A stretch of DNA of 46,463 bases from an uncultured Bacillota bacterium (GTDB lineage Bacteria > Bacillota_I > Bacilli_A > RF39 > UBA660). Under the pieces are notes generated by a model. That model searched no databases. It was not told where the DNA came from and saw nothing but the letters and a program-made list of their open reading frames with translations. Where the stretch lies: the NCBI GenBank assembly GCA_946625165.1, contig CAMOSR010000003.1, positions 1 through 46,463 of the forward strand, written 5' to 3'. Position numbers and translations under genes: made by a program. This document shows, one piece after another, positions 1-46,463 of the stretch (the stretch's first letter is position 1; every line of letters begins with the position of its first letter).

Positions 1-49
1 ATCAAGAAAAAAACAACAGAAGGAATAAAAGAAGAGAAGGAGGCAAAAT

Positions 50-829
50 ATGGTTGATTTTAAATATGATATAAAAAATGAATTAAAAGAATTTTTAGAA
101 GGCTGCAAATGTGAAGAAATAAGTATAGGTTGTTCAGATACTCAAGTTATAAAAGTAGAAAAAAATCAAGAGGAATATTTTTTAAAAATTGGTGATAAAA
201 AAGTTTTACATAATGAGTTTATTAAATTAGATTTTTTGCAATCAAAACTGCCTGTTCCCAATGTTATATTGCATGATATTAATAATAGCATTGAATATAT
301 CGTAACATCTAAAATTCCTGGTGAAATGGTATGTTCTGATTATTATATGGAACATCAATCGGAGGGAATAGACATTATAGTATCAGCTTTTAAAATGTTA
401 TATGATGTAAATATAGATAATTGTCCTATTGACGTTTCCTTAGATTATAAATTGAAACTAGCAGAGGAAAATATATCTAATGGACTAATACTTGAAGAAA
501 ATGTTAGTCAAGAGGCATTAGATAGATTTGGATCAGCTGAAGGGATTTTAAAATATTTAAAGAAAAATAAATTCAAAGAAGATCTGTGTTTTAGCCATGG
601 AGATATAAGTTTACCTAATATATTTGCATATAATAAAGAATTCTCTGGTTTCATTGATGTTGGAGATTGTGGTGTCGCTGATAAATGGTTTGATATTGCT
701 ATAGTCATAAGATCAATAATACGTAATTTTGGGAAAGAATATGTTTCTGAATTTTTAAATAAATTAAATGTTGAATATGATGAATTTAAATATGATTACT
801 ATATGCTCTTAATGCAATTATATTTATAG
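50..829 (+). CDS. APH(3')-like aminoglycoside phosphotransferase family protein
   Basis: FSHGDISLPNIF (HGDxxxxN catalytic motif) followed by GFIDVGDCGVADKWFDIAIVIRSI, resembling the APH(3') signature GFIDLGRxGxADKWYDIAFCVRSI; RBS ggagg upstream. Confidence 0.75.
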   Translation: MVDFKYDIKNELKEFLEGCKCEEISIGCSDTQVIKVEKNQEEYFLKIGDKKVLHNEFIKLDFLQSKLPVPNVILHDINNSIEYIVTSKIPGEMVCSDYYMEHQSEGIDIIVSAFKMLYDVNIDNCPIDVSLDYKLKLAEENISNGLILEENVSQEALDRFGSAEGILKYLKKNKFKEDLCFSHGDISLPNIFAYNKEFSGFIDVGDCGVADKWFDIAIVIRSIIRNFGKEYVSEFLNKLNVEYDEFKYDYYMLLMQLYL

Positions 830-837
830 GAGAAAAT

Positions 838-1314
838 ATGAACTATAATGTAGAAAAATTATCTGATTATATGTATGATAGAGAATTATTTGAAAAATTA
901 TCAAACCAATTATATTATGTGACTGATCACCTTACTATTGATTATCCACATCATTATGAGTGGTATTATAAAAAACATCTACCATTTATTGGTAAAGAGG
1001 AAAGAGAAGTTTTATTTATAAGAAAAAATGATAATATATGTGGTGTAGCATTTCTAAAAAACACTTTAGATGAAAAGAAAATCTGTACTTTCTACGTTGC
1101 TGAATATGCAAGAAACATAGGAATTGGAAGACAATTAATGAAAACATCTATTGAGTATTTACAAACAAAAAAGCCGTTGATTACAATGCCGGCATCGAAA
1201 GTAAGATATTTTTTACATTTTATGTTTAAATACGATTGGAAAATAACACAAATTAAAGATGGTTATTATACTAGAGAACATGACGAAATTGTTTTTAACG
1301 GAACATTAGATTAA
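838..1314 (+). CDS. GNAT family N-acetyltransferase
   Basis: FYVAEYARNIGIGRQLMKTSIEYL resembles the acetyl-CoA binding motif A; 8 bp after the APH gene. Confidence 0.7.
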   Translation: MNYNVEKLSDYMYDRELFEKLSNQLYYVTDHLTIDYPHHYEWYYKKHLPFIGKEEREVLFIRKNDNICGVAFLKNTLDEKKICTFYVAEYARNIGIGRQLMKTSIEYLQTKKPLITMPASKVRYFLHFMFKYDWKITQIKDGYYTREHDEIVFNGTLD

Positions 1315-1315
1315 C

Positions 1316-1347
1316 AAAACTGACTTGATAAATCAAGTCAGTTTTTA
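1316..1347. terminator. Bidirectional rho-independent terminator between convergent GNAT genes
   Basis: AAAACTGACTTGAT-AAATCAAGTCAGTTTTT inverted repeat flanked by A- and T-tracts. Confidence 0.8.
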
Positions 1348-1884
1348 ATTAAGAATAATATTATATCTTAAATCTTTGTGTCCTTTTTTTTCACTACTTG
1401 GGATAGCATTAATGAATTTTCCATAATTTGATTCAATAATTTTCCTTGAAGCAAAGTTATCATCTAAAGTCACAATTATTACATTGTCGATGCCCATTTC
1501 TTTACATTTGTTTAGACATAGTTTAAGTATCTTTTTCCCATACCCTTTTTTTCTTTCAGATGGTCTAATACTATATCCAATATTTCCACCATGTAAATAT
1601 ACATTTAAATTTTTGCATGATGTTCTTATATTTGTGATTCCAACTATTTTGTTTGTAGATTCTTTAATTAGAAAAAATGTGTAACCAGGGCTAACATTTT
1701 TTGGACATGTTCTTTCGTTTTCATATATAGTTAATAAATTTAGCCACGTTTCATACTCATGATAATATTTATCTAAATAGCCAGATCCAATCGCATTTTC
1801 ATTATTCATAAAATATTCTTCAACAAATAATATTGCATCTTTTTTTCTTGAAAGTGTAGGTCTTTCTAAATGTAAATCACACAT
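1345..1884 (-). CDS. GNAT family N-acetyltransferase (RimJ/RimL-like)
   Basis: GYSIRPSERKKGYGKKILKLCLNKCKEMGIDNVIIVTLDDNFASRKIIESNYGKF typical GNAT core. Confidence 0.75.
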   Translation of the reverse strand: MCDLHLERPTLSRKKDAILFVEEYFMNNENAIGSGYLDKYYHEYETWLNLLTIYENERTCPKNVSPGYTFFLIKESTNKIVGITNIRTSCKNLNVYLHGGNIGYSIRPSERKKGYGKKILKLCLNKCKEMGIDNVIIVTLDDNFASRKIIESNYGKFINAIPSSEKKGHKDLRYNIILN

Positions 1885-2154
1885 ATAAATTTCACCTCAT
1901 TTAGAGCGAAAATATTATATCATATTTTTAAAATCTTTAAAATGTTAATATAGAAAATTTTGAACAGAAAAAAGAAGCAAAACTTTATTAAATATAAATA
2001 AAGATAATTATTTAGAATAGTAAAGAATTATGTTATAATTTATTCAAGGGAGATATTAAAGTAGCAAGTAGAAAAATAAATAAAGACTTTAAATATTGTG
2101 GTAGAATAAGTAGAAAAGCCTTAAAAAAAGAAAAAAGAAATAGGAGTTATAGAT

Positions 2155-2769
2155 ATGAAATTATTATTAGCAGGTGGCGGAGAGCCAGATCAAGTTAAAA
2201 AATTAGATGAATATTTTGCAAATTATGTTGTTAATGGTAATGTTCTATATATTCCTGTTGCTATGGATAAAATACCATATAGCGATTGTGAACAATGGTT
2301 TAGAGAAACATATGCAGAATATAATTTACACAATATTGATCTATGTACAGATTTATTTAAAGCACCAAATTTAGATGATTATAAAGCAATTTTTATTGGT
2401 GGTGGAAATACTTTTAAACTTTTAAAAGAGATTAAAGAAAGCGGTTTTGATACCAAAATAAAAGACTATTTGGAAAATGGTGGTTTTATATATGGTGGTT
2501 CTGCGGGAGCTATTATATTTGGTGAAACTATAGAAACTTCTAGTCATGCAGATAAAAATTTAGTAGGTCTTACAGATTTAACCGGTTTAAATTTATTAAA
2601 AGGCTACGATGTTTGGTGCCATTATAATGAAGATAAAGATAAAAAAGGAGTTTTAGAATTAAAGCGTCCAACATTTGTCTTGTATGAAGAATCAGGATTA
2701 TTATTTGATGACAATAAATTTGAAACTATAGGTAAAGAACCGTTAGTATTTCCAGATGATTTTGAGTAA
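2155..2769 (+). CDS. Peptidase S51 / dipeptidase E-like protein
   Basis: IFIGGGNTFKLLKEIK and IYGGSAGAIIFG (nucleophile-Ser GxSAGA) motifs. Confidence 0.75.
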   Translation: MKLLLAGGGEPDQVKKLDEYFANYVVNGNVLYIPVAMDKIPYSDCEQWFRETYAEYNLHNIDLCTDLFKAPNLDDYKAIFIGGGNTFKLLKEIKESGFDTKIKDYLENGGFIYGGSAGAIIFGETIETSSHADKNLVGLTDLTGLNLLKGYDVWCHYNEDKDKKGVLELKRPTFVLYEESGLLFDDNKFETIGKEPLVFPDDFE

Positions 2770-2792
2770 TTAAAAGTAAAGGCGTGATATTT

Positions 2793-3305
2793 ATGAGTTA
2801 TAAATGTAAAATAGCATCTTTAGAAGAATTAAGTAAAAAATATGACTATGAAATTGAAATTCATCCAAATGATAACAAATGGAAAGAATTTAAAAAAATA
2901 TCACTTAAAAATTTTAATACTAGAATTACTTATATAGGTTTGTTAGATGATAGAATTATTACTGAAGCTACTGCAATTATTTCAGAAGATGATTTAGATA
3001 TGCAAAATAAAGAAGGATTAATTAATAAATCTACTGCATATTTAACCGGCTTTAGATCTAACAAAGAATATGAAGGAAAAGGCTATTTTTCAAAATTATA
3101 TAAATATATGGAAAGTGATTTAAAACAAAAAGGTTTTAAAAAACTAACATTAGGTGTTGAACCAAATGAAGTAAAAAATATGCAAATATATTTTAACTGG
3201 GGATATACCAATTATATAAAAACAGCATATGAAGAATATCCTATCTATAACGAAAATAGACAACCAGAAATAATAGTGGTGAATTATTATTATAAAAATA
3301 TTTAA
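2793..3305 (+). CDS. GNAT family N-acetyltransferase
   Basis: AYLTGFRSNKEYEGKGYFSKLYKYMESDLKQKGFKKLTLGVEPNEVKNMQIYFNWGY; ATG at 2793 preferred over GTG at 2784. Confidence 0.7.
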   Translation: MSYKCKIASLEELSKKYDYEIEIHPNDNKWKEFKKISLKNFNTRITYIGLLDDRIITEATAIISEDDLDMQNKEGLINKSTAYLTGFRSNKEYEGKGYFSKLYKYMESDLKQKGFKKLTLGVEPNEVKNMQIYFNWGYTNYIKTAYEEYPIYNENRQPEIIVVNYYYKNI

Positions 3306-3650
3306 GGTAAATTAAAAATAAAAAATTTAACAATAAAAATATGAGAAACTTTTGAGAAATTTTTGAGAAAAATTTGCGAGCAATTTCCAGTGACATTGGG
3401 AAACAAGCTGATAAAATATGGTTAAATAAAATAATTGTCTTTTGAGAAAAAATTGATATTAATTTATCAATTTTTTTTGGCAATTTTTTCATTTTTTTGG
3501 TAGAAATGGGGAATGATCAAAGTATTACCATAATATTATTTTCAAAGGAAAGATAATACCAAAGTGCCATTATAATTAAAGGAAAACAAGGTAAAAAATT
3601 ACTGATTTATTCCTATAGTAATCTTTTTGCAAGTGCAAAAAGAAAATTAG

Positions 3651-3754
3651 TACCATAAATTTTAACCGAAAAGCCTTATAAAATAAGGGCTCGGTTTAAA
3701 ATTAGGCACAAACCTATATCCTGCTCTCTTATCTGTGCATTTGATTTTATGGTA
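3651..3754 (+). ncRNA. Candidate structured RNA / three-way junction (unclassified)
   Basis: Outer stem TACCATAAA (3651-3659) / TTTATGGTA (3746-3754), internal hairpin AACCGA..GCCTTAT/ATAAGGgC.TCGGTT (3664-3696), and GCACA/TGTGC (3706-3738). Confidence 0.35.
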
Positions 3755-3784
3755 ATTAAAAGAAAATTTTGTTTTATTAGTTGG

Positions 3785-3815
3785 GATAATTTTTTAGAAA
3801 ATTATCTCTTTTTTA
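3785..3815 (+). terminator. Stem-loop with T-rich tail
   Basis: GATAATTTT-TTAG-AAAATTATC followed by tctttttta. Confidence 0.45.
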
Positions 3816-3846
3816 TTTCAAAAATAAAATTAAGGAGGTGAAGAAA

Positions 3847-4233
3847 ATGCGAAAAATATCTATGACTATTGATTAAGATACTTATAATATGCTTCAAAAA
3901 TATATGAAAAAAAATAAGCTTAAAAATGTAAGTAGAACTATCGCATTTTTACTTAGAGATGCTTTAGAAGAAGAAAAATATTTATCTAATATTTCATTGG
4001 TTGATAATAAATTAAACAAAATTTTATATAGAATAAGTATGTATAAAAATCTTTTGGAGCAGATGTATGTTAATTTTGGATTTCCAAAAAACCAAGATGT
4101 TAGAAACAATGAACTTTTAAAAGAGTTTTATTACAAAAATAATAAATTTTGGGAACTTAAACAATATGAAATTGATCATAAACATTTAGAAGTTTACCGT
4201 AAAAAAGTAAACTTCTTTTTGTTTTTTGCATAA
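3847..4233 (+). pseudogene. Ribbon-helix-helix (CopG/MobC-like) protein with in-frame TAA at codon 10
   Basis: Frame from ATG 3847 with RBS aaggaggtg reads MRKISMTID*DTYNMLQKYMKKNKLKNVSRTIAFLLRDAL; TAA at 3874-3876; the ORF track starts only at the internal ATG 3889. Confidence 0.6.
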
Positions 4234-4253
4234 GAATTTAGGGGGGTATAAAT

Positions 4254-4382
4254 TTGAAAGGGGAAAAAGTTTTAAATAAAGCATTAGACTATGCTTATAT
4301 AAAAAAATTATTAAAATTAAAACTTATTAGTGAAAAAGAATATAAATTAATAAAAGAAAAAATAGATAACTATTATATATAG
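4254..4382 (+). CDS. SHOCT-like 42-aa protein upstream of serine recombinase
   Basis: TTG start after ggggggtataaat; MKGEKVLNKALDYAYIKKLLKLKLISEKEYKLIKEKIDNYYI*; resembles short SHOCT-type ORFs found beside integrative-element recombinases. Confidence 0.55.
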   Translation: MKGEKVLNKALDYAYIKKLLKLKLISEKEYKLIKEKIDNYYI

Positions 4383-4457
4383 CTGCAGAATTTATTTATA
4401 CACGGTATAATTATTTTAAGGACATATTATGTTACTTAAATTAGAAAGAGAGGTAAA

Positions 4458-6137
4458 ATGACAGAGGTAAAGATTATCAAAGCAAAAACAAGTGATGATA
4501 ATACTTCCTTAAATAAAGAAAAGAAAAAAGTATGTGGTTATGCTAGAGTAAGTACAGATAGTGATGAACAAATAACAAGTTACAAATCACAAATACAGCA
4601 TTATACAAAAATAATTAAAGACAATCCTGACTGGATATTTGTTGGAATGTATGCAGATGAAGGTATCTCAGGAACGCAGGTTAAAAATAGAGTTCAGTTT
4701 AAAAAAATGATAAAAGATGCTAAAGAAGGTAAAATTGATATGATAATTGCTAAATCAATATCAAGATTTGCTAGAAACACTATGGACACATTAAAATATG
4801 TAAGAGAACTTAGAGATAAAAGAGTAGATATTTATTTTGAAAAAGAAAACATTCATACATTAAATTTAGATAGTGAAATGTTTTTAACTTTATATAGTGC
4901 TTTTGCCCAAGCCGAATCAGAATCAACCTCACAAAATGTAAAAATGGGATTAAAAGCTAAAATGAAACAAGGCGGATACTGCGGTCAAGCTAATCCTTTT
5001 GGTTATAACTGGAACAAAAAATTAAAAAAATTAGAAATAAACAAAAAAGAAGCACCAACCGCTAAACTAATATTTGAACTATATGAAAAAGGACTTGGGT
5101 GTAAAAGGATTGCCGAAAAACTTAATGAGTTAGGGCTACAACCCAGAATTGCAGATAAATGGGATAGTAAAAAAATATCTAGAGTGATCAAAAATGAAAA
5201 ATATGTTGGCGATCTTCTAGGTCAAAAATACTATGTAGATGATCCAATGACTCACAAGAAAAAAAAGAACTTTGGCGAAAAAGAACAGTACTATGCAAAT
5301 GATGTACATGAAGCTATTATCTCAAGAGATTTATGGAATAAATGTCAGGAAATATACAAAAAAAGAAGTAAAAAATATGCTAAAGAACAAGGACATACTA
5401 CTAAATATAGTATGAAATATCCCTTTAGTAGTAAAATAGAATGTGGCTGTTGTAATGGTTCTTATACCAGAAGACTAGGCGGTAAATCTGGCAAAGAAAA
5501 TAAAAGAGTTGCTTACTGGCGATGCTCTAATATAGTTTATAATAAAGAAAGCTGCCAAGCTAAAGACTCTATAAGAGAAGTATATATAGAAGATATGTTT
5601 AAATGTTTATTTAATAAACTGGCTTTACATAAATATAATAAAAATCATTTAAAAGATATTATAAAAGATGTTTTAAATGATAAAGATAACGAAAGCATAC
5701 TTAAAAATCTTTATGAAGAAAAAAAGAATTATGAGGAAAGATTATCACATTTGATAGATCTAAAATTAGATAATTTTGATAATGTAAAGGTTTACGAAAG
5801 TAAAGAAAAAGAGTTAACCGAGAGATTAAAAGAAATAAATGACAGCATTAAACAACAATTAAAAGAAGTAAGCAAAGATAACAAAATAGAAAAACAACTA
5901 TTAGAAATAGAAAAAATATTAGATATGAATATATCCATAGATGAATTTGATGAGGATCTATTTAAGTTATTAATAAAAAAAGTAGTAATTGGAGATTATA
6001 ACGAAAATGGATTGTTTAACCCAAATACTGTAAAATTTATACTTAATATAGACGAGAAAGGCTTTATTTTTGGGAGGAAAAATGCTATGTCAAACTATGA
6101 CGAAAACATCTCCAGCTGGACCACCATACTGCGTTAA
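4458..6137 (+). CDS. Large serine recombinase (resolvase + recombinase + zinc ribbon domains)
   Basis: GYARVSTDSDEQITSYKSQ (catalytic Ser region), ISRFARNTMDTL, FAQAESESTSQNVKMGL, zinc ribbon CGCCNGSYTRR...YWRCSN, coiled coil near the C-terminus. Confidence 0.95.
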   Translation: MTEVKIIKAKTSDDNTSLNKEKKKVCGYARVSTDSDEQITSYKSQIQHYTKIIKDNPDWIFVGMYADEGISGTQVKNRVQFKKMIKDAKEGKIDMIIAKSISRFARNTMDTLKYVRELRDKRVDIYFEKENIHTLNLDSEMFLTLYSAFAQAESESTSQNVKMGLKAKMKQGGYCGQANPFGYNWNKKLKKLEINKKEAPTAKLIFELYEKGLGCKRIAEKLNELGLQPRIADKWDSKKISRVIKNEKYVGDLLGQKYYVDDPMTHKKKKNFGEKEQYYANDVHEAIISRDLWNKCQEIYKKRSKKYAKEQGHTTKYSMKYPFSSKIECGCCNGSYTRRLGGKSGKENKRVAYWRCSNIVYNKESCQAKDSIREVYIEDMFKCLFNKLALHKYNKNHLKDIIKDVLNDKDNESILKNLYEEKKNYEERLSHLIDLKLDNFDNVKVYESKEKELTERLKEINDSIKQQLKEVSKDNKIEKQLLEIEKILDMNISIDEFDEDLFKLLIKKVVIGDYNENGLFNPNTVKFILNIDEKGFIFGRKNAMSNYDENISSWTTILR

Positions 6138-6212
6138 AATACATTTAGCCATATTTAAATCTTTGTTTTTAATATTAACTGGATATTGCAATTTTTTTTC
6201 ATATTTCCACAT
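6090..6212 (-). pseudogene. cotJC: Truncated cotJC (manganese-catalase-family spore coat protein), N-terminal fragment at element junction
   Basis: Minus-strand ATG at 6212: MWKYEKKLQYPVNIKNKDLNMAKCILTQYGGPAG|DVFVIV*; first 34 aa match the recalled CotJC N-terminus (MWxYEKKLxYPVNIKNP...ITQYGGPxGE), then diverge and stop. Starts 10 bp after the cotJAB stop. Confidence 0.85.
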
Positions 6213-6222
6213 AACTAACCCC

Positions 6223-6768
6223 CTAATAATTTTCCCATGGCCAAGGAGAATCATTCCATGCCCAAGGATAAGTTTTACTCGAATCCACAAAAAGTGGACC
6301 GTATTTAGTTTCATATTCTTTTATAACGTTATTAGAATCTTCTGATAACTCCTTAAATAAATTAATCATATCTCTATCATAAGGATGAGTATCTAAATAT
6401 AAATTTACCTCGTGAGCCGCAAAACAATATGCATCAACCTTAGTAAGAAGTTCTGCCTGCTCATTCATTGGTTTTATGTCATAAGGCCTACTTAATTTAT
6501 ATTGATTAAATAATTCAGGAAACATATTACCTCTAATAAACCCATTATAAATATCATACAGTTTATTTGGATCTGCATCGCCACTATAACCGCACATATT
6601 GAAAGTCATATTGTCGCCCGCTTGTTTTTTAAGCTTATTTATTAGTTTCATATCAATATTAGAATTATTGTAATTTACCTGACCATTTAAATTATTAAAA
6701 GCGCCAGGATATATAGAATTGAAATTGTTTGGCATGTTTATCTCACCTGCATTATAATAGTTATTCAT
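6223..6768 (-). CDS. CotJA-CotJB fusion spore coat protein
   Basis: C-terminal half LDTHPYDRDMINLFKELSEDSNNVIKEYETKYGPL...YPWAWNDSPWPWENY is CotJB-like; middle LYDIYNGFIRGNMFPELFNQYK is CotJA-like; single ORF with ggagg RBS. Confidence 0.8.
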   Translation of the reverse strand: MNNYYNAGEINMPNNFNSIYPGAFNNLNGQVNYNNSNIDMKLINKLKKQAGDNMTFNMCGYSGDADPNKLYDIYNGFIRGNMFPELFNQYKLSRPYDIKPMNEQAELLTKVDAYCFAAHEVNLYLDTHPYDRDMINLFKELSEDSNNVIKEYETKYGPLFVDSSKTYPWAWNDSPWPWENY

Positions 6769-6926
6769 CTAATTACCTCCCTCACAGTATAGTATGAAAT
6801 CTAAAAAGTGAAGTGTAGTTAATAGCCCAGTAGTAAAACATATACATGAAAACAAATTAAATAAGTAAAAACATTGAAATACATTTGTTCGTGTGGTAAA
6901 ATATTTTAAATAGAAGGAGGAACATT

Positions 6927-9900
6927 GTGAGTAAACTTTATAATAATTTATCTAGAAATCTTGGACCAGCTGCTTTTATACGCGGATTAAATTATAAGTC
7001 AAGCAAAGTAAAATTAATTAAATCAGAAGAAGACTTTAAACACGATAGCCGCAAACTTTATTTTAAAGTTAGCTCAGAAAGAACTTATCAGACATATGAC
7101 GTTACAATAACCGCCACTAAAAATGAAGAAGAACTGATAGACTATGCATGTAACTGTCCACAGTTTAGAAATTATCTAGCTTGTAAACACATAGCTGCTG
7201 CCGCCATTAAATATGAAGACCAATTATTTTGTGATGAAGAAATTAAGACAGATGAAGATTATGCCCTAGAATTATCATCAGAAATATTGGATGAATTTTA
7301 TATACCAAAAAGTAATAAAATTAAAAAGAAATTACAATTAGAAATTAACATAACACCAGAAAGCGACTATTACTATGGTGATTATATAACAGTAAACTAT
7401 AAAATAGGTGAGGATAAATTATATACATTAAAAGGAAAATATAATCAATTTAAAAGAAGCCTGGAAGAACAAAAACCATATCAGCTAACCACAAAATTCA
7501 TATATGACCCAGACATTCACTATTTTAGTAAAGAAGATATAGCAATCTTCGATTATTCAAGCGAAGAAGACCTAGCAAAAACAAACTTTGGCGATTATGT
7601 CTATCCAAAAGAAATAAATAAATATATGAATCTTTTAAAAAACAAATCTTATTACATAAAAGGCAAAGAATATTATGGCTACATTGAAGAAAACCCATTT
7701 GATATAGCACTTACTAAGGAAGAAGACTATTATACACTTCAAATAAATAACATTGAAAAGTTTGAACCATTAATTGAAGACACAAACATTATCTACAGTG
7801 AAGACAAAGTATATAAAATATCAAACAAATTATCTAAACTATATAACATATTATATAGAAATAGTATAGATAAAATAGTATTTAAAAAAGAAAACCTAAA
7901 TAAATTTACAAACGGACTACTTCCAATAATAAAAGACGAAATAAAAATATCAGGAGACATTCCAGAAATAATTATTGCCAAAGACCCAAAAGCAAAGCTA
8001 TATTTTGACTTTTACTATAATGACATAGAATGTGAAATAAAACTTCTATATGGTGAAAAAGAAATAAATATATTTGATAATACAGACGCTATAATGCGTA
8101 ACTATGAATATGAAAATGAAATCATAAATAAACTAAAAGAATTAAACTTTATTGTAACTGAAGAAAACAAAATAATTTTAATAGACATTGAACATATTGG
8201 ATATTTTTTAGAAAAAGCAATATTTGATTTAAATGAAGATTATGAGATCTTTACATCAGAAAAAATTAAAGATACGAAAATAATCAAAAATAGTAGTAAC
8301 TCAGTAAGTTTTTCCATTGGAAAAGACAACATACTATCATACGATTTTAAATTAGATAATATAAAAAACAGTGAATTATCAGATATCCTTCTATCACTTA
8401 AAAACAAAAAGAAATATCACAAATTAAAAAACGGTGATATCATTAACTTAAATGAAGATAGAAATATTAAAGACATAAATGAAATAACTGAAGAGCTAGA
8501 CCTAACAAATAAAGAAATAGACGAAGGTAGGGGAGTAATACCAAAATATAGAGCCATCTATTTAGACAGTTTAAAAAGTGGATATCAAGGCATAATAACA
8601 ACAAATAACAAATTTGATGAATTAATAGAAACCTTTAGAAAATATAAAGATAAAGAAATAAAATTGAAAGATAACGAACTATCCATCTTAAGAGATTACC
8701 AAATGACTGGTGTAAAGTGGCTTTACAACATTTATAAGTCAGGATTTGGTGGAATACTAGCTGACGAAATGGGCCTTGGGAAATCTATCCAATTAATATA
8801 CTTAATAAAATTAATAATTAAAGAAAATCCAAACGCCAAAATCCTTATAGTAGCCCCAACATCACTAATATATAACTGGGAAAAAGAATTTGACAAATTT
8901 GCTCCAACCTTAAACTATAAAGTATTTGCTGAAAATAAGCAGCACAGACTGAACGTGTTAGAACACACCAAAAACATAAATATCTTTATAACCTCATATG
9001 GACTAATTAGAAATGATTTTAAAGAATATGAAAATATTAACTTTGAACTAATTGCCATAGATGAAGCTCAAAACATAAAAAATCCCAAAGCTATGATAAC
9101 AAAATCAGTAAAAGGATTAAAAGCAAATACCAAACTAGCACTAACCGGAACTCCACTTGAAAATAACATCATGGAACTTTGGAGTATCTTTGACTTTATC
9201 ATGCCAGGATATCTAGCAAACAATAAAAAATTTCAAGAATTATATAACGTTAAAGATAGGATGGAAGAAAGCGTCAAAAAATTAAATAGACTAAATGAAC
9301 AAATCAAATATTTTATTTTAAGAAGAAAAAAGAAAGACGTTGTTAAAGATCTTCCAGACAAAATAGAAAACAACATCTATATTGATTTAAATCAAAATCA
9401 AAAGAAAATATATGCCGCCGAAGTTCAAAAAACTAAAGATAGTTTAGAAGAAATGATTAAAACAGAAGGCTTTGAAAAAGCCAAATTTAAAATACTACAG
9501 CTACTTACAAAATTAAGACAAATTTGTGTAGACCCATCAATCATATTTGAAAACTATAAAGGTGAAAGTTCCAAAATAGAAGAGCTTTTAAAAATAGTAA
9601 GCGAAGCTAAAGCCAACGGACACAAGATATTGATATTTACAACCTATAAAAAAGCCTTAGATTTGTTAATTCCAAAATTAAATAATTTAGATATCTCATC
9701 ATATTATATTGATGGGAGCGTACCTTCAAAAAAGAGAATAGAACTAGTGGAAAAATTTAATAGTGATGATACAGATGCCTTTGTCATAACCCTAAAAGCC
9801 GGAGGGACAGGCTTAAACTTAACCGCTGCAACCGTGGTCATCCATTTAGATTTATGGTGGAATCCACAAGTAGAAAACCAAGCAACAGATAGAGCCCATA

Positions 9901-10103
9901 GAATAGGACAAAAAAACACCGTTGAAGTTATAAGAATCATCAGTAAAGGAACCATAGAAGAACGCATACTTGAACTTCAAAATAAGAAAAGAAAACTAGC
10001 TGAACTCTTGCTAGATAATGAAAACCATAGTGAAAACGAATTTTCTAAACTCACAGAGAAAGATATTAAAATGTTACTTTCGATAGATAATCAAGAAAAA
10101 TAA
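6927..10103 (+). CDS. SNF2-family DEAD/H helicase with N-terminal SWIM zinc finger
   Basis: CNCPQFRNYLACKHIAAA (SWIM), GGILADEMGLGKSIQ, IDEAQNIKNP, LTGTPLENNIMELWSIFDF, ATDRAHRIGQKNTVEVIRIISKGTIEERI. Confidence 0.95.
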   Translation: MSKLYNNLSRNLGPAAFIRGLNYKSSKVKLIKSEEDFKHDSRKLYFKVSSERTYQTYDVTITATKNEEELIDYACNCPQFRNYLACKHIAAAAIKYEDQLFCDEEIKTDEDYALELSSEILDEFYIPKSNKIKKKLQLEINITPESDYYYGDYITVNYKIGEDKLYTLKGKYNQFKRSLEEQKPYQLTTKFIYDPDIHYFSKEDIAIFDYSSEEDLAKTNFGDYVYPKEINKYMNLLKNKSYYIKGKEYYGYIEENPFDIALTKEEDYYTLQINNIEKFEPLIEDTNIIYSEDKVYKISNKLSKLYNILYRNSIDKIVFKKENLNKFTNGLLPIIKDEIKISGDIPEIIIAKDPKAKLYFDFYYNDIECEIKLLYGEKEINIFDNTDAIMRNYEYENEIINKLKELNFIVTEENKIILIDIEHIGYFLEKAIFDLNEDYEIFTSEKIKDTKIIKNSSNSVSFSIGKDNILSYDFKLDNIKNSELSDILLSLKNKKKYHKLKNGDIINLNEDRNIKDINEITEELDLTNKEIDEGRGVIPKYRAIYLDSLKSGYQGIITTNNKFDELIETFRKYKDKEIKLKDNELSILRDYQMTGVKWLYNIYKSGFGGILADEMGLGKSIQLIYLIKLIIKENPNAKILIVAPTSLIYNWEKEFDKFAPTLNYKVFAENKQHRLNVLEHTKNINIFITSYGLIRNDFKEYENINFELIAIDEAQNIKNPKAMITKSVKGLKANTKLALTGTPLENNIMELWSIFDFIMPGYLANNKKFQELYNVKDRMEESVKKLNRLNEQIKYFILRRKKKDVVKDLPDKIENNIYIDLNQNQKKIYAAEVQKTKDSLEEMIKTEGFEKAKFKILQLLTKLRQICVDPSIIFENYKGESSKIEELLKIVSEAKANGHKILIFTTYKKALDLLIPKLNNLDISSYYIDGSVPSKKRIELVEKFNSDDTDAFVITLKAGGTGLNLTAATVVIHLDLWWNPQVENQATDRAHRIGQKNTVEVIRIISKGTIEERILELQNKKRKLAELLLDNENHSENEFSKLTEKDIKMLLSIDNQEK

Positions 10104-10158
10104 GAAAAAGGCTTGAAAAAAGACATATTTATTGATAAAATATATATGTCTTTCAAAT

Positions 10159-10235
10159 GGCGGAATTGGTGAAGTGGTTAACACGGCGGATTGTGGTTCC
10201 GTTATGCATCGGTTCGATCCCGATATTCCGCCCCA
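10159..10235 (+). tRNA. tRNA-His(GUG) with encoded CCA
   Basis: G-1 opposite C73, acceptor GCGGAAT/ATTCCGC, anticodon loop TTGTGGT with GTG, T-arm GGTTCGATCC, 3' CCA encoded. Confidence 0.95.
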
Positions 10236-10353
10236 TAGAGAGAATAACGAGTTTGTCTTTAAAATCAAAAGATAAATTCGTTTTTTATTAATAAAAATAT
10301 AGGAATCAAGTTTAACAAAACCATTAAAATTATAATTGTTTTACGTACTAAAC

Positions 10354-10390
10354 ATAAAAAATCAACTTTTAAAGTTGATTTTTTATACAT
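10354..10390. terminator. Terminator 3' of dxs
   Basis: AAAAAATCAACTTTTAAAGTTGATTTTTT inverted repeat. Confidence 0.7.
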
Positions 10391-10419
10391 ATTTAATAAA
10401 AACAAATAAGTAAAAGAGA

Positions 10420-12240
10420 TTACTCTTTTTTTGGAATTACATTATACCTTTTTTCAAGTTCGCTCACACCACCGTGTTTTATAAACTCATCAGGCCAACC
10501 ATATTTTTTAAATTTAATATTGCTTAAGTTTTCTTCAATAATTAGCTCTTCTATCGCAGTACCCAAGCCACCAATAGCTGTTCCATCTTCTATAGTAATG
10601 ACATTTCTAGTTTTCGATATAGAACTTTTAATAGTACTCTTATCCAAAGGTTTTAGGAATCTGACGTTGACTACTTCAGCCTCTATGCCTTCTTTTTTAT
10701 AATCTAAAGCAAGTCTTAAAGCATCAGAAACTCTATTTCCAATAGCAATAATACTTATATCAGAGCCATACTTAATTATTTCAGCTTTGCCATATTTAAT
10801 AGAATTATGTTTAGTAAACTTTTCACCTTCTGAACCTCTAGGATATCTTATGATTACGGGCTTATTAAGATTGATAGAAAACTCTAACATATCTTCAAGT
10901 TCTTTAAAATCTTTTGGTGCCATTATCGTCAAATTAGGAATGATTCTAAAGCAAGCCATATCAAAATTGCCATGATGCGTTTCACCATCAGCCCCAACAA
11001 CACCAGCTCTATCAATGCACATTACAACCGGCAAATTCTGCATCGCTATATCATGAATAACCTGATCATAAGCCCTTTGATAAAATGATGAATATATTGG
11101 AACAATAGGAATCATTCCTTCTTTAGCCATGCCCGCTGCCATTGTTAAAGCGTGCTGCTCGGCAATCCCAACATCAAAAAATCTATCTTTAAACTCTTCA
11201 CTAAATTTAGAAAGACCTGTGCCATCTTTCATGGCTGCCGTAATAGCCACAATTCTATTGTTTTTTCTTGCTAAACTAACTAGCTTGTCACCAAAGACTT
11301 TCGAATAGTCTTTTTGTTTTTTGACAAGCGTTTTCCCTGTTTCAATATTAAACGGACTAATTCCATGAAATTTATCAGGATTATCTTCAGCAATCTTATA
11401 TCCTTTTCCCTTTTTAGTAAGTACATGCACAAGAACAGGACCATCTACTTTTTTACTATAGTTTAATATGTTTTGTAAATGTTCAATATTATGACCGTCA
11501 ACTGGACCTAAATAAGTAAAACCTATATCCTCAAAAAACATTTTAGATATGAATAGCTGCTTAATACTTTTTTTAATTCTTTGAACTATCTTAACAAGAA
11601 TACAGCCTATACCAGGGATTTTACTTACGGTCTTCTTAATTTTAGAATCCGACTTGGTATATAATTTTTTAGTCCTAAGTTTACCTAAAAACATGTTTAG
11701 ACCGCCTAAGTTTTTAGATATACTCATTTCATTGTCATTTAAAACAACAGTTATATTAGTGTTACTAAATCCAGCATCGTTTAAAGCCTCAAGTGCCATG
11801 CCACCGGTTAAAGCACCATCACCAATTACCGCAATAACCCTATTATTTTCACCTTTTAAATCTCTAGCTCTTGCCATACCTAAAGCTGCAGAAATAGATG
11901 TACTACTATGTCCAGTATTAAATGAATCATATTTTGATTCCGATGCTTTTGGAAAACCAGCAATGCCATCAAGTCTCCTTAAAGTATCTAACTTTCTTCC
12001 CGTAAGTAGTTTATAAACATAAGTCTGATGACCAACATCCCAAATAATTTTATCGTTTGGAAGATCGTATACGCTAAGTAAAGCAATTGTAAGTTCAGTT
12101 ATTCCCAAATTAGAAGCCAAATGCCCACCATTTTTAGAAACTATATTTAAAACATATTCCCTAATTTCCTCGGCAAGTTTTTTCTTTTCCTCCAAAGTCA
12201 ATTTTTTTAAATCATTAGGATTATTAATCCTATCCAACAT
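10420..12240 (-). CDS. dxs: 1-deoxy-D-xylulose-5-phosphate synthase
   Basis: HLASNLGITELTIALLSVYD, VIGDGALTGGMALEALN, GPVDGHN, DVGIAEQHALTMAAGMA, IDRAGVVGADGETHHG. Confidence 0.97.
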   Translation of the reverse strand: MLDRINNPNDLKKLTLEEKKKLAEEIREYVLNIVSKNGGHLASNLGITELTIALLSVYDLPNDKIIWDVGHQTYVYKLLTGRKLDTLRRLDGIAGFPKASESKYDSFNTGHSSTSISAALGMARARDLKGENNRVIAVIGDGALTGGMALEALNDAGFSNTNITVVLNDNEMSISKNLGGLNMFLGKLRTKKLYTKSDSKIKKTVSKIPGIGCILVKIVQRIKKSIKQLFISKMFFEDIGFTYLGPVDGHNIEHLQNILNYSKKVDGPVLVHVLTKKGKGYKIAEDNPDKFHGISPFNIETGKTLVKKQKDYSKVFGDKLVSLARKNNRIVAITAAMKDGTGLSKFSEEFKDRFFDVGIAEQHALTMAAGMAKEGMIPIVPIYSSFYQRAYDQVIHDIAMQNLPVVMCIDRAGVVGADGETHHGNFDMACFRIIPNLTIMAPKDFKELEDMLEFSINLNKPVIIRYPRGSEGEKFTKHNSIKYGKAEIIKYGSDISIIAIGNRVSDALRLALDYKKEGIEAEVVNVRFLKPLDKSTIKSSISKTRNVITIEDGTAIGGLGTAIEELIIEENLSNIKFKKYGWPDEFIKHGGVSELEKRYNVIPKKE

Positions 12241-12567
12241 AAAATCACTTCCAGTTTTATTAGTGACTATATATTACCATATTTTTGCTGTTTTTTCCAT
12301 CACCAAATAATAGAAAAAAGTTCAGTATAATATGAACGTTATTAATTGCATTATAAATAGTGCTGGTAAGTAAATCACCAATACTGTCTTTAGTATAAAA
12401 AAGATTTATATGATTAATTAAAGTTACCATAAAAGGAAGAATTTCATCAGCCACCTATTACCAGTTTATTTATCAAAAATATTGCGCATAAGCACTATTT
12501 GAAAAAAAGAAGCATTTCTGCCTCTAATCTAGGATACTAATAGTATCAATATAATAACGCATAGACA

Positions 12568-12837
12568 TCAGTTCTTTCTGTTTTTCCCTCTTAAAATAGC
12601 AAGTTCTTGACTTAAATCAATAATTTTAAGCTGAAGTTCAGAAATAAGTTTACTATTTCTAAAACAAATAAATAGTAATGATGGTGAGTATGCTATATTT
12701 AACTTTTCAGCAAAATAATCAATTGAATATGGAAAAATTGATAATAAAAGCATAACAACTGATAAAAATACCCACCAAAAACTTTCCTTTATAGGAATTT
12801 TCTTGTTTGCTGTGCTTACCTTATTCAACTGTAACAC
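12568..12837 (-). CDS. DUF2304-like membrane protein, apparently 5'-truncated
   Basis: FWWVFLSVVMLLLSIFPYSIDYFAEKLNIAYSPSLLFICFRNSKLISELQLKIIDLSQELAILRG resembles DUF2304, but the N-terminal TM helix and part of the next appear missing; the frame opens inside glmS. Confidence 0.45.
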   Translation of the reverse strand: MLQLNKVSTANKKIPIKESFWWVFLSVVMLLLSIFPYSIDYFAEKLNIAYSPSLLFICFRNSKLISELQLKIIDLSQELAILRGKNRKN

Positions 12838-14572
12838 TTTTAGCTAAATTCTTAGGCTTGTCAATATCACAGCCTCTAAGTTTAGCCACTTCATAAGCAA
12901 TTAATTGTAGACAAGGCACAATCAATATTGCTTGGAAAAATTCACTAATTTTAGGTACAATAATTTGCCTATCATAGCCACTAACCAGCTTGTTGCTAAC
13001 GATAATAACTTTAGCCCCTCTAGATTTAACTTCTTCTATGTTAGAAATGGTTTTGTCCCTTATGTCATCATCAGTAATAATTCCAAATACTGGAGTCCCA
13101 TCCTCAATTAGAGAAATGGTTCCATGTTTAAGTTCACCAGCCTGGTAAGCTTCGCTATGCAAATAAGAAACTTCTTTTAATTTCAAACTTCCTTCCATAC
13201 AAATCGCATAGTCGACTTTTCTACCAATAAAGAACACATCATTATTTTTATAAATTTCCTTAGCTAAATTTAAATATCGATCTCTATCATCTAATATTTC
13301 TTTAACATATCTAGGCAACTTTTTAATTTCAGATATTATGTTTTCAGAATGTGAAGCTTTATAAGCAAGCAAGCCAAATATGGCTACTTGTAAAATATAA
13401 GCCTTAGTTGTTGCCACGGCAATCTCAGGCCCAGCTTCTATAAAAATTTGTTTATCTGTTTCTCTAGCAATAGTTGACGTTTTAACATTTACTATTGCAA
13501 GTGTATCAATACCATTTTCTTTAGCCTTCCGCATAGCTGCAATTGTATCAGCCGTCTCCCCAGATTGTGAAACTAAAATAACCAAAGTTTTTCGATCATA
13601 AATTATTTTCTTATATCTATACTCACTAGCTACTTCACATATAACCCTAATGCCAGCTTTTTCTTCAAGTAAAGCTTTACCAATCATACCTGCATACATA
13701 GCCGAACCGCAGGCTACAACATGAATCTCTTCATAGTCTCCTAAATCAGGCACCAATGACATATCATCTAAAAAAGTTTTTAAAGTGTTTTCAAGCAAAA
13801 TAGGTTCTTCCATTATTTCCTTTAACATATAATGTTCATAACCTTGCTTATCCTTATCTTCCGCCTTTATATCAGCAGTTAAAACTTCTTTATTAATTTC
13901 TTTGCCATCCTTAAATAGCTTAACCTCACTATCAGATATTACCGCTATTTCGCCTTCCTCTAAAAGCATATATTTATTTGTATAATTTATGATTGCTGTA
14001 ATATCAGACGCAATGTAATTCTCGTTATCACTAATTCCAACAATTAAAGGAGAACCTTTTCGCACTGCATATAAATTGTTATTACCTTCAAACATTATTC
14101 CAAAGGCATAAGAACCCGTAAGCTCATCTATAGCATTTTCTATTGCTTTAACTTCATCACCATCATAATAGTAATTTATTAGCCCACAAGCAACTTCAGT
14201 ATCAGTATCGCTATTAAATTTGACACCTTCTTTTAATAAACGCTCCTTAATCTCACTAGCATTTTCAATAATTCCATTATGAACTAAAGTAACTTTTCCC
14301 ACATGATGAGGGTGCGCATTATTTTCGGTAGGTGCTCCGTGAGTCGCCCATCTAGTATGTGCAATTCCAATATTAGATTCAATTAAAGAAGAACAATCGA
14401 TCTTTTCTTCTAAATTTTTAATTTTACCTACACTCTTAATAATTTGCGTTTCATCTTCATTTTTTAAAGCTATACCAGCAGAATCATAACCCCTATATTC
14501 AAGAGCTTTAAGACCAGCTAGTAACACATCTTTCGGATTATGCTTACCCACATATCCAACAATTCCACACAT
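12821..14572 (-). CDS. glmS: Glutamine-fructose-6-phosphate aminotransferase
   Basis: MCGIVGYVG N-terminal nucleophile domain, HTRWATHGAPTENNAHPH, SIS domains, C-terminal DIDKPKNLAKSVTVE. Confidence 0.97.
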   Translation of the reverse strand: MCGIVGYVGKHNPKDVLLAGLKALEYRGYDSAGIALKNEDETQIIKSVGKIKNLEEKIDCSSLIESNIGIAHTRWATHGAPTENNAHPHHVGKVTLVHNGIIENASEIKERLLKEGVKFNSDTDTEVACGLINYYYDGDEVKAIENAIDELTGSYAFGIMFEGNNNLYAVRKGSPLIVGISDNENYIASDITAIINYTNKYMLLEEGEIAVISDSEVKLFKDGKEINKEVLTADIKAEDKDKQGYEHYMLKEIMEEPILLENTLKTFLDDMSLVPDLGDYEEIHVVACGSAMYAGMIGKALLEEKAGIRVICEVASEYRYKKIIYDRKTLVILVSQSGETADTIAAMRKAKENGIDTLAIVNVKTSTIARETDKQIFIEAGPEIAVATTKAYILQVAIFGLLAYKASHSENIISEIKKLPRYVKEILDDRDRYLNLAKEIYKNNDVFFIGRKVDYAICMEGSLKLKEVSYLHSEAYQAGELKHGTISLIEDGTPVFGIITDDDIRDKTISNIEEVKSRGAKVIIVSNKLVSGYDRQIIVPKISEFFQAILIVPCLQLIAYEVAKLRGCDIDKPKNLAKSVTVE

Positions 14573-14605
14573 ATAAATTCCTCCACTATAAAAAAATATA
14601 GTGTT

Positions 14606-14735
14606 GATATATGCTTTGTTATAATTTTGATTTTATTTTTTAACAATATATCTTACGAACCACTTTTATCCGTAGTAGCACCCGCCGAATTTTCGATCAC
14701 TACTAACCTCGTCAGCATATTAGCTCTGGCGCTTA
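14606..14735 (-). ncRNA. glmS glucosamine-6-phosphate-activated ribozyme
   Basis: Minus strand: AAGCGCCAGAGCTAATATGCTGACGAGGTTAGTAGTGATCGAAAATTCGGCGGGTGCTACTACGGATAAAAG..., carrying the conserved AGCGCC, GACGAGG, ATCGA and CGGCGGGTGC blocks, directly upstream of glmS. Confidence 0.93.
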
Positions 14736-14892
14736 AACGATGTTACAACCTTCCTATCATCATTCTACCTATATTATATACAATTGAAGAAAAAAAGGCA
14801 ACTTATGTGAAAAAAAACACGCACATTACCGCAATTCATGATATAATAAAAATAGTTTAGAAAATAAAGAATAAACAGGAGGCAAGTATAAA

Positions 14893-15426
14893 GTGACTGG
14901 AGTAATATTATTTAGATTTATTAGTACACTTATAATTATGTTACTGATATTATCAGTTATAGTGGTAGTTTTGATGGCCATAATTAGCACACTTAAATCA
15001 AAAGATAGCATTGATGAATATATGGAAAGTAAAAAACAAGAAAATTTAATAGACAAATTTCATGAAAAGTTAGATATTGTAAGTTCTCAGACAACACAGG
15101 AAATCCTAGAGTGCCTAATAGATATGGAAAAATTAGATCACATCTATGAACAAATTATAAAAAATGATAAAAACTTCATGGATGAAATTTCGTATCTTAA
15201 ATTAAAGGAAAAAACTTTAGCTAATATCATTGATGAGAAAATATACAAAATTAAAAGCGGTACTAAAATTAAAGAAAAATTTAAGGCTCTTTTAGATGAA
15301 ATAGAAGCGTGCAGAGAAAGATACCCACAGTATAATGCTGTATACGTTGAAAAAGCCAATATAATAAAGAAAAAAATAGAACCAAAAAAAGCCAAAACTA
15401 AAGAAAATAAAGAAACAATAAACTAA
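14893..15426 (+). CDS. Hypothetical protein with N-terminal TM helix and coiled-coil-like region
   Basis: GTG start with RBS caggaggc; hydrophobic VILFRFISTLIIMLLILSVIVVVLMAII. Confidence 0.6.
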   Translation: MTGVILFRFISTLIIMLLILSVIVVVLMAIISTLKSKDSIDEYMESKKQENLIDKFHEKLDIVSSQTTQEILECLIDMEKLDHIYEQIIKNDKNFMDEISYLKLKEKTLANIIDEKIYKIKSGTKIKEKFKALLDEIEACRERYPQYNAVYVEKANIIKKKIEPKKAKTKENKETIN

Positions 15427-15450
15427 GGAACCCCAACCTTAGCTTTTTAA
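15424..15450 (+). terminator. Rho-independent terminator
   Basis: CTAAGG-AACCCCAA-CCTTAG-CTTTTT. Confidence 0.7.
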
Positions 15451-15479
15451 ATGTGTTATAATTAAAAAGGTGATGTAAG

Positions 15480-17771
15480 ATGCTTGATAATATTAAAAAT
15501 AGTGACCTGGTAATCACTCCAACTTATATAAAAAATGACATATTAAAAGAAACGTCTGAAAAAAAGGAAATAATAAACTGTAAATTTATGACAATAGAAG
15601 AGTTTAAAAGAAAATCCTTTGAAACATATGATGAACACTCAATTTACTACCTAATGAAAAACTATAATTTAAAATATGATGCAGCCAAGGAATATTTAGA
15701 TAATATCTTTTTAGACTTTAAAGATATAAAACCATATTATGAAAAACTAAAAGAAGAAAAATTACTTGTTAATAATAGATTTTTTAGACCAAATAATATT
15801 ACTGTAATAGGCTACGAACATATTGAAGCTTATTTGTTAAAAGAATTAAATAAATATAATGTAAGATTTATAAAAGAAAAAAAAGAGGACTATATTCACC
15901 AAGTACATGAGTTTGATACCGAAACAGAAGAATTAGTATATACCGCCACAAAAATAATCAAAGACTTAAAAAACATAGACATAAATGATATGTATCTAGT
16001 AATACCAAGTGACGAGTACTTAATAGAACTTTCCAGAATATTTACCCTATTTAACATACCTTTAAATATAAAATCAAATCAAAGCATTTATAGCACAAAA
16101 ACAGCTAGAGATTTTTTAAGTAGTTTAAAAGAAACAAAAAATATAGAAATTTCACTAGAAAAAACACCACAAAACGAAATATATAATCACATAATTGATT
16201 TATTAAATAAATATACCTTTATAAAAAAAATAGATAATACCTTTATAGAAATAATTGAAAGTGAAATCAAAAAAATAAAATTAAAAACAAATAATATTGA
16301 AGGAGCGCTTAAAGTAATTAACTTTAAAGATATCTATGATAAGAATAAATATTATTATATTTTAGGCTTAAATCAAAACCTAATTCCGAAAATTCATGAA
16401 GAAGATGGCCTCATAGATGACAAAACAAAAAAGGCCCTTGGGCTATTCACCTCTGGCCAATTAAATAAGATAGAAAAAGAAAAGACTATAGATATTCTCA
16501 CGCACTATCCTCATGTACACGCGTCATATAAGTTAAAAGATAATTTTAATAGTTATTACCCTTCGTCCATCATATCTGATCTAAACATCGAAGTAATAAA
16601 AGAAAATCAAACTGAGCTTAAATACTCAAATAGCTATAATAAATTACTACTTGGAAGCATGTTAGATGACTATACAAACTATAATGAAGAAGACCAAAGA
16701 ATAGAAATTTTATATCCCAATTACCCTAAACTTCAATATAAAACCTACAATAATGATTATACTGGGGTCGATAAACAAAAAATAAAAGAATATCTAAAAA
16801 GCCATCTGACTCTTTCATATTCAAGTATGAATAATTACTTTTTGTGTCCCTTTAAATTCTACATTCAAAATATATTAAAACTAAACAAAAGTGAAGAAAC
16901 ATTCCCAATACTAATTGGTAATCTTTTTCATCACATTCTTCAAAATCTTTACAGTGAAGGCTTTGATTTAGACACATATTATACAGACTATCTTAAGAAT
17001 AAGTCCCTTACCTCTAAAGAAATGTTTTTTACAGAAAAGCTAAAGAACGTTTTGAAAGAAGATATAAAAGTAATAAATATGCAAGATAGCCACAGCTCGT
17101 TTAAAAATAGACTTACAGAAAAGAAAATAGTGATAGAAAAGAATCAAAACCTCAAAACAACATTTATGGGCATAGTCGATAAGCTTAGTTTTTTAAATAA
17201 TTATGTCGTGATTACCGATTATAAGACTGGTAATATCGAAGCCACGTTAGATAATATTACTGACGGACTTAATCTTCAACTTCCAGCATATATATATTTA
17301 ATCAAAAATGGATATGAAAAAGATAAAAAAATCGTTGGTTTTTATCTTCAAAAATTATTAAATAATATTATCGTAGATGATAAAGAAGATAATAAAAACA
17401 AATTAAAACTAAACGGATATACAATAAATGAGGAGACCATAATCGAAAAAATCGATGATACCTATGAAAATAGTGAAGTTATTAAAGGAATGAAAAAAAC
17501 CAAAAACGGTTTTTACACCTATACCAAACTTATTAAAGATAGTGAAATAGATTTAATAGAAAACATAGTAGATAAAAACATAGATAAAGTAATTAAAGCT
17601 GTAGAAAAAGCCGACTTTAAAATAAATCCTAAAAGATTAAATAACAAATTAATAAGCTGTGAGTACTGTAAATTTAGAGATTTGTGTTACCGCAAAGAAG
17701 AAGATATAACCACACTAACGCCAAAGACATTTAAAGAGATAGTAGGTGATATTGATGACAAACTGGACTAA
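15480..17771 (+). CDS. AddB/RexB-like PD-(D/E)XK nuclease subunit with Fe-S cysteines
   Basis: YFLCPFKFYIQNIL, GIVDKLSFLNNYVVITDYKTGN (nuclease), CEYCKFRDLCYR (Fe-S cysteine cluster); immediately upstream of addA. Confidence 0.85.
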   Translation: MLDNIKNSDLVITPTYIKNDILKETSEKKEIINCKFMTIEEFKRKSFETYDEHSIYYLMKNYNLKYDAAKEYLDNIFLDFKDIKPYYEKLKEEKLLVNNRFFRPNNITVIGYEHIEAYLLKELNKYNVRFIKEKKEDYIHQVHEFDTETEELVYTATKIIKDLKNIDINDMYLVIPSDEYLIELSRIFTLFNIPLNIKSNQSIYSTKTARDFLSSLKETKNIEISLEKTPQNEIYNHIIDLLNKYTFIKKIDNTFIEIIESEIKKIKLKTNNIEGALKVINFKDIYDKNKYYYILGLNQNLIPKIHEEDGLIDDKTKKALGLFTSGQLNKIEKEKTIDILTHYPHVHASYKLKDNFNSYYPSSIISDLNIEVIKENQTELKYSNSYNKLLLGSMLDDYTNYNEEDQRIEILYPNYPKLQYKTYNNDYTGVDKQKIKEYLKSHLTLSYSSMNNYFLCPFKFYIQNILKLNKSEETFPILIGNLFHHILQNLYSEGFDLDTYYTDYLKNKSLTSKEMFFTEKLKNVLKEDIKVINMQDSHSSFKNRLTEKKIVIEKNQNLKTTFMGIVDKLSFLNNYVVITDYKTGNIEATLDNITDGLNLQLPAYIYLIKNGYEKDKKIVGFYLQKLLNNIIVDDKEDNKNKLKLNGYTINEETIIEKIDDTYENSEVIKGMKKTKNGFYTYTKLIKDSEIDLIENIVDKNIDKVIKAVEKADFKINPKRLNNKLISCEYCKFRDLCYRKEEDITTLTPKTFKEIVGDIDDKLD

Positions 17772-20700
17772 AGAACAAACTTCTGCCATAAATGAAAAAG
17801 GCAAAAACATCATAGTATCTGCAGGAGCAGGATCAGGGAAAACCGCTGTTTTAACTGAAAGAGTAGTTACTCATTTAAAAAACAAAATTGGGATTGAACA
17901 TTTGTTGATATTAACTTTTACGAATGCCGCAGCCGCTGAAATGAAAGAACGAATAAGAAAAAAAATAAAAGCTATCCCCGAGTTAAAAGAACAATTAGAT
18001 AAAATAGATACGGCTAGTATTACAACTTTTGACGCTTACGCCCTTTCATTAGTTAAAAAATATAGCCATATTTTAAATATTTCAAGTGACATTAAAATAG
18101 CTGAAAGCTCATTTTTAGACTTAAAAAAAGAAAAAATTTTAACTGAAATATTTAATGAATACTATGAAGAAAAAAACAACTTATTTTTAAAACTTATAGA
18201 TGACTTTTCTTTAAAGGACGATAAAGAAATATTTACTAATATTTTATCTTTAAATAATCAGATTTCCAATTTATATAACAAAAAAGACTATCTAAAAAAA
18301 TACGTAGAGGAAAACTATAAAGATGAAAGAATAAATATTTATTTAGACGAATATCTAAAATATTTAAAAGAAAAGAAAAAAGAAATTAAAAACATTATAG
18401 CTCGCCTAAGCTTATATCAAGATGGCACATATATCGAAAAAATAGAAAATGTTCTGCATTCATTTCTACTGTCAGAAAATTATATAGACATTAAAAATAA
18501 TATTACTACTGAACTTCCAAGATTGCCATCTGGCTCAGATGAAGAATCTAAAACCATAAAAAAAGAATTATCCAAAGTATTAAAAGAATTTGAAGAACTT
18601 ACCAAATATGAAAGCATAGATAAAATAAAAGAAACACTTTTAAAAACACAAGAATACGCCAAAATAATTACAGAAATATTATTAAAATTAGATGAAAGAT
18701 TAGATGACTATAAAAAGCAAAACAACCTATATGAATTTATAGACATTTCTAACATGGCAATAAACCTTTTAAAAGAACACGCAAAAGTTAGAGAAAATCT
18801 AAAAGAAAAATATTATGAAATATTAATCGATGAATATCAGGACACTAATGACCTTCAAGAATTATTTGTCTCTCTAATTGAAAAAAACAACGTCTACATG
18901 GTTGGAGATATAAAACAGTCTATTTATAGATTTAGAAATACAAACCCAAAATTATTCAAAGACAAGTATAATTTATATAGTCAAAACGAAAAAGGATTAA
19001 AGATAGATTTAAATAGAAACTTTAGATCTAGAAATCAAGTGTTATCGAGTATAAATAAATTATTTGACCATATCATGAATGAAGAAATTGGTGGTGCTGA
19101 ATATAGACAAAGCCATAGAATGATTTTTGGAAATAATAGTTACGATAACGTCAGCAAGGAAAATTACGACTTAGAAATATTAAATTATAAAGACGATGAG
19201 AACTATTCCAAAGAAGAAATTGAAATTTTTACTATTGCAAACGACATAAAAAATAAAGTTAATAATGATTATGAAATAATGGACAGTGAAGGAAAACCAA
19301 GAAAAGTAAAATATAAAGACTTTGCCATACTAATGGATAGATCTAGTTCATTTGAAAAGTATAAACAAATATTTGAATACTTAAATATTCCTTTAAACAT
19401 ATACCGAGATAAAGCTATTACCGATTCTAAAGACATATTAATAATTAAAAATTTGTACAAATTAATAATAGATATCCACAGCAAAAACTTTAAAGAAGAT
19501 TTCAAATATGCCTTTATGTCAGTTTCAAGAAGCTTTTTGCTAGAAACAAAAGATAATGAAATATTTGACCATTTAAATGATTTTAAACACACAAATCTGT
19601 ATCAGAAATGTCTAAAACTATCAGAAAATATTTTAGAAATAACTAACTATGACCTTATAAATAAAATCATAAACGAATTTAATCTTTATGAAAAAATAAT
19701 TAAAGACGGTAATATTCATGAACACATAGTTATCATAGATTCATTAAAGAAAATAGCCCAAAATCTGGATGATTTAGGTTATTCACCATTTGAGTTTTTA
19801 GAGTATTTAGAAGAAGTGTTAGAGAAAGGATTAGACATAAAACTTAAAATAAATAAAGGAAGTAGTGATGCCGTTAAGATAATGACTATCCATGCTTCTA
19901 AGGGATTAGAATTTCCGATTTGTTATTATAGTGGATTATCTAAGAAGTTTAACATAGACGATTTAAAAAGCAAATTTTACTTTAACGAAAAATATGGAAT
20001 AATTACCCCTTATATCGATAATGAACCTAAAACCACAATTTTAAAAACCTTATTAAAAAAAGACTACTTAAAAGAAGAAATCTCCGAAAAACTAAGATTA
20101 TTTTATGTTGCCTTAACCAGAGCTAGAGAAAAAATAATCATAGTTACTAGTTTAAATCCCATAAATTTTGACGGAAAAAACGTCATCGATGACAGTATTA
20201 GACTTAAGTATCTCTCATTCAAAGACATCATTGATTCAGCAAGTACCATCTTAGAAGACCATATAAAAAATATCGATAATCAAAAGTTAAATCTGACTAA
20301 AAATTACAATCTTTCAAAAAAACACTTCAACAAAGATAAATTTTTAAAAAGAAATCCTATTAAAATTGAAGAAATAAAACTAGAAACCAAAGAAATTAAA
20401 GATAAACACTTCTCTAAAAACATTCACAAATTAAGAACCGAAAATCAAACAAAGAATGTTAAAGAAGGCCTTCATATGCATGAAATCTTTGAAAACTTTG
20501 ATTTTAAAAATCCCGATTATTCATCATTGACAAGCTTTGAAACATCAAAAGTAAAAGCTTTTATTAATACTAATATTTTGGAAAAAGCAAAAGATATATA
20601 TAAGGAATACGAATTTATATATGAATATAATGATATCAAATATCATGGAATTATAGACTTGCTTTTAATAAAAGATAACGAAAATATAATAATTGATTAT

Positions 20701-20835
20701 AAATTAAAAGATATTCAAGATGAAGAATATATAAAACAGTTAAATGGATATAAAAAATATATAGAAGACATAACTAATAAAGAAACAAAAATATATTTGT
20801 ACTCAATATTAGACGAAAAGTTAACTCAAATATAA
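17755..20835 (+). CDS. addA: ATP-dependent helicase/nuclease subunit AddA
   Basis: IIVSAGAGSGKTAVLTERV, LTFTNAAAAEMKERI, LIDEYQDTNDLQ, VGDIKQSIYRFRNTNP, MTIHASKGLEFPICYYSGL, FYVALTRAREKI, C-terminal nuclease GIIDLLLIKDNENIIIDYKLK. Confidence 0.95.
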   Translation: MTNWTKEQTSAINEKGKNIIVSAGAGSGKTAVLTERVVTHLKNKIGIEHLLILTFTNAAAAEMKERIRKKIKAIPELKEQLDKIDTASITTFDAYALSLVKKYSHILNISSDIKIAESSFLDLKKEKILTEIFNEYYEEKNNLFLKLIDDFSLKDDKEIFTNILSLNNQISNLYNKKDYLKKYVEENYKDERINIYLDEYLKYLKEKKKEIKNIIARLSLYQDGTYIEKIENVLHSFLLSENYIDIKNNITTELPRLPSGSDEESKTIKKELSKVLKEFEELTKYESIDKIKETLLKTQEYAKIITEILLKLDERLDDYKKQNNLYEFIDISNMAINLLKEHAKVRENLKEKYYEILIDEYQDTNDLQELFVSLIEKNNVYMVGDIKQSIYRFRNTNPKLFKDKYNLYSQNEKGLKIDLNRNFRSRNQVLSSINKLFDHIMNEEIGGAEYRQSHRMIFGNNSYDNVSKENYDLEILNYKDDENYSKEEIEIFTIANDIKNKVNNDYEIMDSEGKPRKVKYKDFAILMDRSSSFEKYKQIFEYLNIPLNIYRDKAITDSKDILIIKNLYKLIIDIHSKNFKEDFKYAFMSVSRSFLLETKDNEIFDHLNDFKHTNLYQKCLKLSENILEITNYDLINKIINEFNLYEKIIKDGNIHEHIVIIDSLKKIAQNLDDLGYSPFEFLEYLEEVLEKGLDIKLKINKGSSDAVKIMTIHASKGLEFPICYYSGLSKKFNIDDLKSKFYFNEKYGIITPYIDNEPKTTILKTLLKKDYLKEEISEKLRLFYVALTRAREKIIIVTSLNPINFDGKNVIDDSIRLKYLSFKDIIDSASTILEDHIKNIDNQKLNLTKNYNLSKKHFNKDKFLKRNPIKIEEIKLETKEIKDKHFSKNIHKLRTENQTKNVKEGLHMHEIFENFDFKNPDYSSLTSFETSKVKAFINTNILEKAKDIYKEYEFIYEYNDIKYHGIIDLLLIKDNENIIIDYKLKDIQDEEYIKQLNGYKKYIEDITNKETKIYLYSILDEKLTQI

Positions 20836-21046
20836 AGGACAATTATTATGAAACTTTTTATAGACAACTTATCAAGTAATGATAAGTTTGATAAGTCAAT
20901 AATAATTACTTTAGTGAAATATTAAAAACCTTAGAAAATTTTAAAAAAATGAATAAAACAATAAATATGCTTTTTCCTGTGTTTAAATTTGAATAAAACA
21001 AATTATATATGATATAATTAAAAAGGAAATACAAGGAGGTAATGAT

Positions 21047-22162
21047 ATGGGATTAATTAGATCCGCAGTAAAAGCCATTGGTGGTGAATTACACGATCAA
21101 TGGAAAGATTTTATAAAGTGTGAAGACATGGACATGAACACTTTAATGGTTAAAAAAACCACACCTAATGGAGTTATTTCGAAAGGAAGTGGTATAATTG
21201 TCGCACCAGGACAAATTGCAGTTATTTATGATCAAGGAAAAATTTTGGATGCAACTGCTGAAGAAGGAGTATATACATTTGATTCAGAAACTTCACCATC
21301 ATTTTTCTCTGGAGATTTTGGGACAGTATTTAAGGACATGTGGACTAGGTTTACCTATAATGGTGCTGCCGCTAAAGATCAAGCAGTATTCTTTATAAAC
21401 GCTAAAGAAATACTAGATAACAAATTTGGCACACCAGCACCTATACCATTTGAAGACTACTCACATGCTATTCCAAATCAAATGACAGGTGAAATGGCAC
21501 CAATGAGATTAGACATTAAATGTTTTGGAAAATACATATACAAAATATCTGATCCTGCAGAATTTATGAGGACATATGCCGGAACAGCTGCTATAGTTAC
21601 AAAAGAAGAAATCAATGAACAGATGAGAAGCGAAGTAATAGCTACACTTCAAGGAGTTATTAACGCCCTTGGTAATAGTGAAAATAAAGTTCGTGCTTTA
21701 GAACTTCCAAGTCAAACTGACAAAATGAAAAGTTTAATGGAAGAAAAAGTATACGATGAACAAATTAGAAAAAGAGGGATTCAAATTGTTTCTTTCTTGA
21801 TTGAATCTGTTACCCTAACTGATGAATCAAATAAGAAAATCGATGAGTATGAACACAATTCTAATAATAGAATGCAACAAGGTAGAGTTCTTGATGTTAT
21901 GGAAGCAGCTGCTAAAAACGAAGGTGGAGCAGCTAACGGATTCATGGGCTTAGGTATGATGAATATGACTAGTGGCGGATTAACAGGAGGAGTTATGCAA
22001 AATGCCTTTAACGATAATGGTCAAATACCACAAGCCTTAAAGCCAGAAAAACCGGAAACTGCCGAAGAACCAAAAGAAGAAAAAACACATTTTTGTTCTA
22101 ATTGTGGAGCAAAAGTTGGTGAAGTAAATTTTTGCCCAAATTGCGGAAATAAAATCGCATAA
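21047..22162 (+). CDS. SPFH/Band-7 (YdjI-like) protein with C-terminal zinc ribbon
   Basis: MGLIRSAVKAIGGELHDQWKDFIKCEDM..., SGIIVAPGQIAVIYDQGKI, C-terminal HFCSNCGAKVGEVNFCPNCGNKIA. Confidence 0.85.
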   Translation: MGLIRSAVKAIGGELHDQWKDFIKCEDMDMNTLMVKKTTPNGVISKGSGIIVAPGQIAVIYDQGKILDATAEEGVYTFDSETSPSFFSGDFGTVFKDMWTRFTYNGAAAKDQAVFFINAKEILDNKFGTPAPIPFEDYSHAIPNQMTGEMAPMRLDIKCFGKYIYKISDPAEFMRTYAGTAAIVTKEEINEQMRSEVIATLQGVINALGNSENKVRALELPSQTDKMKSLMEEKVYDEQIRKRGIQIVSFLIESVTLTDESNKKIDEYEHNSNNRMQQGRVLDVMEAAAKNEGGAANGFMGLGMMNMTSGGLTGGVMQNAFNDNGQIPQALKPEKPETAEEPKEEKTHFCSNCGAKVGEVNFCPNCGNKIA

Positions 22163-22171
22163 GGATACTAC

Positions 22172-23032
22172 ATGAAAAAGAAATTCTTAATATTAATATT
22201 AACTATAATTTCTTTATTCGCTTGCCTAAATTTTAATGCACCATTAGGAGTCAAAGCCGATTCAGGTTTTGATTCCAGTTACGATAGTGGAGGAAGTTGG
22301 GATTCTGGATCAGACTGGGGATCGAGTTCAAGTGACTGGGGTTCTAGTAGTTACAGTTCTGATAGCTATAGTGGTGAATTTACAATCATAGATTTTGTAA
22401 TATTTATGATAATAATAGTAATAATTATCATAGTAGTTGCTAGAGCTAGTAATGCCAGTGGTATAATCCAAAGCTCAATAACCCTAGATCATAGTAAAGA
22501 ATTATCAGACGATAAAGTTAAAGAATATATCAAAGACTTTGAAAGAATACCATTCCTAAGAGAAAGATATGATGAATATTTAAAAATTCAAGAAGATTGG
22601 ATGAACTTTGATTATGACGATTTAAGAACCCATTTAACTGATGAATTATATAATCAATATGAAATGCAGTTGGATACCCTAAAAACTAAAAATCAAAAGA
22701 ACATTATGAAAAACTTTAATTATAGAGATTCTATGATTACTGCCATTTCAAAAGAAAACAAGCAAATAACTGTAACTATAGAATTAGTAGTAACATTTAT
22801 AGATTATATTGAGCAAAATGGTAGGGCAGTCAGAGGAAGCATTAATATTCCAATCACGCAGCACTATGAACTAACATTTGTCTTAACAGAAACTAAATTA
22901 AACAATTGTCCAAATTGCGGTGCAGAATTAAATAAAGACTCAAGTCAAAAATGTGAATACTGTGGCAGCATTATCTCAAGAGTTGGTAATAAATCAGTAT
23001 TAAGTAAAAAGGAGAGTTTAAAACAAAGATGA
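22172..23032 (+). CDS. TIM44-like domain membrane protein with Ser/Gly/Trp-rich segment and C-terminal zinc ribbon
   Basis: Signal sequence, SGGSWDSGSDWGSSSSDWGSSSYSS low-complexity segment, TM helix, TIM44-like domain, CPNCGAELNKDSSQKCEYCGS. Confidence 0.75.
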   Translation: MKKKFLILILTIISLFACLNFNAPLGVKADSGFDSSYDSGGSWDSGSDWGSSSSDWGSSSYSSDSYSGEFTIIDFVIFMIIIVIIIIVVARASNASGIIQSSITLDHSKELSDDKVKEYIKDFERIPFLRERYDEYLKIQEDWMNFDYDDLRTHLTDELYNQYEMQLDTLKTKNQKNIMKNFNYRDSMITAISKENKQITVTIELVVTFIDYIEQNGRAVRGSINIPITQHYELTFVLTETKLNNCPNCGAELNKDSSQKCEYCGSIISRVGNKSVLSKKESLKQR

Positions 23033-23565
23033 GTATAGAAGACTTATTAAAAGTAGATAACACCTTTTCCGAAAGTAGTTTTATTGCTAAAGCTGATAAT
23101 ACATTTATCATGCTATTGACTGCGATAATGACAGGAAATATGCCTAGAGTGAAGCATAAAATAAGTGAAGACTTATACAATAAATATTCAAAAATTGTAG
23201 AACAGTTGAACTCAAAAAATCAAAGGCAAATGTATGATGAATTAAATGTCAAATCTACAGAAATTATAGGAATAGAAAAAGATGAAAAAAATTATTTAAT
23301 TAAAGTAAAACTAACATCTAGATATATGGATTATATTATGGATAAAACAACATTAAACTTAATATCAGGGAATAATAGGGGAAGAGTTGAAAAAGTAAAC
23401 TTCTTAACATTTAAAAAAACAAAAGAATTTAAAGAAGAGTCCATAGCTAGAAAGTGTCCAGGATGTGGAGCCAATATAGATGCAAATAATACAGGAATTT
23501 GCGAGTATTGCGGAACGTCTTATGACACTTATCACTATGATTGGATTTTGACAGACATAAATTAG
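23029..23565 (+). CDS. TIM44-like/zinc-ribbon protein
   Basis: ATG overlaps the upstream stop; similar domain to the preceding gene; CPGCGANIDANNTGICEYCGTSY. Confidence 0.7.
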   Translation: MSIEDLLKVDNTFSESSFIAKADNTFIMLLTAIMTGNMPRVKHKISEDLYNKYSKIVEQLNSKNQRQMYDELNVKSTEIIGIEKDEKNYLIKVKLTSRYMDYIMDKTTLNLISGNNRGRVEKVNFLTFKKTKEFKEESIARKCPGCGANIDANNTGICEYCGTSYDTYHYDWILTDIN

Positions 23566-23585
23566 ACGCATAAATGCGTCTTTTA
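23563..23585. terminator. Hairpin between convergent genes
   Basis: AGACGCATAAATGCGTCTTTTAA. Confidence 0.6.
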
Positions 23586-23635
23586 ATATTTAAAACAAAA
23601 GTAAGAACACCGAAAAAAAAGAAGCAAAGCCTCTT

Positions 23636-25759
23636 TTAAATCTTAACCATCTTAGCGGTAAATTGATCACCCAAAACATCGATAAGTACTGTAGAATTAA
23701 ACTTAACTTCTTCACTAATAATTGCTTTGGCAATAAGCGTTTCGATATTTCTACTAACAAATCTCTTAATAGGTCTAGCTCCATATTTTTCATCATAAGC
23801 TTCATCAATAATATATTTTTTAGCTTTATCTGTAAGAACAATTTTAATTTTTTTATCACTAAGTCTATCATTAATTTCACCTATAATTTTATCAAGTATT
23901 TCATAAACTACCTCTTTAGAAAGACTGTTAAATATGATAATCTCATCAATACGGTTTATAAATTCAGGCTTAAAAGTACTTCTAAGCTCACTCATAACCT
24001 TTTCATGACTATCACCTACATTATCTAATATATAATCACTACCCAAATTAGAAGTCATAATTATAATCGTATTTTTAAAATCAACTGTTCTACCTTGAGA
24101 ATCAGTAATTCTACCATCATCAAGTATTTGAAGAAGTATATTAAATACATCCTTATGCGCCTTTTCAATCTCATCAAATAAAACTATACTATATGGGTTT
24201 CTACGGACAGCCTCTGTAAGCTGGCCACCATCGTCATAACCGACATATCCTGGAGGAGAACCGATAAGTCTAGCTACAGAATGACTTTCCATATATTCAC
24301 TCATGTCAATTCTAATCATATGTCTTTCATCATCAAATAGCTCATAAGCAAGAGATTTGGCCACCTCAGTTTTACCAACTCCTGTAGGGCCTAAGAATAT
24401 AAACGAACCAATAGGCCTATTTGGATCTTTAATACCAGCTCTAGCTCTTATAATAGCTTCACTTACCAAATGCAAAGCATTCCCTTGCCCCTTAACTCTT
24501 TTGCCTAAATTTTCCTCTAAATGAAGTAGCTTTTCCCTTTCAGTTCCAACCAATTTACTTATAGGGATATTAGTCCATTTAGATATAATTGCTGCAATAG
24601 ACTCATCATCAACAACATCACTTAATATCGCATTTTCATCTTCCTTTTTAATTTCATTAAGTTCTTTTTCTAAAGAAGGAATAGTACCATGTTTAAGTCT
24701 AGCAATAGTTTCATAATCATATTTAGATTCAGCATATTCAAGCTCAGTATTAGCTTTTTCAAGTTCTTCTTTTTTCTTATTTATTTCTAAATTAATTTTC
24801 TTCTCATTTTCCCAAGATGTGCGAAGCTCATTTTCTTTAGTTTTAAGTTCAGAAAGCTTTTCATCAATTTCTGAGATTCTATTTTTAGAAAAATCATCTT
24901 TTTCTTTTTTTAATGCCTGTTTTTCAACTTCAAGCTGCATAATTTCTCTAGTTAAATTATCTATAGAAGTAGGTACAGATTCTAATTGAACCTTAATAGT
25001 TGCACAAGCTTCATCAACTAAATCAATAGCCTTATCGGGTAAAAATCTATCAGTAATATATCTATCAGATAAAGTAGCAGCAGCCACAAGCGCTTTATCC
25101 TTAATAGTCACACCATGATAAACCTCAAAACGTGATTTTAAGCCACGAAGTATTGTAATTGTGTCAATTACATTAGGCTCTGATACTAAAACTTTTTGGA
25201 AACGCCTTTCCAATGCGCCGTCTTTTTCGATATACTTTCTGTATTCATTTAAGGTAGTAGCACCGATACAGTGAATTTCACCACGGGCAAGCATTGGCTT
25301 AAGCATATTACCAGCATCCATTGCTCCTTCAATAGCACCAGCTCCAACAATCATGTGAATTTCATCGATAAACATAATTATTTCACCATCAGACTCTTTA
25401 ACCTCTTTTAAAACAGCCTTAAGCCTATCTTCAAACTCACCTCTATATTTAGCACCAGCGATTAAGGCGCCCATATCAAGTTCCCAAACAGTTTTATCTT
25501 TTAAACTATTCGGAACATCACCTTTAACAATTCTTTGAGCAAGACCCTCAACAATAGCAGTTTTACCAACACCAGGCTCACCAATTAAAACAGGGTTATT
25601 TTTAGTTTTTCTAGATAAAATTCTACTAATAGAGCGTATTTCTTCATCGCGGCCTATTACAGGATCTACCTTTCCGTCCTTAACGCTTTTTGTAATATCT
25701 CTACCGTATTTTTCTAAAGGATTTTGAAGACCTTCTTGATATTCTTTTTCTGGATTCAT
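23636..25759 (-). CDS. clpB: ClpB-type AAA+ disaggregase lacking the N-terminal repeat domain
   Basis: Starts at [27 protein letters not shown]; two Walker A motifs [18 protein letters not shown] and [15 protein letters not shown]; coiled-coil middle domain; 707 aa. Confidence 0.93.
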
Positions 25760-25800
25760 ATTTATACCTCCATTTCTTCTATATAACTATAGCACACTCT

Positions 25801-25827
25801 TTAGCACTTGTCAAGGAAGAGTGCTAA
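25801..25827. promoter_or_regulatory. CIRCE operator (HrcA site) upstream of clpB
   Basis: TTAGCACTT-GTCAAGGAA-GAGTGCTAA matches TTAGCACTC-N9-GAGTGCTAA with one mismatch. Confidence 0.92.
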
Positions 25828-25940
25828 AATATGACAAAAAAATTGAATAAAACTATTGTAAAATAAAATGTAAAATTTATCAAAAAAGCTAGACAAATTT
25901 AATTATATATATATAATTAAAAATGAAAGGAGAAAATAAA

Positions 25941-26567
25941 ATGTTAATTAATGGAATTTCGGCGCATATTGGTGACTATGTGTTCGCAAAAGTTGGAGAT
26001 GTAAACAGATATGAAATATATATAGATGATAATAATAATGTTAATTTATCTTTAACTACAGTACCAGAAGGAAACAAGTTAAGAGAACAAAATAGAAAAT
26101 TAGCTAGCAGAACAATCATATTTCAATTAATAGATGAAAGGCACCTTAAAGAATTAATTTCTGGAGAAACAATTAGTATAACTAGATATTCAGAAAATGA
26201 TAAATCAATTGAACAAGGTTCAAAAGGGGAAAGCCTTTTGTTATTAGCAAAAGAAAATCCACTATGTATTAGTATGGACGCTATTACAGGATCTTTACAC
26301 CAAGAAAATCTTGATAATTTATCGCCAGAAACAATGAGCGAAGGATATAATAAACTATTAAATGATTATTCAATAACATTAAACATAAAGGATGAGATTA
26401 TTGAATACTTTCAGGCGGCAAGAGAGCTATCTGAAGCAGACTTTGCATCAAGCTTAGAATCAGGCAAAGCTCGCGTTCAAAATATTGCTGAAGAAGACAA
26501 TAAAGCCTATGATTCAATTATGAGGTCTTTAGAATTCCTGCGTGGAGCCAAAACAGTTCAAAAATAA
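25941..26567 (+). CDS. Hypothetical protein
   Basis: ATG at 25941 with RBS aaaggagaaaataaa; no family recognised. Confidence 0.65.
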   Translation: MLINGISAHIGDYVFAKVGDVNRYEIYIDDNNNVNLSLTTVPEGNKLREQNRKLASRTIIFQLIDERHLKELISGETISITRYSENDKSIEQGSKGESLLLLAKENPLCISMDAITGSLHQENLDNLSPETMSEGYNKLLNDYSITLNIKDEIIEYFQAARELSEADFASSLESGKARVQNIAEEDNKAYDSIMRSLEFLRGAKTVQK

Positions 26568-26589
26568 GTAATTTATAAAACACAAATTA

Positions 26590-26620
26590 AAAATCAAACC
26601 AAAAAGTTTGATTTTTTTAA
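26590..26620 (+). terminator. Rho-independent terminator
   Basis: AAATCAAAC-CAAAAA-GTTTGATTTTTTT. Confidence 0.8.
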
Positions 26621-26674
26621 ATAGACTTTTTATATTATTTTTGTTATACTCTTAATTGAAAAAAGGAGGAAACT

Positions 26675-27283
26675 ATGTCAAAATTAAGTAATAAAACAAT
26701 TGTAATTATATCATTTACTTTAATATTAATAGGTCTCCTTTTAATATCAAGTGATTATCTGAAATCAAAAAAAGAAAAAGCTTACGAAAAAGTTAGAATT
26801 TCATTAATGACAGATGTGGATAATACACCCAAAAATATAGATGAGCCAGTAGAGGAGCCAGAGCCAGAACCACTGCCAAATGGGTACTTGGGAATATTAG
26901 AAATAGAAAAAATAAACTTAGCTCAAGGATTCTATGATAAAGATAATCCTGACAATAATGTAAGTAAAAACGTAACATTCCTAGAACCATCCAATTATCC
27001 AGATGAAAAGAATGGAAATACGATACTAGTTGCCCACTCAGGAACTAGTAATATAGCTTACTTTAAACACCTATATCAACTAGGAATTGGTGATACAGCA
27101 AAAATAACATATAAAGGTAAAACATATACATACAAAATAAACAACATATACAATGAAGAAAAAGATGGAGACGTAACTATATATAGAGATACAAACAAAA
27201 ATACTCTAACTATGATTACGTGTACAAAAAATGATGATACTAAACAAACTATATATATAGCATATTTAGAAAACATAGAATAA
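26675..27283 (+). CDS. Sortase family protein
   Basis: N-terminal TM; YLGILEIEKINL, NTILVAHSG (catalytic His), NTLTMITCTKNDDTKQTIYIAYLE (TxTC catalytic Cys). Confidence 0.85.
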   Translation: MSKLSNKTIVIISFTLILIGLLLISSDYLKSKKEKAYEKVRISLMTDVDNTPKNIDEPVEEPEPEPLPNGYLGILEIEKINLAQGFYDKDNPDNNVSKNVTFLEPSNYPDEKNGNTILVAHSGTSNIAYFKHLYQLGIGDTAKITYKGKTYTYKINNIYNEEKDGDVTIYRDTNKNTLTMITCTKNDDTKQTIYIAYLENIE

Positions 27284-27307
27284 ATAGTTAAAAATTAAAA
27301 TATAATA

Positions 27308-27340
27308 AAAAACTGAATCAAAAAAAGATTCAGTTTTTAA
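27308..27340 (+). terminator. Rho-independent terminator
   Basis: AACTGAATC-AAAAAAA-GATTCAGTTTTT. Confidence 0.75.
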
Positions 27341-27435
27341 ATATGATTAAAATATTAATTTTTCGCATATAATAAACTAGAGACACTTTATCCTAATAAA
27401 AAAGCAAAAACGATAGTTTTCCAAAAATAGTCTCA

Positions 27436-27465
27436 ATTTGACGTAAATGGTAAAAAATGCTAAAA
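27436..27465 (+). promoter_or_regulatory. SigA-type promoter
   Basis: TTGACG-N17-TAAAAT upstream of 27513; the same TTGACG-N17-TAAAAT arrangement recurs before 28341. Confidence 0.6.
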
Positions 27466-27512
27466 TAGAGCCTGTTTTCTGCAAATATTCTATATTTTTA
27501 GGAGAGGTGAAT

Positions 27513-28214
27513 ATGAAAACAACACGGTTGATTAAGGCCATTAATACTTTAATCATAATGGTAACTGTTATGGCTACATGCCATCCAACAGTCGTAAATG
27601 CCGAATTTAACACAAATAACATACAATTATTAGAAATAAAACCTTCTAGTGCGTTTATAAACGCTAAAAAGTCTAGTGTTCTTAAGCTTGAGATTAATAC
27701 CGAAGAGTTAAAGAAAATTAGATTAGCGCGAAAACAAGCCGAAGAAGAGCAAAGAAGAATAGAAGAAGAACGAAGAAAAGCCGAAGAAGCCAGCAAAGTA
27801 GTTTATGACGGAATGACTTTAGAAGAACTTTCAAACAAATTAAACCGTTCGTTAAACTCTACTTTATCAGGTAAAGGTGAAATCTTTGCTAGACTATCTA
27901 TCGAATATAATGTTGACCCATACCTAGCAGTTGCTATTTCAATGCACGAAACTGGATGTAAATGGAACTGTAGTAGACTTGTTAAATCTTGTAACAACGT
28001 CGGTGGTATGAAAGGCTCACCAGGGTGCGGTGGTGGTGCATATGCGTCATTCCCAACCTTAGATGAAGGTATTAGAGCTTTTATAAGCAATATATCTAGA
28101 AACTATTCTTCAAAAGGATTAACTACTCCAGAAGCTATGGGACCTAAATACGCCGGTAGTCAGGAGTGGCCTTCAAAAGTAAGATCATATATGAATGAAA
28201 TAAAAGCAAAATAA
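27513..28214 (+). CDS. Secreted glucosaminidase/lysozyme-like cell wall hydrolase
   Basis: Signal peptide, Lys/Glu-rich coiled coil, then EIFARLSIEYNVDPYLAVAISMHETGCKW...NNVGGMKGSPG...FPTLDEGIRAFISNISRNY. Confidence 0.75.
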   Translation: MKTTRLIKAINTLIIMVTVMATCHPTVVNAEFNTNNIQLLEIKPSSAFINAKKSSVLKLEINTEELKKIRLARKQAEEEQRRIEEERRKAEEASKVVYDGMTLEELSNKLNRSLNSTLSGKGEIFARLSIEYNVDPYLAVAISMHETGCKWNCSRLVKSCNNVGGMKGSPGCGGGAYASFPTLDEGIRAFISNISRNYSSKGLTTPEAMGPKYAGSQEWPSKVRSYMNEIKAK

Positions 28215-28340
28215 TTTTTTGCTTTTTTTTTGTCAATATTAAATTCCATATAAATATAATATTTTTTTCAAAATTGACAGAATTTGACGCTAAAAATATT
28301 ATATGGTAAAATTAACATTAGAAAAGTAGGAGAGATGTTC

Positions 28341-29054
28341 ATGAATTCAACTTTAAAAGTTTCAAGTATCGTAGTATGCGGAGTTTTAATTTCTATCATT
28401 TTACCCCATCTTATAACCTTAAATAGTGCTAGGGTTTTAGAAACAAAACATGTAGAAAGCACAATTGAAAGAGAAAAAACAAACACACAAGCGCAAAATG
28501 ATACTATTGCCCTTGCGCCTAAAAAAGACACAGCAGTCCCAATTGAACCAGTAAAAGAAGAAACAAAAGTAGAAGAAGTTGAAGAAATAGTCGAAGAAAC
28601 TAAAAAAGAAGAACAAAAACAAATAGAAGTTAAGGAAGAGGTTCAAAGTCAAACTTCAGAACCATCTCCAGAAGGCACTGAGGTTAAGCCTTATGGTGAA
28701 ATGACAGTAGAAGAATTAACTAACGCCATTGCAAATGGAACATATAAACTAGAATATTCCAGCATTTATAATACTGGTGCAAATAAACTTACAAAATCAA
28801 AAGGCGTTGTACGCTATGACAGCCATAGAGAAACATATTATTCAGAAAGAATTTTACCTGGGACATCTTTAAAAATTCCAGGACGCCACGTTGCCGATGA
28901 TGGAACGGTAAGAGACTCAGAAGGATACATTTGTGTAGCCGCCAGTACATCATATCTATCAAAAGGAACAGTTGTTAAGACCTCACTCGGTCCAGCAAAA
29001 GTTTATGATTCTGGATGTGCTTATGGCACTATAGACATATACACTAATTGGTAA
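28341..29054 (+). CDS. Secreted protein with C-terminal 3D-like domain
   Basis: Signal/TM segment, E/K-rich linker, ICVAASTSYLSKGTVVKTSLGPAKVYDSGCAYGTIDIYTNW, similar in layout to 3D/double-psi domains. Confidence 0.6.
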   Translation: MNSTLKVSSIVVCGVLISIILPHLITLNSARVLETKHVESTIEREKTNTQAQNDTIALAPKKDTAVPIEPVKEETKVEEVEEIVEETKKEEQKQIEVKEEVQSQTSEPSPEGTEVKPYGEMTVEELTNAIANGTYKLEYSSIYNTGANKLTKSKGVVRYDSHRETYYSERILPGTSLKIPGRHVADDGTVRDSEGYICVAASTSYLSKGTVVKTSLGPAKVYDSGCAYGTIDIYTNW

Positions 29055-29080
29055 AAACGCAAAAGCGTTTTTTTTATAAA
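29055..29080 (+). terminator. Rho-independent terminator
   Basis: AAAACGCAAAAGCGTTTTTTTT. Confidence 0.75.
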
Positions 29081-29169
29081 AAAATTATTCTTGTTATTAC
29101 CCAAAAACTTTAAAAAAAAACATATATATGATAAAATGATTATATAAAACAAACCAAGGAGGCAGTATT

Positions 29170-30993
29170 ATGTGTGGCTTTGTAGGATACATAAATAAAG
29201 AAAAAAATAAAAAAGACAATATTAAAAAAATGGCAGATTTAATTGCTCACCGCGGCCCAGACTCTGAAGGATATTACTGCGATGAAAATATTGCTTTAGG
29301 TTTTAGAAGGCTTTCTATCATTGACTTAAAAGGTGGATCTCAACCAATTTATAACGAAGACAGTACTAAAGTCATTGTTTTTAATGGCGAAATTTATAAT
29401 TTTCAAGAATTAAAAAAAGACCTAATCGAAAAAGGACACAAGTTTTCTACTAACACAGATACCGAAGTAATATTACATGGATACGAAGAATATAAAGAAG
29501 AAGTACTAAATAAACTAAGAGGAATGTTTGCTTTTGTAATTTATGACAAAAAATCAAAAGAAATGTTTGCCGCTAGAGATTTTTACGGAATCAAACCATT
29601 TTATTATGCTAAAATGGGCAACACTTTCCTGTTTGGCTCAGAAATTAAAAGCTTTTTAATCCATCCACATTTTAAAAAAGATTTAAATACTAAAATGCTA
29701 GAGTATTATTTAACATTTCAGTATAGTGTAGGCGAGGAAACATTCTTTAAAAATGTATATAAATTAATGCCAGGGCATTACCTAAAGTATAAAGATGGAA
29801 AACTAACTATTAAAAGATATTATGAAGTTAAATTTGACGAGGATAAAGATAAGACATATGAAGAATGGAAAGATGGCATCAGAGAGAGACTAGAAGACTC
29901 AATTAGAGCTCATAAAATAAGCGATGTTGAAGTGGGCTCATTCTTATCAAGTGGTGTAGATTCATCTTATATAGCGGCTAGTAGTGATGTTGATAAGACA
30001 TTTACTGTTGGATTCAACAATAAAAAGTACAGTGAAATAAGCTACGCTGAAGAGTTATCTGAAAAAATTAAAACTAAAAACATAAATAAAGTTATAACCA
30101 AAGAAGAATATTTTAAAAATCTTCCAAATATTTTATACTATATGGACGAGCCATTAGCCGATCCTTCAGCAATCGCCTTATATTTCGTAACTAAAATAGC
30201 CAGTGAAAATGTTAAAGTTTCATTATCAGGAGAAGGAGCCGACGAAATATTTGGTGGATATAATATCTATCAAGAACCTTTAACAGCTAGCTGGTATTAC
30301 AAAATACCATACCCTATAAGATATGTATTTGGAAAAATAGCTAGTGTTTTGCCGCCAGTTAGAGGAATTAACTTCGTAATTAGAAGAGGCAAAAAACTAG
30401 AAGATAGATTTGTTGGAAATGCATTTATGTTTAATAACCATGAAATAAAAAGTATACTTATAAACAAGCCAAAAACCAAAGGATTTAAAGAACTTACAAA
30501 ACCATATTATGATAAAGTAGAAGATAAAGATGATATAACAAAAATGCAATATATTGACTTTAATTTTTGGCTAATAGGCGACATTTTATTAAAAGCTGAT
30601 AAAATGAGTATGGCAAATTCCCTAGAAGTAAGAGTACCTTTCCTAGATAGACCACTCATAGATTATGCCCTAGGGCTTCCAACAGAATTTAAAACCGACA
30701 AATATAAAACCAAAAAAATATTTAGAGATATTGCTGGTGAAGTATTAGATGATAAAGTATCAAACAAAAAGAAATTAGGCTTCCCAGTTCCAATTAGAGA
30801 ATGGATGAAAGATGATGACACCTATAGACAAATAAAAGCAATGTTTGAAAAAAACAATAAATTTTTTAAAACAAAAAAGATCGTTAAATTACTTGATGAC
30901 CATAAAAAAGGAAAAAGAGATAATAGTAGAAAAATATGGACAATCTACATTTTCCTACTTTGGCATGAAATATTCTTTGGTGGAAATAAATGA
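29170..30993 (+). CDS. asnB: Asparagine synthase (glutamine-hydrolysing)
   Basis: MCGFVGYIN, LIAHRGPDSEGYY, VGSFLSSGVDSSYIAA, LSGEGADEIFGGY, RVPFLDRPL. Confidence 0.95.
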   Translation: MCGFVGYINKEKNKKDNIKKMADLIAHRGPDSEGYYCDENIALGFRRLSIIDLKGGSQPIYNEDSTKVIVFNGEIYNFQELKKDLIEKGHKFSTNTDTEVILHGYEEYKEEVLNKLRGMFAFVIYDKKSKEMFAARDFYGIKPFYYAKMGNTFLFGSEIKSFLIHPHFKKDLNTKMLEYYLTFQYSVGEETFFKNVYKLMPGHYLKYKDGKLTIKRYYEVKFDEDKDKTYEEWKDGIRERLEDSIRAHKISDVEVGSFLSSGVDSSYIAASSDVDKTFTVGFNNKKYSEISYAEELSEKIKTKNINKVITKEEYFKNLPNILYYMDEPLADPSAIALYFVTKIASENVKVSLSGEGADEIFGGYNIYQEPLTASWYYKIPYPIRYVFGKIASVLPPVRGINFVIRRGKKLEDRFVGNAFMFNNHEIKSILINKPKTKGFKELTKPYYDKVEDKDDITKMQYIDFNFWLIGDILLKADKMSMANSLEVRVPFLDRPLIDYALGLPTEFKTDKYKTKKIFRDIAGEVLDDKVSNKKKLGFPVPIREWMKDDDTYRQIKAMFEKNNKFFKTKKIVKLLDDHKKGKRDNSRKIWTIYIFLLWHEIFFGGNK

Positions 30994-31493
30994 TATATTT
31001 TTATGTATCATTAGTGACTTATGCATGTTTTTGTTTAATCAAATTTAGGGAATCTCTTTATTATCTGATGAAAGACAAATATGAAATCAAAAAATATGGT
31101 AAAAGAATATATGAAAATATAAATAACATATTTATCAACCCAGAGCTAATATCATTTGTTCTAATAATAATAGCCCTGGCTTGTAACGTTAAGACAATAG
31201 GAATATGTACTGTAATTACTTATACAATATTATTTCTATATAAACTGAAGACAAACAACCAAAAATATAAAATAAACAAAAAACTAACACTAAGAATAAT
31301 AGTTATATTATTAATTTATCTACTGATAAACATATGGTTTTGTATAGACTATAAGACAAACCACGACGCCGAAATTATTTTTGATAATACAGCCTTATAT
31401 TATATAGTTTTAATTATAATGGCCTACTTATCTTATGTTATAGTCTATCTTGTCAATTTTATAGTAAAACCAGCTGATAAATTACTAAAATAA
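30990..31493 (+). CDS. Multi-pass membrane protein, possibly a stand-alone membrane module associated with Mur ligases
   Basis: Overlaps the asnB stop (ATGA); several TM segments; ends VKPADKLLK 11 bp before a Mur ligase gene. Confidence 0.55.
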   Translation: MIYFYVSLVTYACFCLIKFRESLYYLMKDKYEIKKYGKRIYENINNIFINPELISFVLIIIALACNVKTIGICTVITYTILFLYKLKTNNQKYKINKKLTLRIIVILLIYLLINIWFCIDYKTNHDAEIIFDNTALYYIVLIIMAYLSYVIVYLVNFIVKPADKLLK

Positions 31494-31504
31494 GGAGGAA
31501 TATA

Positions 31505-32845
31505 GTGTTAAGAGTTAATTCAAAAGAAGTAAACCCTGGGGACACATTTCTCGCCCTACGCGGAACAATTAAAGACGGTCATGAATATATCGACGAAGCC
31601 ATCGATAGAGGTGCTGCGTGTATAATAGCAGATCATGGGGAGTATAGTGTTAAGACTATTATCGTTAGTGACACAAGGGCCTATTTAGCAAGTTACCTAA
31701 AAGAGTTATATTTAGAAAAACTAGATAAAGTTAAATTAATAGGCATTGCTGGAACTAACGGAAAAACTATTACTGGTGATTTAATATATCAACTTCTAAA
31801 TAATTTAAATTCAAAAACAGCCTATATTGGGACCAATGGATTTTATATAAATGATGAAATAAAAAAAATTAGTTCCAGCACCCCAGACATTTACGAAATG
31901 TATGAACTTATAAACAAAGCCATTGACAGTGACTGTGAAAATATAATCATTGAGGTCTCCAGCAGGGCCATTAAACAAGGACACATTGAAGGCTTGCGCT
32001 TTGATGTGGCTGTATTTACTAATTTCATTATTGGCAATCTAACCGAAGAAGAAAAAACAGCATATATAAATACTAAAATAGAACTATTTAAAATGATAAA
32101 AAAAACCGGAACAGCAATAATAAATAAAAAAGATTCATATTATCAATATTTCGCATTACCACAAAATAACAATGTATTCTACGGAAGCAAAGACAGTGAT
32201 TATAAAATCGACAATATTAGTTTAACATATGATTTTACTGAGTTTGATATTAATGAAAAACATATAAAAATCCCTTTAATAGGATCACAAAATATATATA
32301 ATTATCTTGCCGCCTACGTTACTGCCAGAATCCTTCATTTTCCAGATGATGCTATAAAAAACGCCACTGACGTTTTAAAACAAATAGATGGCAGATATCA
32401 GGGTATAAAAAGTAAAGACAGCTTAATTATTATCGATTATGCTTACGACAAGGACATGATTGATAATGTCATTAACATCACAAAAGATTTTAGCAAAGGA
32501 AAAATAATAACTTTAATTGGCTGCGGTGGTGACAAAAGACAAGACCAAAGATCAAAAATTGGCAAATTAGTTACTAAAAAAAGTGACTATGTAATATTTA
32601 CAACAGATAATCCAAGACATGAAGACCCAGAAAAAATCATTAACGAGATGACTAAAGATGTTCAAAGCGATAACTACGAAGTGGTAATCAATAGAAGAGA
32701 AGCTATCAAAAAAGGGATAGATATGCTTGAAGACAAGGATATATTACTAGTATTAGGAAAAGGTCATGAAGCATTTCAAGTTATCGGAAGTGACAAAATT
32801 CCGTATAAAGACTATAATGAAGTAATAAAGAACATAAAAAGATAG
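31505..32845 (+). CDS. Mur ligase, MurE-like (UDP-MurNAc-tripeptide synthetase)
   Basis: GIAGTNGKTITGDLI, IIEVSSRAIKQGHIEGLRFDVAVFTNF, GGDKRQDQRSKIG, TTDNPRHEDPEKIINEM. Confidence 0.88.
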   Translation: MLRVNSKEVNPGDTFLALRGTIKDGHEYIDEAIDRGAACIIADHGEYSVKTIIVSDTRAYLASYLKELYLEKLDKVKLIGIAGTNGKTITGDLIYQLLNNLNSKTAYIGTNGFYINDEIKKISSSTPDIYEMYELINKAIDSDCENIIIEVSSRAIKQGHIEGLRFDVAVFTNFIIGNLTEEEKTAYINTKIELFKMIKKTGTAIINKKDSYYQYFALPQNNNVFYGSKDSDYKIDNISLTYDFTEFDINEKHIKIPLIGSQNIYNYLAAYVTARILHFPDDAIKNATDVLKQIDGRYQGIKSKDSLIIIDYAYDKDMIDNVINITKDFSKGKIITLIGCGGDKRQDQRSKIGKLVTKKSDYVIFTTDNPRHEDPEKIINEMTKDVQSDNYEVVINRREAIKKGIDMLEDKDILLVLGKGHEAFQVIGSDKIPYKDYNEVIKNIKR

Positions 32846-32890
32846 CTAAATTTAAATAAATGTGCTATCATAATAATAAGGAGGGATAAG

Positions 32891-33619
32891 ATGAAGTGTG
32901 CTAATTGTGGAGCAGAAATTAAAGAAGGGGAAAAGTTTTGCACGAAGTGTGGAACTGCAGTAAGCGAGAAAGCAGAAGTATTACAAAATAATAATTTAAA
33001 TGAGCCAGCCAACCAAAGAAGAAAATCACACGCTGGACTTATTGCCGGAATATTTGCTTTAGTACTTATAGCTATTTTTTCAATTATCGTAGTATTGGGA
33101 GTAAAAACAGATGAAGAACAACCAACTAATAATGAAGAAAGCAGTGCAGAAAGTATAAATAACAACGAAGCAGATAAAACAAAACAGCCAACGACTACAA
33201 TTTTTAATGGATATACATTTACTATTCCAGCAGATTGTAAAGCATCAGCAAGTGGCAATCAATTATTTGTTTATGGACCTGGAAGTAAATGGGTTGGCGT
33301 TGTAATGATGCAAGAAGGTAGCTATGATACCTTAGTTACTATGAAAGACCAAATAAAAGCTGCCCTTTCAGCTCAAGAAGGTGCCGAAAATTATGATATG
33401 TCTAATGCCATAACTGAAGAAAAAACGTATGGTGGAAAACCATTCTTGATTACAAAAAATATTAAATCAGGAACTTATAACTTAGATATTTCATATGGTA
33501 AAGCTGATGACAACAATATATATGTTGTGTCAATCACTAAGAGTAACGGTACAGAACTTACAGAATCCGAAAGAATAGAAATGTATTCTGTAGTTGCATC
33601 AGGGCAAAAAAACGCTTAA
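32891..33619 (+). CDS. Zinc-ribbon, single-TM membrane protein
   Basis: MKCANCGAEIKEGEKFCTKCGTAV followed by TM AGLIAGIFALVLIAIFSIIVVLGV and an extracytoplasmic domain. Confidence 0.75.
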   Translation: MKCANCGAEIKEGEKFCTKCGTAVSEKAEVLQNNNLNEPANQRRKSHAGLIAGIFALVLIAIFSIIVVLGVKTDEEQPTNNEESSAESINNNEADKTKQPTTTIFNGYTFTIPADCKASASGNQLFVYGPGSKWVGVVMMQEGSYDTLVTMKDQIKAALSAQEGAENYDMSNAITEEKTYGGKPFLITKNIKSGTYNLDISYGKADDNNIYVVSITKSNGTELTESERIEMYSVVASGQKNA

Positions 33620-33738
33620 TAAAAAAACAAAAAGTAACATTTTAAAAAGATAATCGAAAATAAAGATTATCTTTTTTTTGACAATAAAAAGGAAATAATA
33701 AAAACTTCCAGTATATTTTATATAGGAGGTGTTTTTCA

Positions 33739-35208
33739 ATTGTTATAAAGGTAGGTAATAAAAAGTTAGATAGATATCAAAAAAAAGTAATTAATTCTAA
33801 AGCAAAAAATCTTTTAGTAGTAGCCGGTGCAGGAAGTGGAAAAACATTTACCATAATTGCTAAAATCAAAAAAATAATAAAAGAAGAAATACTCCCAGAA
33901 GAAATATTATGTATTTCATTCACCAAAGAAGCCGCAAAAAACTTAGAAGAAAAATTAAAAAAAGAAAAAATATATATCAAAGTTAAAACATTTCATAGTT
34001 TAGGATATGAAATTATAAAAAAATACAAAGATATTGACATAGTAAATGAAAAAACACTAGAAACAGTAATAAAGAAAAACATAGAAAGTGAAAAAAACTT
34101 AAGAAATATAACCAATATAAAATTTATAAGATTAGGACATCCTGACCCCATATTTAAAAAAATAGAAAACAATATAATATTAAATTCCAAAGAAAAAGAA
34201 AAATTAGAAAAAATACTAAATACCTTCATAAATCTATACAAAAGTAATAATTATAAAATAAAAGACTTTAAAACTTTTAATAAAATAAATAACAAAGAAC
34301 ATATATATAGAGAGAAACAAAGACATAAGAATTTTTTAAGATTAATAAAAAAAATTATAATGGACTATGAAAAGACATTAAAAAGCAAAAAACAAATAGA
34401 CTTTCATGATATGATCAACGAAAGTACAAAAATAGTAAAGAAAACGGGAATATACCAGTACAAATATATAATTATAGATGAATATCAAGATACATCATTA
34501 AATAAAGTAGAACTAATTAAGGAAATTCAAAATAAAACAAACGCTAAACTTATGGCGGTTGGTGATGACTGGCAATCTATATATGGCTTTACAGGAAGTA
34601 ATTTAGATATATTTATAGATTTTTTAAAAATTTTTCCCAACTCTAAAATAATAAAATTAAAACAAACCTATAGGAATCCTAAAGAACTATTAAAAATAAC
34701 TAGAAAATTTATATGCAAAAATCCATCCCAGATATATAAAAGACTAAAAACAAAAAAGACAAACAAATACCCAATCCATATATATTATTATGATAAAAGT
34801 ATAAAAGAAGTATGGGACAAGATTGCCATAGAAACTAGTAACAAAGACACATTAATATTAAGCAGAAATAATAAAGATATAAATCAAATACCATACCTAG
34901 TTAAAAACATGCATTTTTTAACAATACATAAATCCAAAGGACTAGAATCTGAAAACACGGTAATTATTAATTTAGAAAATAATTATAATAGTTTACCAAG
35001 CAAAATAAAGGACAGCGAATATTTAAAATACGTTAAACCAAAAACAGATAATTTTAAATATGCCGAAGAGAGAAGACTATTTTATGTAGCTTTAACAAGG
35101 TGTAAAAATATAAATTACTTATTAGTAAAAAAAGATAATCCATCTATATTTATAGAAGAATTAATAAAGAATTATTCAAAATATATAAAAATACATAAAA
35201 AATATTGA
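33739..35208 (+). CDS. UvrD/PcrA-like superfamily 1 helicase, probable AUU start
   Basis: Open frame from 33739: (I/M)VIKVGNKKLDRYQKKVINSKAKNLLVVAGAGSGKTFTIIAKI...EEILCISFTKEAAKNL...VKTFHSLG...IIIDEYQDTS...VGDDWQSIYGFTGS...TIHKSKGLES...FYVALTRCK. RBS aggaggt 9 nt upstream of ATT; no ATG/GTG/TTG in frame between the in-frame stop at 33685 and ATG 34360. Confidence 0.8.
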   Translation: MVIKVGNKKLDRYQKKVINSKAKNLLVVAGAGSGKTFTIIAKIKKIIKEEILPEEILCISFTKEAAKNLEEKLKKEKIYIKVKTFHSLGYEIIKKYKDIDIVNEKTLETVIKKNIESEKNLRNITNIKFIRLGHPDPIFKKIENNIILNSKEKEKLEKILNTFINLYKSNNYKIKDFKTFNKINNKEHIYREKQRHKNFLRLIKKIIMDYEKTLKSKKQIDFHDMINESTKIVKKTGIYQYKYIIIDEYQDTSLNKVELIKEIQNKTNAKLMAVGDDWQSIYGFTGSNLDIFIDFLKIFPNSKIIKLKQTYRNPKELLKITRKFICKNPSQIYKRLKTKKTNKYPIHIYYYDKSIKEVWDKIAIETSNKDTLILSRNNKDINQIPYLVKNMHFLTIHKSKGLESENTVIINLENNYNSLPSKIKDSEYLKYVKPKTDNFKYAEERRLFYVALTRCKNINYLLVKKDNPSIFIEELIKNYSKYIKIHKKY

Positions 35209-35233
35209 CAAAAAAATTATAAAAGCATATACT
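35205..35233 (+). promoter_or_regulatory. Consensus SigA promoter for tetR-yhgE operon
   Basis: TTGACA (35205-35210), 17-bp spacer, TATACT (35228-35233); -35 overlaps the stop codon of the upstream helicase. Confidence 0.85.
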
Positions 35234-35265
35234 ATACTAGTATACCAAATTGGTATACTAGTATA
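35233..35265. promoter_or_regulatory. Operator-like 33-bp perfect inverted repeat
   Basis: TATACTAGTATACCAA-A-TTGGTATACTAGTATA; each arm also contains the self-palindrome TATACTAGTATA; starts at the last base of the -10. Confidence 0.88.
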
Positions 35266-35283
35266 TCTAAAAGGGTGGTATGT

Positions 35284-35841
35284 ATGTCAAAAAAAGAAAA
35301 AGTAATTGAAAGTGCAAGAGCCTTATTCTGCAAGTATGGATATAAGAAAGTAAGTATGGATGAAATCGCAAAAAAATCTGGAGTTACTAAAAAGACAATA
35401 TACAGTTATTTCAAGGATAAAAATGAGTTAGTAAAATTTTTTGCCTATGAAGAAATAGAAAAGATGAAATCTATAGTAGAAAAAACAGAAAAAAGAAAAC
35501 TACCGGCTATAGAAAAAACACATAACATAATTTATAATTTGCTTGAATATAGAAAAGAAGAAGAACTTTTAAATAAGTTTACCGAAGAAGCAAATTATCT
35601 TCCACAAGGTATAGCCGATGAATGCTTAGAAATGTTAAACAAAAATATTATGAGTGAAATTAAAAAATTGCTTGAAAAAGGAATTGAAAATGGTGAAGTT
35701 AAATCATGTGATACTGAACTAGCCTCATTTTTAATTTATAAATTGTATGTTGCCTTAATGTTCGAGTGGGATAAACCACTTGATAAAAAAGAAGTTACAG
35801 AAAATATTATGAGTTTCTTAAAATCAGGAGTATTTAATTAG
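35284..35841 (+). CDS. TetR/AcrR family transcriptional regulator
   Basis: ARALFCKYGYKKVSMDEIAKKSGVTKKTIYSYFKDKNELV N-terminal HTH. Confidence 0.92.
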   Translation: MSKKEKVIESARALFCKYGYKKVSMDEIAKKSGVTKKTIYSYFKDKNELVKFFAYEEIEKMKSIVEKTEKRKLPAIEKTHNIIYNLLEYRKEEELLNKFTEEANYLPQGIADECLEMLNKNIMSEIKKLLEKGIENGEVKSCDTELASFLIYKLYVALMFEWDKPLDKKEVTENIMSFLKSGVFN

Positions 35842-35854
35842 GGAGGTTTGAAAA

Positions 35855-37780
35855 ATGAAAAAAAACAGTACGTTTAAATATATAGTAATTGCTGTTGTTC
35901 TTTTTATCCCATTTATATATAGCTTTTTTTATTTAAAAGCATATTGGAACCCATATGGTAAAGGTAATATAGATAATTTGCCAGTTGCCATAGTAAACAC
36001 TGATAAAGGAGATAAAGGACAAAAACTGATTAGTAGTATTAAGAAAAAGAAGAAATTAAAACTTGATGTAGTATCAAGTGCAGAAGCTGAGGACGGCTTA
36101 TATAATGGTAGTTATTACGCCATTATAAATATTCCAGAGACATTTACATCTGACATGGAAAGCGCATCAACTGCTACAAAACGCCATGCAACCATAACAT
36201 ACTCACCAAATGAAAAATCAAATTATCTAGCTAGTCAAATAATAAATAATGTTGTTTTAAACGTTGAAAAAAGCTTAGATAATGAAGTGAATTCCGCCAT
36301 AGTTTCAAGCCTATCAGAAAATATAGAAGACGTGCCTGATAAACTAGATAAAATAAGCAGTGGTTTTTCTACTTTAAAAGATGGAACTTCAAAATTATCG
36401 AGTGGAAGTTCATCACTAGTAAACGGAACTAATACTATAAATACAAATTATAAAAAGTTTAACCAAGGCGTTGAAAGCATGAAAAACGGTTCAAATACAT
36501 TATCTGAATCTATTCAAAGGTTAGATGACGGAGTCGATAAATTAGAAAATGCAAGCAGCGGACTAGATTCCCTTGTAGAAGGAGTAAATAGTTTAAAATC
36601 AGGAAGTGACAATTTTACTGAATCTCTAAAAGAATATACATCAGGAGTTGACGACATTTTAAATAATTCAAAACCTATTATTGATAATATGAAAGCCCAA
36701 GCCTGCACAGCAGCAGAATCAGGATTAAATGAATACCAAGAGCAGTGCGTTAAGCTTAAAACATTAAGTGCAGCATATGACCAATTATTAGAGTCATCAA
36801 CTAAAATAAAAGAAGGCAATGCCCAAATTAATGGTGGAATTACTAGTTTATATAATAATACATCAAAAATAGCAGAATTAAAATCAGGAATTTCAGCTCT
36901 CAAGGATGGCTCAAATAAATTAAAAATAGGAGCAAACACATTAGCTGGTGGAGCTGCCTCATTATATAACAGCTCAGTACAAATTAATAATGCCCTAAGC
37001 ACATTAAATACAGGCGCAAATACTTTAAATAATGGTTTGATTACTTTAGATAACAGTGTAGGAAACGCTAAAACAGAACTAGATTCTAATATCCAAACAA
37101 CCAAAGAAAGCATTAAAAAAGTAGAAACATTGCGAGATTATAGTAAAGAACCAGTAAAAATAAAAACAAGAGAAGTCAATAAAGTAAATAGTTACGGAAC
37201 GTCTTTCTCACCTCTATTTATTTCAATTGGCCTATGGGTAGGAAGCCTAATGATGTTAATGGTATTCTATTATGACAAAGAAGAAAGATTTGGCATCTTA
37301 GGAATTAATTCTGATCAAAAAATAAAGCAAATACTCGCTTATCATGCACTTATTTCCGCATCAGCCATAGTATTGGGAATTTTACTTCAAACATTCTTAG
37401 ATTTAAATATTACAAATATACCATTATACTATATTAGCTTAATACTAATTGGAAATACTTTTATGGCAATAATTGAATTTTTAATAATGAGTTTTAATGA
37501 TGTGGGTAAATTCATTGCCCTAATACTATTAATATTACAATTAGCCGCATCAGGTGGAACTTTCCCAATAGAAACTGTCGCAAAAGGCTTTAGATGGATG
37601 CATAAATTACTTCCAATGACTTATACAGTTAAATTACTAAGAGAGTCTCTAATAAAAATAGAAAATAATTTGCTTACTAAAAACTTAATAGTTGTAATAA
37701 TAATGTTTACCCTACTATTTATTTTAAACCTAGTAATAGCTAAAATAAAAGAAAGTAAATTAGAAAAAGTAAAAGCATAA
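35855..37780 (+). CDS. YhgE/Pip family membrane protein
   Basis: N-terminal TM then YNPY-like YWNPYGKGNIDNLPVAIVNTDKG, long coiled-coil repeats (LKDGTSKLSSGSSSL...), C-terminal TMs; adjacent TetR. Confidence 0.88.
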   Translation: MKKNSTFKYIVIAVVLFIPFIYSFFYLKAYWNPYGKGNIDNLPVAIVNTDKGDKGQKLISSIKKKKKLKLDVVSSAEAEDGLYNGSYYAIINIPETFTSDMESASTATKRHATITYSPNEKSNYLASQIINNVVLNVEKSLDNEVNSAIVSSLSENIEDVPDKLDKISSGFSTLKDGTSKLSSGSSSLVNGTNTINTNYKKFNQGVESMKNGSNTLSESIQRLDDGVDKLENASSGLDSLVEGVNSLKSGSDNFTESLKEYTSGVDDILNNSKPIIDNMKAQACTAAESGLNEYQEQCVKLKTLSAAYDQLLESSTKIKEGNAQINGGITSLYNNTSKIAELKSGISALKDGSNKLKIGANTLAGGAASLYNSSVQINNALSTLNTGANTLNNGLITLDNSVGNAKTELDSNIQTTKESIKKVETLRDYSKEPVKIKTREVNKVNSYGTSFSPLFISIGLWVGSLMMLMVFYYDKEERFGILGINSDQKIKQILAYHALISASAIVLGILLQTFLDLNITNIPLYYISLILIGNTFMAIIEFLIMSFNDVGKFIALILLILQLAASGGTFPIETVAKGFRWMHKLLPMTYTVKLLRESLIKIENNLLTKNLIVVIIMFTLLFILNLVIAKIKESKLEKVKA

Positions 37781-37800
37781 AACTTTTACTTTTTTGTAGA
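37776..37800 (+). terminator. Rho-independent terminator
   Basis: AAAAGTAAAAGCATAAAACTTTTACTTTTTT. Confidence 0.65.
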
Positions 37801-37917
37801 CCATTTAGACAAAATATGTCATAAAACAGTTAATATGTGATATAATAACTATACTGCTAACTGAAGATAAAAAGATTATTCAATTATATTAAAAAACAAA
37901 TATAAAAAGGTGATACT

Positions 37918-38247
37918 ATGGAAAAGAAAAGGGAAGCTGTAAAACTAATTCAAGACAAAATAAATGGTAAGACATTTTTATCATATAAAGAAATTGCTGA
38001 TATAACTGGTTATCATCCAAAATATATTTTAAAACTAAAAAAAGATGTCTTAAATGGCAACATACATTTTATTCACGGTAACAAAAATCGTATTCCAGTA
38101 AATAGTATGAGCGAAGAAGAAAAACAAAAAATAATAAATCTCTATAAAAAAAGTAACGTCAGCATAAGAAAATTCTGTAACTTCTATCATACTAGGAGCT
38201 ATTCATGTATATATAACTTATTAAAAGAAAATGGACTTTTAAAATAA
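37918..38247 (+). CDS. Stand-alone HTH protein resembling the N-terminal DNA-binding part of an IS transposase
   Basis: SYKEIADITGYHPKYILKLKKDV...HGNKNRIPVNSMSEEEKQKIINLYKKSNVSIRKFCNFYHTRSYSCIYNLLKENGLLK; no integrase core follows. Confidence 0.6.
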   Translation: MEKKREAVKLIQDKINGKTFLSYKEIADITGYHPKYILKLKKDVLNGNIHFIHGNKNRIPVNSMSEEEKQKIINLYKKSNVSIRKFCNFYHTRSYSCIYNLLKENGLLK

Positions 38248-38333
38248 ACCTACCTATAAAGGTAGCTTTTTTGTCGATTAATACTTCTTCTAAAAAAAGA
38301 TATCTCTTAATAATTTAATTATAGGAGGTATCT

Positions 38334-40916
38334 ATGAAAACAGGACTTACAGAAAAAGAAGTAATTCAAAGCAGAAAAAAATATGGTAGTAATGAAATAA
38401 GTAAAGCAGGTAAAGAAAGCTTTTTAAAAATGCTTATTGGAACACTAGGAGACCCAATAATAAAAATATTATTAATTGCCTTAGCTGTTAAAACATTGTT
38501 TTTATTCCATGACTTTGATTGGTATGAAACAGTAGGCATAGTTATTGCTATATTCTTGGCATCATTTATATCAACGATATCAGAATACGGCAGCGAAAAA
38601 GCCTTTGAAAAATTAGAAGAAGATGCTTCCAAAATAAAAACCAAAGTAAAAAGAACTGGAACAATTAAAGAAATAGAAATAAATGATGTTGTCGTTGGAG
38701 ACATTATAAATATTGAAGCTGGTGACCAGATTCCTGCAGACGGCAAAATAATAACTGGAAGCATATTTGTCAATGAGTCTAATTTAAATGGAGAAATGAA
38801 AGAAAAAGAAAAAAAAGTCAGTAGTAAAGTTTATCGTTCTACAGTTGTATATTCAGGCATCGCCACTATGGAAGTCGAAGAAGTCGGCGACAAAACAATT
38901 TATGGAAAACTTGCTGAAGAAGTTAGAGAAAAAACACAAGATAGTCCCCTGAAATTAAGACTAGTTAAACTAGCCGAACAAATAAGCAAACTAGGTTATC
39001 TTGGCGCGCTGCTAGTTTCTATATCATATTTATTTTCTATAATAGTAATCAATAATAATTTTAATATAATTTTAATCAAAGATACCATAACAAATTTGCC
39101 AGTAATGTTTGGACATATCCTGCATGCCATAACGTTAAGCGTAACCATTATTGTCGTCGCTGTTCCTGAAGGACTGCCCATGATGATTACCTTAGTATTA
39201 TCCTCTAATATGAAAAGAATGCTAAAAAGCAATGTCCTAGTGAGAAAACTAACAGGTATAGAAACAGCAGGTAATATCAACATATTATTCACTGACAAAA
39301 CTGGGACAATTACCAAAGGAAATTTAAGCGTTGTTGGAATAATAGACCCTAAAGGACAAAAATACCTTAACGAAGAAGAACTCAAAGAAAATAAAGTGTA
39401 CCACAAAATGGTTAAACTAGCTCTAACCGCTAATAACGCCAGCAGCTATGATGATACGAATAAAGCAATAGGCGGCAACATCACTGATAGAGCCATATTA
39501 AACTTCTTTAAAAATGAAAATTTAAAATATACAATTACCAGCAAAATACCATTTTCCAGTGAAGAAAAATATTCACTCACACAAATAACCCATCAAGGTA
39601 AAAACATAAACTTAATAAAAGGAGCGCCAGAAATAATAGTAGATAAATGTACTCACTATTATGACAATGGGAAAAAATATGCATTAATGCATAAACAAAA
39701 AATAAAAAGCCAAATAAAAGAAGCTACTGACAGAGGTATAAGAGTTTTAGCCTTTGCCACCTGCGAATCTAAAAATACCATAAAAAGGCTATCACTAATG
39801 GGATTAGTATATATTAAAGATGAAGTAAGACCAGCTGCCATAAAAGGGTTAAATTTAATAAACAAGGCAGGTATAAATACAATCATGATTACCGGAGACA
39901 ATATAGATACTGCTAGAGCCATAGGCAAAGAAGTAGGTCTTATAAAAAGTGACAAAGATATCATTTTAACTAGCGATGAACTTCACAAAATGCAAGACGA
40001 AGAGATCAAAAAGATCCTTCCAAAATTAAAAATACTTGCAAGAGCCCTGCCACAAGATAAGAGCAAACTAGTTAAAATTGCCCAAAGCGAGCAATTGGTA
40101 GTAGGAATGACAGGCGATGGCGTAAATGATGCGCCAGCCTTAAAAAAAGCCGATGTTGGATTTGCCATGGGTTCTGGTACAGAAGTAGCTAAAGAAGCAA
40201 GTGACATAGTTATTTTAGATGATAACCTTCTTTCTATTTCAAATGCGGTGTTATACGGTAGAACAATCTTTAAAAGTATAAGAAAGTTTATAATATTTCA
40301 GTTAACTATGAATATATGTGCTGTAAGCATTTCTATAATTGGACCATTTATAGGAGTAGACACCCCAGTAACAGTAATACAAATGCTGTGGATAAATATG
40401 GTTATGGATACACTGGCTGCCTTAGCTTTCTCTTATGAGCCAGCTTTAGAAGAATATATGGAAGAAGTACCAAAGAAAAAAGATGAAATGATTATTAACA
40501 GATATATGAAAGACGAAATATTGTTTACTGGACTATTTTCAGCCCTTATGTGTGTTCTTTTCCTTAAATTACCACTTATCCACAAAGTATTTAGAGACTC
40601 TAAAAACGACAAATATTTAATGACTGCCTTCTTTGGACTCTTTATTTTTATGGGTATATTTAATAGTTTTAACGCTAGAACCCATAGATTAAACTTATTT
40701 TCAAACCTATCAAAAAATAAAGTTTTCGTAGCTGTTATATTGTTCATATTAATAGTTCAAATATATCTAATTTACTACGGTGGAGAAGTTTTTAGAACAT
40801 ATGGATTAAATTTTTTTGAGTTTGAAATTATGATTTTGTTATCTATGCTAGTAATCCCAGTAGACTTTTTAAGAAAAATATACCTAAGGCACCATGGCGA
40901 AAAGGGCGGGGTATAA
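38334..40916 (+). CDS. Calcium-translocating-type P-type ATPase
   Basis: LFTDKTGTITKG phosphorylation motif, VPEGLPMMI, MITGDNIDTARAIG, GMTGDGVNDAPALKKADVGFAMG. Confidence 0.93.
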   Translation: MKTGLTEKEVIQSRKKYGSNEISKAGKESFLKMLIGTLGDPIIKILLIALAVKTLFLFHDFDWYETVGIVIAIFLASFISTISEYGSEKAFEKLEEDASKIKTKVKRTGTIKEIEINDVVVGDIINIEAGDQIPADGKIITGSIFVNESNLNGEMKEKEKKVSSKVYRSTVVYSGIATMEVEEVGDKTIYGKLAEEVREKTQDSPLKLRLVKLAEQISKLGYLGALLVSISYLFSIIVINNNFNIILIKDTITNLPVMFGHILHAITLSVTIIVVAVPEGLPMMITLVLSSNMKRMLKSNVLVRKLTGIETAGNINILFTDKTGTITKGNLSVVGIIDPKGQKYLNEEELKENKVYHKMVKLALTANNASSYDDTNKAIGGNITDRAILNFFKNENLKYTITSKIPFSSEEKYSLTQITHQGKNINLIKGAPEIIVDKCTHYYDNGKKYALMHKQKIKSQIKEATDRGIRVLAFATCESKNTIKRLSLMGLVYIKDEVRPAAIKGLNLINKAGINTIMITGDNIDTARAIGKEVGLIKSDKDIILTSDELHKMQDEEIKKILPKLKILARALPQDKSKLVKIAQSEQLVVGMTGDGVNDAPALKKADVGFAMGSGTEVAKEASDIVILDDNLLSISNAVLYGRTIFKSIRKFIIFQLTMNICAVSISIIGPFIGVDTPVTVIQMLWINMVMDTLAALAFSYEPALEEYMEEVPKKKDEMIINRYMKDEILFTGLFSALMCVLFLKLPLIHKVFRDSKNDKYLMTAFFGLFIFMGIFNSFNARTHRLNLFSNLSKNKVFVAVILFILIVQIYLIYYGGEVFRTYGLNFFEFEIMILLSMLVIPVDFLRKIYLRHHGEKGGV

Positions 40917-40967
40917 ATTTACAATTTATCTCAAAAGTGCTATAATACTAAACCGAGGTGAGAAGTC

Positions 40968-41600
40968 ATGAAATGTTTTAAATTAACAAATAATAAATTT
41001 GTAGCACTAGTTGGTGCAGCATCTATCGCCTTCGCTCTAGCCGGATGCACACCAGCCAAGCAAGCCAATAATACAAATAGTGGTCAAGCTCAAAATATTA
41101 TTAGCCAAACACTAGAAGCCGGTATAAATGAAAGTATAAGAGTGACTGACAATATTAAACAAGATATTTATAGAATAGAAGCTGACGCGATAATAGAAGA
41201 CTACATAAACACCCTAAGCACGGAATTTAATGAATTAATTAACTTTACTGTAGACCAGTGGAATAGTGAAGAATTTCAAGAAAAACTAGCCGTTGTAAGG
41301 CAAAAATTACGCGACCTTGTAGATTTTGCGTTTAATGGTAAAGAAATAAACGGAGTTACATTCGATGAACTAAGTGATACTGCCAAGGAAAAAGTGAACG
41401 CCATTATAACAACAATCGATACATGGCTAAATAACTTGATTCCAAATTACCAAGATAGATTATATGACGGCCTCGTTAATTTAGGCGCTGATGGCTTAGA
41501 ACTATGGAATGAACTAAATGAAAGCTTTAATAACTATCAAAGTGATGTATTAGATGAATTTTATAATAGATCTAATAATAGGATAATTATTAAAAAGTAA
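40968..41600 (+). CDS. Putative lipoprotein
   Basis: Signal peptide with lipobox FALAGC; no further family recognised. Confidence 0.75.
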   Translation: MKCFKLTNNKFVALVGAASIAFALAGCTPAKQANNTNSGQAQNIISQTLEAGINESIRVTDNIKQDIYRIEADAIIEDYINTLSTEFNELINFTVDQWNSEEFQEKLAVVRQKLRDLVDFAFNGKEINGVTFDELSDTAKEKVNAIITTIDTWLNNLIPNYQDRLYDGLVNLGADGLELWNELNESFNNYQSDVLDEFYNRSNNRIIIKK

Positions 41601-41625
41601 GAAATATAAAATTCTTACTTTTTAT
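41592..41625 (+). terminator. Rho-independent terminator
   Basis: AAAAAGTAAGAA-TATAAAA-TTCTTACTTTTT. Confidence 0.75.
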
Positions 41626-41688
41626 TGTAATATCCCACAAAATGTGATATATTTTACCTGGAATATTGAATGAAAGAAGGTAAGGTTT

Positions 41689-42390
41689 ATGATAAACTTT
41701 ATCGTATGCGATGATATAGTGAAAGACAACGAAAAAATTAAGAATGTTATATCAAAATATATGATGAAAAATAAACTAGAATATAAAACTCACATATTTA
41801 GTGACTACAACGATGAATTTATAGAAATTGTAAAAAAGAAATTACCATTTAAAATATATATTTTAGATATTGAAACCCCAACTAGATCAGGCATTGATAT
41901 CGCAAGAATTATTAGACATAAAGATGTGGATAGTGTATTAATCTTTGTAACAGGACATGAAGAATTAAGTAATGTTGTAATGAAACATGATTTTGTATTT
42001 TTATCTTTTATAAACAAATTTGATAATGGTGAAGAAAGATTAACAAAGGCAATAGATAAAGCATTAAAAATGTTTAAAATAAGACAGACAATTAGATTTA
42101 AAGATAATGGAATAATGTATTCCATTCCAGTAGACGATATACTTTATATAACTAGGGATAGTATTGATAGAAAATGTATAATTGTTACTGACTATAATGA
42201 ATTTAAAGTAGGCAAAAATCTAAGTGAATTGGAAAAAATGGTCACAGACGACTTTGTAAAAACACATAGAGCATGTTTAATAAATAAAAAAAGAGTAACT
42301 AGCTTTAACAAATCAAAAAGGATTGTGACATTCGATAACGGAATGAAAAGCGATTTGATTTCTACACGTTTTGATAAGGAGTTGATATAA
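41689..42390 (+). CDS. AgrA-like LytTR response regulator
   Basis: Receiver (FIVCDDIVKDNEKI..YILDIETPTRSGIDIARIIR..VTGHEE) plus LytTR domain (..FVKTHRACLINKKRVTSFNKSKRIVTFDNG). Confidence 0.9.
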   Translation: MINFIVCDDIVKDNEKIKNVISKYMMKNKLEYKTHIFSDYNDEFIEIVKKKLPFKIYILDIETPTRSGIDIARIIRHKDVDSVLIFVTGHEELSNVVMKHDFVFLSFINKFDNGEERLTKAIDKALKMFKIRQTIRFKDNGIMYSIPVDDILYITRDSIDRKCIIVTDYNEFKVGKNLSELEKMVTDDFVKTHRACLINKKRVTSFNKSKRIVTFDNGMKSDLISTRFDKELI

Positions 42391-43689
42391 GTGACCAACA
42401 TTCTAAGCATTGTAGTAGATATTTTAAGTGGTCTATTATTAAACATATTCTGTGTATACTTTTATTACCAATTATTAAATAAAAAGATTAATTGGAAAAG
42501 CATTAATGTTTACGCATTAATATTATCAATGACTACAGTAGAATATATACTAAACATTTTTTGCCCACAACCATTTAAATTTGTATCTTCATTTTTAATC
42601 CTAGTTGCTGTAGCATATTTCATATGTGATAAAAAGATTTCAAAGTCATTAATATTAGCCATAATGTTTGAATTAAATATAATAATTTCTGAATTAATTA
42701 TAGTAGGGATAGTCAATATTTTAAGTGATACAACTAAGGAAATAATATCTATATTTTCTAACATGGTTGTCTGTTTAGTTAGTTTAATAATATTAAAGAC
42801 AAAAGTACCAAACAAACTATTCAATATAATTATAAGATCGGCCAAAACATTAAAACAACAAGAAATAATTTTATATTCATTAATTATTGTATTCATATTA
42901 ATATTTTCTACAATTGAAAGTTATATGAAACTACCAATACTAATAATTCTAATCATTAATACAATTATAGCTTTAGTATTAATATCTGTGATCATCAAAT
43001 TTATAACTACTAAAAGCAATTATCAATTAATTTCTAGCAAATATGAAACTAGTATAACTAGCTTAAAAGAATATGAATCAATGATAGATAAATTTAGAGT
43101 AAATAATCATGAAAATAAAAACGAACTTATGACAATTAGAAATATGATTAAAGCTAAAGATAAAACTACCATAGAATATATTGATAAACTAGTAGATAAC
43201 AAAATAAAGGATAATGAGAAAATAATGTACAAAACATCTAAAATTCCAGAAGGAGGACTTAGAGCGACTATTTACTCTAAATTATGTACAATGGATGAAC
43301 TAAAGATTAAATATACATTAGACATAGCTAATGATGTAAGAGCCGCAGATTTAATAAATTTAAATGATGAAGTTGTTTTAAACATTTGTAAGATACTAGG
43401 AGTATTTTTGGATAATTCGATAGATGCAGTTAAAAATCTGAAAAACAAAAATATTGATATTGAAATTTATATTATGGACGAAAAATTGTGTGTTGATATA
43501 ACAAATAATTTTAAAGGTAATTTAGATTTAAATAAATTAGGTAACCAAAAATATACTACTAAAGGTGAAGGACATGGCTATGGCCTATCACTTGTAAATC
43601 AAATTATTAGAGAATATAATGAAATTTTAGAAAATGAAAAAAGTATAAATGGTGATAAATTTACTCAAACATTAAAAATAAAAATGTAG
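42391..43689 (+). CDS. AgrC-like sensor histidine kinase (GHKL type)
   Basis: Multi-pass N-terminus, RVNNHENKNELMTIRNMI (H-box), GVFLDNSIDAV (N-box), GEGHGYGLSLVNQII (G-box); GTG start directly follows the agrA stop. Confidence 0.9.
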   Translation: MTNILSIVVDILSGLLLNIFCVYFYYQLLNKKINWKSINVYALILSMTTVEYILNIFCPQPFKFVSSFLILVAVAYFICDKKISKSLILAIMFELNIIISELIIVGIVNILSDTTKEIISIFSNMVVCLVSLIILKTKVPNKLFNIIIRSAKTLKQQEIILYSLIIVFILIFSTIESYMKLPILIILIINTIIALVLISVIIKFITTKSNYQLISSKYETSITSLKEYESMIDKFRVNNHENKNELMTIRNMIKAKDKTTIEYIDKLVDNKIKDNEKIMYKTSKIPEGGLRATIYSKLCTMDELKIKYTLDIANDVRAADLINLNDEVVLNICKILGVFLDNSIDAVKNLKNKNIDIEIYIMDEKLCVDITNNFKGNLDLNKLGNQKYTTKGEGHGYGLSLVNQIIREYNEILENEKSINGDKFTQTLKIKM

Positions 43690-43708
43690 GTTGACTACAT
43701 TTTTATTT
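43676..43708. terminator. Bidirectional terminator shared by the agrC and agrD ends
   Basis: AAATAAAAATGTAG-GTTGA-CTACATTTTTATTT (14-bp stem); the stem contains both stop codons. Confidence 0.8.
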
Positions 43709-43822
43709 GATTAAACTCTTTGGACATTTTGGCTCGTCCCACCAGCCAAGCCAGCAAGCTGTAGAACTAGCGTTTGCAAACAAACTACCAAGTCCAGCTA
43801 AAATTGAACTAAATAAATGCAT
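43703..43822 (-). CDS. agrD: AgrD-like autoinducing peptide precursor (39 aa)
   Basis: Translated from minus strand: MHLFSSILAGLGSLFANASSTACWLGWWDEPKCPKSLIK*; amphipathic leader, central Cys, DEPxCPxxL charged tail; RBS aggaggg; 51 bp downstream of agrB-like gene. Confidence 0.9.
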   Translation of the reverse strand: MHLFSSILAGLGSLFANASSTACWLGWWDEPKCPKSLIK

Positions 43823-43873
43823 TAAAGTCCCTCCTTTCATTCATTTATCTATGTTTAAATAAAATTTAAACCA

Positions 43874-44476
43874 TTAATCTAATTGATAATACTTATAATT
43901 ATCATATTGTTGATTGGTTAACTTATAAGCAATAGGAGAAATCATCACACATTGAATTAATAAAGCTAAAATGCAACTATCAGCTACAAAATCATTATGA
44001 ATCACTAAAGAACAAATAACCATAACGACTGCTATAATCGTAGATAAAATTTTATAAATCTTTCTTCTCTTTAGACTTACAATTGGCTTTTTCTCAGTAT
44101 CAGCTGGACTATACTTAAAAATTATTATAATTCCTAAAATACCAAAAACAAATTTGAACCAAATTGGAAATATGGCAATAGTACATATATAAGTAACAGT
44201 TAAGAAAGTTAATGCTGATGCAACTAGACAAACAATACTAGATGTTGCATGCATTCCAAATGATACTAAACGTATGATATTATATATAATCATAAATACA
44301 ATTAATTCTTTTAAAATGCCAAGGAAATAGGCTATAGAAAATATAATAATTGTTTTGGAAATAAACATATATAAGCCAGTCAAACCATATTCCAAAATTT
44401 CCATCTTTTCATCTGAATAATCAGGGTTATTTTTCTTAATAAGTGCTAGTGAATTATTAATTATTAATTTTTTCAT
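43874..44476 (-). CDS. agrB: AgrB-like accessory gene regulator peptidase
   Basis: IIRLVSFGMHATSSIVCLVAS (conserved His and Cys), multi-pass TM, FKYSPADTEKKPI. Confidence 0.9.
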   Translation of the reverse strand: MKKLIINNSLALIKKNNPDYSDEKMEILEYGLTGLYMFISKTIIIFSIAYFLGILKELIVFMIIYNIIRLVSFGMHATSSIVCLVASALTFLTVTYICTIAIFPIWFKFVFGILGIIIIFKYSPADTEKKPIVSLKRRKIYKILSTIIAVVMVICSLVIHNDFVADSCILALLIQCVMISPIAYKLTNQQYDNYKYYQLD

Positions 44477-44794
44477 ACAACATTGCCCCTACTATCAACA
44501 CCACAAGCATAACATTGCGAAAAACCATATTTTTAAAGTTTGTATTAAAACCTATAAAAGTGTTCCGATTAACAAATAGCATAAAACTGTTCGTTACACT
44601 TGTTAGCACTTAGACAATATGTAATCACTTTCAGGCAAAATTTTATTAAAGCAATCTGGCTGATAGTAAAATTGAATTCGTCGACTCAGTACATACGCGT
44701 ATTGTCGAAATTTGTAGTATTAATTTCGCAACAAAAGGGGCTCATATGCAGTATATTAGTATTGTAAGAGAATTACTAGAAGGGAGATGTAAGA

Positions 44795-45007
44795 GTGAGA
44801 GGCAAAGTAAAATGGTTTAATAACGAAAAAGGCTTTGGTTTTATCGAATACAATGATAAAGAAGACATATTCGTTCATTATTCAGCTATTCTTACACCAG
44901 GCTACAAAACGCTAGTGGAAGGCCAATATGTCGAATTCGAACTAGTTAGAACTGATAAAGGCCTACAAGCTAAAAATGTTGTCGAAATAAAAACTGCATT
45001 AGTGTAG
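44795..45007 (+). CDS. Cold shock protein (CSD)
   Basis: [30 protein letters not shown] (RNP1/RNP2); GTG start with ggga RBS. Confidence 0.95.
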
Positions 45008-45090
45008 TTTTTTCTTTTACATAAAATCACATAATAAAACTATATATTTCCCATAAAAACTATGATATAATATAATTGGAAGGTGATAAA

Positions 45091-45624
45091 ATGAAATATG
45101 TAGTTCGTGGAAAGAAAGTAAAGGTGACGGATGATTTAAAAAACTATGCTGAAGAAAAATTATCCAAGTTAGACAAGTACTTTGTAAATGCAGATGAATT
45201 TACTGCTACTGTTGTTTTCAAAAATCATGAACCAGTCCAAAAGGTTGAGGTAACAATACCAGTTAAAAGAATAATTTTAAGGGCTGAAGAAAGTCATAAG
45301 GACCCATTTGCCGCAATTGATTTGATCATTGACAAGCTAGAAAGACAAATAAGGAAAAATAAAACAAGAATGAGCAAAAAATCGGCAAGAGATAAAATGG
45401 CAGGTTTTGTCACTGATTTCGATGTTGAAAAAGAAGACAAAGATAAAAGTAAAATTGTTAAAAAGAAAAGCGTTGAATTAAAACCTATGAGTGAAGATGA
45501 AGCCATACTTCAAATGAATCTAATAGATCATTCATTCTTTATATTTAGGGATTCAAAAACCGGAGAAATTGAAGTCGTGTACAAAAGAGAAGATGGAAAT
45601 TACGGTTTAATTAAAGAAAAATAA
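45091..45624 (+). CDS. hpf: Long-form ribosome hibernation promoting factor
   Basis: MKYVVRGKKVKVTDDLKNYAEEKLSKLDKYF, C-terminal KPMSEDEAILQMNLIDHSFFIFRDSKTGEIEVVYKREDGNYGLI; ATG 45091 preferred over TTG 45076. Confidence 0.95.
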   Translation: MKYVVRGKKVKVTDDLKNYAEEKLSKLDKYFVNADEFTATVVFKNHEPVQKVEVTIPVKRIILRAEESHKDPFAAIDLIIDKLERQIRKNKTRMSKKSARDKMAGFVTDFDVEKEDKDKSKIVKKKSVELKPMSEDEAILQMNLIDHSFFIFRDSKTGEIEVVYKREDGNYGLIKEK

Positions 45625-45646
45625 AATCGCCAAAAGCGATTTTTTA
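45624..45646 (+). terminator. Rho-independent terminator
   Basis: AAATCGCCAAAAGCGATTTTTT. Confidence 0.75.
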
Positions 45647-45719
45647 AATTTTTCCAATAAATACTAGGAATTTTCCTTATTTTTTGATAAAATACTATAT
45701 AGACGAAAGGATGAACATT

Positions 45720-46463
45720 ATGAACTTCTTAAAAAAGATATTTGATCACGAATATAAAGAACTAGAACGCTTTCAAAAGATTGCTGACGAAATAGACGCT
45801 TTAGATGAAGAAATGGCTAAATTAACGGATAAAGAGTTAAAAGCAAAAACGGAAGAATTCAAAAAGCGATTAAAAAATGGTGAAACACTAGAAGACATCA
45901 AAGTAGAAGCCTTTGCTGTCGCTAGAGAAGCAGCTTATAGAGTAATTGGTGAAAAACCATATTATGTACAATTATTAGGAGGACTAGCTATTCATTATGG
46001 TAATATAGCAGAGATGAAAACTGGAGAAGGAAAAACTTTAACCTCTATATTACCAGCTTACCTAAACGCCCTAACTGGTGAAGGGGTTCACATTATTACC
46101 GTTAATGAATACCTAGCAGGACGTGATGCCAACTGGATGGGAAAAATCCACGAATTTTTAGGACTTACTGTTGGGATTAACTACCGAGAATATACTCCAG
46201 AGCAAAAAAGAGAAGCCTATTCTTGTGACATTATGTACTCAACTAATAACGAAATAGGATTTGACTACCTAAGAGATAACATGGTAGTTAAAGCTGAAGA
46301 TAGAGTTCAAAGACCACTTAACTTTGTTATAATAGATGAGGTCGACTCAGTATTAATTGATGAAGCAAGAACACCTTTAATCATTTCAGGTGGAAGCATG
46401 CAATCAGCCAACTTATATACAAATGCAGATAAGTTTGTTAAAACTTTAAAAGAAAATGAAGGA
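45720..46463 (+). CDS. secA: Preprotein translocase subunit SecA (truncated by window end)
   Basis: [18 protein letters not shown]...[34 protein letters not shown]...[14 protein letters not shown]...[22 protein letters not shown]. Confidence 0.95.

Follow-up and report, generated by a model that had tools for sequence, protein, structure and literature searches.

The window analyzed here is the entire contig C3 (46,463 bp) of MAG G000, an assembly of 812 kb in 42 contigs with a completeness of 74%. The original prediction described a serine recombinase gene adjoining a truncated cotJC gene behind cotJAB, and the domain matches of both genes confirmed this arrangement. The following features were assigned.

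50–829, plus strand: element cargo, APH-family kinase (Pfam match)
838–1314, plus strand: element cargo, GNAT (Pfam match)
1345–1884, minus strand: element cargo, GNAT (Pfam match)
2155–2769, plus strand: element cargo, S51 peptidase (Pfam match)
2784–3305, plus strand: element cargo, GNAT (Pfam match)
4254–4382, plus strand: short ORF of 42 aa with a TTG start, immediately 5′ of the recombinase gene (sequence and position only)
4458–6137, plus strand: large serine recombinase (LSR), 559 aa (PF00239 Resolvase, 3.3e-34; PF07508 Recombinase, 4.7e-23; PF13408 Zn-ribbon, 1.6e-9)
6086–6094, minus strand: arm motif of attL, TTTGACATA, at offset 14 from the core (shared, at the identical offset, with attL and attR of G016 and attL of G033)
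6090–6108, minus strand: element-derived tail of the chimeric cotJC frame (sequence; stop 6092–6090)
6109–6110, minus strand: crossover dinucleotide GA, site A (bases common to the N side and the C side in G016)
6109–6212, minus strand: cotJC 5′ half, codons 1–34 and bases 1–2 of codon 35 (PF05067 positions 1–38, 30.1 bits)
6223–6768, minus strand: cotJAB-type ORF with CotJB domain, upstream partner of cotJC (PF12652, 1.7e-25)
6789–6818, minus strand: cotJ promoter, putatively of the sigma-E type (CATACTAT box, with ACAC upstream where ATAC is usual)

The cotJC start codon (ATG, 6212) was located 10 bases past the cotJAB ORF, and its 34 codons read MWKYEKKLQYPVNIKNKDLNMAKCILTQYGGPAG. The minus-strand frame then continued as D-V-F-V-I-V and ended at the stop codon 6092–6090. 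The score of this 40-residue chimeric ORF against PF05067 positions 1–38 (30 bits, E 3e-7) exceeded the Pfam cut-off, and thus the 5′ half was not a chance match; it agreed with the type of intact relatives in 34/34 residues. The earlier identification of 34 CotJC codons held, and the end was refined to codon 34 plus two bases of codon 35 (GA, 6110–6109). It had also been claimed that the frame stopped exactly where the recombinase gene ended, at 6090, which was wrong: the LSR stop codon is 6135–6137, past the junction. The LSR frame extended ~27 bases beyond the junction, so that its last ~9 codons were antisense cotJC. The C-terminus of the G016 LSR overran its junction in the same way, and the C-termini of LSR relatives elsewhere in Bacilli were variable and ended just beyond a GTGTCA-like arm. 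Upstream of cotJ, the pattern ATA-N(13-17)-CATA was present in 37 of 40 related loci; the copy in the window was one base off and was assigned by position.

The cargo spanned positions 1–3305, the left boundary of the element fell beyond the contig end, and the Pfam matches revealed no phage genes in the window element. The short ORF at 4254–4382 may encode a directionality factor, and a similar short ORF preceded the G016 recombinase; no homology of the window ORF to any known directionality factor was found. A small ORF at 3847–4233 (MRKISMTID-stop-...) was interrupted in frame by TAA as its tenth codon and may be what is left of a DNA-binding gene carried by the island. The remainder of cotJC was absent from the window, as had been noted originally; the window being the entire contig, there was no sequence left of base 1 in which to look for it, as had been proposed, and neither a profile search nor a degenerate DNA pattern detected the 3′ half in the rest of the 812-kb assembly. 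The absence of a 3′ fragment, or a second intact cotJC with no excision junction in reads, had been regarded as evidence against an intervening element; the 3′ fragment was indeed not found, but neither was a second cotJC in this 812-kb, 74% complete assembly. Gene order downstream of cotJC differed among genomes, and two landmarks for the missing half were dropped: typA, which has different downstream genes in G000 (C24), and an addB-like gene, next after cotJC in G003 but located elsewhere in the window. In the G000 MAG, spoIVA, yabG, gpr, and the genes of the sporulation-sigma type were all intact.

The comparison with relatives, which had been proposed originally, covered 45 genomes of the genus, 42 of them with a cotJC match. 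The gene was intact in most and cut by an element in ~10 of the 42 (about a quarter). Site A (GGPAG^ELA) was occupied in the window, G016, and G033; site B (GTEE^LAH) was cut in G019, G029, G037, G040, and G042. In G039 and G017, a site-B attR was accompanied by a cotJC allele or copy that seemed uninterrupted. In G039, the uninterrupted and attR alleles (L045/L046, C76/C18) overlapped by exactly 55 bp at the contig end; their reading as excised and integrated forms was rejected, as core-adjacent SNPs suggested two strains. Contig C32 of G017 (L047) carried two tandem cotJC 3′ parts 4.3 kb apart with no recombinase between them, one apparently belonging to an uninterrupted copy that runs off the end of the contig and the other behind the site-B attR arm.

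At site A, the two cotJC halves of G016 were found on two contigs, the N-half on C53 after cotJAB and the C-half on C62 before typA, and these flanks matched the surroundings of intact cotJC in relatives. Joining the halves at GA in silico gave an uninterrupted full-length CotJC in frame. The same operation restored the CotJC frame in G019 and G040, and partly in G037, where the contig ends inside the C-half. G019, G037, G058, and G071 each had both halves, equally oriented, on a single contig. In G019, they were 57 kb apart, and the element was a prophage of the siphovirus type, with genes for portal, protease, capsid, tape measure, holin, and endolysin. By comparison, the complete element that separated the halves on a 3.9-kb contig of G037 measured only 2.9 kb; it contained the LSR, a LytTR response regulator, and one short ORF, without transfer or virion genes. 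This minimal element was common to G037 (L041, C117) and G042 (L043, C36), two species that inherited it, and a CATATAAT-type box was located ~20 bases upstream of the LSR in both. On contig C62 of G016 (L033:880-1842), a tyrosine recombinase was observed at the attR end, with the serine recombinase at the attL end, which may represent a composite element or a nested insertion.

The family sample comprised 108 genomes, nearly all of distinct genera (107 genera), and about 10 more genera (about a tenth) had cotJC cut at site B or C. Site-B cuts were found in G048, G058, G067, G071, G075, and G152, and G058 and G071 retained the halves on one contig. The third site, C (QYGG^), was cut in G165, G180, G190, and G181, and also in G072 beside an intact copy. 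Outside the focal family, cotJC of the Oscillospiraceae MAG RGIG4308 (L101:10560-11000) was truncated at the same place, after 31 codons (QLGG^), with phage-like genes adjoining.

The predicted attB sequence was GGTCCAGCTGGAGARCTNGCNGC. Sites A and B had the same core, GA, with which a Glu codon begins. The type A arms had TTTGACA at an exact offset of 14 bases from the core in attL of G000, G016, and G033, and inverted on attR of G016, a comparison of four arms in which both sides were seen only in G016. Among 20 type B arms, which came partly from related elements and hence were not all independent, information also peaked at offset 14 with a motif like GTTATCAGT. This peak reached 8.3 bits over 9 columns, compared with a shuffle maximum of 2.1 in a scan over all offsets. 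Offset 14 corresponds to position 16–24 when one core base is counted as position 1, and the zinc-ribbon motif occupies position 16–24 in the solved attP half-site of a serine integrase (PMC3783163). By analogy, the arm motif in the window is likely contacted by the zinc-ribbon domain of the recombinase. Because the arm motifs lie at a fixed offset that matches this position, the cotJC junctions are very probably genuine serine-integrase attachment sites. It is practically certain that a site-specific LSR element resides in cotJC.

The window LSR and the site-A recombinase of G016 shared 58% identity and grouped together in the LSR tree (100/99), nested among relatives without cotJC in their flanks. 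Type B recombinases fell in a separate clade that included the integrase of Paenibacillus larvae phage Pl23, and the one site-C LSR included in the tree was placed apart from both. Since the three types fell separately, three or more recombinase lineages appear to have arrived at cotJC independently of each other's type, subject to the reservation that some branches were long and their placement unsure. Recombinase relatives at ~50% identity elsewhere in Bacilli (L052-L068) had flanks without cotJC, and scans of viral contigs with the recombinases and CotJC returned only distant recombinases or nothing.

Other sporulation genes were cut in a similar manner. The spoIVA gene, which is central to coat assembly and required for sporulation in B. 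subtilis, was cut at VAPSIH^MIRV in G017 (L189/L190) and G025 (L191/L192) and at HTPW^YEE in G004 (L193/L194) and G008 (L195/L196), and G007 (L204) contained an extra cut allele. An LSR adjoined the C-half of spoIVA in G017, G025, and G004; in the last, the halves were 44 kb apart on one contig and the element had phage lysis genes. In G032, an S11 D,D-carboxypeptidase gene was split, with the LSR directly before the C-half (L219:2672-5132, C14) and the N-half at C39:4254-4541. In G014:C1 (L220:2906-4687), an LSR was followed by a 70-residue spoVD fragment (TIGR02214, 3.7e-29) with a stop soon after, a cut or remnant spoVD. In B. subtilis, the mother-cell genes include cotJC, spoIVA, and spoVD. 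As controls, typA, yabG, gpr, and the sporulation-sigma-type genes showed no element cuts, only contig-edge truncations or absence, and yabG was intact across the genus wherever it was found complete. The relatives' genomes with cuts retained their sporulation genes.

An LSR integrated a mobile island site-specifically at GA in codon 35 of cotJC, which encodes a Mn-catalase-like spore-coat protein of this uncultured spore former, and one end of the island, attL, lies in the window. The gene is split as long as the element is resident. We propose that, during sporulation, the recombinase and a directionality factor would excise the element in the mother cell by recombination of attL with attR, and the cotJC reading frame would be rebuilt; the mother cell would die afterwards and the spore would retain the element. 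We assign this explanation as a whole a probability of about 0.65, and the rebuilding of cotJC by excision in sporulating cells is itself likely, at about two in three. For G000 itself, we infer that the cotJC 3′ half is present and that the element is excised in the mother cell with the help of a directionality factor as in this scheme. The relation of an intervening element to cotJC, as originally suggested, was supported in part; its core, a site-specific LSR insertion in a mother-cell sporulation gene with a layout from which excision could restore the gene, was well supported by relatives with both halves (G016 at site A; G019, G037, G058, and G071 at site B).

The original prediction had also allowed that cotJC was simply disrupted. 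According to this account, cotJC merely offers good attB sites, the element remains in place or leaves only to transfer itself, and CotJC function, being dispensable, is lost for as long as the element is resident. Some observations are compatible with it: G019, and probably G029 and G004, contain prophages that could be mere lysogens, and no convincing mother-cell promoter was found upstream of the window LSR. The type A element also moved recently, as the arms of G016 and G033 were 99.1% identical and their hosts diverged much more (N-half 85%, cotJAB 75%), so the cotJC halves there had little time for decay. In C. difficile, knock-outs of cotJC homologues show little coat phenotype (PMC11222575). 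However, the halves stayed conserved, and the minimal element of G037 and G042, with no transfer or virion genes, was retained in cotJC by descent (89.1% nucleotide identity for the element and 92.7% for cotJAB). Since insertion of this site-B element, the cotJC 5′ half of the two species (66 codons) had accumulated 7 synonymous and 0 nonsynonymous codon changes; the chance of 7:0 is ~6e-5, assuming that about three quarters of random changes are nonsynonymous. This pattern indicates that the 5′ half is under purifying selection after insertion. The split cotJC of G019 also pointed to selection, with a pN of 0.002 and a pS of 0.163 compared with intact G027, although that insertion may be recent. 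In addition, spoIVA was cut likewise even though sporulation needs it in B. subtilis. Because of the selection on the 5′ half, the choice of mother-cell genes over control genes, and the retained sporulation genes, restoration is favored over disruption, and a plain insertion with loss of CotJC function seems rather unlikely.

Excision might instead respond to another signal, such as stress or growth phase, independently of sporulation, and restore cotJC in part of the population. The LytTR response regulator on the minimal element would suit such active lysogeny, and yin in yabG has excised and integrated subpopulations depending on growth phase (PMC10747680). However, it leaves unexplained why the cuts fall in mother-cell genes and spare typA, yabG, gpr, and the sigma genes, and we consider it very improbable. 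Because the data are MAGs, chimeric assemblies or contig ends could also imitate a cut, and the apparent cotJC insertions in G026, G021, and G012 were rejected for this reason, being plain contig ends with no foreign arm. Against such an artefact, junctions of the same base-exact type, with the arm motif at the same offset, recurred in many independently assembled genomes, by which this explanation is effectively refuted.

Given mother-cell excision as the preferred reading, the window element is most likely, by analogy, a cotJC-intervening element of the skin, SPbeta, and gin kind. Intervened sporulation genes described in the literature include sigK (skin), spsM (SPbeta), spoVFB (vfbin), spoVR (vrin), gerE (gin), and yabG (yin), each in one or a few species. 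The window cargo, an APH-family kinase, three GNATs, and an S51 peptidase, most resembles that of gin, which splits gerE in Bacillus cereus ATCC 10987 and has three recombinase genes, the proven factor GirX, and proven sporulation-specific excision (PMC5595907). Both are non-phage islands with a serine recombinase that split a mother-cell gene with crossover at a short shared sequence, whereas they differ in the target, in the single recombinase and single end visible in the window, and in that excision is proven only for gin. The skin element, for which excision and the directionality factor are proven in B. subtilis and C. difficile (PMC5025042), likewise combines a serine recombinase with a split mother-cell gene, but its target is the sigma factor gene sigK. 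SPbeta, whose prophage-borne serine recombinase splits the spore-envelope gene spsM (PMC4191935), is the closest parallel of the G019 prophage; the window element, by contrast, shows no phage genes. The yin element of C. botulinum also intervenes in a spore-coat-related gene (PMC10747680), and yabG is intact in the genus of the window in every genome with a complete copy.

No intervening element in cotJC or spoIVA was found in the open-access papers searched, and both would be new intervened targets. The surprising part is the recurrence across the family on cotJC and other mother-cell genes. We put at even odds the broader idea that mother-cell genes (cotJC with three sites, spoIVA with two, spoVD, and the D,D-carboxypeptidase gene) serve as standing safe harbors for phages and islands of unrelated kinds throughout this family of uncultured spore formers with small genomes. 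Late sporulation would then draw in part on genes habitually stored split and assembled by mother-cell excision, and some elements would have been reduced to dedicated switches of 2.9 kb. Recurrence in the genus, in the family, and in at least three LSR lineages would provide natural replicates for asking what draws elements to mother-cell genes. It also cautions that coat genes found split in MAGs should not simply be read as pseudogenes.

The idea of the terminal cell as a safe harbor may be directly testable in cultured phages with matching attachment-site anatomy. The recombinase of the minimal site-B element shared 42 and 39% identity over its full length with the integrases of Paenibacillus phage phiIBB_Pl23 and Dorea phage DO134P1, respectively, which are kin of type B, not of type A in the window. 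In these two phages (L246 and L247) and in phage MT835739 (L245), a dyad with a GA/TC core and offset-14 motifs was located at most 40 bp after the integrase gene. This anatomy predicts an attB in cotJC of their hosts, and the core region of MT835739, GAACTGGCTCAT, resembled site B of cotJC.
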